Part shown: one piece after another, positions 1-64,000 of the stretch
How positions within the stretch are numbered: position 1 is the first letter of the stretch
How the letters are laid out: the number at the start of each line of letters is the position of its first letter
NCBI RefSeq assembly: GCF_003946085.1
Contig: NZ_RHOB01000002.1
Span: 62,001 to 126,000 of the forward strand
Direction of reading: 5' to 3'
Length of the DNA: 64,000 nt
From: Levilactobacillus angrenensis
GTDB lineage: Bacteria; Bacillota; Bacilli; Lactobacillales; Lactobacillaceae
The notes under the pieces: generated by a model
Database searches by the model: none
Seen by the model: the letters and a program-made list of their open reading frames with translations, nothing else
Told to the model about the DNA's origin: nothing
Program-made: the position numbers and the translations under genes

Positions 1-31
1 ATAATCATCTTACCCAACAGTTTACGGGCGC

Positions 32-61
32 AAAAAAATCGCCAGGGAATATCCCTCGCGA
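32..61 (-). terminator. Rho-independent terminator of the XRE gene
   Basis: On the minus strand a stem of about 10 bp (39-48 with 52-61, one mismatch) has a 3-nt loop and is followed by seven T (32-38). It lies about 60 nt beyond the stop of the XRE gene at 123. The first 122 bases hold nothing else that I can support. Confidence 0.8.
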
Positions 62-122
62 CGTTAGCAGCCTAATTCCCTAATGGAAATTAGCTATGAC
101 TCCTCCCAATGGTTCAAGCGAT

Positions 123-374
123 CTACAGCTTATCCTTAGCCGCACGCTGCCGTAAAGCGTGGATAAAATCACTCTTTTTACCAAAAAAGAGACAGTTCTG
201 TGGGACCTGATAGAGTGCCGATAAGCGCTCAATCGTTTGAATTCCGAGGTTCGAACTGTCCCGTTCCCAAGCAGCCAGCGTTTGGTAATGGATTCCTAAG
301 CAAGCCGCAGCTTCCTTTTGCGAGTACCCGGCATTGTGCCGAGCGGCTTCCAGTGTCATTTGCACCTTATCCAT
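123..374 (-). CDS. XRE-family helix-turn-helix transcriptional regulator
   Basis: Small DNA-binding protein of 83 residues that is almost entirely one Cro/C1-type HTH domain. Residues about 5-60 show the family pattern: a first helix, the recognition segment YSQKEAAACLGIHYQTLAAWE, then a third helix ending in IERLSALYQVP. The ATG at 374 is preferred over the GTG three bases upstream because AGGAGG lies eight bases before it. It has its own promoter (404-432) and terminator (32-61), so it is monocistronic and divergent from the XRE gene at 559. A palindrome between its -35 and -10 suggests that it or its neighbour represses it. The target genes are unknown. Confidence 0.85.
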   Translation of the reverse strand: MDKVQMTLEAARHNAGYSQKEAAACLGIHYQTLAAWERDSSNLGIQTIERLSALYQVPQNCLFFGKKSDFIHALRQRAAKDKL

Positions 375-403
375 CACGGACTCCTCCTTACAAACACTTT
401 CAC

Positions 404-432
404 ATCTTAAACGAGTTTATTCGTTTTGTCAA
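404..432 (-). promoter_or_regulatory. Promoter of the XRE gene with embedded palindromic operator
   Basis: Minus-strand TTGACA (427-432), a 17-nt spacer and TAAGAT (404-409). A perfect 6-bp inverted repeat AAACGA-N6-TCGTTT (409-426) fills the spacer. The position and symmetry fit a repressor site for an XRE dimer. The promoter is directly visible; the operator role is inferred. Confidence 0.8.
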
Positions 433-480
433 TTGCTGTTTAATAATTAGGGGTGTTTTTTAAGTTTTTTTCGCACAAAT

Positions 481-509
481 TTGCTTGTATTCTCGCAATT
501 CGTTATAAT
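481..509 (+). promoter_or_regulatory. Sigma-A promoter of the divergent XRE gene
   Basis: TTGCTT (481-486), a 17-nt spacer and a perfect TATAAT (504-509). It starts a short leader to the GTG start at 559 and is back to back with the promoter at 404-432. Confidence 0.8.
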
Positions 510-558
510 GACGATATAAAGAACCATTTTACTAAAATTAGACAAAGGAGTGAACGTC

Positions 559-918
559 GTGCCCCGCCATGAACTATCGCCTTTTGAAAAAAATATTCGC
601 CGAATCATTGCACAAAATTTAAAGGCAGCCAGCCACGATATTACGCAAGCTGAGCTAGCGGGGAAAACCGGCATTCCCACCTCAACTCTGTCCGGCTACT
701 TTGCGCAACGCTCCACCCCCAGCCCCGCTAACGTTGAAAAGCTGGCAACCGCGCTTGGCATACATAAATCCGCTATCGATCCGCGGTTTGATGAAGATTT
801 GTTGGATAACAACATCAACTTCGAAGCCGTTTTCGCGCAGCTGTCTCCTCAACGCCAACGGTCCGTCTTGATGTATGCGAAGCAACAACTCCAAGCCCAG
901 CTGGCTGGGTTAAAGTAG
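559..918 (+). CDS. XRE-family helix-turn-helix protein, 119 aa
   Basis: Regulator with an N-terminal HTH at residues about 10-65 (core ITQAELAGKTGIPTSTLSGY, then the third helix VEKLATALGI) and a C-terminal tail of about 50 residues. The tail ends in a helical segment (residues about 88-115, PQRQRSVLMYAKQQLQAQL) that could mediate dimerisation. I place the start at GTG 559 because AAAGGAG precedes it by eight bases; the upstream GTG at 550 overlaps that site. It is followed by a strong terminator (938-985). It resembles small phage-type repressors but has no phage neighbours. Its targets are unknown; it may cross-regulate the divergent XRE gene. Confidence 0.85.
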   Translation: MPRHELSPFEKNIRRIIAQNLKAASHDITQAELAGKTGIPTSTLSGYFAQRSTPSPANVEKLATALGIHKSAIDPRFDEDLLDNNINFEAVFAQLSPQRQRSVLMYAKQQLQAQLAGLK

Positions 919-937
919 CCCATCCGCTAGGACTGAC

Positions 938-985
938 CAAAAACAGCGCCACCACTGATTTTTTCAGTGATGACGCTGTTTTCTT
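938..985. terminator. Bidirectional terminator between XRE gene and rlmD
   Basis: AAAACAGCG at 940-948 pairs with CGCTGTTTT at 974-982, with further pairing (CACTGA/CAGTG) inside. T-rich tails on both sides suit the converging plus-strand XRE gene and minus-strand rlmD. Confidence 0.85.
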
Positions 986-1008
986 TGGTTAAAAATTCAC
1001 CTAAAATT

Positions 1009-2376
1009 TTACTTCTTCACTAACACCGTCACGGATTCCACGTGCGGCGTCTGTGGGAATTGGTCAACGGGTTGAATTGGCCCGTCGATGTCGTAACCGA
1101 GCTCTTGGAAACGGGCCACGTCACGCACCAAGGTTGCTGGGTTACAGCTGACGTAGACGACCTTCTTGGGTCCCATCTTGGCGGTGGAGTCGATCAGACT
1201 TTCGGCCAGACCCTTACGTGGTGGGTCAACCACCACGACGTCAGGCTTGATGCCCGCTTCTTGCCACTTGGCCATTTGGTCTTCGGCCTTGTCTACGGCA
1301 AATTCAACGTTCGCCAAATGGTTCTTTTGGGCGTTGACCTTGGCGTCTTCGATGGCTTCGGGCACGATATCGACCCCGTAAACGCGCTTGGCATGCTTGG
1401 CTAGGGCCAGCGAAATCGTCCCAATCCCACAGTAGGCATCGATCACGGTTTCCTTACCGGTCAGGCCGGCCTTGTCGATGGCCATTTGGTACAGCTTTTC
1501 CGTCTGTTGCGGGTTCACTTGGTAGAAAGACCGCGCCGAAATGGCGAAGGTCAAGCCCATCAAGGTATCCTCAATCGTTGGCTTACCGTACAGCGTCCGG
1601 GTCACGTTCCCCATGATGACGTTGGTCTTCTTAGCATTGACGTTTAAGACGATGCTCGTGACCTCTGGCAAGGCTTTGTGGATCTGGTCGACTAATTGGT
1701 CTTGACTTGGTAATTTCTGCTGACGACTGATTAAAACGATCATCATTTCATGACTGTAGTACCCGCGGCGAACCATGATGTTCCGGATGACACCCTTGTC
1801 ACTGATTTCGTTGTAAGCCGGAATTTCAAATTGGCGCAGTAAATCACGGACCTTCACGATGGCATCATCAATGGCGGGGTCTTGGATGTAGAAGTCCGTC
1901 AACGGAATCAGCTCATGACTGTGTTGACGATAGAATCCCGTTTCCAGCTTCCCTTTGATCATCCGCACCGGCACTTGTGCCTTATTCCGGTATTGCGTCG
2001 GGTTGGCCATCCCCAGGGTTGGGGCCACGTCAACGTCTTGGTGCGCCTTACTGAACAGTTCTTCAATCTGGTGTTGCTTAAATTTCAATTGGGCCGGGTA
2101 AGCCAGGTGTTGCAGTGGCGCGATTCCCGTTTGCCGGTAGGTCTTGTCCACGTCCTTGACCCGGTCGGCTGATTCGCTCTGCCATGAAATGGCGCGGGCA
2201 AAGCCGTAGTGGCTCTGAACCTTGGTCACTTGAATCGTGATGTCTTCGCCAGGTAAGGCGTTTTCGATAAATAACGGGAAGTCGTCGACCTTGGCCACAC
2301 CCATCCCCTGATAAGTCAGGTCGGTGATGGTCACGTCTAGGCGTTCGTTTTTACTGACTGGTGCTTTTGTTTTCAT
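1009..2376 (-). CDS. rlmD: 23S rRNA (uracil-C5)-methyltransferase, RlmD/RlmCD type
   Basis: SAM-dependent methyltransferase of the TrmA/RumA family that makes 5-methyluridine in 23S rRNA; the Gram-positive enzymes act at one or two uridines (U747/U1939 in E. coli numbering). An N-terminal TRAM domain (residues about 1-65) is followed by the catalytic domain with FYQVNPQQTEKLY, the SAM loop DAYCGIGTISLALA, VVVDPPRKGL and the catalytic YVSCNPATLVRD. The start is ATG 2376, preceded by GAGGT; longer frames run back into dgkB. The Fe-S cysteine cluster of E. coli RlmD is absent: the corresponding stretch reads RQTGIAPLQH. It is the last gene of the gatCAB-dgkB unit. Confidence 0.93.
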   Translation of the reverse strand: MKTKAPVSKNERLDVTITDLTYQGMGVAKVDDFPLFIENALPGEDITIQVTKVQSHYGFARAISWQSESADRVKDVDKTYRQTGIAPLQHLAYPAQLKFKQHQIEELFSKAHQDVDVAPTLGMANPTQYRNKAQVPVRMIKGKLETGFYRQHSHELIPLTDFYIQDPAIDDAIVKVRDLLRQFEIPAYNEISDKGVIRNIMVRRGYYSHEMMIVLISRQQKLPSQDQLVDQIHKALPEVTSIVLNVNAKKTNVIMGNVTRTLYGKPTIEDTLMGLTFAISARSFYQVNPQQTEKLYQMAIDKAGLTGKETVIDAYCGIGTISLALAKHAKRVYGVDIVPEAIEDAKVNAQKNHLANVEFAVDKAEDQMAKWQEAGIKPDVVVVDPPRKGLAESLIDSTAKMGPKKVVYVSCNPATLVRDVARFQELGYDIDGPIQPVDQFPQTPHVESVTVLVKK

Positions 2377-2401
2377 AATAACCTCAATTTCTTTAATCAG
2401 A

Positions 2402-2439
2402 AAGGGACTTTGCTGCTCATTCGTCGCGCAAAATCCCTT
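2402..2439 (-). terminator. Hairpin between dgkB and rlmD
   Basis: A stem of about 11 bp (2402-2413 with 2428-2439) lies 23 nt past the dgkB stop on the minus strand. Only a short T run follows, so it may be a weak terminator or an mRNA-processing or stabilising hairpin rather than a full stop. Confidence 0.4.
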
Positions 2440-2461
2440 CCAGTAACTATCTATAACCCGT

Positions 2462-3478
2462 TTAGTCTTCGGACTGTTCGTCTTGGTCCTCTGGTAAACG
2501 CTCAACTTGCTTCACGAAGTTTTGCTCCGCGGCCAGCAATTCTGGTGACTCGCTAGTGACGGCCGCATCCGGAATATCATCCAGATTAGCGTACATCTCA
2601 ATGTGTTGCCGCAGGTTGCGGAACTTCATTGGAGCGTCACCACCGTATTCGCCATCCAGGTTGATCATCATGCGGTCTTCAACCGGCCGTGCGACCACCT
2701 TACTGGTCTTCTCGTAAATGATGTGCGGATCATTGATGTGCTTGCCCCCGTTGAGGACCAGGCCCATCAGCCGCAAAATTTCCGGCATGCTGGCTGTCTT
2801 CACGATGATCATCGTGAACTTGCCATCATCTAGCGCCGCGTCGGGCACAATCTGCTCGAAGCCGCCGATAGAATTAGTCAACGCCAACAAGAACATCGAC
2901 GCCTTCCCGCGGAAATGGCCACCATCATAGGTCAAGTCCATTTCAATCGGCTTGATGCGGGGCAACAGCTCGGCGCCCTTCATCAGGTAAGCCAGATAAC
3001 CGAAAATGGACTTCAAGTTAGACGGCACGTCGTAGGTCAGTTCCGTCAACAGGCCCCCGCCAGCGATATTGATAAAGTAGGTATCGCCAGCCTGGCCAAT
3101 GTCCATCTTGATGGTTTGGTCTTTCAAGACGACCTTGGCTGCTGCTAACGGGTCTTCCCGCGGAATGTGCAGCGCTCGGGCATAGTCATTCGTGGTACCG
3201 GCAGGAATGATGGCCATCTTGGGACGATGAGGTAAGCCAGCCAAACCGTTGACGACCTGGTTGATGGTCCCGTCGCCCCCGGCCGCAACGACTAACTCAA
3301 AGCCGGCTTTGGCCGCCCGAGTAGCTTCGTCGCGTGCTGAATTTGGTGCCGCAGTGGTCGCGTAAGCGCTGGTTTCGTACCCCGCTTGCTCGAACACCGC
3401 CAAAATATCGATTAGGTCTTTCTTCAACGCCTCGCGTCCTGAAGTCGGATTATAAATGACCCGTGCCCGTTTACGCAT
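2462..3478 (-). CDS. dgkB: Diacylglycerol kinase, DagK/YegS lipid-kinase family
   Basis: Soluble lipid kinase that phosphorylates diacylglycerol to phosphatidic acid with ATP, recycling the diacylglycerol released during lipoteichoic acid synthesis. The N-terminal catalytic domain has IYNPTSGR near residue 10, the nucleotide loop AAGGDGTINQVVNGLAG (residues about 66-82) and IPAGTTNDYARAL; a C-terminal beta domain follows. At 338 residues it has the usual length, apart from an acidic tail (QDEQSED). GGAGG precedes the ATG. It lies 16 nt behind gatB, a conserved neighbourhood in lactobacilli and other Firmicutes. Confidence 0.93.
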   Translation of the reverse strand: MRKRARVIYNPTSGREALKKDLIDILAVFEQAGYETSAYATTAAPNSARDEATRAAKAGFELVVAAGGDGTINQVVNGLAGLPHRPKMAIIPAGTTNDYARALHIPREDPLAAAKVVLKDQTIKMDIGQAGDTYFINIAGGGLLTELTYDVPSNLKSIFGYLAYLMKGAELLPRIKPIEMDLTYDGGHFRGKASMFLLALTNSIGGFEQIVPDAALDDGKFTMIIVKTASMPEILRLMGLVLNGGKHINDPHIIYEKTSKVVARPVEDRMMINLDGEYGGDAPMKFRNLRQHIEMYANLDDIPDAAVTSESPELLAAEQNFVKQVERLPEDQDEQSED

Positions 3479-3494
3479 GATGTGCCTCCATGTT

Positions 3495-4916
3495 CTATTG
3501 CTGTAATGCGGCCATTAACAATTTGTTAACGACTTGTGGGTTGGCTTGCCCGTGCGTTTGCTTCATGATTTGACCCACTAAGTAGCCCACGGCCCGCTTT
3601 TTCCCGTTGTTAAAGTCTTCGATGGATTGCGGATTAGCCGACAAAACATCGTCGATGATCGGTTGTAATTTGGCTGGATCTGACAGTTGAACCAAACCGT
3701 GTGCTTCCACGTAGGCCTTAGGTTCTTCACCATTGGTAATGGCCTTGAAGACCTTCTTAGCCATCTTGCTTGAAATGGTGCCGTCAGAGATCAAATTGAT
3801 CATCCCGGCCAAGTTAGCTGGTGTCAGCTTCGTCGCCTGTAAGTCAACTTGCTTTTCGTTCAGGTACGCATTCACGTCCCCTTGCAGGTAGTTGGCCGCC
3901 ATCTTCGGATCAGCCTTTAAAGCGACCGTGGCATCGAAGAAGTCAGACATTTCCTTGGTCTGCGTGATGACCATGGCGTCGTAATCCGTTAAGCCCAGTT
4001 CGTTGACGTAACGTTCACGCCGCTTCCCTGGCATTTCTGGCATTGCGTCGCCCAATTCCTTGATCCAGTCATCACTGATATTCAGTGATGGCAGGTCGGG
4101 TTCTGGGAAGTAACGGTAGTCATCTGAGCCGGCCTTGACCCGCATCAGAATCGTTTCGCCGGTCTTTTCGTCAAACCGCCGCGTTTCTTGTTGCACAGAA
4201 CCACCGGACATCAAGACTTGTTGTTGTCGCTTTTCTTCGTACTCTAGTCCCCGTTGGACGTAGTTAAAGGAGTTCAAGTTCTTCAGCTCAGTCTTGGTCC
4301 CGAACTTCTTTTGGCCAACTGGCCGCACGGAGATGTTGACGTCGACCCGCATGGACCCTTCTTCCATCTTCACGTCAGAAATCCCGGTAAATTGGATCCG
4401 TTGACGTAAGGCTTCCAGGTAAGCGTAGGCTTCGGCTGGTGAAGCAATGTCTGGTTTCGACACGATTTCAATCAGTGGCGTGCCTTGCCGGTTCAAATCG
4501 ACGTAGGAGTAGTCCCGTTCGTGGGTGTTCTTCCCGGCATCTTCTTCGATGTGCATTTCGGCGATCCCGATTTTTTTCTTCACGCCGTCCACGTCGACTT
4601 CGACCCAGCCATCGTGACCGATAGGCTTGTCAGATTGCGTGATTTGGTAGGCTTTCGGGTTATCCGGATAGAAGTAGTTCTTCCGGTCAAAGTGGGTGTG
4701 TTGTTCCACCGTGGCGTGCAATGCCAGTGCGGCAATGATACCATCAGCGACCACGCCCTTGTTGGTGGTTGGCAGTACCCCAGGATACCCCCAGTCGATG
4801 ACGTTGGTATTGGCGTTAGGGTCAGCACCATAAGCAACTGGTGACGGGCTAAAGATCTTTGAATTTGTCTTTAACTCAATGTGGACTTCTAGTCCAATCG
4901 TGGTTTCAAAGTTCAT
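3495..4916 (-). CDS. gatB: Asp-tRNA(Asn)/Glu-tRNA(Gln) amidotransferase subunit B
   Basis: Kinase and tRNA-binding subunit of the GatCAB amidotransferase, which activates Glu or Asp on mischarged tRNA before amidation. The cradle domain starts with [15 protein letters not shown] and carries [18 protein letters not shown]; the C-terminal third (from about residue 330) is the helical plus YqeY-like tail domain ending [18 protein letters not shown]. It has the normal length of 473 residues. The ATG overlaps the last base of the gatA stop, so translation is coupled. Confidence 0.97.
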
Positions 4917-6385
4917 TAGTTTTGACCTCCTAACGTGGGTACTTGTAAATGAAAGTCGGTGTTTTGTTCGAAGGCGTAACCCGCTTTGTACAGCGTGCTT
5001 TCGTCAAATGGCCGACCAATTAATTGCATGCCGACTGGCAAGTTGTTGCTGAAGCCAGCGGGTAAGGATAAGCCTGGCAAACCGGCTAAGTTGACCGGAA
5101 TCGTCAAGACATCGTTCATGTACATGGTGATTGGATCCTTGATTTCGTCGCCGATACCAAAGGCTGGGGTTGGCGCAACGGGTCCCATGATGAAATCGTG
5201 GTCTTTCAAGACCGCTTTAAAGTCGTTGATGATGACCGTCCGGACCTTCGCTGCTTTTAAGAAATAAGCATCGTAGAACCCAGCGGATAAGGAGAACGTC
5301 CCTAACATGATCCGGCGCTTGACTTCTTCGCCAAAGCCTTCGGAACGTGACTTCACGTAGACGTCTTCCAGGTTCTTAACGTCCTTGGCCCGGTAACCGT
5401 AACGGATACCATCGAACCGTTGTAAGTTGGAAGACGCTTCGGATGAGGCGATGATGTAATAAGCAGCCACGCCATACTTGTTGTGCGGCAAGGAAACTTC
5501 ATCCACCGTGGCGCCTAACTTCCGGTACGTATCAGCAGCGGCTAAAATGGCGGCCTTGACGTCAGGGTTGACCCCTTCGGCCAAGAATTCCTTAGGCAGC
5601 CCAATGCGCATGCCCTTGACACTCGTGGCGTCATTTAAGTCAGCCGCAAAGTCCGGCACTGCCTGCGTTGAACTCGTCAAATCGTGGTCGTCATGACCGG
5701 CAATGGCACTCAAAATCGTCGCGTTATCCTTGACACTGCGAGTCATCGGACCGATTTGATCCAAACTGGACCCAAAGGCGATCAGACCCCACCGAGAAAC
5801 CCGACCGTACGTGGGCTTGATCCCCACGATACCGTTAAAGGCAGCCGGTTGCCGAATCGAACCACCGGTATCAGACCCCAAAGCAACGGGCACTTGACCC
5901 GAAGCCACTGCGGCCGCTGAACCACCAGAAGACCCACCGGGAACCTTGGTTTGGTCCCAAGCGTTCTTCGTGGTCTTGAAGGCGGAGTTTTCGGTTGACC
6001 CACCCATGGCAAATTCATCCAAGTTGGTCTTGCCGACCGTGATCATTTGGGCGTTTGCCAATTTTTCAGTTACCGTCGCATCGTAGACCGGCTTGAAGTT
6101 TTCCAAAATTTTGGAAGCCGCCGTCGTGGTCAGACCCTTGGTCACGATGTTGTCCTTCAACCCCACTGGAATCCCAGCCAGGGGTTGGTCGGCGTTAATT
6201 CCTTGTTGATCAATTTCGGCCGCTTGGTTCAAAGCAGCCTCTTCGTTTAAGTTTAAGAAAGCATCGATTTGAGGATCGGTTGCTTTAATGTTATCGAAAG
6301 TCGCCTGCGTTAATTCCTTGGCACTGATTTTCTTAGCGACCAGGTCAGCATGCAGACCAGCGAGATCTTTGTCAAAATAATTCAT
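4916..6385 (-). CDS. gatA: Asp-tRNA(Asn)/Glu-tRNA(Gln) amidotransferase subunit A
   Basis: Amidase-signature subunit that releases ammonia from glutamine for the transamidation carried out with GatB. The Ser-cisSer-Lys triad is visible: K77 in [11 protein letters not shown]152 in the GGSSGGS loop and nucleophile S176 in [10 protein letters not shown]. The length of 489 residues is typical. It starts directly after the gatC stop and overlaps gatB by one base, so the three subunits are produced together. Confidence 0.97.
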
Positions 6386-6697
6386 TTAGTCGTTATCCTC
6401 GCTTTCATCGATGATGGCAGGTACCTTAATAAAGCCACGAGCGGCATCTGGCGCGTTGTGCAACAGCGCTGAGCTCTGCCCCCAGTTATCGGCGACGTCC
6501 TCACGCATCACGTTGAGTTGGTCGGAAACGTTGCTGGTGACGTCAACACCATCGGTATCCACTTCACTCAGTGATTCAAACATACCGATAATGTCGTCCA
6601 ATTGGGGCGTAAAGGCGTCCAATTCGGCATCCGTAAATTCAAGCTTTGCCAGACCGGCAACGTGTTGAACTTGTTCTCGATTAATTCGATTAGCCAT
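6386..6697 (-). CDS. gatC: Asp-tRNA(Asn)/Glu-tRNA(Gln) amidotransferase subunit C
   Basis: Small subunit of 103 residues that wraps around GatA and stabilises the GatA-GatB contact. The family N-terminus INREQVQHVAGLAKLEFTD and the C-terminal region around ARGFIKVPAI are present. ATG 6697 follows an AGAGGGA ribosome site; the in-frame TTG just upstream is less likely. It is the first gene of the gatCAB-dgkB-rlmD unit, and the promoter at 6773-6800 lies about 75 nt upstream. Confidence 0.95.
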   Translation of the reverse strand: MANRINREQVQHVAGLAKLEFTDAELDAFTPQLDDIIGMFESLSEVDTDGVDVTSNVSDQLNVMREDVADNWGQSSALLHNAPDAARGFIKVPAIIDESEDND

Positions 6698-6772
6698 CAA
6701 TTATCCCTCTTTCTAATTTATCCGCAATTCACCGTTTATTCCAGACTACGCCAAGAATAAACATACATTGCC

Positions 6773-6800
6773 ATTCTACCATATATCTGCGGTCCGCCAA
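6773..6800 (-). promoter_or_regulatory. Promoter of gatCAB-dgkB-rlmD
   Basis: Minus-strand TTGGCG (6795-6800), a 16-nt spacer and TAGAAT (6773-6778). No other good match lies between it and gatC. Confidence 0.65.
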
Positions 6801-6844
6801 AGATTATGCGTTAATTTTCTTCGGAGTTACGACGGTTTGTGCTG

Positions 6845-7036
6845 ATTGGCCGCCTGCCGTTCACTAGAAATGAGTTGGAACGCTGAGGGCGCCGGTCCAA
6901 GCCAAAGGGCGGTCTTGGACCTCACCTTGAAGCCGGTAACCCACGTCTTCAAGATGCCAGTTCCCTAAGCGGCGTGAATCGTGCCGCTAAGGGAACTCCC
7001 ACAGCTGAACTCATTTCTAGCGAACTCTCGGCTACA
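6845..7036 (-). repeat. Dispersed structured repeat, copy A (full module)
   Basis: Full copy of the intergenic repeat family, read on the minus strand from GTAGCCGAGAGTTCGC (7036 downward) to GGCGGCC (near 6848). The outer stem pairs 6859-6876 with 7008-7025 (17 of 18 bp). Three hairpins lie inside: CAAG-type arms at about 6893-6923, AAG-rich arms at about 6922-6953, and a 15-bp stem at 6959-6996. Compare 13071-13266 and 21336-21524. The rest of the gap, 7037-7232, shows no ORF, repeat or promoter I can defend. Confidence 0.85.
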
Positions 7037-7232
7037 GTGGTGCCTGTCAACGAAAATCGTCATCACCATTTCGTTATCAGAAATAGTACATAAACTTGCG
7101 ACCTACCCAACTGGCACGCCTCGCCGAAGACCTCACAGGGTTAGATGACTTGCGCGCGAACCGCTAGCCCTTACTCAAGCCATCGTTACCCCCTAATTCA
7201 CTCACCAACTATTCACATGAACAACTGAAGTG

Positions 7233-7300
7233 AAAAGCGGACAACCGCGCACTCGTCACTCACAAACCAGGTGATGAATCCGCTGTCGTCCGCTTTTCTT
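7233..7300 (-). terminator. Terminator after camS
   Basis: AAAAGCGGAC at 7233-7242 and GTCCGCTTTT at 7288-7297 form a 10-bp stem around a long, partly self-paired loop, about 16 nt past the camS stop. The T tract is short, so efficiency is uncertain. Confidence 0.6.
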
Positions 7301-7315
7301 GTCAATCAATTCATT

Positions 7316-8461
7316 TTAGTAACTGTTAAAGACGTGACTCGTAAACTTCTTGGCTCCACTGGCTCGTGACAGGAAGCTTTGTGTGCCGTCCGTTGAAGCC
7401 ACCGTGATGTCGATTGGTACCCCGGATGGCAAGTACTTTTGTGCCGCCGTTTGGAGGTACTGCGTGAAACTAATGATTTCCGTTTGACTGTAGAATTGCG
7501 TCTGAATGTTGACGTGCATCCCCGTCAATGACTTGCCGTTGTAATGGGCTTGGGCAGTCACCCCACTCAAGTTCGGGAAGAAGTTCTCGACTTCAGTCTT
7601 GAAATTGGTGAACGCACTGGAATCATTGCTGTTCGGACTGCTTGACCCACTGGAAATTGGGAAGACGTAGTTCTTTTCGTCCATCGCCGTCCATTTGGCT
7701 ACACTAGTCGTCCCCGCCTTGTTTTGCGAGTAGGCAATGAAGTCCCCGCCGACCAGGCTATCGTTGGACGCCTGCCGGTAAATTGCAACCACGATGGGCA
7801 CGTTCTTCAGCGCTGACTTTTGCCGCAAGCGTTTGAGGACCGTGTTGGCAGCTTGCTTGGCGTACGCCTCACCCGCAGCCTTGGTGATCTTCGTTTCATA
7901 GGTCGCACCGTACTGCGTCTTCTTGTAATAATCCACGGAGTTGACCGCGATTCCTACAGTGACACCACCTAGATGCAGCTTGTTATTCTTTTGGGTCATG
8001 TAATCTTGTTCTTCAATCGCTTGAATGTAGATAGGATTCCGTTTAGTTGGCGACGTTGAGCCATTGCTCTTGGGGTTCAGTCCCGTCGGATTGGATTTAC
8101 TCTTCCGGTCCAACCAATTTTGGACCGTCGACGTCGTCAGGTATTGCCCTTCTTGGAACACATAGCTCTTAGTCGAGAAGACCTTTTTGGACACGTTCAA
8201 CATACCATTTTCAAAGCTCTTCAGGTTGTACGTGTTACCAGAGTCTTGACTATTCGTGACCCCTCGCGACTTACTCGTTTGGTAGTGGCCACTCTTAATG
8301 ACCCCTTCGTAATCGCCATCACTGCTCTGTCCAGTCAGCTGGGTGCCGCCGGATTTACTCCCACCGGAAGTCCCGGACATACTGGAACTGCCTAAATTAC
8401 CACACGCGGCCAAAAAGAGCGGCACTGCGGCTAACGCCAGAAAAGTTCGTAACCGTTTCAC
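7316..8461 (-). CDS. camS: CamS family lipoprotein (sex-pheromone-type precursor)
   Basis: Surface lipoprotein of 381 residues. A lipoprotein signal peptide ends in the lipobox LAAC with the lipidated cysteine at residue 20, followed by a Ser/Gly-rich linker and a conserved exported domain. In enterococci and staphylococci the signal peptide of this family gives rise to a peptide pheromone (family knowledge), but the physiological role of the mature protein is unclear. It ends the pcrA-ligA-camS unit, 22 nt behind ligA, the usual arrangement in lactobacilli. The start is supported by AGGAGG 5-10 nt upstream. Confidence 0.9.
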   Translation of the reverse strand: MKRLRTFLALAAVPLFLAACGNLGSSSMSGTSGGSKSGGTQLTGQSSDGDYEGVIKSGHYQTSKSRGVTNSQDSGNTYNLKSFENGMLNVSKKVFSTKSYVFQEGQYLTTSTVQNWLDRKSKSNPTGLNPKSNGSTSPTKRNPIYIQAIEEQDYMTQKNNKLHLGGVTVGIAVNSVDYYKKTQYGATYETKITKAAGEAYAKQAANTVLKRLRQKSALKNVPIVVAIYRQASNDSLVGGDFIAYSQNKAGTTSVAKWTAMDEKNYVFPISSGSSSPNSNDSSAFTNFKTEVENFFPNLSGVTAQAHYNGKSLTGMHVNIQTQFYSQTEIISFTQYLQTAAQKYLPSGVPIDITVASTDGTQSFLSRASGAKKFTSHVFNSY

Positions 8462-8483
8462 GACTTGTTTCCTCCTAAAATCA

Positions 8484-10532
<2,049 letters not shown>

Positions 10533-10539
10533 TTAACGT

Positions 10540-12801
10540 CTACTTTTCAACCCGTTTGATTGGTGCAAAGGCGGCTAACAACCGCTTAACACCCTGCTCT
10601 GGAAAGGCAATGTCGAGTTCGGCATCTTCACCGGTCCCGTTGACCTTGACGACGGTCCCAATGCCCCACTTTTTGTGGCTAGCCTTGTCACCAACGCCCC
10701 AGCTAACCTTGCCAGCCCCGGTGCCAGTCGGTTCACTGACCCGCCCCGTCTTACCGTGGTAAGGGGTGGCTACCGCACCAGCGGTCCGACGCGCAAATGG
10801 GACGTCGCGGCGACTCGGTGTCAACCCAGACTTGGTTTCACTGTAGTCTAAATGCAGCAGTTCCGGTTCGATTTCCGTAACGAAGCGAGATTGCGGGTTC
10901 GTTTGCCGGCGACCGTACAGCATCCGTGAATAAGCGTTGGTCAAATACAACTTGTCTTGGGCCCGCGTAATGCCGACATAAGCCAAGCGTCGTTCTTCTT
11001 CCAACTCATCGTCTTCAAGCATGGCCCGTGACAGTGGGAAAATCCCCTCTTCCAGACCCATCAAGAAGATTACAGGGAATTCTAGTCCCTTAGCGGCGTG
11101 CAACGTCATCAAGGTAACTTCGGCGGGTTCTTCTTCAACGTCGTCTTGTGCAGAAACTAAGGCCAAATCAGCCAGGAATTCCACTAAGCGTTCTTCCGTT
11201 TCGTCATGGTCCGCTTTGTCCCAGTCGTCGTCAAACTTCTGCGTCACGGATAAGAATTCTTGAATGTTTTCGATCCGCGTTTCGGCTTCCAAGTTCTTAG
11301 CAGCAACGGCCTTGAGTGCCGCCATGTAGCCGGTCTTATCCAACAATTCATTGGTGATTTCCGACACCGTCATGGTCGCTGCCTGGTCCTGGATGTGCTT
11401 TAAGGTCATCCCGAATTTCTCCATGGCATTGCGAATGCGGGCGCCCAAATTCGTTGCCAACGCGATATTTTGTGTGGCCTCGAGTTCCGTCCAATCATTC
11501 ATTTCGGCAAAGTCACGCAGCTTTTCGACACTGGTAGCCCCAATGCCCCGCTTGGGTTCGTTGATGATACGTTCCAGGCTCATGGAATCGGCGGGATTGG
11601 CCACCAATGTCAGGTAGGCCAACACGTCTCTGATTTCCTTACGGTCGTAGAACTTGTGGCCCCCGACCATGGTGTACGGCACGTTGGCCTTGACCAGCGT
11701 TTCTTCAATCACCCGGGATTGGGCGTTGGTCCGGTACAAAATGGCGAAATCGCCGTAACCGCGGTGGTGTTGTTCCCGTTCCTCTTGAATCTTAGCCACG
11801 ACGTAATGGGCCTCATCGTTTTCATTTTGCCCGCGGTAATACGAGATCTTATCGCCCTCGGGATTGTCCGTCCACAGGTCTTTTTTCTTCCGGTTGACGT
11901 TCTTTTGGATGACGTCGTTGGCGGCCTTCAAAATCGTCTTGGTCGACCGGTAATTTTGTTCCAGCAAGGTCACGTGGGCGTTGGGGTAATCATGTTCAAA
12001 GTTCAAAATATTTTCCATGTTGGCCCCTCGCCAACCGTAGATACTCTGGTCACCATCCCCGACAACACACAGATTACCGTGCTTTTTTGCCAGCAAGTTG
12101 ACCAACGTATACTGTGCGTCGTTGGTATCCTGGTATTCATCAACGTGGATGTACTGGAATTTTTCTTGGTAGTAACCCAACACGTCGGCATCTTGCTTGA
12201 ACAGCTTAATGGTCAACATGATCAGGTCATCAAAGTCCATGGCCTGGTTAGCCTGCAGCTCACGTTGATAACTTTCGTAGACCGTGGCCACCGTCGTTTC
12301 AAACGGATTGCCCGCAGCTTCACGCATCATTGCCGGCGTCTGCAGGGCGTTCTTCGCGTTGGAAATTGCCCCTAAGACCGACCGGGGGTCAAATTTTTTC
12401 ACGTCCAAGTTCTGTTGGCGCAAGACCCGCTTGATCAGCGTGCGTTGTTCGCCGGGATCGGCAATCGTGAAGGCCCGGTTGTAACCGAGTTTATCTGCGT
12501 CCCGCCGTAAAATGCGGACACACAGGGCGTGGAACGTGGAGACCCACACGTCGTTGCCGTCCGGTCCCAGTAATTTGATGACCCGTTCGCGCATTTCCTT
12601 AGCGGCCTTATTGGTAAAGGTAATCGCCAAGATCCGCCACGGCATCACGTTGTTGTGTTCAATCAGGTAGGCGACCCGGTGCGTTAACACCCGGGTCTTC
12701 CCACTACCGGCACCCGCCAATACCAACAGGGGCCCTTCCGTCTGAAGGACGGCCTCCGTTTGCTTATCGTTCATGCCAGTTAACAATTCTTCTCCTGCCA
12801 C
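10540..12801 (-). CDS. pcrA: ATP-dependent DNA helicase PcrA (UvrD/Rep family)
   Basis: 3'-5' superfamily 1 helicase for nucleotide excision repair, rolling-circle plasmid replication and removal of proteins from DNA. The motifs appear in order: Q motif MNDKQTEAV, Walker A AGAGSGKT, Ia ITFTNKAAKEM, II VDEYQDTN, III GDGDQSIYGWRGA, IV LEQNYRS, V LMTLHAAKGLEF and VI YVGITRAQ. The C-terminal tail with GDKASHKKWGIGTV is the RNA-polymerase-interacting region typical of PcrA. The start is taken as GTG 12801, which gives the family's short leader before MNDKQ; internal TTG and ATG starts are possible. First gene of pcrA-ligA-camS. Confidence 0.97.
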   Translation of the reverse strand: MAGEELLTGMNDKQTEAVLQTEGPLLVLAGAGSGKTRVLTHRVAYLIEHNNVMPWRILAITFTNKAAKEMRERVIKLLGPDGNDVWVSTFHALCVRILRRDADKLGYNRAFTIADPGEQRTLIKRVLRQQNLDVKKFDPRSVLGAISNAKNALQTPAMMREAAGNPFETTVATVYESYQRELQANQAMDFDDLIMLTIKLFKQDADVLGYYQEKFQYIHVDEYQDTNDAQYTLVNLLAKKHGNLCVVGDGDQSIYGWRGANMENILNFEHDYPNAHVTLLEQNYRSTKTILKAANDVIQKNVNRKKKDLWTDNPEGDKISYYRGQNENDEAHYVVAKIQEEREQHHRGYGDFAILYRTNAQSRVIEETLVKANVPYTMVGGHKFYDRKEIRDVLAYLTLVANPADSMSLERIINEPKRGIGATSVEKLRDFAEMNDWTELEATQNIALATNLGARIRNAMEKFGMTLKHIQDQAATMTVSEITNELLDKTGYMAALKAVAAKNLEAETRIENIQEFLSVTQKFDDDWDKADHDETEERLVEFLADLALVSAQDDVEEEPAEVTLMTLHAAKGLEFPVIFLMGLEEGIFPLSRAMLEDDELEEERRLAYVGITRAQDKLYLTNAYSRMLYGRRQTNPQSRFVTEIEPELLHLDYSETKSGLTPSRRDVPFARRTAGAVATPYHGKTGRVSEPTGTGAGKVSWGVGDKASHKKWGIGTVVKVNGTGEDAELDIAFPEQGVKRLLAAFAPIKRVEK

Positions 12802-12836
12802 CTAGAACCCAGTCCTCTCTGTAATTAGTCTTGAAT

Positions 12837-12845
12837 AGTATACCA
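12837..12845 (-). promoter_or_regulatory. Extended -10 promoter of pcrA-ligA-camS
   Basis: Minus strand TGG followed by TATACT (12837-12842) forms an extended -10; I see no convincing -35. The transcript would begin about 30 nt before the GTG start. Confidence 0.5.
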
Positions 12846-12962
12846 AAAAAACATACGTTCTGCTGGAACTCTCACCGATATTTTAAAAGAAATTTCCGTG
12901 ACCGGTTACACAAAAATTCCAATAGCAACTTAACCAAAGATTGAAAGCTGAATTAATGTCTT

Positions 12963-13266
12963 GACTCCCGGAGCGACAGCGTTTTGTCCACCAGAAATAC
13001 TGTGTTAGCCAAAGACTAGTTGCCAAAACAGCCGCTACCTGGGGCTAAGCCGCTTGTTACTGGTGCGCACTTTTGTAGCCGAGAGTTCGCCAAATATGGG
13101 TTCAGCCGTGGGAGTTGTCTTAGTGGCGTGGTTCATGCCGCTTAGACAACTGGCGTCTTTGAGACGCGACCTTCGGCTCAAAGCGAGGCCGAGACCGTTT
13201 CTCAGGCTCGGTCCGGTCCGCCCACCGCGTTCCAACCCATATTTGGCGAACGGTAGGCGGCCAGCC
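12963..13266 (+). repeat. Dispersed structured repeat, copy B (linker plus full module)
   Basis: This copy has the conserved linker (12963-13072) followed by a full cloverleaf-like module (13071-13266). The outer stem is a perfect 18-bp match, 13085-13102 with 13234-13251. Internal hairpins: 13113-13151; CTTTGAG/CTCAAAG (13157-13163 with 13177-13183); CCGAG/CTCGG (13189-13193 with 13207-13211). The linker is nearly identical to the reverse complement of 28698-28792. It fills most of the gap between pcrA and the purK-like gene. Confidence 0.9.
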
Positions 13267-13284
13267 TTTAGCAGCTTAACCGAC

Positions 13285-13326
13285 AAACGCACTCAATCAG
13301 CCAGTCACTGGTGATCAAGTGCGTTC
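13285..13326 (-). terminator. Hairpin after the purK-like gene
   Basis: AACGCACT (13286-13293) pairs with AGTGCGTT (13318-13325), extended inward by a few imperfect pairs, 18 nt past the stop of the purK-like gene. The T tail is short (TTT), so it may be a weak terminator. Confidence 0.5.
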
Positions 13327-13343
13327 GGGTAAGCATTCCTCAT

Positions 13344-14501
13344 TTAGTCTTGATTCGTCGTCTCGTCGTCACTGGGCGTCGTCCAAATGGCCGTATCATC
13401 CAATTGGTCCAGTAGCGTCTTGACTGCTGGTCCTTGGACGGTAACGTGACCCATCACGTCTTCATCGGCTTGCTTGCGCAAATGGTAGAACGTGAAGTCC
13501 CAGTTGGGCTTGATCTGCCATTGCGTCCGAATCGCCGTCAGCTGCTTGACCGTGAAGTTCACGGTCACGGCCGGCGTCAACAGTTGCGGTGTCGCCAGGG
13601 GTAACCCCGCTACGGCGCGCATGTGTTCCGCAAACTCATCAACGGTCCCAGCCGCCGCAAAGACGTACCCCGTTTCGCTTGGCGCAGGCACAATCTTCTT
13701 CACGTAAATGGCGCCACTTTGTGTCAGGTAGAAGGACACCTCAAACACACCCACGTAAGACACGTTCTTAGCGACTTCGCTGGCAATGCGGTGAATCTCA
13801 CTGGCCACGGCGTCATCAATTTCAGTCGGTACCCAGACGCGTTGTGGTCGATCGTCTACCGAGTGGATCTCGGTGATGGGGAAGGACTGTTGATTGCCTT
13901 GCGCATCCCGCGCCACCAGAATGGAGAACTCCCGGTCATAAGCAATCTGTGACTCTAAAATATAAGTCCCCCAGTCCAACAACCCGGCCGCTTTGGCAAT
14001 ATCGGTCTGCGTCTTGATGACCAACTCCCGGCCGTGGGACCATTCCTTTTGAATCGGCTTTAAAACACACGGGTAGCCAATCGAGTTGACGGATTGATAG
14101 ACGTCATCCAAATTAATGATCGTCGCGTACGGGGCAATGTTAACGTTCAGTTGTTCAAAGAAAGCCCGCTCGAGCAAGCGATCTTGCATGATTTCCAGCA
14201 TGTCACTGCCCTGCGGAATCCGGGTGAATTGCGCCAGAAATTTGACGACGTCCGTGCTCACTTGGTCCGAGTCGTACACGATGGCCGCGCAACTCTCAGC
14301 AAAGTGCTGGAGCTTGTCGCGGTCCTTGCTAGTACCGACAGCCTTGAAGTCTGCTAATTGTAATGCCTCACTCGTTTCGTCGGCACCGTATGCCCCGACG
14401 CGTAGCCCCATTTTTCGAGCCGTGGTAACCAACATCGCGGCGTTGGCACTATTACCAATCACCCCAACAGTATCTCCAGGATATAAGACCGTGTTCGCCA
14501 A
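13344..14501 (-). CDS. PurK-like ATP-grasp protein with altered active-site motifs
   Basis: Protein of 385 residues with the domain order of N5-CAIR synthetase (PurK): an N-terminal Rossmann-like part (TVGVIGNSANAAMLVTTARK), an ATP-grasp core (GYPCVLKPIQKEWSHGRELV, residues about 138-157) and a small C-terminal domain. PurK would carboxylate AIR in purine synthesis. However, the strongly conserved family signatures are changed: the GGGQLG loop reads GNSANA, and the catalytic NEIAPRPHNSGH segment reads KKIVPAPSETGY. No purE or other pur gene is adjacent; the downstream gene is the purine salvage gene xpt. It starts with TTG (14501) after GGGAG. It may be a degenerate or repurposed paralogue. 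Confidence 0.75.
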   Translation of the reverse strand: MANTVLYPGDTVGVIGNSANAAMLVTTARKMGLRVGAYGADETSEALQLADFKAVGTSKDRDKLQHFAESCAAIVYDSDQVSTDVVKFLAQFTRIPQGSDMLEIMQDRLLERAFFEQLNVNIAPYATIINLDDVYQSVNSIGYPCVLKPIQKEWSHGRELVIKTQTDIAKAAGLLDWGTYILESQIAYDREFSILVARDAQGNQQSFPITEIHSVDDRPQRVWVPTEIDDAVASEIHRIASEVAKNVSYVGVFEVSFYLTQSGAIYVKKIVPAPSETGYVFAAAGTVDEFAEHMRAVAGLPLATPQLLTPAVTVNFTVKQLTAIRTQWQIKPNWDFTFYHLRKQADEDVMGHVTVQGPAVKTLLDQLDDTAIWTTPSDDETTNQD

Positions 14502-14606
14502 TTTACTCCCTACTTTCTTGCATGACTTATTTTGAATTTAGTTCAAGTTGAATCCGTTCACTTTCATTTTAGAGTTTAACCACCGATTAAACAAGCCAGA
14601 GCCCAA

Positions 14607-15182
14607 CTAATCTTGGGTGAAAACGACTTGTCCGTCTTCAAAGGACGCGATGCTGGCCAAGGCAACCAACGGCACTCCCGCGTCAACGACTAATTGGTGG
14701 CCCTTTTGGAACCGTTTTTCAATCACAACGCCAACCCCAGCCACCGCGATACCGGCCGTTTCGGCAATGTCGAATAGGCCTTGGACTGCCTGCCCATTGG
14801 CCAAGAAGTCATCAATGATCAAGACCCGGTCGTTGGCATCTAAGAAACGTCGGTCAATCGAAATGTCGTTGCTGACCTGCTTGGTGTAGGAGTACACCTT
14901 GGCCGTGTAAAGATTGTCAGTCAATGTCAAACTCTTGTGTTTCCGCGCAAAAATCACCGGTACCTGTAAGTGCAACCCCGCCATCACGGCTGGCGCAATC
15001 CCGGAAGATTCCACGGTCAGAACCTTGGTAATCCCCTGATTGGCGAACTGCCGGGCAAATTCTGCCCCCATCTGATCCATCAATTGGGGATCAATCTGAT
15101 GATTCAAAAAGTTGTCGACCTTTAATACGTTCCCGGGTAGGACCGTCCCGTCTTGGCGAATGCGATCTTCTAAAATTTTCAT
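14607..15182 (-). CDS. xpt: Xanthine phosphoribosyltransferase
   Basis: Purine salvage enzyme that joins xanthine to PRPP to give XMP. The family N-terminus [18 protein letters not shown] and the PRPP-binding loop [17 protein letters not shown] (residues about 122-138) are present, and the 191-residue length is typical. ATG 15182 with GGAGGG upstream is chosen; the longer frame to 15215 adds residues not found in the family. I found no purine riboswitch in the short upstream region. The purK-like gene follows after 105 nt, perhaps on the same transcript. Confidence 0.94.
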
Positions 15183-15331
15183 CTCTCTTGACCCTCCAAA
15201 AAGTATTTCTTTCATTCTACCTGATTGTCTCTTAAAAAACAGCCACTTGGCGTGAGATTTAGCAATGTTTTAAGCAACTGTTTGGCGACTATCGCTTGCT
15301 GTAACGGCATTCATTGCTGACACAGTGGGTA

Positions 15332-15380
15332 CTGGCCGCCTGTTCGCGAAAGATGCCCGGGAACGCGGTGGACGAACCGA
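15332..15380 (-). repeat. Fragment of the dispersed repeat, copy H
   Basis: On the minus strand this reads CCACCGCGTTCC, then a diverged arm, then GCGAAC and AGGCGGCCAGT. That is the terminal part of the structured module (compare 13219-13264). The rest of the module is missing, and the fragment sits directly behind menA. Confidence 0.6.
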
Positions 15381-15406
15381 CGACGCCCAATGCGACGACA
15401 GCACAG

Positions 15407-16315
15407 CTATCCCAGCCACACCCCCAACAGCTCTGCCACTACGGTCACTAAGGCTAGAACGGCCAAGCTGCGAACGGCCAAGATAAACGTTTCTTTTTTC
15501 ACCTGCACCCGGAACAATCCCACCACGTTGCGGGTAATCACCGGCATGCTGAGTAGCGCCAGCAGCGACCATTTGGGCAGGTCGCCGATCATCACACTAG
15601 CCACTAAGGACAGGTAGCCCACCACGTAGAAGCTCGCAAACAGCCATAAGGACCGCTGCTTGCCCAGATAATAGACGATGGTCTTCCGGTCCAGGGAAAG
15701 GTCTTCATCGGCGTCACAGATGTTATTAGCTAGCAATAACGCGGCGATGGCCATCACGGCGATGCCAGACGCCAGGAGCACCCGCGCCATCAGCCCCCAG
15801 GTGAACGCTGACGTTTGATACAGATTCAAGTAAACCGTGATCAACATGATCATGTAACCCATGGTAAAGCCGGCAAAGAATTCGCCAGTGGGCGTACCCG
15901 ACAACGGCCGCGGCCCGCCCGCGTAGAGGTAGCCGACTAGAAAGCAAAAGACGCCCATGACCAGTAGTGGCCAGCCGGTGCGCCACACTAAATACAGACC
16001 AATCACACCCGCTACCGTGGCCAAACTGGCCATCAAAGCAAAGATGCGGGGCACCGCCAAATGGTGGACCCCAATGATATTGGTGTGTTTCTTCCATTCC
16101 GCGGCTTGGTTGCCCGCCTTGGTGTAGTCTTGATAATTATCATTGATGTCGACGGCCATATTGAAGAGGACCATCGCCACGAAGAATAAGAGCGACACTC
16201 CCCAATTTAACTGGTGAAAGTTGGCCTGGACAAACAGCATGCCCAGCAAAAATGGCCAGACCGAGGCAATCTTCGCCTTGATCTCAACAAGTTCTAAAAA
16301 AACACTGACAGTCAT
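15407..16315 (-). CDS. menA: 1,4-dihydroxy-2-naphthoate polyprenyltransferase-like UbiA family protein
   Basis: Integral membrane prenyltransferase of 302 residues that attaches a polyprenyl chain to a quinone head group, most likely DHNA in the menaquinone pathway. Both Mg2+/diphosphate motifs are present: NMAVDINDNYQDY (residues about 52-64) and NNICDADEDLSLDR (about 185-198), within about eight hydrophobic segments. The start is ATG 16315 with GGGAGG upstream; the longer frame to 16405 has no ribosome site. The divergent neighbour makes the polyprenyl chain and the cyd genes lie just beyond. The other men genes are not in the window, so the head group may come from the medium. Confidence 0.9.
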   Translation of the reverse strand: MTVSVFLELVEIKAKIASVWPFLLGMLFVQANFHQLNWGVSLLFFVAMVLFNMAVDINDNYQDYTKAGNQAAEWKKHTNIIGVHHLAVPRIFALMASLATVAGVIGLYLVWRTGWPLLVMGVFCFLVGYLYAGGPRPLSGTPTGEFFAGFTMGYMIMLITVYLNLYQTSAFTWGLMARVLLASGIAVMAIAALLLANNICDADEDLSLDRKTIVYYLGKQRSLWLFASFYVVGYLSLVASVMIGDLPKWSLLALLSMPVITRNVVGLFRVQVKKETFILAVRSLAVLALVTVVAELLGVWLG

Positions 16316-16510
16316 GATCGTTCCTCCCGCATAAGTCTTAATTTTGATGATAGCCCATGTCACGCAGCAGTTCAACCGCCGCTTCCCAGCCGTTTTGTCG
16401 GCCACTTAATCAGCCCATGATTTTCCCCCGCAGTCCCGGCCATCGGTGCTAAAATGGAGAGTGTCACGGGTGATGGCCCGCATAATCTGATAGCGCGGGA
16501 GTAACCTTTA

Positions 16511-16539
16511 TTGACAACGTTTCCAGTTGTCGGTAAGAT
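16511..16539 (+). promoter_or_regulatory. Promoter of the polyprenyl synthase gene
   Basis: A perfect TTGACA (16511-16516), a 17-nt spacer and TAAGAT (16534-16539), 36 nt before the ATG at 16575. Confidence 0.8.
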
Positions 16540-16574
16540 AAATTTTAACGTGACATGACATAGCGAGGTGCAAA

Positions 16575-17552
16575 ATGGATCGACAACTTTGGCGGCAATT
16601 TCCGCAAGTAGAACCGCAACTGGATGCGCTACAGGAATATCTTTTCCAGGAAGTTCAGCTGGATAACCAACCCATCCATAGTAAAATATTAGCGTTATTA
16701 AAATCCGGCGGCAAGTTGTTACGTCCCGGTTATTTTTACCTATTCACCAAATTCGGTGACCAGGGCACACCGGCTGAATTACAGGCTGGCGCGGCGGCCC
16801 TGGAAATCCTTCACGTGGGGACCTTGATTCACGACGACGTGATCGACGACTCCCCCACCCGCCGCGGTGTGCGGACGATTCAGATGAAATACGGCCAGCG
16901 CAACGCCATTTACGCGGGCGACTTCATGTTTACCGTGTACTTCAATCAGGTCCTAAAGGCCACCCGTGACCGGGCATTAGTCCAAGAACACATCGACGCC
17001 ATGCACCGCATCTTACAGGGTGAGTTGCACCAAATGGACCTGAACTACCGTGAAGACACCACGGTGGCGGCCTATTTGAATGAAGTCGCGGGAAAGACCG
17101 CGGAACTGTTTGCGCTCAGTTGTGACACGGGCGCTCGCTTGGCCGGAGCACCGGCCAGCGTCACGGCCTTGACCCGTAAAATCGGGATTGCGATTGGCTG
17201 TGCCTATCAGATGTTAGACGACATTCTCGACTACGCCGGCGACCCGGCTAAGACACAAAAGCCGGTCCTGGAGGATTTGCGTTCTGGCGTTTACTCGTTG
17301 CCACTGATTCTCGCCATCCCCCACGCCAAACGCGACTTTCACCACCTCCTGCGAAAAAAGCAGGACATGACCGTGGCCGACATTCAAGCGGTCCAGACAC
17401 TGGTCGCCCAAGTCGACGGGGTCGGCGCAGCGCGGCAGCTAGCGACCGTGCACACTGAAAAAGCCTTATCGCTGATTCACCAACTGCCTGCTGGTCCAGT
17501 CCAAGATGACTTGGCTAAGCTGACGACGATGCTACTGCGACGTGATCATTAA
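16575..17552 (+). CDS. Polyprenyl diphosphate synthase (trans, long-chain)
   Basis: Soluble trans-prenyltransferase of 325 residues that adds isopentenyl units to an allylic diphosphate to build the side chain used by MenA. The first aspartate-rich motif HDDVIDDSPTRRG (residues about 85-97) and the second YQMLDDILDYAGD (about 211-223) are intact, as is GGKLLRPG near residue 50. Chain length cannot be read with confidence. It resembles the catalytic component of heptaprenyl or octaprenyl synthases (hepT/ispB group). It is transcribed divergently from menA and ends at a strong shared terminator facing cydC. Confidence 0.93.
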   Translation: MDRQLWRQFPQVEPQLDALQEYLFQEVQLDNQPIHSKILALLKSGGKLLRPGYFYLFTKFGDQGTPAELQAGAAALEILHVGTLIHDDVIDDSPTRRGVRTIQMKYGQRNAIYAGDFMFTVYFNQVLKATRDRALVQEHIDAMHRILQGELHQMDLNYREDTTVAAYLNEVAGKTAELFALSCDTGARLAGAPASVTALTRKIGIAIGCAYQMLDDILDYAGDPAKTQKPVLEDLRSGVYSLPLILAIPHAKRDFHHLLRKKQDMTVADIQAVQTLVAQVDGVGAARQLATVHTEKALSLIHQLPAGPVQDDLAKLTTMLLRRDH

Positions 17553-17563
17553 AACTGCATAAC

Positions 17564-17608
17564 CAAAGGGTCCAGTTACCGACGATACGCCAGTAACTGG
17601 ACCCTTTT
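17564..17608. terminator. Strong bidirectional terminator between prenyl synthase and cydC
   Basis: AAAGGGTCCAGTTAC (17565-17579) pairs with GTAACTGGACCCTTT (17593-17607), a 15-bp perfect stem. T runs on both sides serve two convergent genes. Confidence 0.92.
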
Positions 17609-17635
17609 GACTAAATTCATTGACTTAAATCTCAC

Positions 17636-19372
17636 TCATTTGCCCCGGTCCAAATCATACAACGACCGGAACCGCGCATTATCCCGATACAGCTGGGCTG
17701 GTGTCCCTTGCATATCGAAGTGCCCGTCCTCGATGAAACGGACCTGATCGACGTGGTTGATGCCCGCCAAATGGTGTGTGACCCAAATGATCGTCTTGTC
17801 CTGCAGCACGCTGAAGACGGTGTCTAGCAGATGTTGTTCGGTGATGGGGTCCAGACTCACGGTCGGCTCATCCAAGATAATGATGGGCGCATCTTGTAGC
17901 AGGATCCGGGCCAACGATAATCGTTGCCGTTCCCCACCGGAGAAGCGGCTACCGGCCTCTTGAACTTCCGTATCGTAGCCCTGGGGCAACCGGCCGACCA
18001 ATTCATCCAGCTCAACGGCTTTGACCGCGGCATGGACCTGTTCATCGGTGGCGTTCAAATTACCCAGGCGCACGTTGTTCATGACCGTGGTGTCGAACAA
18101 ATACGGCTGCTGATCCAGCACGCCAAAGAGCTGTGCCCGTTGCTGCTGTAGCTGACTGACCGGTACGCCATTGAGCGTGACCTGGCCGCTAGACGGTTGT
18201 TCGTCGCCCAAGATCAATTTGAGCAGCGTGCTCTTCCCGGTGCCACTCGGCCCCAATAAGGCTAGCTTCTCGCCGGGATGCAGGTCTAGCGACAGGTCGT
18301 CGATCACTTCACGCTCGGCGCCCGGATAAGTAAAGGTCACGTGATCCAATTTCAATTCATCCAGTGCCCCAATCGTGGTCTGCGCTGGCAACACCGGTTC
18401 GTGTTCATCCAAACGGTTCACGCGTTTGATTGAATCCTGATAGACCGGCCATTCACTGACCCCTTGGCTCATCCCCGAAAACGGTTCGACCGTCGGAAAT
18501 AACGCCAGACCAAAGGCGGCCACCCAGTTGGCTTCCGCCTGATTGTGGGTAAAGGTCAAACCGGCCCACCACACGATCAAGACGACCGCCGCACCGAAGA
18601 TGAATTCAATCGCAAAGTTACGCCACCATTGAAAATGATGGTCCGCCCGCCGCAGTGTAGCAATCTCATCAATGGGCTGGTCTTGTTGCTGCAAGAAGGC
18701 TTGACGACGGCCAGAAATCAGCCAATCGCCTAACCCCAAGACGGCATCCGTCAACTGCGTGTAAAACCGCCGCTGGACCTGCCGCGCTTGAAATTCTCGC
18801 CGCCCATTGACGGCCACGGATAACAGCGGCATGAAAATGACGATGACCCCCAGCAAAATCAGCATCAACAGGCCAAACGCCCAGTTGAAGTAGCCAATCC
18901 CAATCACCACGAACAGGTAGAGCAACCACCCAATGACCAGTGGAAAGACCGTCCGCAAGTACAAGTTTTCGATGTGGTCGATGTCTTCGGCTAAGATGCT
19001 CAAGACATCCCCGGTTTGATGGGTCTGCCGAATCGCCACGGCTTGCTTTTCCACGGCTTGGTACAGGCGCTTACGAAAGTCCGAGACGATCCGCAAGACC
19101 CAGTTGTGGCTGGTCAACCGTTCCGCATAGCGAAAGGCGGGACGGCCGATCCCAAAGGCCCGGGCGAGCACGATGGGCACGTAGATCATGAGGATGTTGT
19201 AGGGATGCGTGGCCGCACGACTAATCAGATAGCCAGAGTTAAACATCAGCGCGCCCCCACAGAAGAACGTCATAAAGCCTAAGAACAGGACCAACGCCAG
19301 CAATTTCCGGTAACGCCGCAAATACGGCATGACCCAGTGATCATGTTTAAATGTCGCAAAGAATCCTTTCAT
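17636..19372 (-). CDS. cydC: Glutathione/cysteine ABC exporter subunit CydC
   Basis: Half-transporter that pairs with CydD to export thiols and is needed for assembly of cytochrome bd. Six membrane segments (residues about 20-310) precede the ATPase domain with Walker A GPSGTGKST, signature FSGGERQRLSLAR and Walker B IIILDEPT. The ATG overlaps the cydD stop by four bases (ATGA), so the two are translationally coupled. The length of 578 residues is typical. Confidence 0.94.
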   Translation of the reverse strand: MKGFFATFKHDHWVMPYLRRYRKLLALVLFLGFMTFFCGGALMFNSGYLISRAATHPYNILMIYVPIVLARAFGIGRPAFRYAERLTSHNWVLRIVSDFRKRLYQAVEKQAVAIRQTHQTGDVLSILAEDIDHIENLYLRTVFPLVIGWLLYLFVVIGIGYFNWAFGLLMLILLGVIVIFMPLLSVAVNGRREFQARQVQRRFYTQLTDAVLGLGDWLISGRRQAFLQQQDQPIDEIATLRRADHHFQWWRNFAIEFIFGAAVVLIVWWAGLTFTHNQAEANWVAAFGLALFPTVEPFSGMSQGVSEWPVYQDSIKRVNRLDEHEPVLPAQTTIGALDELKLDHVTFTYPGAEREVIDDLSLDLHPGEKLALLGPSGTGKSTLLKLILGDEQPSSGQVTLNGVPVSQLQQQRAQLFGVLDQQPYLFDTTVMNNVRLGNLNATDEQVHAAVKAVELDELVGRLPQGYDTEVQEAGSRFSGGERQRLSLARILLQDAPIIILDEPTVSLDPITEQHLLDTVFSVLQDKTIIWVTHHLAGINHVDQVRFIEDGHFDMQGTPAQLYRDNARFRSLYDLDRGK

Positions 19373-21102
19373 CGGGTCGTCGCTCCTTCCATTTCCGACC
19401 GTAACCGCACGTAGGCGCCGTTCTTAGCTTGCAAGTCTGCCGGCGTCCCCTGCTCAACGATTTGGCCGTGGTCCATGACCAAAATATAATCCATTTCATT
19501 CATCCAATGTAACCGGTGGGTCGCAAAGAAGACCAGGTGATTCTTGAAGACTGGCATCATGGTCTGTTTCAGTTCAACTTCAGTTTCGATGTCCAAATGC
19601 GCTGTCGGTTCATCAAATAACAAGACGCGCCGCGAATCATCCAGGAAGGCCCGTGCCAACGCAATCCGTTGGGCTTGGCCCCCACTGACGCCCCGCGCAC
19701 CTTCACCGATTTGCGTCGCCAAACCGTCCGGCAAGGTCGCAATCCAATCGGTCAACCCAGCCTTCGCTGCCGCAGCCGTGACCGCCGCTTCACTGGCATC
19801 CGGCGCATAGAAAGCCAAGTTATCACGCAGACTCGCGTGGAACAAGTACGGTGCTTGAGGAATGTACACAAAGCTACGCTGCCAGGCTTGTTGGTCCAGG
19901 TGAGGCACAGCAGTCCCGCGCACGGTAATTTGCCCGTCGGCGGGGCTGAGAAAGCCGCCTAGCGTGTTGATCAGCGTCGACTTACCGGAGCCAGACGCCC
20001 CAATGATACCGACCTTTTGAAAGCCGTGAACGTTAAAATTAATGTCGCGTAGCGTTGGCGCATCATCACCGTAGCTGACGTTAACGTGGGCTAACGCTAG
20101 GGAATCGTCCGCTTGCCAGACGGGTTCGCGAGTAGGCAAGAGTTGCCGGTCCGTTGGCGTTTCGCGCTGCAAAATATCCAGCACCGCCGTGAGGGCATTC
20201 TTCCCGTTTAACGTGGCGTGATAATCGTTTGCAAAGTTACGAATTGGCGCAAAATAATCTGGCGCCAACGTTAAGATCACCAGCGCTGGCAGTAGTTGAA
20301 TCGTGTTGTCCATCAGTCCAAAACCTAGGAAAACAGCGATGATGGCGATGGACAACGTGGTGAAGAAGTCCAAGGCAAACGTGGAGGTCATGGCAATCGT
20401 CAGCGTCGCCATAGTCTTCTTGCGGTAGTCTTCGCTGACCTGGTACACGTTGTCGGCGTAAGTCTCATTTAACCCGAGCTGCTTCAAGGTCGGCAGGCCC
20501 CGTAACGTATCGACAAAGTGATTAGACAGGCGTTGGTACCCGGCGTATTGGCGATCCGCCTTGGCCTGCGCTGCCAGCCCCAAAATAATCATGAAGAGAA
20601 TAATCAGTGGGTAGATGGCCAGTAGGAACAGGGCCTCTTTCCACTGGATAAAGGCAATGTAGATCAGCACCAGCCACGGCGTGATCGACAGGTCCAAGAC
20701 CTTACCGATGATCATCATCAGATAGGTCTGAATCTTATCAATTCCCTCTAGTCCCATGGTGACGACATTTCCCGTCCCCTTCTCGGCCACGACACTCGGC
20801 CCCAGGTCAAAAAGCTTGGCCATAAATTGCTTCCGCAAGGTCTTAGTCGTCTTCTCCACGAACGGATACAGTAGCCAATCCTTTAAGACTGTCAACAAGT
20901 GACGCGCCAAAAAGGCCACGGCAAAGATTGCCAGCGGGGTGACAATCGTCCCAATGGGTTGTTGTTTCCAGAGCTGAACGATTGCGACCGACAAGTACTG
21001 CGCTTGAATAATAATCATAATGGCTTGAATCAGCGTCAGCACTGCCTCGATGGCCGCGGCCGGTTTCACTCCGGGAAATTTAAAAACACGTTGATCAATC
21101 AA
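19369..21102 (-). CDS. cydD: Thiol ABC exporter subunit CydD
   Basis: Partner of CydC. An N-terminal membrane domain of six segments (residues about 15-310) is followed by the nucleotide-binding domain: Walker A GASGSGKST, signature VSGGQAQRIALARAF and Walker B VLLFDEPTAHLD. TTG 21102 is the best start, seven bases after GGGGG; no ATG is near. Unlike compact cydABCD operons, cydD is separated from cydB by 548 bp that hold a terminator and repeat copy C. Confidence 0.93.
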   Translation of the reverse strand: MIDQRVFKFPGVKPAAAIEAVLTLIQAIMIIIQAQYLSVAIVQLWKQQPIGTIVTPLAIFAVAFLARHLLTVLKDWLLYPFVEKTTKTLRKQFMAKLFDLGPSVVAEKGTGNVVTMGLEGIDKIQTYLMMIIGKVLDLSITPWLVLIYIAFIQWKEALFLLAIYPLIILFMIILGLAAQAKADRQYAGYQRLSNHFVDTLRGLPTLKQLGLNETYADNVYQVSEDYRKKTMATLTIAMTSTFALDFFTTLSIAIIAVFLGFGLMDNTIQLLPALVILTLAPDYFAPIRNFANDYHATLNGKNALTAVLDILQRETPTDRQLLPTREPVWQADDSLALAHVNVSYGDDAPTLRDINFNVHGFQKVGIIGASGSGKSTLINTLGGFLSPADGQITVRGTAVPHLDQQAWQRSFVYIPQAPYLFHASLRDNLAFYAPDASEAAVTAAAAKAGLTDWIATLPDGLATQIGEGARGVSGGQAQRIALARAFLDDSRRVLLFDEPTAHLDIETEVELKQTMMPVFKNHLVFFATHRLHWMNEMDYILVMDHGQIVEQGTPADLQAKNGAYVRLRSEMEGATTR

Positions 21103-21335
21103 AGTGATGCCCCCTTACAACAAGTGATAACTCATACTGCTATGATAGCATTTTTCTGGTATCTAAGCGCTACCAATCACGGTAAACCAGCTTGTTTTTG
21201 CCAATTAAATTGGTCGCAAGCCACTTACTCCTGAGCTCCTCTGGCGACATATGTATTCAGCCTATCACCAAAGATGTCAGTTCAGGCTAACAAGGACTTG
21301 GACTTAACAACACGGTGACTGACAAACACTACCGC

Positions 21336-21524
21336 AGCCGTGAGTTCGCCAACTATGGGTTCAGCCGTGGGAGTTCCCTTAGCGGTGGCCTTTGCCGCTT
21401 AGGAAACTGGCGTCTTTGAGACGCGGGCTTCGGCTCAAAGCGAGGCGCCGAGACCGTCCTATGGCTCGGCCCGTCCGCCCACCGCGTTCCAACCCATAGT
21501 TGGTGAACGGTAGGCGGCCAGCAA
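21336..21524 (+). repeat. Dispersed structured repeat, copy C (full module)
   Basis: Full module between cydB and cydD. The outer stem pairs 21344-21361 with 21491-21508 (one G-T pair). Internal hairpins: 21373-21408 (AGTTCCC type), CTTTGAG/CTCAAAG around 21414-21440, and GCCGAG/CTCGGC around 21447-21470. The remainder of the gap (21103-21335 and 21525-21587) shows only faint similarity to the linker seen in other copies (for example TGTCCA and GTGAAACCC near 21537) and no gene. Confidence 0.88.
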
Positions 21525-21587
21525 CCACTCTGTCGTTGTCCAGCAGGTGAAACCCCTAACTGGCGCAGGTTACCGCCAAGTGTTTGC

Positions 21588-21628
21588 TCAAAAAACGAAA
21601 GTCTCCGCAGCCGGATAGCCGCGGAGAC
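21588..21628 (-). terminator. Terminator after cydB
   Basis: GTCTCCGC (21601-21608) pairs with GCGGAGAC (21621-21628); on the minus strand TTTCGTTTTTT follows. It lies 22 nt past the cydB stop and should separate cydAB from cydDC transcription. Confidence 0.82.
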
Positions 21629-21650
21629 TTGGTGACTCATTTTTACTTGA

Positions 21651-22661
21651 TTAAGCGTTTTGCTTAGGTGATGCCAAGCGCTTGTAGAAGACCCAGTAGC
21701 TCCAGATGAAGTAGATCAAGACGATTGGCAGGATGCTAAACGTCAGAATCGTCATCAGGTGCAGCGTGTAAGGCGAACTAGAAGAGTTCTTGATCAACAA
21801 TGAGTAAGCTGGATTGTTGGCAATCATGACCCGCGGGAATAACCCGTTGAAGATCAAGACGACCACACTGATCAGCGATAGCCCACTGCCGATAAAGGAC
21901 AGCCATTCGTGGTTGCCCAAGACACCCCAGTAAGCCAGGCAAGTGAAGATAACCAGGGCAACGACAATCGCGGTCGTGGTCAATGGCTTCTTGGCAAAGA
22001 AGTCAGTTGAGAAGTACAGCAGGATGGCAAACAGGACTTCGCCCGCAAAGAGAACGGGGTACAAAATCTTGTTCCAGGCCAGGGCCCGTTCACGTAAGGC
22101 GCCGGACGTCTTCAACCGAATGAAGTTCAAGCCGTGGACCAAGGATAAGACGGTCACTGCGACCCCACCGACTAAGGAGAACAAGTTCACGTAGTCGAAG
22201 AAGTGGGCTGTCATGTCGCCGTTCTTATCGATAGGCATCCCGGCAATCATCGCTGTGAACAGCATCCCAAATAAGAACGCTGCGCAGAAACTGCCAATCG
22301 TGGAAGCCCATTCCCAGAAGTTCCGCCATTTTTCCGTTTGCATATTCGCTCTAAATTCAAACGAGACACCCCGGAAAATCAAGGCGGCCAAAATCAGGAA
22401 TAAGACCAGGTAGAACCCGGAGAACAACGTCGCGTACCACATAGGGAAGGAGGCAAACATGGCCCCACCAGCGGTGATCAACCACACTTCGTTGCCGTCC
22501 CAGTGCGGTCCGATCGACCGAATCACGACGTCACGTTCGGCTTCGTTTTTGGCGAAACTCTTTACGAGCATCCCCACCCCGAAGTCGAAACCTTCCAGGA
22601 AGAAGAAACCGCTAAACAGGACACCAATCAGAATAAACCAGAGTAGTTGTAAGTTAGTCAT
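21651..22661 (-). CDS. cydB: Cytochrome bd ubiquinol/menaquinol oxidase subunit II
   Basis: Membrane subunit of the bd-type quinol oxidase that reduces oxygen to water with electrons from a quinol, saving redox balance under aeration. The sequence is strongly hydrophobic with about eight to nine helices and the family start NLQLLWFILIGVLFSGFFFLEGFDFGVG. ATG 22661 overlaps the cydA stop by eight bases; longer frames to 22730 lie inside cydA. The length of 336 residues is typical. Confidence 0.95.
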   Translation of the reverse strand: MTNLQLLWFILIGVLFSGFFFLEGFDFGVGMLVKSFAKNEAERDVVIRSIGPHWDGNEVWLITAGGAMFASFPMWYATLFSGFYLVLFLILAALIFRGVSFEFRANMQTEKWRNFWEWASTIGSFCAAFLFGMLFTAMIAGMPIDKNGDMTAHFFDYVNLFSLVGGVAVTVLSLVHGLNFIRLKTSGALRERALAWNKILYPVLFAGEVLFAILLYFSTDFFAKKPLTTTAIVVALVIFTCLAYWGVLGNHEWLSFIGSGLSLISVVVLIFNGLFPRVMIANNPAYSLLIKNSSSSPYTLHLMTILTFSILPIVLIYFIWSYWVFYKRLASPKQNA

Positions 22662-24105
22662 GGTTGAACGCCCCCTTTGAGTACGGATCAAGGTCAGTAT
22701 CGCCCGCCGCATACCCATCGGTATTTTCAATGTCAGGTCCAGCCTTCAATGTCCGGTGGCATAAGACGATCATGACGACGCCCATGCCCGCAAACATCAG
22801 GAAGTAGATGATATTTGACGTGAGTAGCGACGCAACGGAAACATTTGGCGAAACCGCATCGGCAATCGTGAGTAAGCCGTAGACGACCCATGGGTACCGC
22901 CCAAATTCAGTAATGAACCAACCCGCTGTGTTAACGATGAATGGTAGCCACAGGCACAAACCCAAAATGTACAGGAACCAGCGTTGACTCATAATCAGCT
23001 GGGACTTCTTGCGGTTAAAGATCAAGCCCACGATGGCTAACAAGGCAAACAAAGCGCCGGCGCCAGACATGATCCGGAAGCTCCAGAACAAGGTCTTGGT
23101 TGGTACGTAATAATTAATATCATTGCCATATTTCTTATCATACTTCGCATGTAATTCCTTGTTGATGGTGTTCATACCTTTGATGGTCCCGGTCGTCTTG
23201 TGATAGCTCAATAAGTTCAAGACGTAAGGCACATCGACGGACCAGGTGGTCTTGTGTTGCTTGTTATCAAAACCAGCAATCGCAGCCCATTCCCCTTTGT
23301 TGGTCGAGTCCTTGTAGAGCCCTTCCATAGCGGCGAACTTCATCGGCTGATTGTTAATTAAGTAACGACTTTGAATATCCCCACTGGCAATGGAGCCCAA
23401 GGAGAAGATCAACCCAATGACCAGCGCAACGTTCAATGACTTCCGGTAGAACGTGACGTGATCTTTCTTCAGTAACCGCCAAGCGGCACAGCCGGCGATG
23501 ACAAAGGAAGCGGTCACAAATGCACCGAAGATAACGTGTGGAAATTCACTCCACAGTTGCGGGTTACTCAAAACGGCGCCGAAGCTGACCATTTGGACGT
23601 GACCCGTTTGTTGATTGATGATGTAGCCCAATGGGTTTTGCATGAAACTGTTAGCGGCCAAAATCCACAGTGCCGATAGTGAAGACCCGAACATAACGAG
23701 CCAAATAAAGAGCGTGTGGACCCATTTATTAAAGCGGTCCCAAGTGAACATCCACATCCCAATGAACGTGGATTCCATGAAGAAGGCGGCTAAGGCTTCA
23801 ATGGCCAATGGTGCCCCGAAGATGTCACCCATGAATCGCGAGTATTCAGACCAGTTCATCCCAAATTGGAATTCTTGAATGATCCCGGTAACCACACCCA
23901 CGGCGAAGCTATACAGGAACATTTTGCCCCAGAACTGGGCCATCTTCTTGTAATCCTCATCACCTTTAATCGCATACATCGTTTCCATGACGGCAACGAC
24001 GAAGGCCAACCCGATGGAAAATGGAACGAAGAAGAAGTGAAAGACAGTGGTCATTCCAAATTGGAATCGCGCTAGGCCTAGGATATCCAGACCAAGATTT
24101 AACAT
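22654..24105 (-). CDS. cydA: Cytochrome bd quinol oxidase subunit I
   Basis: Haem-bearing subunit of the bd oxidase. About nine membrane helices carry the axial histidine region FHFFFVPFSIGLAF near residues 23-36, the GRYPWVVYGLLTIADAVSP quinol-side helix and a short Q loop, as in Gram-positive CydA. The 483 residues are of normal size. GGGGAGG precedes the ATG. It leads the cydAB transcript from the promoter at 24162-24190. The haem genes are not nearby, and most lactobacilli need external haem (family knowledge). Confidence 0.97.
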   Translation of the reverse strand: MLNLGLDILGLARFQFGMTTVFHFFFVPFSIGLAFVVAVMETMYAIKGDEDYKKMAQFWGKMFLYSFAVGVVTGIIQEFQFGMNWSEYSRFMGDIFGAPLAIEALAAFFMESTFIGMWMFTWDRFNKWVHTLFIWLVMFGSSLSALWILAANSFMQNPLGYIINQQTGHVQMVSFGAVLSNPQLWSEFPHVIFGAFVTASFVIAGCAAWRLLKKDHVTFYRKSLNVALVIGLIFSLGSIASGDIQSRYLINNQPMKFAAMEGLYKDSTNKGEWAAIAGFDNKQHKTTWSVDVPYVLNLLSYHKTTGTIKGMNTINKELHAKYDKKYGNDINYYVPTKTLFWSFRIMSGAGALFALLAIVGLIFNRKKSQLIMSQRWFLYILGLCLWLPFIVNTAGWFITEFGRYPWVVYGLLTIADAVSPNVSVASLLTSNIIYFLMFAGMGVVMIVLCHRTLKAGPDIENTDGYAAGDTDLDPYSKGAFNHD

Positions 24106-24161
24106 TTTTCTAACCTCCCCAAACGTTATTAGTGTAAATAAATAATTGCTGTCTTGACTCT

Positions 24162-24190
24162 ATTATATCGAGTGATAAGTCAATGCGCAA
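24162..24190 (-). promoter_or_regulatory. Promoter of cydAB
   Basis: Minus-strand TTGCGC (24185-24190), a 17-nt spacer and a perfect TATAAT (24162-24167), giving a leader of about 50 nt before cydA. Confidence 0.75.
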
Positions 24191-24265
24191 TGGTTCGGTG
24201 TCAATCTACTGAAAGTTAATGGAATACATTCGAAATTTGTGTGCAATTAAGTTGCCAGTCATCGT

Positions 24266-24306
24266 GACACATTTGAAAATGTGTGTCGTTTATGTAAGCG
24301 ATTTCG
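24266..24306. promoter_or_regulatory. Palindrome and cre-like site between cydA and the dehydrogenase gene
   Basis: An inverted repeat ACACATTT-GAA-AATGTGT lies at 24266-24287. TGTAAGCGATTTCG at 24293-24306 matches the catabolite-response consensus TGWAANCGNTNWCA at 13 of 14 positions. Either could regulate the divergent cydA or the plus-strand gene at 24390. Both are pattern matches only. Confidence 0.45.
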
Positions 24307-24345
24307 CTGATTTGACGGGATTCCTAGGTGGAACCGGGTCACTCG

Positions 24346-24354
24346 TGCTAAAAT
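24346..24354 (+). promoter_or_regulatory. Extended -10 promoter of the dehydrogenase gene
   Basis: TGC followed by TAAAAT (24349-24354). No -35 of quality is present, which suits an extended -10 or an activated promoter. The start would lie about 30 nt before ATG 24390. Confidence 0.5.
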
Positions 24355-24389
24355 ATAGGAGACGGCATCCGTCGAAGGAGGTTTTTCAC

Positions 24390-25334
24390 ATGACAGAAAG
24401 ATTATTCACCTTTCCAACTCTCAATCAAACGCAAATTGATCAGCTGACAGCCCTCGGAGTCGAGGTCATCCCTGCCAGCGACTGGGAAACGGCCACTGAT
24501 ATCGACATCATTTTTGGCTGGGGCGCACACGGCGCAGCAGTCTTGCAAAATCCGCAGAACCACGTCCGTTGGATCCAAACGTTTAGCGCTGGGGTCGATT
24601 ACCTGCCCCTCGACTGGATTCAAGCCCACCACGTGCAAGTGACCAACGCCAGTGGCGCTTACTCCGCGGCCATTGCGGAATCTACCATTGGCTACCTGCT
24701 CTACTTCTTACGCGACTTCAACGACGCCGTAAAGAATCAGGCCGGCCATTTCTGGCAAGTACCAGCGCGTTCGGAGCTGGCTACGTTGGCCAATCAAAAG
24801 GTCGTCATCTATGGTACCGGGAGTATTGGCCAACACATCGCTGAATTGCTCAACGGCTTTGGCAACTACCCATTTGGCGTCAACCGGTCCGGCCACGGTG
24901 TCGCAGGTTTCCAAGGCACCGTTAGCCTGAAGGACGATGCGGACCTGGTCAAGGACGCCGACGTGGTCATCAACGCAATGCCGGCCACCGCTGAGACCAC
25001 CCACTACTTCAACAACGATTACTTCACGCAACTCAACGGCGTTCGCATCTTTGTCAACGTCGGCCGCGGCAAGTCCGTCGACGAAAACGCCTTGATGCAC
25101 GCCCTGCTCTACCAAAACGTCTTGAACGCCGCGCTGGATGTCTTTGAGCATGAACCGCTACCTAAGGATTCCAAGCTGTGGGACTACCCGAACGTCTTGA
25201 TTACGCCACACCAAACGGGCTTTGACGTCGATAACATCCGTCCCATCTTCGGTTATCTGACTGATAATTTGAAGAGTTGGAAAGCAGATGGCACCTTGTC
25301 TGTGAACTTGGTTGACGTCAGTCGTGGTTACTAA
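24390..25334 (+). CDS. D-isomer-specific 2-hydroxyacid dehydrogenase
   Basis: NAD(P)-dependent oxidoreductase of 314 residues. A split catalytic domain surrounds the Rossmann domain: VVIYGTGSIGQHIAELL (nucleotide loop), NVGRGKSVDENALMHAL with the substrate-binding arginine, the conserved ALDVFEHEPLP and the catalytic histidine in LITPHQTG. Which 2-hydroxyacid it uses cannot be told; its overall look is that of hydroxypyruvate/glyoxylate-reductase-like or phosphoglycerate-dehydrogenase-like members. ATG 24390 follows GAAGGAGG; the frame open to 24219 has no ribosome site. It is monocistronic and ends at a strong terminator. Confidence 0.9.
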   Translation: MTERLFTFPTLNQTQIDQLTALGVEVIPASDWETATDIDIIFGWGAHGAAVLQNPQNHVRWIQTFSAGVDYLPLDWIQAHHVQVTNASGAYSAAIAESTIGYLLYFLRDFNDAVKNQAGHFWQVPARSELATLANQKVVIYGTGSIGQHIAELLNGFGNYPFGVNRSGHGVAGFQGTVSLKDDADLVKDADVVINAMPATAETTHYFNNDYFTQLNGVRIFVNVGRGKSVDENALMHALLYQNVLNAALDVFEHEPLPKDSKLWDYPNVLITPHQTGFDVDNIRPIFGYLTDNLKSWKADGTLSVNLVDVSRGY

Positions 25335-25344
25335 ATTTGGTTAA

Positions 25345-25386
25345 GAAAAGCGCCCTCGCCGATTTGATTTGGCGAGGGCGTTTTTG
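25345..25386. terminator. Bidirectional terminator, dehydrogenase gene and unknown pair
   Basis: CGCCCTCGCC (25351-25360) pairs with GGCGAGGGCG (25371-25380), with A and T runs on either side, between two convergent genes. Confidence 0.92.
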
Positions 25387-25590
25387 CTAGTGGTGCGGGA
25401 AGATAACGCGGGTATGGAGCATTTGTTGGCGGATACGTTCCAGATTCATTGCATCCACTTCATCTGGTGAATATCGTTGTAGATTTCGCTTTAGTTCCTG
25501 GTCGCCACCAGGTTCGTTGATAAATTCAAGAATAGCAGCACGTTCTTTGGGGTCAATTTCATATTCCAAGTGATCAATCTTTTGCGTCAT
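25387..25590 (-). CDS. Small acidic protein of unknown function, 67 aa
   Basis: I do not recognise this protein. It has 67 residues, is rich in E, D, R and Q, has no membrane segment and is probably helical (KERAAILEFINEPGGDQ, then DAMNLERIRQQML). ATG 25590 with GAAGGCGG upstream is preferred; the longer frame starts inside the upstream gene. It overlaps that gene by 17 bases and shares its terminator, so the two are translationally coupled and may act together, for example as a membrane protein and its soluble partner. No toxin or antitoxin motif is evident. Confidence 0.75.
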   Translation of the reverse strand: MTQKIDHLEYEIDPKERAAILEFINEPGGDQELKRNLQRYSPDEVDAMNLERIRQQMLHTRVIFPHH

Positions 25591-26131
25591 TTTTCCGCCT
25601 TCTTTTCTGTACATACTGTTGGATATCATTTAATAGATAAACATAATTATTCATCGCTTGTTCTTTTAAGAACTGACTTTGGACAAACGCAAATCCCTCG
25701 AGCCGAATTAACTCATAGATAGAATCACCTATACTACTATAAAGCTGATATTTATCAATTTCGTCGTAATAAACATAACTTTCTAGAATGTTTAGACGTT
25801 GAAAGCAAGTACCAAAATCAGCGACGACCATCGCTTGAATGATAATTGATCGGCGAACATGCTCATCTTTCTTTTTTTGAAATTCATTCACTCGTAAAGC
25901 CGTCTCGTACTGTGCGATTGTTCCTTCTAAAATCTCCGCCACATTATTTTGGTAAAATTGATAAGCCTGAATCGTATGATCAAACTTCGTGGCGGCTAAA
26001 TCAATCCGGCGATTTCGTAAGACGACTTGCAACTGAATCAAGGCAATCACGATACCACCAATCGTCGCTATCGAAACGACCGGTGCTAATAAAGGTGCTA
26101 AGGTCAACCAAAATGCCACTGCTTCAGCCAT
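25574..26131 (-). CDS. Membrane-anchored protein of unknown function, 185 aa
   Basis: Not recognised. One N-terminal membrane segment (residues about 7-33, LAPLLAPVVSIATIGGIVIALIQ, quoted in part) is followed by a cytoplasmic, largely helical domain rich in Q, Y, E and R (residues 40-185). That resembles the layout of small phage-defence or stress-sensing membrane proteins, but no conserved catalytic motif is visible. An AGAAGGG site lies very close to the ATG, so GTG at codon 5 is possible. Base use is more AT-rich than in neighbouring genes, which may point to later acquisition. A TGG-TATACT extended -10 lies near 26171-26179. Confidence 0.75.
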   Translation of the reverse strand: MAEAVAFWLTLAPLLAPVVSIATIGGIVIALIQLQVVLRNRRIDLAATKFDHTIQAYQFYQNNVAEILEGTIAQYETALRVNEFQKKKDEHVRRSIIIQAMVVADFGTCFQRLNILESYVYYDEIDKYQLYSSIGDSIYELIRLEGFAFVQSQFLKEQAMNNYVYLLNDIQQYVQKRRRKNDAKD

Positions 26132-26269
26132 CCCTTCTGAAAAAATTGGTCCGGTCAGAAGCGTTCACTCAGTATACCATAAACGCTGCCTAACGTCCTC
26201 TAACCAGCTTACCGAACACCCTGACGAGCCGCTAGCGAACGCGCGTTTTTCAATGACTAAAATCGTAAT

Positions 26270-27301
<1,032 letters not shown>

Positions 27302-27305
27302 TTAT

Positions 27306-27342
27306 CCAAAAAGGGCCGCCGCAAATCAAGTGCGACGGTCCT
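27306..27342 (-). terminator. Terminator after the LCP gene
   Basis: On the minus strand GGACCGTCGC pairs with GCGGCGGCCC (two G-T pairs) around a 9-nt loop, then TTTTT. It separates the LCP gene from rmlB. Confidence 0.8.
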
Positions 27343-27352
27343 CATTTATCGG

Positions 27353-28420
27353 TTAATAGCCGCCACCCGGGCCGCCGTTATTGCTAGTATCAGTGCCGCC
27401 CGTATTGCCGTCGGTCGTCGTGGTCGTTGATGACGTGGCGTCCAACTGGGCAATCGTCCCGGTCGACTTGTGTGTCAAACCCAGGGCTGTGCGGATGTAG
27501 TTCGTGATTCGCTGAAGTTCGGACTTTGAGGCCACCTCCATGCTTTGACCATTGATGGTCTCGCTGGTACCTTGCAAATGCGTAGTCTTGATGTGGTGCG
27601 TGGCCTTGCGGTAATTAGTCGCAATGGCTGTCAGATCATCAAACGTCAAATCCGTTTGGGTTTGCTTGGACAGCGACGAAATGAAGGATTCATTTAGCAA
27701 TGACGTCACTGAATTGGATTTATTCAATAGCGCCATAATGACCTTCCGTTGCCGCGTTTGCCGGCCGTAATCCCCTAATGGATCATCGTCACGCATCCGG
27801 GCGTAGGCCAGCGCCTTCTTGCCGTTCATGTGCGTGCTGACGCCCTTCTTGAAGGAATAGCCGCCATAGCTAAATGACAGCGATGGTTTCAAGTCGACCC
27901 CGCCAACCTCGTCGATGATCTTTTCCATGCCACCCATGTTGATGATGGCGTAGAAGTCGATGGGCACGTTTAGCATGTCCTGCACGGTCGTAATGGCTGT
28001 CTTGGACTTGCCATAGGCGTAGGCCGCATTGATTTTCGCGAGGCCGTAATCCTCATAACCCGGAATAGTCACAGCCGTATCTCGCGGAATACTGGTGATG
28101 GTCGTCTTATTCGTTGCGGGATTCAAGGTGACCACCATCATACTATCGGTCCGGCCAGCAAAGGTCCGCCCCAACGCGCCCGTGTCGGTCCCCATCAATA
28201 GAATCGAGACGGGTTGCTTGTCCTTCAAGACTTGATTGACGTTCCGTAATTTCTTCACGCCGGACGCCTTATAGGTCTTGTCGACGGAATCTTTAATGCT
28301 TTGATACTTATGCATGCCATACGCGGTCCCGCCTGCTAACAGCGCAATCACCAAGATAATCAGGAGATTGCGGATGGGATGCTTCTTTCGCCGCGGCCGT
28401 TGCCGCTTTTCCATTGCCAT
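27353..28420 (-). CDS. LytR-CpsA-Psr (LCP) family cell-wall polymer ligase
   Basis: Membrane-anchored phosphotransferase that moves teichoic acid or polysaccharide precursors from undecaprenyl carriers onto peptidoglycan. A short basic N-terminus (RRKKHPIRN) is followed by one membrane helix (residues about 18-35) and the extracellular LCP domain with LLMGTDTGALGRTFAGRTDSM (quoted in full, 20 residues), TSIPRDTAV and the arginine-rich YARMRDDDPLGDYGRQTRQ. The C-terminus is low-complexity Thr/Gly/Asn. The promoter at 28497 has CTTAAG repeats at its -35, suggesting control by a response regulator. 355 residues. Confidence 0.92.
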   Translation of the reverse strand: MAMEKRQRPRRKKHPIRNLLIILVIALLAGGTAYGMHKYQSIKDSVDKTYKASGVKKLRNVNQVLKDKQPVSILLMGTDTGALGRTFAGRTDSMMVVTLNPATNKTTITSIPRDTAVTIPGYEDYGLAKINAAYAYGKSKTAITTVQDMLNVPIDFYAIINMGGMEKIIDEVGGVDLKPSLSFSYGGYSFKKGVSTHMNGKKALAYARMRDDDPLGDYGRQTRQRKVIMALLNKSNSVTSLLNESFISSLSKQTQTDLTFDDLTAIATNYRKATHHIKTTHLQGTSETINGQSMEVASKSELQRITNYIRTALGLTHKSTGTIAQLDATSSTTTTTDGNTGGTDTSNNGGPGGGY

Positions 28421-28496
28421 AGTTTGATAGCCACCTTTTCAATCCAGCCGATTCTGTGCCGACTGGCGGATTTTTCTGATTTTAATCAACTTGACC

Positions 28497-28545
28497 ATTA
28501 TAGGGGTTACACCTTAAGACGACTTAAGTTCCGCCCAACCTTAAG
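28497..28545 (-). promoter_or_regulatory. LCP promoter with three CTTAAG boxes
   Basis: Minus-strand TATAAT at 28497-28502 lacks a recognisable -35. Instead CTTAAG occurs at 28513-28518, 28523-28528 (10 bp apart, overlapping the -35 position) and 28540-28545. Direct repeats with one-turn spacing are typical of OmpR-type response regulators. The promoter element is clear; the regulator is inferred. Confidence 0.55.
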
Positions 28546-28582
28546 AAAAAAACAAAGCGTCACCGCCGGGGCAGTGGCGCTT
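28544..28582 (-). terminator. Terminator downstream of repeat D/E
   Basis: On the minus strand AGCGCCACTG...CGGTGACGCT forms a stem (28556-28582) followed by TTTGTTTTTTTC. It ends transcription coming from lplA and through the repeat region 28640-29036. Confidence 0.8.
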
Positions 28583-28639
28583 CTCTGGTTATTAAATATG
28601 GTGTAAAAATTAGTCGTTTACAGCTTCGTAGTTTGAGCT

Positions 28640-28697
28640 GTCCGCCTACCGTCCGCCAACTATGGGTTGAACCCATATTTGGCGGACTCCCGGCTAC
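28640..28697 (-). repeat. Dispersed repeat, copy D (interior deleted)
   Basis: Both ends of the module are kept (GCCTACC side at 28641-28650 and CCGGCTAC at 28690-28697), but the interior is gone. The outer arms 28651-28668 and 28670-28687 face each other across one base, forming a 37-nt near-perfect palindrome with one mismatch. The linker continues on the right at 28698. Confidence 0.85.
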
Positions 28698-28792
28698 AAA
28701 AGTGCGTACCAGTAACAAGCGGTTTAGCCCCAGGTAGCGGCTGTTTTGGCAACTAGTTTTTTGACTAACACAGTATTGCTGATGATCGTCAC
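28698..28792 (-). repeat. Conserved linker of the dispersed repeat (D/E)
   Basis: The reverse complement is nearly identical to 12990-13076 of copy B, including TGTGTTAG, ACTAGTTGCCAAAACAGCCG, CTACCTGGGGCTAA and CGCACTTTTGTAGCC. It joins copy D to copy E. Confidence 0.88.
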
Positions 28793-29036
28793 TCTTCGCC
28801 GGAGGCAGTCAGAGATGGCCCCAGCTGTGTCGATGGTGTTGGCTGAGGTCTTTTCTCCGCCTATAGCGTGGCGCGACTTGAGAGACTGGCGGTTTATGCC
28901 AGGCTTTCAAGCGAACCGGAAGCCCGTTTCTCAGGCTGGAGGTGTTCCCCAGCAGGCGGAATTTCTGACTGACGCAGGCTCCTGGTTTGACTAATTTTAG
29001 TGAACCGGATACTGTCATTGCGGGAATTACCGCGTT
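28793..29036 (+). repeat. Dispersed repeat, divergent copy E with shared end segment
   Basis: Module in the opposite orientation to D. The outer stem CAGTCAGAGA (28806-28815) pairs with TTTCTGACTG (28962-28971, one mismatch). Inside are a CTTGAGAG hairpin at about 28880-28914 and AGCC/GGCT around TTTCTCA at 28921-28937; hairpin 2 of the full copies is absent. The flank 28972-29036 (GACGCAGGCTC, ACTAATTTTAGTGAA, GGGAATTACCGC) recurs, reversed, at 63754-63822. Confidence 0.75.
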
Positions 29037-29057
29037 AATGCTATTTTCAATCTTTAG

Positions 29058-30077
29058 TTACGCTTGCGGTTGCTTACTCAACAAGTCGACCAAATCAGCG
29101 GCTGGAATCTTGCCAAAGTAACTTGGCACGTCCAGCTGGTCAAAGGCAGCTTGGATGGCCGCTGGCGAATAGGTCACGCCGGTCAGCTTAGCTGTGACAT
29201 CTTCAATTGGTAATTGGCCAAAGAAGTCGCCGTGAATCTGAATGGCCTTGATCTTTCCCCCGTCAACGTCTAGGTCAAACTCAACCGTACCAGCCGGAAA
29301 ATGCCGCCGACGTGTTAAGGAATACGCTGGGTCGTTGCCGTAGATCCAGTCCCAATTGTTAAAGTACTGATCAGCTAACGCCTTGACCCCCGCCTGATCT
29401 TCGGCCGTCAACTGATAGTGGTGGGCTTGCGTCAGGTCAGAGACCCCGAGGATTTCCTTAGCCAGGGTATCCCGGAATTCTTCAATCGTTAGGTTTTGAA
29501 ATTCAGGAGCACAGTACGGCTTCAGGTTCGTGACCCGGCTGCGGACAGACTTGATGCCTTTCGTAGCGAGCTTATCGGCCGGCACCTGTAAGGCGTGTTC
29601 AATTTGCGTTTGGTCCACGTCATACATCAGTGTCCCGTGCGAGAACATCCGCCCATTTTCCACGTGCATGGCATTGCCAGAGAACTTCTTGCCGTCAATC
29701 GTCAGGTCATTCCGCCCGGTCATGGCTGCGCCGGTCGCGCCCATTTGATGAAGGGCCTTGATCACTGGATCGGTGAAACGCTTGAAGTTACCCACAGCAT
29801 CCCCATCATCCTTGGTAATGAAACTAAAGCTGACGTTGCCCAGGTCATCATAGACCGCACCGCCCCCGGATGTCCGTCGGGTCAAGATGATGTGGTGGTC
29901 CTTGACATACTGCTGGTTGATTTCTGCCAGCACGTTTTGGTACCGCCCGACGATGATGCACGGTGAATTCACATAAAAGTACAAGATGGGCTCCGTCAAA
30001 TCGGCGTGCTCCATCAGATAGGTTTCAATCGCTAAATTTTGCCGAATATCTAAACTTGGACTTGCTAAGTAACGCAT
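29058..30077 (-). CDS. lplA: Lipoate-protein ligase A
   Basis: Activates lipoate with ATP and attaches it to the lysine of E2 or GcvH lipoyl domains; most lactobacilli scavenge lipoate this way. The N-terminal LplA domain has GRYQNVLAEIN, RRTSGGGAVYDDLGNVSFSF and the lipoyl-AMP lysine region NDLTIDGKKFSGNAMH; a C-terminal accessory domain begins near residue 245 (YGNDPAYSLTRRRHFP). The 339-residue length is typical. A cre-like sequence overlaps the promoter upstream (30108-30134). Downstream lies repeat D/E, then a terminator at 28544. Confidence 0.95.
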   Translation of the reverse strand: MRYLASPSLDIRQNLAIETYLMEHADLTEPILYFYVNSPCIIVGRYQNVLAEINQQYVKDHHIILTRRTSGGGAVYDDLGNVSFSFITKDDGDAVGNFKRFTDPVIKALHQMGATGAAMTGRNDLTIDGKKFSGNAMHVENGRMFSHGTLMYDVDQTQIEHALQVPADKLATKGIKSVRSRVTNLKPYCAPEFQNLTIEEFRDTLAKEILGVSDLTQAHHYQLTAEDQAGVKALADQYFNNWDWIYGNDPAYSLTRRRHFPAGTVEFDLDVDGGKIKAIQIHGDFFGQLPIEDVTAKLTGVTYSPAAIQAAFDQLDVPSYFGKIPAADLVDLLSKQPQA

Positions 30078-30107
30078 CCAGTCATCCCTCTCACATAGTC
30101 TGAGAAT

Positions 30108-30134
30108 AGTTTACCACAAATGAAAGCGTTATCG
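30108..30134 (-). promoter_or_regulatory. lplA promoter with cre-like site
   Basis: Minus-strand TGG-TAAACT (-10 at 30108-30113) has no good -35. TGAAAGCGTTATCG at 30121-30134 matches the CcpA site consensus at 13 of 14 positions and lies between -35 and -10, where binding would repress. Confidence 0.5.
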
Positions 30135-30136
30135 CA

Positions 30137-31549
30137 CTATGCGGCCGACCGCACGCGACTGTGATGATAGCCGTAGCTGACGTAGACAATCAGGCCAAGG
30201 ACGACCCAGATGCCAAAAGCTTGCCAGGTGAAGGCTTGCAGCTGCGTCATCAGATAGACACAGGCCAGAAACGAGGCAATCGGCAGGTAAGGATACCACG
30301 GCACCTTAAACGAGGTATCCAGGTTCTTGAACCGTTCGTCGTGTCGCAAAAAGACGATGCCCAGTGACACCATGGCAAAGGCCGACAGCGTCCCGATGTT
30401 GACCAGTTCCGCAATCTTATCAATGGGAATCACGGCCGCAAAGAGACTGGCAACCACCCCAAAAATCCAGGTGTTGGCGACCGGTACGTGTGTCTTGGGA
30501 TTCAGCCGTTTCAGCGAGGCTGGTAACAAGCCGTCTCGGCTGATGGCAAATAACAAGCGGGTGCCGCCATAAGACATGACGATCAGCACCGTCGTCATCC
30601 CCACGATGGCCCCGAGTGAAATCACGCCGGATGCCCAGTTTTGATGAATCAGCGTCAGGGCCAATGCGACAGGGTCTGCCACCCCTAACTTGGTGTAGTG
30701 GACGACCCCGACTAACACGGCTGACAGACTGATGTACAAGACGGCCGCGACCAACAGTGAGCTGATGATCCCAATCGGCATGTTACGTTTGGGATTCTTG
30801 ACTTCTTCACTAGCCGTCGACACGGCGTCAAATCCGATGTAGGCGTAGAAGGCCACCGCAGCCCCCTTGAAGATACCACTCGTCCCAAATGGCAGGAACG
30901 GATTGTAGTTAGCGGGCTTCACGTAAAAGATGGCGATTCCAATAAATAAGAGGATGACCAAAATCTTCACGATGACCATGATGTTATTGATCCGCGCCGA
31001 TTCACGAATCCCCTTGGACAGCAGCCATGCCACCAACATGGTGATGACCAGCGCCACAATATCGACGCCACCGCCATGCACGCCGGCGGTACCCGCTGCG
31101 GCCTGCAAGAAATTCGGGAGCTTAATCCCAAAGCCCGCCAACAGGTTTTGAAAATACGACGACCAACTAACGGCCACCGAGGACACCGCGAATAAATACT
31201 CCGAGATCAGCGCCCAGCCCAAAATCCAGGCCGCAAATTCACCGAAAACAGCGTAAACGTAGGTGTAGGCACTCCCTGCCAAAGGAATCGTCGAGGAAAA
31301 TTCCGAATAACACAGTGCAGCCATCGCACACACCACCACGGCAATCAAGTAAGATAACATGACCCCGGGACCCGTGTAGTTGGCCGCAATCAAGCCGGGC
31401 GTGATAAAGATCCCGGAGCCGACAATGGCACCGATACCCATCGTCGTCAGGCTAAAGGCAGTCAACGTCTTTTCCAACCCCGTCTTGCGGTACAAGTCTG
31501 TTTGCACCTGCTTTTTAATAAAGAGTTGCCGTGGTCGTCCCACTGACAT
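30137..31549 (-). CDS. APC-superfamily amino acid permease
   Basis: Secondary amino acid transporter with 12 predicted membrane helices over 470 residues, similar in layout to the YfnA/CAT (cationic amino acid) group. The family start TTMGIGAIVGSGIFITPGLI forms helix 1 with its unwound GSG, and YAYIGFDAVSTASEEVKNPKRNMP is the typical helix 6 to loop segment (19 residues from AYIG). The substrate cannot be decided from sequence. GGAGG lies close to the ATG; a GTG two codons later is possible. It has its own promoter at 31600-31628. Confidence 0.9.
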   Translation of the reverse strand: MSVGRPRQLFIKKQVQTDLYRKTGLEKTLTAFSLTTMGIGAIVGSGIFITPGLIAANYTGPGVMLSYLIAVVVCAMAALCYSEFSSTIPLAGSAYTYVYAVFGEFAAWILGWALISEYLFAVSSVAVSWSSYFQNLLAGFGIKLPNFLQAAAGTAGVHGGGVDIVALVITMLVAWLLSKGIRESARINNIMVIVKILVILLFIGIAIFYVKPANYNPFLPFGTSGIFKGAAVAFYAYIGFDAVSTASEEVKNPKRNMPIGIISSLLVAAVLYISLSAVLVGVVHYTKLGVADPVALALTLIHQNWASGVISLGAIVGMTTVLIVMSYGGTRLLFAISRDGLLPASLKRLNPKTHVPVANTWIFGVVASLFAAVIPIDKIAELVNIGTLSAFAMVSLGIVFLRHDERFKNLDTSFKVPWYPYLPIASFLACVYLMTQLQAFTWQAFGIWVVLGLIVYVSYGYHHSRVRSAA

Positions 31550-31599
31550 CCCCCTCCTTCCAAATGGCTGATTAAAATACGATTAAAACTAATTCATAT

Positions 31600-31628
31600 A
31601 TTCTAATTTCATTTGGCAAAGATGTCAA
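31600..31628 (-). promoter_or_regulatory. Promoter of the amino acid permease
   Basis: Minus-strand TTGACA (31623-31628), a 17-nt spacer and TAGAAT (31600-31605). Confidence 0.8.
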
Positions 31629-31727
31629 TAGACAATCCGCTGAAAGCAGTTACTTCCAAGGATTATCCCCCCCTAAATGCCGTGTCAATCCTTAAATTAT
31701 TTACATAACTGTTTTCACAGAAGCCAC

Positions 31728-32204
31728 TCACACCCGCGGCCGTTCCCGGCGACCACCGCTTGCCGGAGCCTGGTCGAGAAACGTACTGAGCTTATTTTCA
31801 AATGCTGCCTGCTTACTGGGTAATTGCGGCCGCTGCTGGGCGAGTTGAACCAGACTGCGATAACTGATCGTGCCGCCCAATTGGGCCACCTTGCGATCCC
31901 GGTCTGTCACTACCTGGGCCACCACGGTCAGCGCGTTGTTCGTCCCGTATTGAAAGCAACGGGTAGCGGCCGAGTACCGGCGCCGACGTTCACAATTGAT
32001 CAAAATATCATAACCCACGCGGTGGCGTGACTTGCGCCCCATCGGGTGGTCACTGAGGCGAATCTCTTTTAACACGTCATGGTCTAAATGCAGGTAAAGG
32101 CTGGGTGTGCGGTGATGGGTGACCGCCACATGAATCCCCGCATTGCGCAATTGCACCAGGAGTGTCTGAATCAGGCGGCGAATCTGCTCATCTTCTGGGT
32201 TCAT
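31728..32204 (-). CDS. Conserved-looking protein of unknown function, 158 aa
   Basis: I cannot name this protein. It is basic, with the segment SLYLHLDHDVLKEIRLSDH (residues about 50-68) followed by GRKSRHRVGYDI. I have a general recollection of similar S-Y-L-LD-IRxSDH cores in uncharacterised lactobacillal proteins, but this is not a named domain. A cysteine pair (CERRRRYSAATRC) follows. GAGGAGG precedes the ATG by six bases. There is no signal peptide or membrane helix. A short ORF (32188-32313) overlaps its start in another frame and could couple its translation. Confidence 0.75.
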   Translation of the reverse strand: MNPEDEQIRRLIQTLLVQLRNAGIHVAVTHHRTPSLYLHLDHDVLKEIRLSDHPMGRKSRHRVGYDILINCERRRRYSAATRCFQYGTNNALTVVAQVVTDRDRKVAQLGGTISYRSLVQLAQQRPQLPSKQAAFENKLSTFLDQAPASGGRRERPRV

Positions 32205-32313
32205 CGACGGCCTCCTCTACACGAATCCGGTCGGTGATGGTCTCTCCCATCTCAAGGGTGCGGGCGGCGCCATTCAACTGGCCATTCAAGCTAAACAAGT
32301 CTTCAAAATGCAT
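32188..32313 (-). CDS. Possible small protein, 41 aa, overlapping the next gene
   Basis: Short frame starting MHFEDLFSLNGQL and ending AVDEPRR, with a TAGGGG ribosome-like site 9 nt before ATG 32313 (another ATG lies at 32322). It overlaps the 158-aa gene by 17 bases, and that gene's ribosome site lies inside it, the pattern of translational coupling. The composition is plausible for a protein (L, E, D, R). It could equally be a leader peptide. Function unknown. Confidence 0.45.
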   Translation of the reverse strand: MHFEDLFSLNGQLNGAARTLEMGETITDRIRVEEAVDEPRR

Positions 32314-32544
32314 GCTGGTCATCCCCTACTCTCAAAAGTTAGTTCCAGCATACCGTGTTACTTGCGACTGGTCTAGACCCACGAATCCAGCTACAGATAA
32401 ACTTAAACTCTAATAATTTAATTTGTACCAACAGCCATTGAAAAAATTATTTTCCCCGCATGGTTGTCCCGTTTTTACTATAGATGCCCGCTAAAAAATT
32501 AGCGACCGCCGCGGTCTAAATCTCGTTAAATTTTAATTTACGTA

Positions 32545-32572
32545 TTTACAATTTGAAAATTGGTGCTAATAT
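32545..32572 (+). promoter_or_regulatory. Promoter of the asnA T-box transcript
   Basis: TTTACA (32545-32550), a 16-nt spacer and TAATAT (32567-32572), just upstream of the T-box leader. The AT-rich gap 32314-32544 shows no other feature. Confidence 0.6.
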
Positions 32573-32579
32573 TAATGCC

Positions 32580-32872
32580 ACAAGATAAAAAACGCAGGAA
32601 AGACCAGTACGTTTGATCACCCCGTCAGTGAGTTGGGACTTAGTGCAAACCCAATCGGGCGTGAGCTTACCGAATAACACTTTCTTAGTTGCTGCCTGAA
32701 ATGACGCCGTCACGCTAGGGTAAGCCGTTAACCGGTACGTTACCATCGGTAGAGTATGTTTGTACTCTAATTGAGCTGGCCGATCATTTGGATCGACAAC
32801 TTGGGTGGTACCGCGAAAAGGTTTTTCGTCCCTTGATTTCACAAGGGATGGAAAACCTTTTTGTTTTATCTT
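32580..32872 (+). promoter_or_regulatory. T-box riboswitch of asnA
   Basis: tRNA-sensing leader. The T-box sequence TGGGTGGTACCGCG is at 32802-32815 and forms the antiterminator. The competing terminator follows: AAAAGGTTTTTCGTCCCTT pairs with AAGGGATGGAAAACCTTTT (32817-32872), then T-rich sequence. Stem I (GCAGGAAAG with CTTTC/CTGC) spans about 32593-32697. AAC at 32676-32678 on its 3' side is the likely specifier, matching asparagine. Uncharged tRNA(Asn) should permit read-through into asnA. Confidence 0.92.
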
Positions 32873-32907
32873 AAAAAAAATTTGGCCCACAAAAGGAGAA
32901 CGTGCTT

Positions 32908-33915
32908 ATGCATTTAATTATTCCAAAATCATACGATCCAAAATTATCCGTTCGGGAGACCCAGACCGCGATTCGCTACATCCGGGAAACCTTCCAAGAA
33001 GAATTTGGTAAGCAATTAAATCTGTCGCGGCTGTCCGCACCGATGTTTGTTGAAAAGTCGACGGGACTTAACGACAACTTGAACGGGGTCGAAAAGCCGG
33101 TCTCCTTCACCATGGCCGACATGGGCGACGAAACCATTGAAATCGTCCACTCCCTGGCTAAGTGGAAGCGCGTGGCCCTAAAGCGGTACGGCTTCAAGAT
33201 GCACGAAGGCCTCTACACCAACATGAACGCCATTCGTAAGGACGAGGACCTGGACAATTTCCACTCCGCTTACGTGGATCAATGGGACTGGGAAAAAGTC
33301 ATCGCCAAGGATGAACGGACCGAAGAGACCTTGAAGGCCACCGTGCGGACCATTTTCAAGGTCATCAAGCACATGGAGCATGAAGTTTGGTACAAGTTCC
33401 CTGAAGCTGTCCACCACCTGCCAGACGAGATTCACTTCATCACGACGCAAGAGTTGGAAGACATGTACCCGACGATGACGCCGCGCGAACGGGAAAACGC
33501 CATCGCCAAGAAACTGGGCTGCGTCTTCTTGATGAAGATCGGTGACGCCTTGAAGAGTGGCAAACGTCATGACGGCCGGGCCCCCGACTACGATGACTGG
33601 ACGTTAAACGGTGACATCTTATTCTGGTACGAACCATTAAACCAATCCATCGAAATCTCCAGCATGGGCATCCGGGTCGACGCCGCGGCCATGAAGCGCC
33701 AACTCAAGCTGGCTCACGCCGAAGACCGGGCCAAGTTGCCTTACCACCAAATGGTCTTAAACGAAGAAGTCCCTTACACCATCGGCGGCGGTATCGGCCA
33801 ATCTCGGCTGTGCATGTTGCTGTTGGGCAAGGCCCACGTCGGTGAAGTTCAAGCCGCTTTGTGGCCTCAAGAAATGATTGATCAATGTGAAGCCCATGGG
33901 ATTCATTTACTGTAA
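32908..33915 (+). CDS. asnA: Aspartate-ammonia ligase (asparagine synthetase A)
   Basis: Makes asparagine from aspartate, ammonia and ATP (AMP-forming), a class II aminoacyl-tRNA-synthetase-like fold. Recognisable stretches are [38 protein letters not shown] and the C-terminal [19 protein letters not shown] motif 3. ATG 32908, 10 nt after AAAGGAG, gives 335 residues; a GTG two codons earlier is too close to that site. It is expressed behind the T-box leader and ends at a shared terminator. Confidence 0.96.
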
Positions 33916-33932
33916 AAATATCTTTTCATATT

Positions 33933-33984
33933 AAAAAGCACAACTAGTACCCGTTGCATGACGGCGCATTAGCTGTGCTTTTCT
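33933..33984. terminator. Bidirectional terminator between asnA and the nitronate monooxygenase gene
   Basis: AAAAGCACAACTA near 33934-33946 pairs with TAGCTGTGCTTTT near 33970-33982, with one mismatch, and has A and T runs outside. Confidence 0.8.
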
Positions 33985-33989
33985 ACTTT

Positions 33990-34979
33990 TTAGTTAGCTA
34001 ATTCGGGCAGATCAGCAACCTGCCGCAAAATACGGATACCCTCTTGATAAGTGTCCGCCAAGATTTGGGCAACTGTTTTTTGTTCTTTGATCAGTGGGGC
34101 AACCTGTCCAGCCATAACGGCCCCTTTGTCGGTCACGTTGCCTTGCTCAGATGCTTGTCGCAACGAGCTGGTCGCTAAGGATTGGAGCTTCTCAGCCGCT
34201 ACACTTGGTTTATTTTCCCGCTCAATCTGCGCCATTTGGTCTGACAAGTCATTCTGTAACTGCCAACATGGGGCCTCTGTTGAAGCCCCGGTCATGGTCA
34301 CGTCGCCATCAACTGCCTTAACCACGGCGTCTTTGACGTTTTGATGGGTACTCCCCTCAGTAGCAACCATAAATGCCGTACCCATTTCAATGCCGGCATA
34401 ACCAAATACTCTGGCCGCAGCATAGCCTTGACCATCGGCAATCCCACCGGAGGCCACCAATACCGCGTGTTTAACCACCGCACGTACTTGAGGTAGTAAG
34501 GCAAAGGTCCCTTCCTTAGAAATGTGACCGCCACCTTCCCAACCTTTAGCGATAATGACATCGGCACCACAATCATCTGCCACTTGGGCTTCTTGGCTCG
34601 TCATGACCTTAGTTAAGACCGTCATCCCCAACGCATGCCACCGATCGAACCATTTCTGCGTAAAGTCATGAACGAGTCCAGCAAAATTATCCGCATAGAT
34701 ATACCCCACTTGTTCCTTAGCAGCAATCTCCGTAATTCGTTCAAGATTGGCTTCTGCCTCGGGAAAGAGCGTCACATTAATGGCAAAAGGCTTATCGGTC
34801 AATTGCCTTGTCGCCTTAATTTCACGTTCAACGACTTCAGTTGGGGCAAACCCGACCCCCAAAACACCGAAGCCACCCGCATTGCTGACCGCACCCACTA
34901 ACGGTGCCATCGAAGTCCATGCCATCGGACCACAAATAATAGGATATTTCACATTCAAAACGCTTTCAAGAGATTTCAT
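33990..34979 (-). CDS. Nitronate monooxygenase family flavoprotein (FabK-like)
   Basis: FMN-binding TIM-barrel protein of 329 residues. Family features: PIICGPMAWTSMAPLVGAVS and GGFGVLGVGF at the N-terminus, GADVIIAKGWEGGGH (phosphate and catalytic-histidine loop), ASGGIADGQGYAAARVFG and GIEMGTAFMVATEGS. It could be a nitronate monooxygenase (detoxifying alkyl nitronates) or an enoyl-ACP reductase FabK-like enzyme. The absence of fab genes nearby and the TetR neighbour favour the former or another detoxifying oxidase. It lies 68 nt behind tetR, probably on the same transcript. Confidence 0.85.
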   Translation of the reverse strand: MKSLESVLNVKYPIICGPMAWTSMAPLVGAVSNAGGFGVLGVGFAPTEVVEREIKATRQLTDKPFAINVTLFPEAEANLERITEIAAKEQVGYIYADNFAGLVHDFTQKWFDRWHALGMTVLTKVMTSQEAQVADDCGADVIIAKGWEGGGHISKEGTFALLPQVRAVVKHAVLVASGGIADGQGYAAARVFGYAGIEMGTAFMVATEGSTHQNVKDAVVKAVDGDVTMTGASTEAPCWQLQNDLSDQMAQIERENKPSVAAEKLQSLATSSLRQASEQGNVTDKGAVMAGQVAPLIKEQKTVAQILADTYQEGIRILRQVADLPELAN

Positions 34980-35047
34980 TAGGATTCCTCCTCATTCAGG
35001 ATACCCTAAGTGTACCGAGTCTTTTGATAACAAGGTAGACACTTCTG

Positions 35048-35599
35048 TTAATCTGTCAAAAGCTTGGCAAGTCCTTGGAAAACACAGGTATTGATCACCT
35101 GAACCAAATCTGCCTCAGACACATCTTGATGCTGGAAGAACCAGAGAATCGTCGCGATCATTGAGGCCGCAAATAACTGTGAAAAATAGTCTTGTTGTTG
35201 TGCTGGCGTTTTCGGCCAATACCGACGGACCTGTTCTGAAATCGACTGGGCAACCTGATCTTGAAACTCAGCACGCAAATGTAGCTGCGTACGCTGAATG
35301 GCGAAGAGTCGACGAATGTCATCTTGTTTCGACCGTAAAATACGCAGGCTTTCTACCGTCGTCTGCACATTCATGGTACGTGAGCTCGTAAAGACCTGAC
35401 TCACACGTAAGATTACATCCTCTAACTGCTCGGCCAAGGTCTCCCGGGCAAGGTCATCTTTGTTATCAAAATAAACATAAAACACCGTTCGTGTCACTCC
35501 GGCCTGCGCCATGATAGTCCGCACCGACAGCTTCTCATACGGGGTGGCCTTTAGCATTGATAAGAATGTCTGCATAATTTTGTCGTCTTCCAAGTTCAT
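35048..35599 (-). CDS. TetR/AcrR family transcriptional regulator
   Basis: Repressor of 183 residues with an N-terminal HTH (residues about 5-50, YEKLSVRTIMAQAGVTRTVFY and YVYFDNKDDLARETL) and a variable helical ligand-binding domain. A palindrome CTGGTC-N7-GACCAG (35609-35627) lies just upstream of its ribosome site, so it probably represses itself and the downstream nitronate monooxygenase gene. The inducer is unknown. Confidence 0.92.
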   Translation of the reverse strand: MNLEDDKIMQTFLSMLKATPYEKLSVRTIMAQAGVTRTVFYVYFDNKDDLARETLAEQLEDVILRVSQVFTSSRTMNVQTTVESLRILRSKQDDIRRLFAIQRTQLHLRAEFQDQVAQSISEQVRRYWPKTPAQQQDYFSQLFAASMIATILWFFQHQDVSEADLVQVINTCVFQGLAKLLTD

Positions 35600-35608
35600 C
35601 TTCCCTTC

Positions 35609-35627
35609 CTGGTCTTAAATTGACCAG
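35609..35627. promoter_or_regulatory. Candidate TetR operator
   Basis: Perfect inverted repeat CTGGTC-TTAAATT-GACCAG immediately upstream of the GGAAGG ribosome site of the TetR gene. Confidence 0.6.
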
Positions 35628-35660
35628 CCTAAGTTGGCGCTAGCTGAAAATCTAAAGTCT

Positions 35661-35710
35661 AAAAGTACCACTCGCCTATCCCGTTAGGAAATAAACGAAT
35701 GGTACTGTTT
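35661..35710 (-). terminator. Terminator of the small gene at 35760
   Basis: AGTACCA (35664-35670) pairs with TGGTACT (35700-35706) around a partly paired loop; on the minus strand TTTT follows. It lies about 50 nt past the stop of the small ORF. Confidence 0.55.
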
Positions 35711-35759
35711 TGGACAAATTGTAATTCCTCAAACACAAGTGCTACCGGTTAAAGCCTAA

Positions 35760-35870
35760 TTAGCGGCGGGTCTCCTCAGCCGAGACAGTCCCTCTTTGTT
35801 CAGCCTTCTCGAGAGCAGCCCAGAGTGCCCGAGCAACGTCATCACGATTATTAGCGCTCTGATTCATCAT
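35760..35870 (-). CDS. Small hypothetical protein, 36 aa
   Basis: Short frame MMNQSANNRDD...SAEETRR with a helical, charged sequence (DDVARALWAALEKAEQRGT). Three independent signals support it: a TTGCTT-16-TATATT promoter (35897-35924), a GGCGGGTG ribosome-like site just before the ATG pair, and a downstream hairpin (35661-35710). The function is unknown. It has no membrane segment, so it is unlikely to be a membrane-acting toxin. Confidence 0.55.
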   Translation of the reverse strand: MMNQSANNRDDVARALWAALEKAEQRGTVSAEETRR

Positions 35871-35896
35871 CGTCACCCGCCTAATTGATTTGCTTA

Positions 35897-35924
35897 AATA
35901 TATCATATTCACCAAGCAAAGCAA
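35897..35924 (-). promoter_or_regulatory. Promoter of the 36-aa gene
   Basis: Minus-strand TTGCTT (35919-35924), a 16-nt spacer and TATATT (35897-35902). Confidence 0.65.
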
Positions 35925-35980
35925 CAGTTTTCGTCATGCACCTGCTAGCGATTAACCGGCTAACTCAATGGCTAGCTAAT

Positions 35981-36646
35981 CTACTTCTTCAACGTCTCAT
36001 CCAGCTTCTCCACATTGGCAATCGGCCCGACCACCGTCAGCACGTCATGTAGCTGGACGATGTCCGTGGGTTGTGGGGAAATGTTGATGGCGTGACCGTG
36101 TTGAATGGCGATGACGGTCAGATCAAAGCGCCGGCGCAAGTCGAGCTTGACCAGGTCCTGGTTGACGAAGTTGGGGTCGGTGATGACCACCTCGGCCAGC
36201 GTATACTCATCACTCAGGTCGATGAAATTCAGAATGTGATTGGACAATAATTTGCGCACGATGCTGTGGCCCATGTCCCGTTCGGGGAAGATGACTTGGT
36301 CAGCCCCCACTCGTTTTAACACGCGACCGTGGTCGCTAGTTTCGGCCTTAGCAATCACCTTTTTGGCCCCCAGCTCCTTGGTCAACATGGTCGTCAAGAT
36401 GCTGGCTTCCATGTTGTTCCCAATCCCTACGATCACGTAGTCAAAGGTGTCGATGTTCAAACCGCGCAGCACGTCTTCATCCCGCGTATCCGCAATCAAG
36501 GTCTGCGTGGCGACGTCCATCATCTCATTGACGGGCTCTTCCTTGACGTCGACCGCCAAGACGTCCTGATGGGCCTCCACTAATGTTTGCACGACGCTTT
36601 GGCCAAACCGGCCGAGCCCCAGCACCGCAAAACTCTTTTTCGTCAT
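35981..36646 (-). CDS. ktrA: Ktr potassium uptake system regulatory subunit (RCK/TrkA-N)
   Basis: Cytoplasmic gating ring subunit of 221 residues. The RCK_N Rossmann domain (AVLGLGRFGQSVVQTL, then VDVKEEP and VIVGIGNNMEAS) binds ATP/ADP or NAD(H), and RCK_C (from about residue 135) binds regulators such as c-di-AMP in this family. ATG 36646, ten bases after AAGGAG, is chosen. It directly follows ktrB, with which it forms the potassium transporter. Confidence 0.93.
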   Translation of the reverse strand: MTKKSFAVLGLGRFGQSVVQTLVEAHQDVLAVDVKEEPVNEMMDVATQTLIADTRDEDVLRGLNIDTFDYVIVGIGNNMEASILTTMLTKELGAKKVIAKAETSDHGRVLKRVGADQVIFPERDMGHSIVRKLLSNHILNFIDLSDEYTLAEVVITDPNFVNQDLVKLDLRRRFDLTVIAIQHGHAINISPQPTDIVQLHDVLTVVGPIANVEKLDETLKK

Positions 36647-36659
36647 TTTCAAAAACTCC

Positions 36660-38012
36660 TTAACCAATTAAAATGTTTTCTTCCGGGTAACGAATCTGGT
36701 TGAACTTGGTCTGCCGCTTGGACAGCGAGTACAACGACGTGAAGATGCCGACCCGCCCGATGAACATCAGCAACATGATGACCAGCTTGCCGATGACCGT
36801 CAGATGGGGCGTCAAGCCCAGACTCAAGCCGACCGTACCAAACGCCGACAGTACCTCAAACACGATGTATTCCAAGCCAAAACCTTTCGGAATCTTCTCG
36901 GTTTGGGTCAAAATCAGCGTGGCGATGACAATCACGACGCTGGCCAGAAAGATCAGTAACAGCGCGCGACTGATATTGGTCTGGCTGAAACGCCGCCGAC
37001 TGAATTCAACGTCCTTTTTGCCGCGGATCTGGGCAATACTTTGAAGCATCAAGACGCCAAATGTGGTGGTCTTGATTCCCCCGGCCGTGGATCCCGGCGT
37101 CCCGCCGACAAACATTAAGATCATAATCAAAAAAATACTCCCGGCCTGTAAGTCGTTGGTTGGCAAGGTCACCAGTCCAGCCGTTCGCGGCGTCACGCTC
37201 AGGAACAACGTGTTGATGGTCCGGTTGAACCACGACGTCCCCTTGGGTAATAACGTCAAATCTTTTTCCGTCATCAGCAGCAACAAGAAGCCAATCACGA
37301 ATAACGTCCCCGTCGTGACCAGCGTCAGCTTAGAGTTCAGGCTCAGCCGTTTGCGCTCGTGGTACAACAGCAGGTCGCGCCAGACCAGAAAGCCCAGGCC
37401 CCCGCCGATGATTAGGATGATGGTCACAATCAGGAGGTAGGAATCATCCCGAAAACCCATCAGACTGTTGCCAAAGACATCAAAGCCGGCGTTACAAAAA
37501 GACATGACCGAATGGTAGACCGACGTGTATAGCCCCCATTTCCAGCCGTAGCGCGGAATAAAGTCGACCGCAATCAAACACGCCCCACCGACCTGAAAGA
37601 GCGCAGAGAGGCCGACAACGTATCTCATGACGCTCTTGGTATCGCTCAGGTTTTCCAGGTTCAAGGATTCCTTGACCATCAGTTGCGTCGACAAGTCCAG
37701 ATTGCGGCGAATGATGTTAAATAACAGCACGGCAAAGGTCATGTACCCCAGTGCCCCGATTTCGGAAAGCACCAAGATGACAATCTGCCCAAACAACGAC
37801 CAGTGCTCGGCCGTGTTGACCACCGTTAGCCCGGTGATACAGGTCGCCGACGTGGCGGTAAACACGGTATTGATGAAGCTGGTACCGCGCATCCCGTTCG
37901 TCGCGGCAGGCAAGCTCAGCAGGATGGTCCCCACCGTGATCAGGAGGATGAACCCCCAGACCATCTTTTTTGAGAGTGTATCAAACAATTTAAAACGCGA
38001 AATTTTTTCCAT
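36660..38012 (-). CDS. ktrB: Ktr/Trk potassium transporter membrane subunit
   Basis: Sodium-coupled or voltage-driven K+ translocating subunit with four M1-P-M2 repeats in 450 residues. The four pore loops are visible as TATSATCITGL, FCNAGFDVFG, VTPRTAGL and SAFGTVGLSLG, each with the conserved selectivity glycine. It leads ktrA on the same transcript, with 13 nt between stop and start. Confidence 0.94.
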   Translation of the reverse strand: MEKISRFKLFDTLSKKMVWGFILLITVGTILLSLPAATNGMRGTSFINTVFTATSATCITGLTVVNTAEHWSLFGQIVILVLSEIGALGYMTFAVLLFNIIRRNLDLSTQLMVKESLNLENLSDTKSVMRYVVGLSALFQVGGACLIAVDFIPRYGWKWGLYTSVYHSVMSFCNAGFDVFGNSLMGFRDDSYLLIVTIILIIGGGLGFLVWRDLLLYHERKRLSLNSKLTLVTTGTLFVIGFLLLLMTEKDLTLLPKGTSWFNRTINTLFLSVTPRTAGLVTLPTNDLQAGSIFLIMILMFVGGTPGSTAGGIKTTTFGVLMLQSIAQIRGKKDVEFSRRRFSQTNISRALLLIFLASVVIVIATLILTQTEKIPKGFGLEYIVFEVLSAFGTVGLSLGLTPHLTVIGKLVIMLLMFIGRVGIFTSLYSLSKRQTKFNQIRYPEENILIG

Positions 38013-38157
38013 AAGTCTTCCAGTCCTATTAAGCTATTCCTTTCAGCTTAAGCCAAACGTAGCGGGAAAACAATACCCATTTCAACCGGATTTTACGCTG
38101 GGCGAACGTGCCGATGACCAATCGTTTCGGGGTTATCGCTTTCACAAAAATCTAAAT

Positions 38158-38191
38158 AAAAAATCTCACCTCGGTGTGTGGTGAGATTTTT
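38158..38191. terminator. Terminator of the exported protein gene
   Basis: AAATCTCACC (38161-38170) pairs with GGTGAGATTT (38180-38189), with A and T tails on both sides. It lies nine bases past the stop at 38200. Confidence 0.9.
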
Positions 38192-38199
38192 AGTGGCGT

Positions 38200-38700
38200 T
38201 TAAGCAAATTGTTTTTCAACCGATAACGCCGTGAAATATTCTTTCTTTGGCTTGAAGTGGGTGAAGACGGTTGGCTTCAAAGTTGCATCTTGTTGCGGTT
38301 CAATTAAGACGTGACGCTTCTTACCCTTGATTTTCTTGACGTAGGTCGCATAAGACGGCCCATCAGCTGGGTGCGTCTTACTGTTAAAGGCATAGACGGT
38401 CCGTTTATGTTTCCGCCCTAGCTTGTGAATGGTTAAGCTGGGGAGTGAATACAACCCATCTTTAACAAATCCTTCTCGCAAATGATGCTTTTTAATCACT
38501 AGCTGATAGAGTCCTCTCCCCTTGAAGTAATGGTACCAAGTTCCCCGCATCTTCTTCGGTACATTCTTCAACGCCTTATAAGATGACGTTGCTTGCGCCT
38601 GCGCAGTCGGTGTCTGAACCTGATTTAACATCCCCACACCAACCAAGACCGCCGCAACCAACACAATCATGCCACGACACCGTTTCACTAACTTCCCCAT
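38200..38700 (-). CDS. Small exported protein of unknown function
   Basis: 166 residues with a Sec signal peptide: basic start GKLVKRCRG, hydrophobic core (residues about 11-25) and a likely cleavage after AQA near residue 36. The mature part is strongly basic and Tyr/Trp-rich (MRGTWYHYFKGRGLY, HKLGRKHKRTVYAF) and ends in FTALSVEKQFA. I do not recognise it by name; small basic secreted proteins like this are common in lactobacilli. ATG 38700 after GAGGCGGAG is preferred to the longer frame. It is monocistronic. Confidence 0.75.
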   Translation of the reverse strand: MGKLVKRCRGMIVLVAAVLVGVGMLNQVQTPTAQAQATSSYKALKNVPKKMRGTWYHYFKGRGLYQLVIKKHHLREGFVKDGLYSLPSLTIHKLGRKHKRTVYAFNSKTHPADGPSYATYVKKIKGKKRHVLIEPQQDATLKPTVFTHFKPKKEYFTALSVEKQFA

Positions 38701-38897
38701 ACTCCGCCTCTTATCCACTGGCGCCGCCACAATACTTTAACCAAAAAATTATCGGCCACACCAATACTTGATACCCCTAATCTTAGCAGATGCTTTGTGA
38801 AATCGCAATGTCGCTTCCGGCCGCAACGTGTGCCCACCGGCAACTGGTGTCGTTCAAAACAGCTAACCGCCCGTCAGTCCACCATTTTTTCACCAAA

Positions 38898-38932
38898 CAA
38901 AAAATCCCCACCAAATAACTGGTGAGGATTTC
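38898..38932 (-). terminator. Terminator of the rplM-rpsI operon
   Basis: On the minus strand AAATCCTCACC pairs with GGTGGGGATTT around ATAACTG-like loop bases, then TTTTTT. It lies about 20 nt past the rpsI stop. Confidence 0.88.
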
Positions 38933-38953
38933 CCAATTGATAATATCGAAATA

Positions 38954-39346
38954 TTAACGCTTGGAGAATTGTGAAGCCTTACGTGCCTTCTTCAGACCTG
39001 GCTTCTTCCGTTCCTTCATCCGGGCGTCACGAGTCAAAAGACCCGCACGCTTCAGCGGACCACGGAAATCTGGGTCAACTTCGAGCAATGCCCGAGCGAT
39101 CCCGTGACGAGTTGCGCCGGCTTGACCGGAGAAACCGCCACCGCGCACAGTAACTAATGCATCGTAGTTACCAAGCGTTTCCGTAACGTTGAATGGTTGT
39201 AAGACAACTTCCCGAATACTTGCGAATGGGATGTAGTCTTCAATTGCCTTGTTGTTCATAACGATTTTACCTGAGCCGGGTACTAAACGTACACGTGCAG
39301 AGGAGTTTTTACGACGGCCAGTGCCGCGATATTGAACTTGTGCCAA
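38954..39346 (-). CDS. rpsI: 30S ribosomal protein S9
   Basis: Small-subunit head protein of 130 residues whose C-terminal tail reaches the P-site tRNA; the tail [12 protein letters not shown] with the invariant final Lys-Arg is present, as is [16 protein letters not shown] at the start. It forms the usual pair behind rplM, 14 nt apart, and is the last gene of the ecf-truA-rplM-rpsI run. Confidence 0.98.
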
Positions 39347-39360
39347 TTTGGTTTTCCTCC

Positions 39361-39804
39361 TTAGATAAGGTTAATAATGTCTAATACTTCTGGCTTTTGT
39401 GCTTCGTGCTTGTGGTCTGCACCAGCGTACACGTGAAGCTTCAATGCCATTTGGTGACCTAAGGAGTTCTTAGGGAGCATACCTTGTACAGAAGTTTCGA
39501 TCAATTTTTCTGGGTTCTGTTCCCGGAAGTTACCAGCAGTCCGTGACTTCAAGCCACCAGCGAAACCAGAATGGTGGTAGTAGACTTTGTCGGTGGCCTT
39601 ACGACCAGTTAAAGCGATTTTTTCAGCGTTGATGACGATTACGTTATCACCAGTGTCCACGTTAGGGGTGAACGTTGGCTTGTTCTTACCACGTAATACA
39701 GAAGCAACGACTGAAGCAAGCCGACCTAAACTCACGTCGGTTGCGTCGACAATGTACCATTTGCGGTCAATGTCGTTAGGTTTTGCCATATAAGTTGTAC
39801 GCAC
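39361..39804 (-). CDS. rplM: 50S ribosomal protein L13
   Basis: Early-assembly large-subunit protein. The start is GTG 39804 ([11 protein letters not shown]), seven bases after GGAGG, which gives the standard 147 residues; frames reaching 39939 would read through the leader hairpin. [17 protein letters not shown] and [12 protein letters not shown] are typical. A leader structure lies between it and truA. Confidence 0.97.
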
Positions 39805-39935
39805 GTTAAATTCCTCCATAAATCTGTGTTTGTCTGACACCAAGTAAACTTTCCGGGGCTTATCGTGGGGCAAACAATACCAACAACCATAATACAAAGT
39901 TTTTCCCATAAAGTCAATGATTGTTTGCCCCTTAA
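39805..39935 (-). promoter_or_regulatory. Probable L13 leader (autoregulatory 5' UTR of rplM-rpsI)
   Basis: The region holds a perfect 12-bp stem, GGGGCAAACAAT (39867-39878) with ATTGTTTGCCCC (39920-39931), enclosing about 40 nt and not followed by a T run, so it is not a simple terminator. Firmicutes carry a known L13 leader at this position; the assignment here rests on location and stem, not on a model search. Confidence 0.6.
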
Positions 39936-39942
39936 CCAAAAA

Positions 39943-40740
39943 TTACCGTTGATGTTGCGGCAATTTGGTGGGATGTTCGGGGTCCTCCCCCTGGTAATAC
40001 ACGTGCTTTAAATACAGGCCAGCCGCCGGAACCGTCCGCCGCGCTTGTTTGCGATCCTTGACTTGATAAAGTCGTAAAATATCGTGAACTGGTCGGGTCC
40101 CAGAGCCGATTTCGACCAGCACCCCGACCATGATGCGCACCTGGTTGTACATGAAGCCGTTGCCGTAAAATTCAAAAACCAATTCATTGTTGGCGTGGTC
40201 GATATGACAAGTGGCCTCGTAAATGGTCCGCACGAAGGTCCGCGTCTGTGCGCCCGACGCTACGAAACTGGTATAGTCGTGTTCGCCGACCAGGTCCTGT
40301 AAGGCCACGTTGATCTTATCCAGTTCAACCGGGAATTTCCATTGGCCGGTATAGTGGCGTTTAAAGGGATTCCGGAACTCGCCCATGTCCATGCGGTACA
40401 GGTAGCGTTTGCCAGACACGTCATATCGGGCATGGAAGTCTGCGGAGACCAGATCGACCTTTAAGACCTCCATATCCATGGGTAACATGCTGTTTAAGCC
40501 CTTGCGCATGTTGTCCGCGGGAATCACGAAGGGAAAGTCGAAATGGGCCACCTGGGCCAGCGCATGGACACCTGCGTCAGTCCGCCCCGATCCGTAGATG
40601 ACGATGGCGGGATCCGGGTTCTTGGCCATCTTATTGACGACCTTGGTCAGGACGCTTTCCACGGTCCGTTTATTGGGCTGGCGCTGGAAACCGGCAAAGT
40701 CGGTCCCGTCATACATAAAAGTTACTTTGTAGCGTTGCAT
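39943..40740 (-). CDS. truA: tRNA pseudouridine(38-40) synthase
   Basis: Isomerises uridines 38-40 in the anticodon arm of many tRNAs. The catalytic aspartate is D55 in YGSGRTDAGVHALAQVAHFD (exactly 20 residues), with the RNA-binding YDGTDFAGFQRQPNKRTVE near the start. It has 265 residues, the normal length. It lies between ecfT and rplM, the order seen across lactobacilli. Confidence 0.96.
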   Translation of the reverse strand: MQRYKVTFMYDGTDFAGFQRQPNKRTVESVLTKVVNKMAKNPDPAIVIYGSGRTDAGVHALAQVAHFDFPFVIPADNMRKGLNSMLPMDMEVLKVDLVSADFHARYDVSGKRYLYRMDMGEFRNPFKRHYTGQWKFPVELDKINVALQDLVGEHDYTSFVASGAQTRTFVRTIYEATCHIDHANNELVFEFYGNGFMYNQVRIMVGVLVEIGSGTRPVHDILRLYQVKDRKQARRTVPAAGLYLKHVYYQGEDPEHPTKLPQHQR

Positions 40741-40750
40741 TCAGTTCCTC

Positions 40751-41551
40751 CTACCAACGACGACAAGCGAGAATCGCCGCAAATCCAATCAAAAATAAAA
40801 TCCAGGTCACCGTATCTCGCTTCTGCCAGGTCAAAATTCGATACTGGCTGCGGTGTTCGCTGTCTTGATAGCCGCGCGCTTCCATCGCCGTCGAGAGATC
40901 CTCGGCACGGTTGAAGGCGCTCATGAACAGCGGCACCATCAAGGGAATCAGGGCCTTGGCTTGCTTGAACAAACCACCCTCCCCAAAGTCAACCCCACGC
41001 GCACGCTGGGCGTTCATGATCTTAGTCGCTTCGTCCATTAACGTCGGCACGAAACGCAACGCGATCGACAGCATCATTGCCAGCGTATCCACAGGCACGT
41101 GGAGCCACCGCAACGGCTTCATCAGCGAGGCCAAGCCGGTCGCAATGTCCAGCGGCTGCGTCGACAGCGTCAGTAACGTGGACATCATGATGATCAACAG
41201 AAACCGAATGAAAATATACCCGGCATTGATCAGCCCAAACTGACTGATATTGATAAAGGCCCAGTGAAAGTACGTGTGGCCGCCCACGGGGCTGAATAAG
41301 AGTTGCAAGACCACGGTGAAGACAATTAGCCAAAGTAGTGGCCGAATACCCCGTAAGAAGAAGCCCAGGCTGATTTTTGACGCCAGGATCGACCCGACCG
41401 TCAGCGCAATCAAAATCGCATAGGTCACCGGATTGTTGGCCATGAAAACTAAAATGATATAACAAAAGCTCAGCATCAATTTCGCCCGGGGATCCAAACG
41501 GTGCACGACCGAGTTCAGGGGCAAATACCGCCCAAAGATAAATTTAGACAT
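40751..41551 (-). CDS. ecfT: Energy-coupling factor transporter transmembrane protein EcfT
   Basis: Scaffold subunit of ECF vitamin/metal importers that couples the two ATPases to exchangeable substrate-binding S components. It has about five to six membrane helices and both coupling ARG motifs, [11 protein letters not shown] and [13 protein letters not shown] (residues about 180-225). ATG 41551 overlaps the ecfA2 stop by eight bases. 266 residues. No S component gene lies nearby, as expected for the shared group II module. Confidence 0.95.
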
Positions 41552-42416
41552 GGTCGGCCCCCTTTGCTGGCCAACGCGCCGCAATTTGGTCGGCTAGCTG
41601 GTCAGCCGTCAACGGTAAGGTGTCCCAGTTCAGGCCACGTTGGCGTAACTGTTGGGCAAATTGCGCGGCCCGCGGCACATCTAGTTGGTTGGCTCGTAGC
41701 CAATCGGGGTCGGCAAAGACGTCATGGGGCGTGCCAAATTTGACCAGCTTACCGGCCCGCATCACTGCGACCTGTTCGGCGTACTGGGCGACGTCTTCCA
41801 TCTGGTGGGTCACCAACACGATGGTCAGTCCCTGTTCTTGATGGAGCCGTTCAAAGAGTGCCATCATCGCCTGACGACCTTGGGGATCTAAGCCCGCTGT
41901 CGGCTCGTCTAAGACCAAGACTTGCGGCTTCATAGCCAAGACTCCGGCGATGGCCACCCGCCGCATTTGCCCACCGGAGAGCTCAAATGGTGAGCGCTCA
42001 GCGTAACTGGTGTCGAGGCCCACCGTCGTAAGCATTTCATCCGCCAGGGCGTTGGCGTCGGCCTCACTCATGCCGAAATTCTTCGGTCCAAAGGCAATGT
42101 CTTGGCGAATCGTTTCCTCAAAGAGCTGGCTCTCTGGAAACTGGAACACCATGCCCACGTGTTGGCGTAAGGGTTTCAAGGCCGCGTTGGTCGTGGCCGG
42201 CGTGACGGTAAAGTCATCGACGTGAATCGTCCCCGCGCTGGGCTTGTACAACGCATTCAGTTGCTGGATCAGCGTGGATTTACCGCTACCGGTATGGCCG
42301 ATGATGGCCAAATAACCGTGATCCGGCACCTGAAAGGAAACATCCTCGACCGCGGTGTGGGCCATCGGCGTCCCGGCTTGATAAGTATAGGTTACGTGTT
42401 CGAAAGCGATTGCCAC
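41544..42416 (-). CDS. ecfA2: Energy-coupling factor ATPase EcfA2
   Basis: ATPase of the ECF module with Walker [11 protein letters not shown], signature [13 protein letters not shown] and Walker [16 protein letters not shown] 42416 is the likely start, seven bases after GGAGG; an ATG two codons earlier lies almost on the site. It overlaps the 3' end of ecfA1 by 25 bases. A C-terminal extension after the ABC core is typical of EcfA2. Confidence 0.94.
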
Positions 42417-43228
42417 AGCCATTCCTCCATTTCCGCCGTCGTTTGATAAGTCGTGGGTGGGGTGATGCCCCGCTGCTTGAGTGCCGTCTGTAATTTAACG
42501 GGAAATGGCACGTCGAGGCCCATATCAATCAGGGCCTCGCCACGCGCAAAGATGGTCGCCGGCTGTGCCTCTTCCACTAGTCGGCCGTCATCGATCACCA
42601 AGATTCGGTCGGCACCGGCGGCTTCGTCGATGTCGTGGGTAATGGAGATCACGGTCAAGTGTTGCTGTTCACGTAACCGCCGGACCAGCGCTAGCATATC
42701 GTGGCGGCCTTGGGGGTCCAACATGCTCGTGGCCTCATCCAAGATCAAAATGTCCGGGGCAATGGCCACGATACCGGCCAACGCCACCCGCTGTTTTTGC
42801 CCGCCTGATAGTGAACTGGGTTCGCGCTGGGCGAATTCAGCCATGCCCACTTCTTTCAGTGCGGCCTGAACCCGCGGTACCATGTCTGTCCGCGCAATCT
42901 GGCGGTTCTCCAGGCCAAAGGCGACGTCGTCTTCAACCGTGGCACCCACGAATTGGTTATCCGGGTTCTGAAAGATCATGCCGATTTTTTCGCGCACGTC
43001 CCAAACGGTGTCGGGAGTCAGCGTAATCCCAGCCACCGTGATCGTCCCCTGAGTAAACGGCAACAGACCGTCTAGAGACTTCGCTAAGGTCGACTTGCCA
43101 CTGCCGTTGTGGCCAACAATGGCCAACCATTCCCCCGCGTGGACATCAAAACTCACGTCCGTTAGCGCCGGACGCTGGTCGTCCCCGTATGCATATGAAA
43201 GATGTTTGACTTCAATGATATTTGCCAT
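42392..43228 (-). CDS. ecfA1: Energy-coupling factor ATPase EcfA1
   Basis: Partner ATPase of EcfA2 with Walker [11 protein letters not shown], signature [13 protein letters not shown], and Walker B with an altered catalytic context, [16 protein letters not shown] (Glu-Ala instead of Glu-Pro). 278 residues. First gene of ecfA1-ecfA2-ecfT-truA-rplM-rpsI; its own promoter lies at 43266. Confidence 0.95.
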
Positions 43229-43265
43229 CCGCGTTTTTGATTCTCCTAGTAAAATGTCACCGCTA

Positions 43266-43274
43266 ATTATAGCA
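43266..43274 (-). promoter_or_regulatory. Extended -10 promoter of the ecf operon
   Basis: Minus strand TGC-TATAAT (43266-43274) without a clear -35, about 35 nt before ecfA1. The stretches 43275-43374 and 43417-43551 hold no gene or repeat I can support. Confidence 0.6.
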
Positions 43275-43374
43275 AAGTTTTGTGAATTTCCGAAGTGTTC
43301 CGCCAGATTCTTTCAGCCGCGCCGCAAAATCCTGACGACTCGTCCGTGACGCCTAGTCAAAGCGAAAAAAGTGT

Positions 43375-43416
43375 ACAAAAAAAATCACTAACAAACCAGC
43401 GGCGCTGAGGCGTTAG
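43375..43416 (-). terminator. Terminator of the S10-spc-alpha cluster after rplQ
   Basis: On the minus strand GCTAAC and GTTAG arms enclose an inner CAGC/GCTG stem and are followed by eight T (43377-43384), about 135 nt past the rplQ stop. Confidence 0.7.
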
Positions 43417-43551
43417 CCCCCATTCAAGCTAGACTCGGAAAGAATTTCCTCCATCATCGTAGCGCTCTATACCACATGGTTCTAGTGATTAATTTGTAAC
43501 TATTGTTCCCCGTTTAAGGACGCGGACACTCCCGAATCGCTTAACTAAAAA

Positions 43552-43935
43552 TTAGTCAACGAATTCCAAGATGGCCATAGCGGCACCATCACCGCGACGA
43601 GGCATCGTCTTCAAGATACGCGTGTAACCACCGTTACGATCAGCGTACTTCGGTGCTAATTCGCTAAATACCTTTTGCAATGCGCTAGTCACGACAACAT
43701 CATCGCCGTCTTCTTTAACATCTGCAACCACGTTACGGATGAAAGCAGCAGCTTGACGCCGGGCGTGTAAGTCGCCTTGCTTACCCAAGGTAATCATTTG
43801 GTCAGCCGTCTTGCGAACTTCCTTAGCGCGTGCTTCAGTCGTTTCGATGCGGCCGTTCAAGATTAAACTAGTGGTCAAATCGCGTAACAAGGCACGACGT
43901 TGAGAACTAGTCCGTTGTAATTTACGGTAACTCAT
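43552..43935 (-). CDS. rplQ: 50S ribosomal protein L17
   Basis: Protein near the exit tunnel, 127 residues, starting [20 protein letters not shown] and ending [15 protein letters not shown]. Last gene of the long ribosomal cluster, 30 nt behind rpoA. Confidence 0.98.
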
Positions 43936-43965
43936 AACCAGAAACCCTCCTTTGAGTGTCTAAAA

Positions 43966-44916
43966 TTAGTCTTCCTTCCGAAGTGACAAACCTAAGTCAG
44001 CTAACTTAGCCTTAACTTCTTCAAGGGACTTGCGACCCAAGTTACGAACCTTCATCATGTCTGCTTCGGTCTTGTTGTTCAATTCCTGAACCGTGTTGAT
44101 TCCAGCACGCTTCAAGCAGTTGTAAGAACGAACGGACAAGTCGAGCTCTTCGATGGTCATCTCAAGCATCTTTTCCTTGTGCGTTTCTTCTTTTTCAACC
44201 ATGATTTCCGCATTCTTAGCTTCGTCGGTCAGGTCGACAAACATAGCCAGATGTTCGGTCAAGATCTTTGCAGCCAATGCAATGGCTTCGCTTGGATTAA
44301 TTGAACCGTTTGTCCAAACATCCAGGGTCAATTTATCGTAGTCAGCCCGTTGGCCAACCCGTGCATTCTCTACTTGGTAGTTAACCCGTTCGATTGGGGT
44401 GTAAATGGAATCTACGGCTAAAACACCAATTGGCATTTCTGTATTACGAGCTTTGTTCTCGTCAGCAGAAACGTAGCCTCGGCCCTTGTCCGCAGTCATT
44501 CGCATGTGGAACGTTGCCCCATCAGCAACTGTAGCAATGTACAGATCTGGGTTCAAAACGTCAACGTCAGCACCTGCCACAATATCACCAGCGGTGATCT
44601 GAGCGGGTCCCTTAACGTTGATCTCCATCGTTTCTTCCTGATCGTCAGCACCGTTCAACTTCAGCGCAATCTTCTTAACATTTAAGATGATTTGCGTGAC
44701 GTCTTCTACGACACCTTCGACAGTCGAAAACTCATGCAGAACCCCGTCGATTTGAATGCTGGTAACAGCTGCACCAGGTAATGATGAAAGCAAGATCCGC
44801 CGTAAGGAGTTGCCTAAGGTTGTCCCGTATCCACGTTCCAACGGTTCAACAACAAACTTACCGTAGTTGCTACTCTCATCAATTTTATGAATGTTAGGCT
44901 TTTCAAATTCAATCAT
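43966..44916 (-). CDS. rpoA: DNA-directed RNA polymerase subunit alpha
   Basis: Assembly platform of RNA polymerase, 316 residues. The N-terminal dimerisation domain has [20 protein letters not shown]; the C-terminal domain (from about residue 245), which contacts UP elements and activators, has [19 protein letters not shown]. Normal position between rpsK and rplQ. Confidence 0.98.
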
Positions 44917-45003
44917 TCTTATCGTTTACCCCTTTCAAACCGCGTTGAGCTCCTATAAGTCAATCCCATCATGAAGGTTGCCCTCATTAATGAAACGCTC
45001 ACG

Positions 45004-45393
45004 TTAGACCCGACGGCGCTTTGGAGGACGAGTACCATTATGAGGAACTGGGGTAACATCGCGGATAGCCGTGACTTCGATCCCAGCAGCTTGGATTGCC
45101 CGAATAGCAGCTTCACGTCCTGAACCAGGACCCTTAACAGCAACTTCAACGGACTTAACACCGTGTTCTTGTGATGCCTTGGCAGCGGCTTCAGCGGCCA
45201 TTTGTGCAGCAAATGGCGTTGACTTCCGACTACCCTTGAAACCTAAAGCACCGGCAGATGACCAAGCAATAGCGTTCCCTTGAACGTCAGTGATCATGAC
45301 CAAAGTGTTGTTAAACGTAGCATGGATGTGTGCAACACCGGATTCAATATTCTTTTTGACCCGACGCTTGCGACTAGTTTTTCTAGTAGCCAT
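45004..45393 (-). CDS. rpsK: 30S ribosomal protein S11
   Basis: Platform protein of 129 residues with [19 protein letters not shown] and the basic tail [12 protein letters not shown] that contacts the mRNA near the E site. It lies between rpsM and rpoA. Confidence 0.98.
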
Positions 45394-45410
45394 AAAGTGA
45401 TAAACCTCCC

Positions 45411-45776
45411 TTACTTCTTCTTCCCGGCGATCGAAACGGCTTTACCCTTCCGAGTGCGGGCATTGTTTTTGGTGTGTTGGCCGCGAACAGGCAGTCCACG
45501 ACGGTGACGCATACCGCGGTATGAGCCGATTTCTTGCAAGTTCTTGATGTTCAGGCTAACTTCACGACGTAAGTCACCTTCGACCTTGTACTTGTCAACT
45601 TCGACACGAACCTTGTCTTCTTGTTCAGGGGTTAAATCACGAACCCGAACGTCTTCTGGGACACCAGCATCCGCAACAATCTTGTGCGCGGTGTTGATCC
45701 CAATTCCAAAAATGTAAGTCAAACCGTAAGCGATTCGCTTATCACGTGGTAAATCCACTCCAGCAATACGTGGCAT
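45411..45776 (-). CDS. rpsM: 30S ribosomal protein S13
   Basis: Head protein of 121 residues that forms bridges with the 50S subunit. The signature [20 protein letters not shown] and the tail [19 protein letters not shown] are present. It is 25 nt behind rpmJ. Confidence 0.98.
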
Positions 45777-45801
45777 TTAAGTGCACCTCCTATAAATTGA
45801 A

Positions 45802-45921
45802 TTACTTACCCTGGCGTTGTTTGTGCTTAGGGTTGGCTGAGCAAATAACCATTACTCGACCCTTACGCTTGATAACCTTGCAGTGTTCGCACATTGGCTT
45901 AACTGATGGTCTTACTTTCAT
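45802..45921 (-). CDS. rpmJ: 50S ribosomal protein L36
   Basis: Very short gene of 39 codons ([20 protein letters not shown] through KHKQRQGK). The zinc-binding ligands C11, C14, C27 and H32-type pattern mark the zinc-containing form. GGAGG precedes the ATG. Placed between infA and rpsM as usual. Confidence 0.96.
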
Positions 45922-45950
45922 GAATATCCCTCCTACATCTGTCCAGGCGG

Positions 45951-46169
45951 TTACTTAAACCGATAAGTAATCCGGCCTTTAGACAAGTCATACGGTGACA
46001 TTTCAACAGTTACTCGGTCACCAGGCAGAATCCGGATGTAGTGCATCCGAATCTTACCGGAAACGTGAGCGAGAATCTCATGACCGTTTTCTAATTCGAC
46101 CCGAAACATTGCGTTAGGTAATGTTTCGGTAACTTTACCTTCGACTTCGATGACATCGCTTTTCGCCAC
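45951..46169 (-). CDS. infA: Translation initiation factor IF-1
   Basis: S1/OB-fold protein of 72 residues that occupies the A site during initiation. [19 protein letters not shown] and [20 protein letters not shown]-type core are present (here [20 protein letters not shown]). It lies 165 nt behind adk, the widest gap within the spc part; a GC-rich imperfect hairpin around 46213-46240 sits there and may attenuate. Confidence 0.97.
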
Positions 46170-46334
46170 GAAAGTACCTCCCTTTTAATTGCGTGTAAAA
46201 TACACGTAAAAGCGGTAGGGACAAGGACCTTGCCCCCGCCTAGCACCTGTGAATTGCGACAGCGCGCCATTTACAGGCTAAACCTGAATAAGCTTACCAT
46301 AATTCTTACGAAGACGCAAGAACTTAGCGACCTG

Positions 46335-46994
46335 TTACAGGTTCTTCAGGATTTTTTCGATGTCGACATAAACATCATCGATGTCACGGTCACCATCAAC
46401 AGTGAACAATAAGCCCTTCTTGGTGTAGTAATCAACCAGCGGCGTGTTCATTTTCAGATTGACCGCTAACCGGTTCTTCACCGTTTCTGGCTTGTCGTCT
46501 TCACGTTGATAGAAGTCATGCCCACCACAGACATCACAAGTGCCGGCAACTTTAGGTTGCTTGTAGAGCTTGTGGTAAGTAGCCCCACAAGTCCGGCAGA
46601 TGTAACGACCAGAAAGGCGTTCTACCAAAACATCTGGTTCGACGTGAATGTTGATCACGGCGTTGATGGTCCGGTCCAGTTCAGGGCCAAAGGTGTCTAA
46701 CGCTTCGGCTTGAACTAAGGAACGGGGGAACCCATCCAACATGAACCCGTCTTTGGTATCATCTTGGGCTAACCGGTCACGCACGATGCCGTTAGTGACT
46801 TCGTCCGGTACCAATTCACCTTTGTCGATAAATTTCTTCGCAGCCAAACCCATTTCAGTTTCGTTCTTCATCGCTTCCCGGAAGATGTCTCCCGTAGAAA
46901 TATGCGGTAAGTGGAACTCCTTGATAATCTTTTCGGCTTGCGTCCCTTTACCGGCGCCTGGTAAACCCATGAGAATCAAATTCATTGCTGTCAT
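46335..46994 (-). CDS. adk: Adenylate kinase
   Basis: Converts ATP + AMP to 2 ADP. P-loop [10 protein letters not shown] near the start, NMP-binding [10 protein letters not shown], and a LID with four zinc cysteines (CRTCGATYH and CDVCGGHD), the Gram-positive zinc form. ATG 46994 fits GGAG eight to nine bases upstream better than the ATG three codons later. 219 residues. Confidence 0.97.
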
Positions 46995-47075
46995 GTTCGT
47001 TCTCCTTATTCGAAAATTTGCCCGAAAAACACAAGCAGGTGTGCTAAATAGATCAACACACCCGCTGGAAACTCA

Positions 47076-48386
47076 TTAAGCTGGTTCTGGATCTTGGATA
47101 AAGCCAACGTATTCGCGCTTCATCATCAATCCGTCAACTTGCCGCATGGTTTCGATAGCAACACCAACGACGATTAAGAGGCTGGTCCCACCTAAACCAA
47201 TTGACTCATCTAAGTCCCAAAGGTTTTGGGCTAATAACGGAATCAAGGAAATGAATCCAAGGAAGAGTGACCCAACAGTGCTGAGCCGCATCAATAAGTT
47301 GGAAACATATGATTGTGTTTCGTGACCCGGCCAAACACCAGGAATGTAGCTCCCCTGCTTTTGCAGGTTCTCAGCTAACTTTTCTGGGTTGACTTGCACG
47401 AACGCATAGAAGAACGTGAACACAATGATCAGAACAGTGTACAAAATGGCCCCATCGACCGTTTGCATGTTGAAGACATCTGTTAACGTCTGGTACCAAG
47501 CATCTTGGGAGTGCGTGTTTTGGAACGCCATCAGAATAGTCTGAGGGGTCGCAATAAACGAACTAGCGAAGATAACTGGGATAACCCCAGCAACGTTAAC
47601 CTTTAATGGAAGGTAGCTGCTATCTGGCGAACCAGATACCCGCCGCGTGTACTGCATAGGTACACGGCGTTCCGCTTGCTGAACCCAGGTGGTAAAGGTC
47701 ACAATGATCAATACCAACACGATTAAAGCAAGAACGAAAACGACACTCTTCCACATGGTGCCCGCCGTAGCGTCAACGAAGTAAGTTTGGTACAACTTGT
47801 AAACAGAAGTTGGTGTCCGGGCAATGATCCCCGCAAAGATAATCATTGAAATCCCGTTACCCAACCCACGATCGGTGATCATATCACCCATCCAAGTCGT
47901 CAACATCGTTCCCCCAGTCAGGATCAACCCGATTGAGAGGTACGTGGTAACACTTGGATTTTGGACCAATTTCAGTGAACTTAAGGCACTGAAACCAGCC
48001 GTAATCCCGATAGACTGAACGAATGCCAAAGCAATCGCTAAGTAACGCGTGGCCTGGTTCAACTTCCGCCGACCAGTATCCCCTTGCTTACTCCATTCAA
48101 CGAAGCGTGGAACGATGTCCATTTGTAGCAATTGAATAACGATTTGTGCAGTGATGTAAGGTGAAACCCCCATCGCGAAGATGGAATAGTTGGTCAACCC
48201 ACCACCACTGAAGGTATCTAAAATACTAACCAATCCAGAAGACGCAACGCTTTGAAGTGCCTTTGCGTTAATGCCGGGGACGGTAATATAAGTACCCAAC
48301 CGAAAGACAATCAAAACCAATAGAGTAAAGAGAATTTTTTTACGAATGTCTTTAATCTTAAAGGCGTTTTTCAAGCTTGATAGCAT
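47076..48386 (-). CDS. secY: Preprotein translocase subunit SecY
   Basis: Central channel of the Sec translocon, 436 residues with ten membrane helices. Helix 2 plug region GLVSILDTFSGGGLTNYSIF and the cytoplasmic loop VQQAERRVPMQYTRR are conserved. Its ATG overlaps the last base of the rplO stop region, indicating coupling to rplO. Confidence 0.97.
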   Translation of the reverse strand: MLSSLKNAFKIKDIRKKILFTLLVLIVFRLGTYITVPGINAKALQSVASSGLVSILDTFSGGGLTNYSIFAMGVSPYITAQIVIQLLQMDIVPRFVEWSKQGDTGRRKLNQATRYLAIALAFVQSIGITAGFSALSSLKLVQNPSVTTYLSIGLILTGGTMLTTWMGDMITDRGLGNGISMIIFAGIIARTPTSVYKLYQTYFVDATAGTMWKSVVFVLALIVLVLIIVTFTTWVQQAERRVPMQYTRRVSGSPDSSYLPLKVNVAGVIPVIFASSFIATPQTILMAFQNTHSQDAWYQTLTDVFNMQTVDGAILYTVLIIVFTFFYAFVQVNPEKLAENLQKQGSYIPGVWPGHETQSYVSNLLMRLSTVGSLFLGFISLIPLLAQNLWDLDESIGLGGTSLLIVVGVAIETMRQVDGLMMKREYVGFIQDPEPA

Positions 48387-48820
48387 TAAATCACCTCAGT
48401 TTTACCACCAGCAGCCTCGATAGCTTGGGCGGCTGACTTGGAGAACTTAGCGGCTTTCACCGTCAACTTCTTCGTTAACTCACCGTTACCCAAGATCTTA
48501 ACACCGGCCTTTTCGTTTTTAACGATACCGGCTTCAACCAGGGCAGCTGGAGTTACTTCAGCACCATCATCAAAGACGTTCAAAGCAGCTAAGTTTACGA
48601 CAGCAAATTCCTTACGGTTAATGTTGGTAAACCCACGCTTTGGAATACGACGGTACAATGGCATTTGGCCACCTTCAAAACCCAAACGAGTCTTGCTACG
48701 AGCCTTTTGACCTTTTTGGCCACGGCCAGCGGTCTTACCATTACCAGATGAATCACCACGGCCAACCCGGTTACGAACCTTCCGTGAGCCTTCAGCAGGT
48801 TTTAATTCATTCAACTTCAT
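48386..48820 (-). CDS. rplO: 50S ribosomal protein L15
   Basis: Large-subunit protein of 144 residues with the basic, Gly-rich N-terminus ([20 protein letters not shown]) and the conserved [21 protein letters not shown] 48820 follows AGGAGGT by eleven bases; the GTG at 48832 overlaps that site. Confidence 0.97.
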
Positions 48821-48855
48821 GCTATTGCGCACCTCCTTATTTAATGATATGAGAA

Positions 48856-49038
48856 TTACTTAACTTCTTCAACCTTAATCAAATGTGCGATTTGGAAAAG
48901 CGCACCACGAGTTGCGTCGTTATCTGGTTGGATAACGGTGCTGTTTACTCGGTGTAAGCCCATAGCTTCCACAATCTTCCGCTGTTTAGGGAGGCGGTGA
49001 GCAACACTATGAATTAAAGTAACTTTTAATTGAGCCAT
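48856..49038 (-). CDS. rpmD: 50S ribosomal protein L30
   Basis: 60-residue single-domain protein beginning [20 protein letters not shown]. Fits the standard order rpsE-rpmD-rplO. Confidence 0.97.
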
Positions 49039-49052
49039 TTTAATACCCCTCC

Positions 49053-49556
49053 TTATTCAGCTAAGTGTTGAAGAGAGACACCACGGAGAGCGGCAACTTC
49101 TTCAGCACGCTTCAACTGAGCCAAGCCATCAAAAGTGGCCCGGACAGCGTTGACTGGCGTGTTAGAACCCAAACGCTTGGAAGTAACGTCAGCAACACCA
49201 GCTAATTCCATGACGGAACGAACTGAGCCACCGGCAGTAACCCCAGAACCTTCAGCAGCAGGCTTGAGCATGATCTTGCCCCCACCAAATGAACCGAGAA
49301 CTTCGTGAGGAATGGTCGTTCCCACGATAGGTACTTCGATCAGGTTCTTACGAGCGGCTTCAACGGCTTTACGGATAGCTTCTGGAACTTCTTGAGCTTT
49401 ACCAGTACCAAAGCCAACGTGACCGTTCTTATCGCCGACGATAACAAGCGCAGCAAACCGCAGACGACGGCCACCTTTAACAACCTTAGTGATACGGTTG
49501 ATAGCAACAACGTTGTCTTCAAGTTCTAACTTGTCAGGATCAATAAATTTTGCCAT
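49053..49556 (-). CDS. rpsE: 30S ribosomal protein S5
   Basis: Body/decoding-site protein, 167 residues. The N-terminal dsRBD-like part has [20 protein letters not shown]; the loop around VKGGRRLRF is where spectinomycin-resistance changes arise in other bacteria (family knowledge). Nothing unusual here. Confidence 0.98.
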
Positions 49557-49578
49557 GTGTGGTTATTCCTCCTTACTG

Positions 49579-49935
49579 TTAAAATTTCAGCCCGTTTTCG
49601 CGAGCAGCTTCTGCCAATGCTTGGACACGGCCATGGTACAAGTACCCGCCACGATCAAACACAACATCACTAATCTTCTTTTCGACAGCGCGCTTAGCAA
49701 CTAATTCACCAACAGCCTTAGCTTGGTCGGTCTTGTTGTCACCATTGACATCGCTATCTAACGTTGAGGCACTAACAAGCGTGACACCCGCTACGTCATC
49801 AATGACTTGAGCGTAGATGTTTTTGTTAGAGCGGAAAACGTTTAAGCGTGGGCGTTCTGCAGTCCCAGAAATTTTGTTCCGGACACGCATATGACGCTTT
49901 TGACGTGTCTTGTTCTTATCTGGTTTTGAAATCAA
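49579..49935 (-). CDS. rplR: 50S ribosomal protein L18
   Basis: 5S rRNA-binding protein. TTG 49935 is the best start (seven bases after GAGGT), giving [20 protein letters not shown] and the standard 118 residues; a GTG nine bases earlier would overlap the ribosome site. Confidence 0.95.
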
Positions 49936-49981
49936 AATAGTCACCTCTTTGTAGAATTATCAGCTTTAAGCTGCTTTAATG

Positions 49982-50518
49982 TTACTTACCAGTTTTACCT
50001 TCACGGATACGAACATATTCGTTTTCGTAACGGATACCCTTACCCTTGTAAGGTTCTGGTGAACGAACGGCACGAACTTCAGCAGCGAAGTCACCGACTT
50101 CTTGCTTACTAATACCGGAAATGTTGATAGTGGTGTTATCTGGAACCTTAACATCTAAGGTTTCAGGAATAGCCATTTCAACTGGGTTGGAGTAACCCAC
50201 ACTCAATACCAAGGTCTTGCCCTTAGCTTGAACACGGTAACCAACACCGACGAGCTTCAAGGTCTTAGCAAAGCCACTTACAACACCTTCAACCATGTTG
50301 TTTAAGTTAGCCCGCTGAGTCCCATGAAGGGCCCGCGTCTTGTTGTTATCATCTGGACGATCGAAGTCAACCGCACCATCACTAATCTTCATAGAAATGA
50401 TGTTTGAGAAAGTCCGGGTTAAAGAACCCTTAGGACCCTTGACGGTCACTTGATCACCATCGCGTTTAACTTCAACGCCGGCTGGGACGTTGACAGTTTT
50501 ATAACCAATACGACTCAC
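49982..50518 (-). CDS. rplF: 50S ribosomal protein L6
   Basis: Two-domain protein of 178 residues beside the factor-binding site, with the C-terminal signature [20 protein letters not shown]. Standard position between rpsH and rplR. Confidence 0.98.
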
Positions 50519-50548
50519 TGTAAGGCACCTCCTATCTTCTTAAAAGTT

Positions 50549-50947
50549 TTACCAAACGTAGGCGAGAACTTCGCCACCGATTTTCTTGGCGCGCGCTTCT
50601 TTATCAGTAATTACACCTTCAGAGGTGGAGATAATAGCGATACCCAAACCGTTTAATACCTTTGGTACAGCGTCGGCCTTAACGTATGAACGCAAGCCGG
50701 GCTTTGAAATACGCTTTAAACCACTGATGACACGTTGGTTATCCTTACCGTACTTCAGGAATACGCGGATGATGCCTTGCTTGTCATCATCGATGTATTC
50801 GACGTTACGGATGAACCCTTCGCGCTTCAGGATTTCAGCGATGTCACGTTTAATTGTTGATGCAGGTACTTCGAGTGATTCGTGACGCACCATGTTGGCG
50901 TTACGGATCCGCGTCAAGAAGTCTGCAATAGGATCAGTCATGGACAT
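50549..50947 (-). CDS. rpsH: 30S ribosomal protein S8
   Basis: Central-domain organiser of 132 residues, starting [16 protein letters not shown] and ending [20 protein letters not shown] (then VLAYVW). In E. coli S8 represses the spc operon; whether that holds here is unknown. GGGAGG fits ATG 50947. Confidence 0.97.
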
Positions 50948-50980
50948 TAACGTTTACCCTCCCTTTGTTTAAAATTCGTT

Positions 50981-51166
50981 TTACCAGCTAGCCTTCTTCA
51001 TGCCAGGAATTTGACCCTTGTGGGCTAATTCGCGCATGCAGATACGGCAAAGATGGAACTTTTGATAAACAGAGTGTGGACGTCCACAACGTTCGCAACG
51101 AGTATAATTCTGAGTAGAGAACTTCGCAGGACGCTTGTTCTTAGCAATTTGAGATTTCTTAGCCAA
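50981..51166 (-). CDS. rpsN: 30S ribosomal protein S14, zinc-ribbon type
   Basis: Short, 61-residue S14 with both CxxC pairs (CERCGRPH and CRICMREL), so the zinc-dependent form. Many Gram-positives carry a second zinc-free paralogue elsewhere, used when zinc is scarce. Confidence 0.97.
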
Positions 51167-51186
51167 TTTGTGTGAACCTCCTTAAA

Positions 51187-51729
51187 TTAGTGTGCAAACG
51201 GCATACCGAATTGAGTCAGCAATTCGCGTGACTCTTCATCAGTGTTAGCCGTCGTAACGATAACGATGTCCAAACCACGAACACGGTTAACGTTATCAAA
51301 GTTAATTTCTGGGAAAATCAATTGTTCCTTAACACCCAAGGTGTAGTTACCGCGGCCATCAAAGGCACGCTTGCTAACACCACGGAAGTCACGAACACGT
51401 GGCAATGACACGTTGATTAACTTGTCCAGGAATTCGTACATCCGGTCCCCACGCAGGGTAACCTTAGCACCGATTGACATGCCTTCACGAAGACGGAAGG
51501 TGGCGATTGACTTCTTGGCCTTAGTAACCAATGGCTTTTGACCAGAAATCAAGCCCAATTCTTCAACGGCTTCGTCCAGGTTCTTAGCGTTGGAAACAGC
51601 ATCACCAACACCCATGTTCAAAACGATCTTTTCGATCTTCGGCGTTTGCATAACAGAACTGTAGCTGAACTTTTCCACCAATGATGGTGTAATTTCATTA
51701 ACGTACTTTTCTTTTAAACGAGCTGACAT
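51187..51729 (-). CDS. rplE: 50S ribosomal protein L5
   Basis: 5S rRNA-binding protein of 180 residues that contacts the P-site t[23 protein letters not shown] and the C-terminal [20 protein letters not shown] are characteristic. Confidence 0.98.
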
Positions 51730-51754
51730 GAAATTATGTTCCTCCTTTCAAAGA

Positions 51755-52066
51755 TTATTTGTCGATGGTTTCGCCGGACTTCTTAGCGAAACGGACTTTG
51801 TGACCATCTTCTACTCGAACGCCAAGCCGGGTCGGTTCGTTGTTCGAAGGATCGATGAGCATAACGTTGGATGCGTGAATTGGTGCTTCAATATCGATAA
51901 TGCCACCTTGTGGGTTGGCTTGAGAAGCTTTTTGGTGCTTCTTAATCATATTGACACCTTTAACGATCACACGATTCTTGGCATTCATGACTTTGGAAAC
52001 AGTTCCTTCTTTTCCTTTGTCTTTGCCGGCGATCACGCGGACCTTGTCACCAGTTTTAATAAGCAT
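51755..52066 (-). CDS. rplX: 50S ribosomal protein L24
   Basis: Assembly-initiator protein with a KOW motif ([19 protein letters not shown]). ATG 52066 gives the usual 103 residues; the in-frame GTG at 52078 lies on the AGGAGG ribosome site. Confidence 0.97.
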
Positions 52067-52100
52067 TCCTGTGGGCACCTCCTTGTTAAACGTTTCTTGA

Positions 52101-52469
52101 TTACAGTACTTCGGGTGCTAATGAGATAATCTTCATAAAATCGTTGTCACGTAATTCACGGGCAACTGGTCCGAAGATCCGAGTCCCTTGTGGGCTCTTA
52201 TCGTCTTTGATCAGCACTGCAGCATTTTCATCAAAGCTGATGTATGAACCATCGTTACGACGTACACGGGACTTCGTACGAACAACAACGGCCTTCACAA
52301 CGTCACCTTTTTTGACAACGCCACCTGGTGTTGCTTGTTTGATAGTAGCGACAATGATATCACCAATTCCGGCGTAGCGACGCTTGGAGCCACCCAGAAC
52401 TTTGATAGTCAGAATTTCACGGGCGCCAGAGTTGTCGGCAACCTTTAAGCGACTTTCTTGTTGGATCAC
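52101..52469 (-). CDS. rplN: 50S ribosomal protein L14
   Basis: 122-residue subunit-interface protein, starting [19 protein letters not shown]. The start codon is GTG (52467-52469). Fits rpsQ-rplN-rplX order. Confidence 0.98.
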
Positions 52470-52519
52470 AGCTAGTGTCCTCCCTTCAGTTCTAATTCAG
52501 AATACGATAAAAACGACAC

Positions 52520-52786
52520 CTAAATGATTACTGCTTTTTCAACAATGTCGACTAAGCGGAACCGCTTGGTAGCAGACAGAGGACGAGTTTCCATGATTTC
52601 AACAATGTCGCCAGTGTGGGCTTCGTTGTTTTCGTCATGTGCCTTGTACTTCTTGGAGTACTTGACACGCTTGCCATATCTTGCATCCGTCTTCGTCGTT
52701 TCTACAACGACAGTGATCGTCTTTTCCATTTTGTCGGAAACGACACGACCACGGTAAACCTTGCGGTTATTACGTGCATCACTCAT
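52520..52786 (-). CDS. rpsQ: 30S ribosomal protein S17
   Basis: OB-fold assembly protein of 88 residues with [20 protein letters not shown] and the signature [20 protein letters not shown]. Confidence 0.98.
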
Positions 52787-52814
52787 GTATTAGTGACCTC
52801 CTTCTTATCGTATT

Positions 52815-53009
52815 CTACTTGTTCAGTTCTTGTTGGCGAAGAGCGGTTTTAATCCGCGCAATGTTCTTACGAACTTGCTTCAACCGTGCGGTGTTTTCCA
52901 ATTGACCAGTAGCTAATTGGAAACGCAGGTTAAATAATTCGTCCTTGTAGCTCTTTTCTTTATCGAGCATTTCAGCAGTGGTTAATTCGTTGATGTCTTT
53001 AGTTTTCAT
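52815..53009 (-). CDS. rpmC: 50S ribosomal protein L29
   Basis: Exit-tunnel rim protein. ATG 53009 gives 64 residues ([20 protein letters not shown]), typical for the family, and overlaps the rplP stop by eleven bases. It contains the conserved [14 protein letters not shown]. Confidence 0.96.
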
Positions 53010-53433
53010 TTGATTCGCCACCTACTTCCTCTCGGGATAAAACCTTCGTACGAACGGGAAGCTTCATGGCAGCTAAACGTAAGGCTTCACGAGCGGTTTC
53101 TTCAGAAACGCCACCCACTTCAAACAAAACCTTACCGCGCTTAACTGGGGCTACCCAGCCATCAGGCGTACCTTTACCATTACCCATCCGGACCCCAACA
53201 CCTTTACTGGTGTAGGATTTGTGAGGGAAAATCTTAATCCAAACTTTCCCACCACGCTTCATGTAACGTGTGATTGCCACACGGGCTGCTTCGATTTGAC
53301 GGTTGGAGATCCACTTGGAATCTAACGATTGTAAACCGTAGTCACCGAAAGCAACGCTCTTGCCACCCTTGGCTTCGCCACGTAGCTTACCACGGTGGAC
53401 ACGACGGAACTTTACTCGCTTAGGTACCAGCAT
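52999..53433 (-). CDS. rplP: 50S ribosomal protein L16
   Basis: 144-residue protein near the A-site finger. [20 protein letters not shown] and the loop [19 protein letters not shown] are conserved. Two bases separate it from rpsC. Confidence 0.98.
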
Positions 53434-53435
53434 GC

Positions 53436-54095
53436 TTATTTCCCTCCTTGTCCGTTAGTTTGTTTCTTTTCGGGAAGAATTTCACCACGGTAGATCCAGG
53501 TCTTAACACCCAGAGAACCATAAGTGGTGTGCGCTTCAACCCAAGCGTAATCGATGTCAGCACGTAACGTGTGCAGAGGAACCGTGCCTTCAGCATAGCT
53601 TTCAACACGAGACATATCAGCACCGTTTAACCGGCCAGAAACTTGCGTCTTAACACCCTTGGCGCCAGAACGCATCGTCCGTTGCATCGTCCCACGCATA
53701 GCGCGACGGAAAGCAACACGGCCTTCCAATTGACGAGCAATGTTTTCACCGACTAATTTAGCATCTAAGTCTGGCTTCTTGATTTCCACGATGTTGATGT
53801 GGACACGTTTGCCAGTTAAGTCGTTTAATTCCTTACGGAGATTTTCGACTTCGGAACCACCCTTACCAATAACCATCCCTGGCTTGGCAGTGTGGATTGA
53901 GATGTTGACGCGGTTTGCAGCCCGTTCAATCTCAACAGTTGAAACAGAAGCATCTACAAGACGCTTTTCGATAAATTTACGGATTTGAAGGTCTTCCTTC
54001 AGGTAAGCAGCGAAATCCTTTTCAGCATACCACTTTGCTTCCCAATCGCGAATGATACCGACCCGTAATCCAGTTGGATTTACTTTTTGACCCAC
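53436..54095 (-). CDS. rpsC: 30S ribosomal protein S3
   Basis: Head protein at the mRNA entry tunnel, 219 residues. A KH domain with [19 protein letters not shown] is followed by a C-terminal domain with [20 protein letters not shown]. Confidence 0.98.
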
Positions 54096-54098
54096 GCG

Positions 54099-54455
54099 TT
54101 ATCCCTCCTCTTTTTCAGATACAACAACCGTAATGTGACTCGTACGTTTGTTGATTGGTGAAGCAGAGCCTTTGGCACGAGGACGGAACCGCTTGAGGGT
54201 TGGTCCTTCGTTCACATAGGCTTCGCTAACAACTAGATCTTGACGATCTAAGTCAAAATTGTTTTCTGCGTTAGCAATTGCAGAGTTTAAAACCTTTGCC
54301 ACAACCGGTGATGCGCCACGCGGTGTGAACTTTAAGATTGCGATTGCTTCAGCGACGCTCTTGCCGCGGATAAGATCGATGACAAGGCGGACTTTGCGAG
54401 CAGCAATCCGAACCGTCTTAGCAGTCGCTTGCGCTGATGTAACTTGTTCAGCCAT
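54099..54455 (-). CDS. rplV: 50S ribosomal protein L22
   Basis: 118-residue protein whose beta-hairpin lines the exit tunnel ([20 protein letters not shown]); the globular part has [16 protein letters not shown]. Confidence 0.98.
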
Positions 54456-54471
54456 TAGTTAATCCTCCTTA

Positions 54472-54747
54472 TCAACGAGTTTTCTTGTCGTCGCCACCAT
54501 GACCACGGAATGTCCGGGTTGGTACGAATTCGCCAAGCTTGTGGCCTACCATATCTTCTTGAACGTAAACTGGTACGTGCTTCCGTCCATCATATACAGC
54601 GATAGTTAAACCTACAAAGCTAGGGAAAATAGTAGACCGGCGGGACCAGGTCTTGATGACAGCCTTTTTGTCTTGATCCTTTTGTGCATCAACCTTTTTC
54701 AGTAAATGCGCATCGGCGAAAGGTCCTTTTTTCAAACTACGACCCAT
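54472..54747 (-). CDS. rpsS: 30S ribosomal protein S19
   Basis: 91-residue head protein starting [20 protein letters not shown], with signature [20 protein letters not shown]. 79 nt separate it from rplB. Confidence 0.98.
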
Positions 54748-54826
54748 TTATGAAACCTCCTCTACTTGTGGCGCATCGTGGAACACGATGATCACCAGGT
54801 CTCTTGACTTCCGGATAACCGGAATA

Positions 54827-55675
54827 TTACATCTTAGAACCTTTACGATGACGAACAATGAACTTCTCAGTCTTGTTCTTCTTCGAACGCGTCTTCTTAC
54901 CAACAGTCTTCTTACCCCATGGAGAAAGAGGAGATGGTAAACCAACAGGTGCTTTACCTTCACCACCACCATGTGGGTGATCGTTAGGGTTCATAACTGA
55001 ACCACGAACGTGAGGACGTTGACCAGCCCAACGGTTACGGCCGGCTTTACCAACGTTGATCAATTCGTGTTCTTCGTTACCAACGGCACCGATAGTTGCA
55101 CGGTTAACGTTCAAGACCATCCGAACTTCACCGGAAGATAAACGAACTAATACGTACTTTTCGTCGTTAGCTTTACCTAACAATTGTGCTGAAGTACCAG
55201 CAGAACGTACTAATTGGCCACCCTTACCAGGCTTCAATTCGATGTTGTGAATAACCGTCCCAAATGGGATGTTCTTCAATGGTAACGTGTTACCAGTCTT
55301 GATATCAGCATCTGGACCAGATTGAACCTTGTCGCCAACCTTTAAGCCCTTAGGAGCCAAGATGTATGACTTTACACCATCAGCGTAAACTAATAATGCA
55401 ATGTTAGCAGTCCGGTTAGGATCGTATTCGATAGCCTTAACGGTTGCTGGAACATCATCTTTGATCCGCTTGAAATCGATGATCCGGTATTGACGCTTGT
55501 TACCACCGCCACGATGACGGACAGTCATCTTACCAGCGTTGTTCCGGCCGGCAGAGTGACTTTGTGAATCAAGCAATGACTTTTCAGGAGTCGTCTTAGT
55601 GATGACGTCTTTGTAAACCAAGCTCGTCATGTTACGACGACCATTGCTTGTTGGTTTGTATTTCTTAATCGCCAC
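54827..55675 (-). CDS. rplB: 50S ribosomal protein L2
   Basis: Peptidyl-transferase-region protein of 282 residues. Contains [18 protein letters not shown] and the active-site-proximal [20 protein letters not shown] with its essential histidine (here H in DHPHGGG). Slightly basic C-terminal extension ([15 protein letters not shown]). Confidence 0.98.
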
Positions 55676-55701
55676 GTTATTTCCCTCCTATATCTGAGAT
55701 T

Positions 55702-55989
55702 TTATTCTTCGTTGAATAACTTGATTTCTTTTGAGTCGGCAGATAAGCTGACAATGGCCTTACGACGCTTCTTAGTGTAGCCTTCGTAACGTCCTTGACG
55801 CTTCTTCTTACCCTTTAAATTCATGATGTTAACCTTAACAACCTTAACGTCGAAGATGTCTTCTACGGCATGCTTGACTTGAGTCTTGGTTGCTCGTACG
55901 TCAACGTCAAAGGTGTAACGCTTGTCGTCCATAGTTGCCATCGTAGCTTCGGTAACAACTGGGCGTAAGATAATGTCACGTGATTCCAT
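55702..55989 (-). CDS. rplW: 50S ribosomal protein L23
   Basis: 95-residue protein at the tunnel exit where trigger factor and SRP dock. [20 protein letters not shown] and [19 protein letters not shown] fit the family. It begins at the base where rplD ends. Confidence 0.98.
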
Positions 55990-56612
55990 TATGCGAGCAC
56001 CTCCTCTACTTGAGAAAGAGCTGGTTGGGTAATCACTAACTTGTCCGCGTTGGCAATGTCTAAGACATTCAAGCTCTTGGCTGGAATAACCTTAACATTT
56101 GCTAAGTTACGGGCTGCTAAAGCAGCAGTTACGTTGTCGTCTTCAAGGACAACCAACGTCTTAGTCGTGACATTCAAACCAGCCAACACAGCAGCGAATT
56201 CTTTCGTCTTAGGTGCGTCGAATGCTAAACCGTCAAGGACGACTAAGCTTTCGTCAAGAACCTTTTGTGAAAGAACTGACTTCAATGCTAAACGGCCAAC
56301 CTTCTTAGGAAGGCGGTAACTGTAAGAACGAGGGGTAGGGCCAAAGACCACACCACCACCGACCCATTGTGGGGAACGGATGGAACCTTGACGGGCACGA
56401 CCAGTACCCTTTTGACGCCATGGCTTCTTACCACCACCACGAACGGCACTCCGGTTTTTAACGGCGTGAGTTCCTTGGCGTAATGAAGCTCGTTGCATCA
56501 AAATCGTATCGAATACGACGCTTTCGTTAGGTTCGATGCCGAAGATATCAGCGTTCAAATCAACGTTGCCGTTTTGGCTACCATCTTGTTTGTATAATGC
56601 TACGCTTGTCAT
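55989..56612 (-). CDS. rplD: 50S ribosomal protein L4
   Basis: 207-residue tunnel protein with the extended loop [20 protein letters not shown]. In E. coli L4 represses the S10 operon; a leader long enough for such control lies upstream of rpsJ here. Confidence 0.98.
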
Positions 56613-56633
56613 TTAATTATCCTCCCTTCCTAT

Positions 56634-57284
56634 TTATTTTTCAGAATGCTTTGGGCGTGGTGGGCGAACAGCACTCTTAACAGTAACGAGTGACTTGTTG
56701 GCACCAGGCACATTGCCCTTGATCAACAGAACGTTGTTATCAACGTCAGCCTTAACGATCACAAGGTTTTGGATAGTAACTTGCTTGTTACCCATCCGAC
56801 CTGGGAGCTTCATGCCAGGGAATACCCGGTTAATGATGGCACCCAGAGAACCTGGACGACGGTGGTAACGAGAACCATGGGCCATAGGGCCACGGCTTTG
56901 GCCGTCCTTATGAATGTTACCTTGGTATCCATGACCTTTAGTGACACCAGTGACATCCACGATGTCTCCTGCTTGGAAGGTATCAACTTTAACTTCGTCT
57001 GCTACCTTGTAATCTCCCAGCTCAACATCTCTGAATTCACGAATGAAGCGCTTAGGAGTCGTGTTTGCTTTTGCTACATGACCTTGTTCGGGCTTGTTGC
57101 TGAGTACTTCACGCTTGTCTTGGTAACCAAGTTGAATGGCATCGTAACCGTCGTTTTCCATCGTCTTAACTTGTAACACAACGTTTGGCGTTGCTTCGAC
57201 AACAGTAACGGGGATTAATTCGCCAGCATCAGTGAAGACTTGCGTCATCCCGACCTTTTTCCCTAAGATTCCTTTAGTGGTCAT
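56634..57284 (-). CDS. rplC: 50S ribosomal protein L3
   Basis: Early-assembly protein of 216 residues reaching the peptidyl-transferase centre. [20 protein letters not shown] and [20 protein letters not shown] are present. Confidence 0.98.
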
Positions 57285-57325
57285 GAGTACACCTCCGATT
57301 ATATTGTATTTAATATTCTTGAAAA

Positions 57326-57634
57326 TTATAACTTGATTTCGATGTCAACACCGCTAGGCAGGTCAAGCTTAATTAATGAGTCGACCGTCTTTGGCGTTGG
57401 GTTAACGATATCAATCAAACGCTTGTGCGTCCGCATTTCGAATTGTTCACGTGAGTCCTTAAACTTATGTGGTGAACGTAATACGGTGTAGATTGTCCGT
57501 TCAGTTGGCAATGGGATTGGACCTGAAATACCGGCACCAGTTCTCTTTGCAGTTTCAACAATCTTGTCCGCTGATTGATCGAGGATACGATGTTCGTAAG
57601 CCTTCAACCGAATCCGAATTTTTTGTTTTGCCAT
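57326..57634 (-). CDS. rpsJ: 30S ribosomal protein S10
   Basis: 102-residue head protein that also serves as NusE in antitermination. [20 protein letters not shown] and [20 protein letters not shown] are conserved. First gene of the S10-spc-alpha run. Confidence 0.98.
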
Positions 57635-57796
57635 TGTGTTCCCTCCTTCGTCTATTTTAAAAATAAGACTAACTCCGTGGAAATTCCCGCCACACCCTCA
57701 TGGCAAAGCGGCCGGGTGTGTCGCAATATCCCACATCATCGCTAAACTTTTGTCCGACCCCCTGGGGCACAAAAACACCCTGGGAAATACAGCACT
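57635..57796 (-). promoter_or_regulatory. Long 5' leader of the S10 operon
   Basis: About 160 nt lie between the promoter and rpsJ. On the minus strand ACACCC and GGGTGT (around 57690-57722) enclose a loop, and CCAGGGTG/TGCCCC arms (around 57761-57783) form a second hairpin. The size and hairpins suit an L4-type autoregulatory leader, but no consensus was checked. Confidence 0.45.
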
Positions 57797-57801
57797 TGAC
57801 T

Positions 57802-57830
57802 ATCATACTAAATAAACTGCCGACTGGCAA
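57802..57830 (-). promoter_or_regulatory. Promoter of the S10-spc-alpha cluster
   Basis: Minus-strand TTGCCA (57825-57830), a 17-nt spacer and TATGAT (57802-57807). This is the only strong match upstream of rpsJ. Confidence 0.8.
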
Positions 57831-57893
57831 GGGTTTTCGCTGAATTTCTCAAACTTTTTGTGAAAAAATCCCGCTACTTGACGTCAATCAATT

Positions 57894-59240
57894 TTAATCG
57901 GGTTGCGAATGACTAACCGATTTTCTACTGTTAAGTAGTCCTCTGGCTAACCCCCACCCAATCAAACAAGTCAGGATATCCGCGACGGGTTGTGCCCAAA
58001 TGATTCCGTGGTAACCGATTAGCCGTGCACCCAGTACGATGGCCAGGTAGAAGACGACCCCCTGCCGAGCAATGGACATGATAAAGGCGCCAATCGCCTT
58101 GCCGGTACTCTGGAAGACGGTCGTGTAAACCAGAACTGCTCCCACGAACGGTGTCGTCACCAGGAAGACCTGTAGCATGTAGGTCCCGGCAGTAATGACT
58201 GCCTTACTATGGAGGAATAAGCCAATGATCTGTGGTGCTAAGACCATCAGAATGACTGCTAGAATCAGTGCGTAGCCCACTTCGACCAGCAGATCAAAGT
58301 GCAGGATCTTTTTAAACCGCGCCATGTTCTTCGCCCCATAGGTGTAACCAATCAGTGGTTGAGCCCCAAAGGCAAAGCCGACCATGACCAGCATGATGAT
58401 CATGTAGACCTTCAACACGATGCCCATCGCCGCCACCTTGGTTGGCCCAAAAGCGATTAGGTAACGGTTTAAGACCGTGGTGCCAAACGCCTGCATCAGG
58501 TTGGTGATGGACCCTGGAATCCCAATGGCCAACACCTGCAGGACCCAGGCCCAACTAATCTTGCTCAACCGGGCATCAACTGAAATGACCTGACAGTAAC
58601 GTTTCGTCAAATACACCAGCGTGATTGCCGAGATGGTATAACCAATCACCGTCGCTAATGCCGCCCCGGCTGCACCCATGCCTGCAGAAAAGATCAAGAT
58701 GGGATCCAAAACAATCGTAATGACTGTCCCAATCATCGTGCCAGCCATGGACTGCGCCGCAAATCCTTCTGTCCGAATCAGATTACCTGGCACGATTGAA
58801 ACGATGATGGGCATCGCCCCAATGGCCATGATGCGGTAAAAGGCACTGGCATACGGGTACGTCGCCGGGGTCGCCCCCAACAGGTACAGGAACGGCCGCA
58901 TGAAGACCAGCAAAACCACAGTCGTGACCAAACCAATGATCACGGCACCATACAAGCAAAAACTGCTGACACGACGCCCTGTGGTGTAGGCTTTTTCTCC
59001 CAACAACCGAGAAATCAGCGAACTCCCACCCAACCCAAAGATATCACCAATCGCAATCAGCAGTGAAAACAGCGGCGTACACAACGCCACCCCGGCGACC
59101 AAATTGGTATTTTGGGTCTGGGACACGAAAAACGTATCCGCTAAATTGTAAATCATGCTGGCTACCATGGCTAAGACCACCGGCAAGGCCAGCTTAAAAT
59201 ACGCCCGCGGAATCGGGGCGTGTTCAAACAACTCTTCCAT
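57894..59240 (-). CDS. MATE family multidrug/cation antiporter
   Basis: Membrane transporter of 448 residues with 12 predicted helices in two homologous MatE halves (start PRAYFKLALPVVLAMVASMI; LADTFFVSQ in helix 1-2 region). Members export cationic drugs or metabolites using Na+ or H+. A lipid-like MOP role is unlikely at this length. It sits between fusA and rpsJ on the same strand, but a terminator follows fusA, so it probably has its own transcript. Substrate unknown. Confidence 0.9.
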   Translation of the reverse strand: MEELFEHAPIPRAYFKLALPVVLAMVASMIYNLADTFFVSQTQNTNLVAGVALCTPLFSLLIAIGDIFGLGGSSLISRLLGEKAYTTGRRVSSFCLYGAVIIGLVTTVVLLVFMRPFLYLLGATPATYPYASAFYRIMAIGAMPIIVSIVPGNLIRTEGFAAQSMAGTMIGTVITIVLDPILIFSAGMGAAGAALATVIGYTISAITLVYLTKRYCQVISVDARLSKISWAWVLQVLAIGIPGSITNLMQAFGTTVLNRYLIAFGPTKVAAMGIVLKVYMIIMLVMVGFAFGAQPLIGYTYGAKNMARFKKILHFDLLVEVGYALILAVILMVLAPQIIGLFLHSKAVITAGTYMLQVFLVTTPFVGAVLVYTTVFQSTGKAIGAFIMSIARQGVVFYLAIVLGARLIGYHGIIWAQPVADILTCLIGWGLARGLLNSRKSVSHSQPD

Positions 59241-59327
59241 AACTCACTCTCCAATTCCTTTTGGCACATGCGTGGTTATTATACCGCAATTTCTGTGGGT
59301 GATGCTAGGTGGTCTGGACTACGTTGC

Positions 59328-59372
59328 TTGAGCTGGCCGCCTACCGTGATAACCTTCAGTAATCACTAGCTT
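59328..59372 (-). repeat. Fragment of the dispersed repeat, copy F
   Basis: GAGCTGGCCGCCTACCGT at 59330-59347 is the exact reversed end of the structured module (compare 13247-13264 and 28634-28652). It is followed by a short GTGAT/ATCAC hairpin rather than the usual arms. The rest of the gap between the MATE gene and fusA (59241-59327, 59373-59487) shows no feature. Confidence 0.6.
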
Positions 59373-59487
59373 AACCAGCGCTGAATGCCAACGATCACTC
59401 ACGACAGCCACATACCTTGTAGGCATCCACTTCAGTTCGGTCCCCTTCTCGCCGCCGACTACTAGTGCCATCCAACCTTTCAAGACA

Positions 59488-59527
59488 AAATAAAAACGCC
59501 TAACCCGAAAGTTAGACGTTTCTTTTT
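59488..59527 (-). terminator. Terminator of the str operon after fusA
   Basis: On the minus strand AAACGTCTAAC pairs with GTTAGGCGTTTT around TTTCGG, then TTTATTTT. It lies about 15 nt past the fusA stop. Confidence 0.88.
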
Positions 59528-59541
59528 AAACAACAGACAGA

Positions 59542-61641
59542 CTAGTCTTCGACTGGAGTGCCGCCGTTCTTCTTGATAATGTCAGCTTGAACACTCTTAG
59601 GCGTTGGTTCGTAGTGATCAAACGTCATGGTAAATGTCCCACGACCTTGTGATGCAGAACGTAACGTCGTCGCGTAACCGAACATTTCGGATAACGGAAC
59701 GAATGAGTGAATCATTTGTGCGTTACCACGTGCTTCCATACCATCAACCTTACCACGACGAGCGGTAACTTGGCCCATGATATCACCCATGTATTCTTCA
59801 GGAACCAAAATATCAACCTTCATGATTGGTTCAAGAATAACAGGGCCAGCAGACTTAACAGCGTTCCGTAAAGCCAAGGAAGCGGCAACCTTGAAGGCTG
59901 CTTCACTAGAATCGACTTCATGGTAACTACCATCGTATAACTTGGCCTTAACATCAACCAATGGGTAACCGGCTAAGACACCGTTTGCCATGGCTTCTTG
60001 CAGACCTTGGTCAACTGAAGGGATAAATTCACGAGGAACAACCCCACCAACGATAGCGTCTTCGAATTCGTAACCCTTACCACGTTCGTTAGGGGTAAAT
60101 TCGATCCAAACGTCACCATATTGACCTTTACCACCAGATTGACGAACGAACTTACCTTGGACCTTAGTTGACTTCGTGAAGGCTTCACGGTAGGCAACTT
60201 GAGGGGCACCAATGTTAGCTTCAACCTTGAATTCACGCTTCATCCGGTCGATGATGATATCCAAGTGAAGTTCACCCATCCCAGCGATCAGCGTTTCACC
60301 AGTTTCAGGGTTAGTTTCAGCCTTGAAAGTTGGGTCTTCTTCAGAAAGCTTTTGTAAGGCGGTGTTCATCTTATCTTGGTCAGCCTTCGTCTTTGGTTCT
60401 ACGGCAACCTGGATAACTGGATCTGGGAAGTCCATAGATTCCAAATGTAATGGGTGATCTGGGTCGGTCAGAGAGTCACCAGTAGTGGTGTTCTTCAAAC
60501 CAATGGCCCCAGCGATATCACCGGAGAAGACTTCTGGAATTTCTTGACGGTGGTTAGAGTGCATTTGCAGCAAACGACCAACCCGTTCACGCTTGCCCTT
60601 CGTGGAGTTCAGCACGTAAGAACCAGCTTCCAGAGTACCGGAGTAAACCCGGATGTAAGTCAGACGACCAACGAATGGGTCAGTGGCAACCTTAAATGCT
60701 AAGGCAGCAAATGGCGCATCGTCATCGGCACGTAATTCAACGGCTTCGTCAGTGTCCGGAACAGTTGCGTTGTAAGGCTTAACATCCAATGGAGATGGTA
60801 AGTAGTCCACAACGGCGTCCATCAACATCTGAACACCCTTATCCTTGAAGGCAGAACCAGCGAAGACTGGGAATAATTCCAGCTTCAAGGTTGCCCGACG
60901 GATAGCGGCCTTTAATTCGTCCTTGGTGATTTCTTCACCTTCAAGGTACTTTTCCATGATTTCATCGTCAACGTCAGCGACGCTTTCGATCATTTCTTCA
61001 TGACGCTTTTCGGCTTCTTCCTTCATATCTGCAGGAATATCAACCGTATCCCATGAAGAACCTAATTCATCTTTATCGTAAACGTAGGCCTTCATTTCGA
61101 TCAAGTCAACGACACCTTGGAAGTTGTCTTCGGCACCGATAGCCATTTGTAAGGCTAAGGCGTTGGCTTGTAAGCGTTCGTGGATGGAGTTAACTGAGAA
61201 GTCGAAATCGGCACCCAGCTTATCCATCTTGTTAACGAACACGATACGTGGAACATCGAAATCTGAGGCTTGACGCCAAACAGTTTCGGTTTGAGGTTCA
61301 ACACCGGCTTGACCGTCTAAGACGGCTACGGCACCATCCAAGACACGCAGGGAACGTTCAACTTCAACAGTGAAGTCAACGTGTCCTGGGGTATCGATGA
61401 TGTTAATCCGGTGACCCTTCCATTCCGCAGTCGTAGCGGCAGAAGTGATCGTAATTCCCCGTTCTTGTTCTTGTTCCATCCAGTCCATTTGTGAAGCCCC
61501 ATCATGGGTTTCACCAATCTTATGGATTTTACCAGTATAATACAGGATACGCTCAGTAGTCGTCGTCTTCCCGGCATCGATGTGGGCCATGATACCGATG
61601 TTACGCGTCTTCTCAAGCGGAAATTCACGAGTATTAGCCAT
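59542..61641 (-). CDS. fusA: Elongation factor G
   Basis: GTPase that drives tRNA-mRNA translocation and, with RRF, ribosome recycling. 699 residues: G1 [13 protein letters not shown]2 region [13 protein letters not shown]3 DTPGHVDF, G4 [10 protein letters not shown]; then domain II and the C-terminal domains III-V. Third gene of the str operon; tuf is not adjacent. Two hairpins separate it from rpsG. Confidence 0.98.
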
Positions 61642-61683
61642 GATTAATGTGTAACTCCTCTCAATTTGATCGTAGATTGTGCC

Positions 61684-61726
61684 AAAAAGTGACTACTAAA
61701 CATCGCAATTGATTTTAGTAGCCACT
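61684..61726 (-). terminator. Hairpin 2 between rpsG and fusA
   Basis: AGTGACTACTAAA (61688-61700) pairs with TTTAGTAGCCACT (61714-61726), and the minus strand continues with TTTTTGG. It is a terminator-like structure inside the str operon, closest to fusA. Confidence 0.7.
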
Positions 61727-61756
61727 CTCGATTAAAGGATTGCTCCTCTAAGCTAG

Positions 61757-61796
61757 AGTCAAAAATGTTAAAAAACACTCTGCTCTAACATTTTAT
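61757..61796 (-). terminator. Hairpin 1 between rpsG and fusA
   Basis: AAAATGTTA (61762-61770) and TAACATTTT (61786-61794) form a 9-bp AT-rich stem, followed by a T-rich tail on the minus strand. It lies 34 nt past the rpsG stop. Partial termination here could lower fusA relative to rpsL-rpsG unless fusA has its own promoter. Confidence 0.6.
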
Positions 61797-61829
61797 CACA
61801 CTGTAGGCATGGCAGTGCGATAGCTGCTC

Positions 61830-62300
61830 TTACCAGCGGTAGTGAGCGAAGGCACGGTTGGCATCTGCCATCCGGTGCGTATCTTCACGCTTCTTAACGG
61901 CAGCACCGGTGTTGTTAGCAGCGTCCATGATTTCACGAGCAAGCCGTTCAACCATGGTGTGTTCGCCACGTAAACGTGAGTACTGAACCATCCAACGAAG
62001 ACCTAAAGTGGTCCGACGATCTGGCCGAACTTCGATAGGAACTTGGTAGTTTGACCCACCAACACGCCGAGCCTTAACTTCCAAGACTGGCATAACATTC
62101 TTCATTGCTTCTTCGAAGACTTCCACTGGATCGTTACCAGTTTCGTTCTTAATGATGTCGAAGGCACCATAAATGATCTTAGTTGAAGTTCCACGTTTCC
62201 CATCCATCATCGTGTGGTTGATCAGACGAGTGACCAACTTTGAATTGTAAATTGGATCAGGAAGGACTTCACGCTTTTGTACGTTTCCTTTTCTAGGCAT
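61830..62300 (-). CDS. rpsG: 30S ribosomal protein S7
   Basis: Head assembly protein of 156 residues beside the E site, starting [23 protein letters not shown] 62300 with GGAGG upstream is used; a longer frame to 62354 adds an unrelated, cysteine-containing leader. It follows rpsL by 78 nt. Confidence 0.97.
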
Positions 62301-62378
62301 TGTTAATATCCTCCTTGAAATGCTGTTACAGGTCGGTTGACGGCAACCGTGCACCCGACCTTAATTTTGAGTCTCGGT

Positions 62379-62792
62379 CTAGCCCTTAGGCTTCTTAGTC
62401 CCGTACTTGGAACGACCTTGACGACGGTCAGTAACACCGGCAGTATCGAGAGCACCACGGATAATGTGGTAACGAACCCCAGGTAAATCCTTAACCCGGC
62501 CGCCCCGGATCAGCACAACACTATGTTCTTGCAGGTTGTGGCCAATACCAGGAATGTAAGCAGTCACTTCAATTAAGTTTGACAACCGCACACGTGCATA
62601 TTTACGTAAAGCAGAGTTAGGCTTCTTTGGTGTCATGGTACCGACACGCGTTGCAACCCCACGCTTTTGTGGAGCTGGATTCTTAACTTGAGCTTTTTTG
62701 AAACTGTTATACCCGTAGTTTAAAGCTGGGGCATCTGATTTAGAACTTTTAGATTTACGACCTTTACGCACCAATTGGTTGATAGTAGGCAT
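62379..62792 (-). CDS. rpsL: 30S ribosomal protein S12
   Basis: Decoding-centre protein of 137 residues. The conserved loops [19 protein letters not shown] and [17 protein letters not shown] are where streptomycin-resistance changes arise in other species; both read as wild type. First gene of the str operon. Confidence 0.98.
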
Positions 62793-62968
62793 CTAAATAG
62801 TCCTCCTTTCCGTATACTTTCTAGAGTTATAAGTCCACACATCCAGGTGGTTCATTTTCCTGTAAAGAAAAAAGACGACCCAAATGGCGATTTAATTGAA
62901 GTGTCCTCCCCGCCGTCAGTCAGCATGTCTGGTAGTAAATACCCGAGACCTGTCTGCGAAAAGCACCT
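62793..62968 (-). promoter_or_regulatory. Long leader of the str operon with possible attenuator
   Basis: About 175 nt lie between the promoter and rpsL. On the minus strand GACGGCGGGG (62908-62917) and GGGTCGTC (62874-62881) could pair imperfectly, and TTTTTTC follows (62868-62873), which resembles a weak intrinsic terminator. Confidence 0.4.
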
Positions 62969-62973
62969 TGAAT

Positions 62974-63002
62974 AGAATACCATGCCAAAAAGCCCCTGTC
63001 AA
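62974..63002 (-). promoter_or_regulatory. Promoter of the str operon
   Basis: Minus-strand TTGACA (62997-63002), a 17-nt spacer and TATTCT (62974-62979). Confidence 0.8.
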
Positions 63003-63074
63003 CCAGCCTCTCCGCAATTTTGCAGAAACATTTCGCCCTTTTTTACGGAGTTGATGGATAGAGGTGAAATTTTC

Positions 63075-63722
63075 ATGACGATTATCCTATTCATTTACGG
63101 TGCTTGCCTGGGGTCGTGGTTAACCGCTATGGCCGACCGTTACGCAACTGGCGCATCGCCCATCTACCCAGCATCACACTGCGACACCTGTCAAACACCC
63201 TTGGCTTACTGGCAAATGGTGCCGGTGATCAGCTACCTGCTGTTGCGTGGCCGCTGCCACTATTGTCAGCAGCGAATTCCGCCGACGACACTATACCTTG
63301 AGATTGGTGCGGGGGGCTTGCTGACCATGCTCACGTCCACGACCGTCCGCCCATTACTGTGGCTGGGACTTTGGGGATTCGCGGCGCTGTGTGACGCGCG
63401 GACACAAAACTTTCCCGGTTGGGTAGTCTGGCTGGCCTGGCCACTAACGGTGTGGTCGCTGCCTTGGCCCACCATCATCCTGGCGACCTGCCTCTTACTG
63501 GGAGTTCAATTGCTCTGGCAACGTTGGCCTAATCCCTTGATTGGCGACGGGGATCTGGAACTGATTCTCGCCTACACCCTCTACTGGGGCGTCACCGCCA
63601 CCGCTCAATGGCTACTGGTCGCTAGCCTAGCAGCCTTATGTCGGGCACGCAACTATAAACGACTAGCATTTTTACCTTACTTGGTGAGTAGTGCCGTGGC
63701 CTGGTGGCTGATACGCAAATAG
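63075..63722 (+). CDS. comC: Prepilin peptidase (ComC/PilD type, A24 family)
   Basis: Membrane aspartic peptidase that cleaves and may methylate type IV prepilin-like competence pseudopilins. The N-terminal cytoplasmic insert has two CxxC zinc pairs (CDTCQTPL and CHYCQQRI). The catalytic aspartates lie in LCDARTQNFPG and the GDGD segment of LIGDGDLELI. About seven membrane segments in 215 residues. ATG 63075 follows GAGGTG; the frame open to 62982 crosses the str promoter. It is divergent from rpsL. The com pilin operon is not in the window. Confidence 0.9.
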   Translation: MTIILFIYGACLGSWLTAMADRYATGASPIYPASHCDTCQTPLAYWQMVPVISYLLLRGRCHYCQQRIPPTTLYLEIGAGGLLTMLTSTTVRPLLWLGLWGFAALCDARTQNFPGWVVWLAWPLTVWSLPWPTIILATCLLLGVQLLWQRWPNPLIGDGDLELILAYTLYWGVTATAQWLLVASLAALCRARNYKRLAFLPYLVSSAVAWWLIRK

Positions 63723-63753
63723 GCTTAAACTCAGAACTGAAGTAGCCTTTATG

Positions 63754-63880
63754 TGGTAATTCCCGGAACGGCAATATTCTGTCCACTAAAATTAGTGAAA
63801 CCCAGAGCCTGCGTCAACCAGAGATTCCAGCGGGTTGGTGATTATCAGCACCATTGGTTAGTCAAAGGCTGATTGCCAAT
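63754..63880 (+). repeat. Dispersed repeat, copy G (end segment and linker, no module)
   Basis: GGTAATTCCCG, CCACTAAAATTAGTG, AGAGCCTGCGTCA, GATTATCAGCA and GGTTAGTCAAAGG-CTGATTGCC match, in order, the reversed 29036-28972 flank of copy E and then the linker at 28792-28750. The structured body between them is missing, as also in copy B. 63881-63960 shows no feature. Confidence 0.7.
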
Positions 63881-63960
63881 CCTTACGCCATCAGTCGCGT
63901 AGTGACAATGTTTCTAGCTGATTTTCATCTTTCGACCTTTAGCTCAAATATGGTTGCATA

Positions 63961-63991
63961 GAAAAAGGACCCGCCATCTCTGACGAGTCCC
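63961..63991 (-). terminator. Terminator of an upstream minus-strand gene
   Basis: On the minus strand GGACTCGTCA pairs with TGGCGGGTCC (two G-T pairs), then TTTTTC. It would end a gene beyond the window; rpoC is the usual neighbour here (inference). Confidence 0.75.
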
Positions 63992-64000
63992 TGACCAGCA

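What the first reader, a model, noticed from the sequence alone, without database searches (positions are those of the whole stretch)
13085..13251. The repeat folds as a closed stem over three hairpins
In copy B the outer stem (13085-13102/13234-13251) encloses hairpins at 13113-13151, 13157-13183 and 13189-13211, a cloverleaf-like layout. Copies A and C keep the same order. Simple REP or BIME elements are one or two hairpins; this four-stem layout is more like a structured ncRNA or a replicative hairpin element.
Basis: partly seen in the sequence, partly recalled or inferred. Interest (0 to 1): 0.65.

Follow-up and report, generated by a model that had tools for sequence, protein, structure and literature searches.

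The report
Structured RNA-like core of mobile repeat
The predicted fold is real: it is the conserved, RNA-like folded core of a small mobile DNA repeat that occurs in dozens or more copies in many lactic acid bacteria, and what the folded RNA does is still unknown.

Summary
The outer stem and all three hairpins exist where stated and covary across 50 diverse copies (97% of cells pair; 79% in shuffles, at most 48% when slid 1-3 columns). A nearly invariant inner helix makes five helices. G.U far outnumbers A.C on the strand given, pointing to an RNA-like single strand rather than a cruciform. The interpretation needs widening: window 13075-13263 is one module ("unit A") of a mobile element. Full copies (~640 bp) read TIR - unit B inverted - unit A - TIR; 17 of 22 copies with both ends have 6-9 bp target duplications (2 of 462 swapped controls), relatives have empty sites, and the genome holds 138 TIR ends. 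The focal copy (12934-13271) is a deletion derivative with an 8-bp duplication (one mismatch). Nine elements of another genus share the TIR and unit A, eight of them the inverted second unit. The unit-A model matches 33 of 35 genomes of the genus (Levilactobacillus, inferred) and 88 of 301 of the family. No Rfam family fits; my paper searches found no description. Best reading: a MITE-like transposon whose modules act as folded RNA. No transposase, promoter signal or transcript was found; the RNA step is inferred.

The parts
12926..12933 (.). left target-site duplication CAACTTAA
   Evidence: right copy is CAGCTTAA, 1 mismatch in 8
12934..13271 (+). focal element copy, a deletion derivative of the ~640-bp element
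   Evidence: comparison with the full-length copy L020 and TIR scan; ORFs overlapping it are 85 and 86 aa
12934..12947 (+). left terminal inverted repeat CCAAAGATTGAAAG, 2 mismatches to the consensus CTRAAGGTTGAAAG
13075..13263 (+). unit A, the structured module (175.1 bits to covariance model R1)
   Evidence: this copy is one of the 50 rows R1 was built from
13085..13102 (+). outer stem P1, 5' side
   Evidence: 17 of 17 pairs have changes on both sides in the family
13234..13251 (+). outer stem P1, 3' side
13221..13228 (+). inner helix P2, 3' side
13113..13151 (+). hairpin P3
   Evidence: 10 of 12 pairs with changes on both sides; 12 of 12 canonical in the window
13154..13185 (+). hairpin P4 (CUUUGAG/CUCAAAG)
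   Evidence: 9 of 11 pairs with changes on both sides
13187..13214 (+). hairpin P5 with the conserved AGACCG ... GGCU sides
   Evidence: 6 of 10 pairs with changes on both sides; 7 of 10 canonical in the window
13265..13271 (+). CCTTTAG, read as what is left of the right TIR
   Evidence: short, so inferred from the flanking duplication
13272..13279 (.). right target-site duplication CAGCTTAA
6847..7035 (-). second copy of unit A
   Evidence: 157.7 bits to R1
21334..21520 (+). third copy of unit A
   Evidence: 174.9 bits to R1
28603..28761 (-). fragments of a unit A and its upstream part, one half of a deleted composite element
28795..28984 (+). unit B (second subfamily), head to head with the unit A fragments
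   Evidence: 18.6 bits to R1; lies in a match to L020's left arm
29044..29057 (-). TIR of that composite element (CTAAAGATTGAAAA)
63761..63942 (+). matched part of a deletion derivative that kept only terminal sequence (right TIR at 63929-63942)

Best explanation
The feature is the module (unit A) of a non-autonomous, MITE-like DNA transposon of Lactobacillaceae. The intact element is about 640 bp in this genome and about 540 bp in another genus: a 14-bp TIR (CTRAAGGTTGAAAG), unit B on the minus strand, a spacer, unit A on the plus strand and the TIR again, flanked by a target duplication of mostly 7-9 bp. SHOWN: TIR/TSD anatomy, empty sites, deletion derivatives, head-to-head modules, and the covarying fold of each module. 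INFERRED: a transposase supplied in trans moves the element by its TIRs, and the modules act as folded RNA. The second inference rests on the excess of G.U over A.C pairs in both modules although they lie on opposite DNA strands, and on unit A being the best-kept part of the copies in this genome. I think the folded RNA most likely serves the element itself (tolerance of read-through transcription, or control of its mobility) rather than each neighbouring gene; that last step has no direct evidence.
For: Mobility: TIR pattern (up to 1 mismatch) in 67 forward and 71 reverse places of the genome against 2 and 3 for the reversed pattern. TSD of at least 6 bp in 17 of 22 elements with both ends found (16 of 7-9 bp), against 2 of 462 swapped-flank controls. 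Deletion derivatives of 277-470 bp with TSDs. Nine elements of another genus with the same TIR, picked as close TIR pairs: TSD of 7-10 bp in 8 of 9 (no control run), unit A in 9 of 9, an inverted second unit in 8 of 9. Fold. Strand: G.U+U.G 102 against A.C+C.A 23 for A, 52 against 2 for B; A folded on the other strand gives 18 against 44. The 30 copies of this genome give 204 against 35. Constraint on copies: in 8 of 9 orthologous A pairs of two species, columns invariant in other copies changed at 12 of 446 sites (2.7%), variable columns at 63 of 635 (9.9%), fourfold sites at 14.7%.
Against: No transposase with these TIRs was found: of the far-apart TIR pairs read, one spans ordinary genes (L139), one an IS3-type insertion (L285) and one host-type genes (L286) (gene types named by eye); TIR listings were truncated. 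No promoter enrichment upstream of the units and no transcript data. The reverse-strand control is clean for A only: B folded on the other strand gives 33 G.U against 18 A.C, at a weaker energy. In G021 and G012 I saw no shared TIR beside the units I looked at (by eye), so mobility is shown only for the own genome and G336. Unit B is not the best-kept part of the own-genome copies. One-sided changes in orthologous copies are hardly selected against: 117 of 247 keep the pair against 37% for random changes. Intergenic DNA outside units (6.5%) changes less than variable unit columns.
Confidence: 0.72

Rival explanations
1. Units A and B are host-domesticated RNA elements: each intergenic copy works in the mRNA or ncRNA in which it is transcribed (message stabilisation, attenuation, protein binding). 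Transposition is only how they once spread.
For: In situ constraint at family-invariant columns between orthologous copies. Copy-specific outer stems (A, n = 22: -19.6 against -11.2 kcal/mol for swapped partners; B, n = 50: -22.9 against -12.3). None of 75 units lies inside a called gene. 29 of 37 units of G021 pair with a unit at the matching place in G012.
Against: No clear orientation bias toward neighbouring genes. No promoter signal. One-sided changes that break a pair are barely depleted. Sites are reshuffled by indels and an inversion between two species whose blocks are 92-97% identical. Gene conversion between copies could also give low change at invariant columns.
Confidence: 0.3
2. 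The fold matters as DNA: a hairpin or cruciform recognised by a transposase or replication protein, as in REPINs or IS200/IS605 ends.
For: Inverted, paired modules (19 of 27 neighbouring pairs closer than 1 kb are head to head). Strong folding on both strands. B keeps more G.U than A.C on either strand.
Against: A cruciform predicts no G.U/A.C asymmetry. One single DNA strand cannot carry both inverted modules in sense orientation, yet both show the asymmetry on their own strand. TIRs with mostly 7-9 bp TSDs do not fit HUH single-strand transposition, which by recalled knowledge leaves no TSD.
Confidence: 0.15
3. The covariation is mostly mutational: quasi-palindrome template switching and gene conversion keep arms complementary without selection.
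For: Between orthologous copies, double changes exceed independence (57 observed, 47 keeping the pair, against about 14 by my estimate) while single breaks are nearly free.
Against: Template switching makes perfect Watson-Crick arms, not an excess of G.U on one strand. It does not explain invariant loops or helix P2, nor low change at invariant columns.
Confidence: 0.1
4. A free-standing ncRNA gene family with its own promoter and terminator.
For: Size and fold of unit A.
Against: No upstream promoter enrichment: unit A sense 4.67, antisense 4.54, shuffled 4.38; unit B 4.48, 4.37, 4.40. TIR/TSD anatomy. Copy numbers far above those usual for ncRNA genes (recalled).
Confidence: 0.07

Closest known systems
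[quoted passage not shown] ERIC, NEMIS/Correia, RUP (examples recalled; review PMC10969869 seen in a search listing only)
   Same: short, no transposase gene, TIRs, TSDs of mostly 7-9 bp, intergenic where examined, high copy number, internal deletion derivatives, movement presumably in trans
   Different: two paralogous multi-helix modules in opposite orientation, each with compensatory covariation; no autonomous parent found
REPINs / REP-RAYT (PMC3116915, PMC8266576, PMC3733652: start of abstract seen in a search listing)
   Same: inverted pairs of extragenic folded units in large copy number, kept across species
   Different: units of about 185 nt with five helices instead of one 20-40 bp palindrome; TIRs and TSDs present; a RAYT partner was not tested
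HEARO/omega RNA and reRNA of IS200/IS605 elements, and IS110 bridge RNA (recalled)
   Same: a conserved structured RNA carried by a transposable element
   Different: no ORF of 90 aa or more inside; no Rfam match above gathering; TSDs of mostly 7-9 bp; modules in inverted pairs
Stem-loop repeat families in bacterial genomes (PMC2267715: passages seen)
   Same: dispersed intergenic repeats with a shared fold
   Different: the one mention of Lactobacillus in its main text is L. johnsonii; the passages seen describe no family like this

Membership tests
MITE (non-autonomous DNA transposon) | terminal inverted repeats | tested here: met
   138 TIR matches against 5 for the reversed pattern
MITE (non-autonomous DNA transposon) | target-site duplications | tested here: met
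   17 of 22 against 2 of 462 in swapped flanks; 8 of 9 in another genus, no control
MITE (non-autonomous DNA transposon) | no transposase gene inside | tested here: met
   no ORF of 90 aa or more inside the full-length element L020, longest 82 aa
MITE (non-autonomous DNA transposon) | related autonomous element sharing the TIRs | tested here: inconclusive
   none found; far-apart TIR pairs read held ordinary genes or an IS3-type insertion; listings truncated
REP/REPIN | inverted pairs of folded extragenic units | tested here: met
   19 of 27 close pairs head to head in two largely orthologous stretches
REP/REPIN | short single-hairpin REP unit (20-40 bp) | tested here: not met
   unit of about 185 nt with five helices
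REP/REPIN | RAYT (TnpA-REP) gene in the genome | not tested
   no search made
Any Rfam 15 family | match to a covariance model | tested here: not met
   window at gathering: only an L13 leader elsewhere; 12900-13300: none up to E = 5; an A+B+B stretch: none up to E = 5; in L020 a few matches inside the element at E 1.3-5.5, far below gathering, and Atu_C9 (E = 1e-4, below gathering) outside it at 1877-1918
Structured RNA | compensatory base changes above controls | tested here: met
   G.U asymmetry
Structured RNA | transcribed as RNA | not testable with these tools
   no RNA-seq; no promoter enrichment

The most novel reading that the evidence does not exclude
A new class of RNA-assisted transposon: two divergently oriented structured RNAs (A and B) encoded by the element are working parts of its mobility or its control, for example bound by a transposase or host factor, with folds kept by selection in a family of elements whose unit-A model matches 13 of 40 Lactobacillaceae genera sampled.
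Probability: 0.2. Interest if true: 0.92.

Novelty: new variant of a known kind. Interest (0 to 1): 0.7.

Why it matters
Bacterial MITEs are usually seen as decaying leftovers with simple ends (recalled view). Here the interior of such an element carries two elaborate folds with compensatory change; the unit-A model matches 33 of 35 genomes of the genus, and two related species hold about one unit per 4 kb in the 320 kb examined. Rfam 15 has no family that fits. If the RNA is functional, it links a transposon to a structured RNA outside the known omega-RNA and bridge-RNA systems. If the folds merely make insertions harmless, that is a testable account of how a repeat can fill intergenic space in a small genome.

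Tried and rejected
(1) Rfam at gathering and at permissive thresholds: nothing at or above gathering for unit A or B; inside L020 a few chance-level matches at E 1.3-5.5. (2) Plasmid and phage collections, blastn: no match for the core in either, nor for the full element in plasmids (the full element was not run against phages). (3) Autonomous partner: TIR pairs further apart than a MITE were fetched. One spans ordinary genes, by eye a two-component system (L139), one an IS3-type insertion (L285), one host-type genes (L286); a fourth stretch (L287) was fetched and not read. Of 25 loci with a TIR end but no close partner in the listing, 24 matched the element (one over only 36 bp) and one did not, with a 136-aa ORF beside it. 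No family search for transposases was run. (4) Dedicated promoter: no enrichment. (5) Gene-orientation bias: none clear. (6) The single-sequence MFE for the middle of the unit was set aside for the covariation structure. (7) The one search counts for B units were discarded, because the A model does not align B properly. (8) search for related loci with the neighbouring 753-aa ORF in viral contigs gave no relative. (9) Paper searches listed no description of this repeat (top rows only); passages of PMC2267715 were read, everything else is known from listings.

Rows dropped: for A1, 23 of 129 core hits (score below 40) and 1 at a locus edge, then duplicates (105 to 96), then L045_1583 and L059_1915, then anything at least 91% identical to a kept row, leaving 50. 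For one search, 1 of 76 hits (33 nt). For one search, two contig-edge copies and L144 were not examined, and 12 of 34 examined loci lacked one TIR end. For one search, 1 of 29 ortholog pairs. For one search, 1 of 9. For A3, one truncated row of 44.

Full report
1. THE OBSERVATION. The region folds far better than chance (-93.7 kcal/mol, z = -9.47, 0 of 200 shuffles). The reverse strand also folds well (z = -7.73), so one fold says little. I therefore collected copies. A blastn search of the own genome scored 40 of 232 candidates and returned 43 matches. A search of 40 genomes (the own one included) found the core in 18, all in one genus. From 129 profile hits I kept 50 sequences below 91% mutual identity as alignment A1. 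RNAalifold gives 57 pairs, 44 with a change on both sides in at least one sequence. With that structure 97.0% of cells pair, against 79.1 +/- 0.5% when partners are shuffled and 32-48% when partners are slid by 1-3 columns. The outer stem varies on both sides in 17 of 17 pairs, hairpin P3 in 10 of 12, P4 in 9 of 11, P5 in 6 of 10, and the inner helix P2 in 2 of 7. The structure was derived from this alignment, so the slid control flatters it, and related rows make the shuffle control lenient.

2. RNA OR DNA. On the strand as written, unit A has 102 G.U and U.G cells against 23 A.C and C.A; the complementary alignment, folded on its own, gives 18 against 44 and a weaker energy (-61.6 against -81.6 kcal/mol). 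Unit B has 52 against 2; its complement, with another fold and a weaker energy (-27.3 against -44.7), gives 33 against 18, so that control is clean for A only. The 30 copies of this genome give 204 against 35, without a reverse control. A cruciform would show no such bias, and because A and B lie on opposite DNA strands of one element, no single DNA strand explains both. This points to RNA, as inference.

3. THE ELEMENT. Comparing eight copies with all 30 fetched showed that the core is part of a longer repeat of about 640 bp, with internally deleted versions. Its ends are CTRAAGGTTGAAAG inverted repeats, present 67 + 71 times in the genome against 2 + 3 for the reversed pattern. Of 34 loci examined, 22 had both ends; 17 of these have a target duplication of at least 6 bp (16 of 7-9 bp), against 2 of 462 swapped flank pairs. 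Joined flanks of seven insertions were searched in the 35 genomes of the genus. At L003 the flanks in G003 lie about 730 bp apart, so that site looks occupied there. For the other three sites no such match was in the truncated list. The L015 alignment in G003 runs plainly across the junction; that of L011 in G192 has a 6-base gap just past it. The focal copy is 12934-13271: a left TIR, unit A, then a deletion down to the last bases of the right TIR, between CAACTTAA and CAGCTTAA. It lies between two minus-strand ORFs, 10540-12801 and 13344-14501. The window holds four further remnants.

4. TWO MODULES. It gave 76 hits: 22 strong (126-195 bits, unit A) and 54 weak. Aligned, nearly all of the weak ones form a second subfamily, unit B. 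The left arm of the full element in the own genome is a unit B in inverted orientation. Of 27 neighbouring pairs closer than 1 kb, 19 are head to head, 2 tail to tail and 6 in tandem (after dropping one 33-nt hit; the two stretches are largely orthologous, so not independent). None of 75 units lies inside a called gene, though two overlap an ORF call by 28 and 116 nt. Flanking-gene orientations relative to the unit were, for A: 11 both antisense, 5 both sense, 3 converging on it, 3 diverging; for B: 14, 13, 16 and 10, so no clear bias (a simple gene caller of my own). Units have copy-specific outer stems (A -19.6 against -11.2 kcal/mol for swapped partners; B -22.9 against -12.3), and several B units sit on a stem that has the sequence of the A outer stem.

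5. SPREAD. In G336, of another genus, nine ~540-bp elements, chosen as close TIR pairs, were read. Each carries the same TIR and a unit A, eight an inverted second unit, eight a 7-10 bp duplication, although matched parts are only about 73-83% identical to L020. TIR, B and A thus travel together.

6. SELECTION ON COPIES. Between the two close species I compared 28 of 29 orthologous unit pairs, with single-sequence folds. Paired sites changed at 7.5% and loops at 11.1%. There were 57 double changes, 47 keeping the pair, where independence would give about 14 (my estimate). One-sided changes kept the pair in 117 of 247 cases, against 37% for random changes. With the consensus structure the A pairs show 9 of 9 double changes kept, and 10 kept, 15 broken and 12 repaired one-sided changes. 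Template switching in quasi-palindromes could make such doubles without selection. Against a purely mutational account, columns invariant in other copies changed at 12 of 446 sites, variable ones at 63 of 635, and fourfold sites at 14.7%; intergenic DNA outside units changed at 6.5%. Gene conversion could add to that. So constraint on single copies is likely but modest.

7. MECHANISM. The element is best read as a MITE-like transposon moved in trans through its TIRs (anatomy shown; enzyme not found). The modules are kept as folded RNA (covariation and strand bias shown; transcription not shown). I favour a role for the element itself over a role for each neighbouring gene, because gene orientation, promoters and single breaks show little selection, whereas the TIR-B-A-TIR design recurs in two genera. 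This ranking is judgement.

8. KNOWN OR NEW. No Rfam family fits, the plasmid and phage collections gave no match to the core, and the listings of seven paper searches showed no account of it; papers outside that open library were not searched. It meets the MITE tests of TIR, TSD and lack of a transposase gene; an autonomous parent was not found. It fails the REP test on unit size and the Rfam test. The new part is the pair of covarying modules.

Noticed in passing
window 39823-39881 (-): Rfam match to the ribosomal protein L13 leader (45.1 bits, gathering 44).
   Followed up: no
G021:C9 and G012:C2, junctions listed: At one site (j9) a pair of A units in G021 corresponds to a single, inverted copy of one of them in G012; other sites swap B for A or gain tandem B units. 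The units look like recombination hot spots.
   Followed up: partly
L285 (G015:C1:811800-814400): An IS3-type insertion (ORFs of 225 and 297 aa, named by eye) lies between two TIRs of a copy.
   Followed up: partly
G336 (genus g52): One genome of another genus holds 138 TIR ends and R1 matches far stronger (E about 1e-38) than the other matching genomes of its genus (E about 1e-11 to 1e-19), which suggests horizontal transfer or a recent burst.
   Followed up: partly
G187 and G022: Two genomes of the genus, 99% complete, have no R1 match; comparing their gene content with the other 33 could point to a partner protein.
   Followed up: no
window 13035-13292 (-) and 13054-13314 (+): Two ORFs of 85 and 86 aa run through the hairpins on both strands; probably by-products of the GC-rich inverted structure, but they could be annotated as genes by mistake.
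   Followed up: no
L305 (G000:C1:97073-97086): One TIR match has no element beside it but a 136-aa secreted-looking ORF (by eye); chance match or an eroded end.
   Followed up: partly
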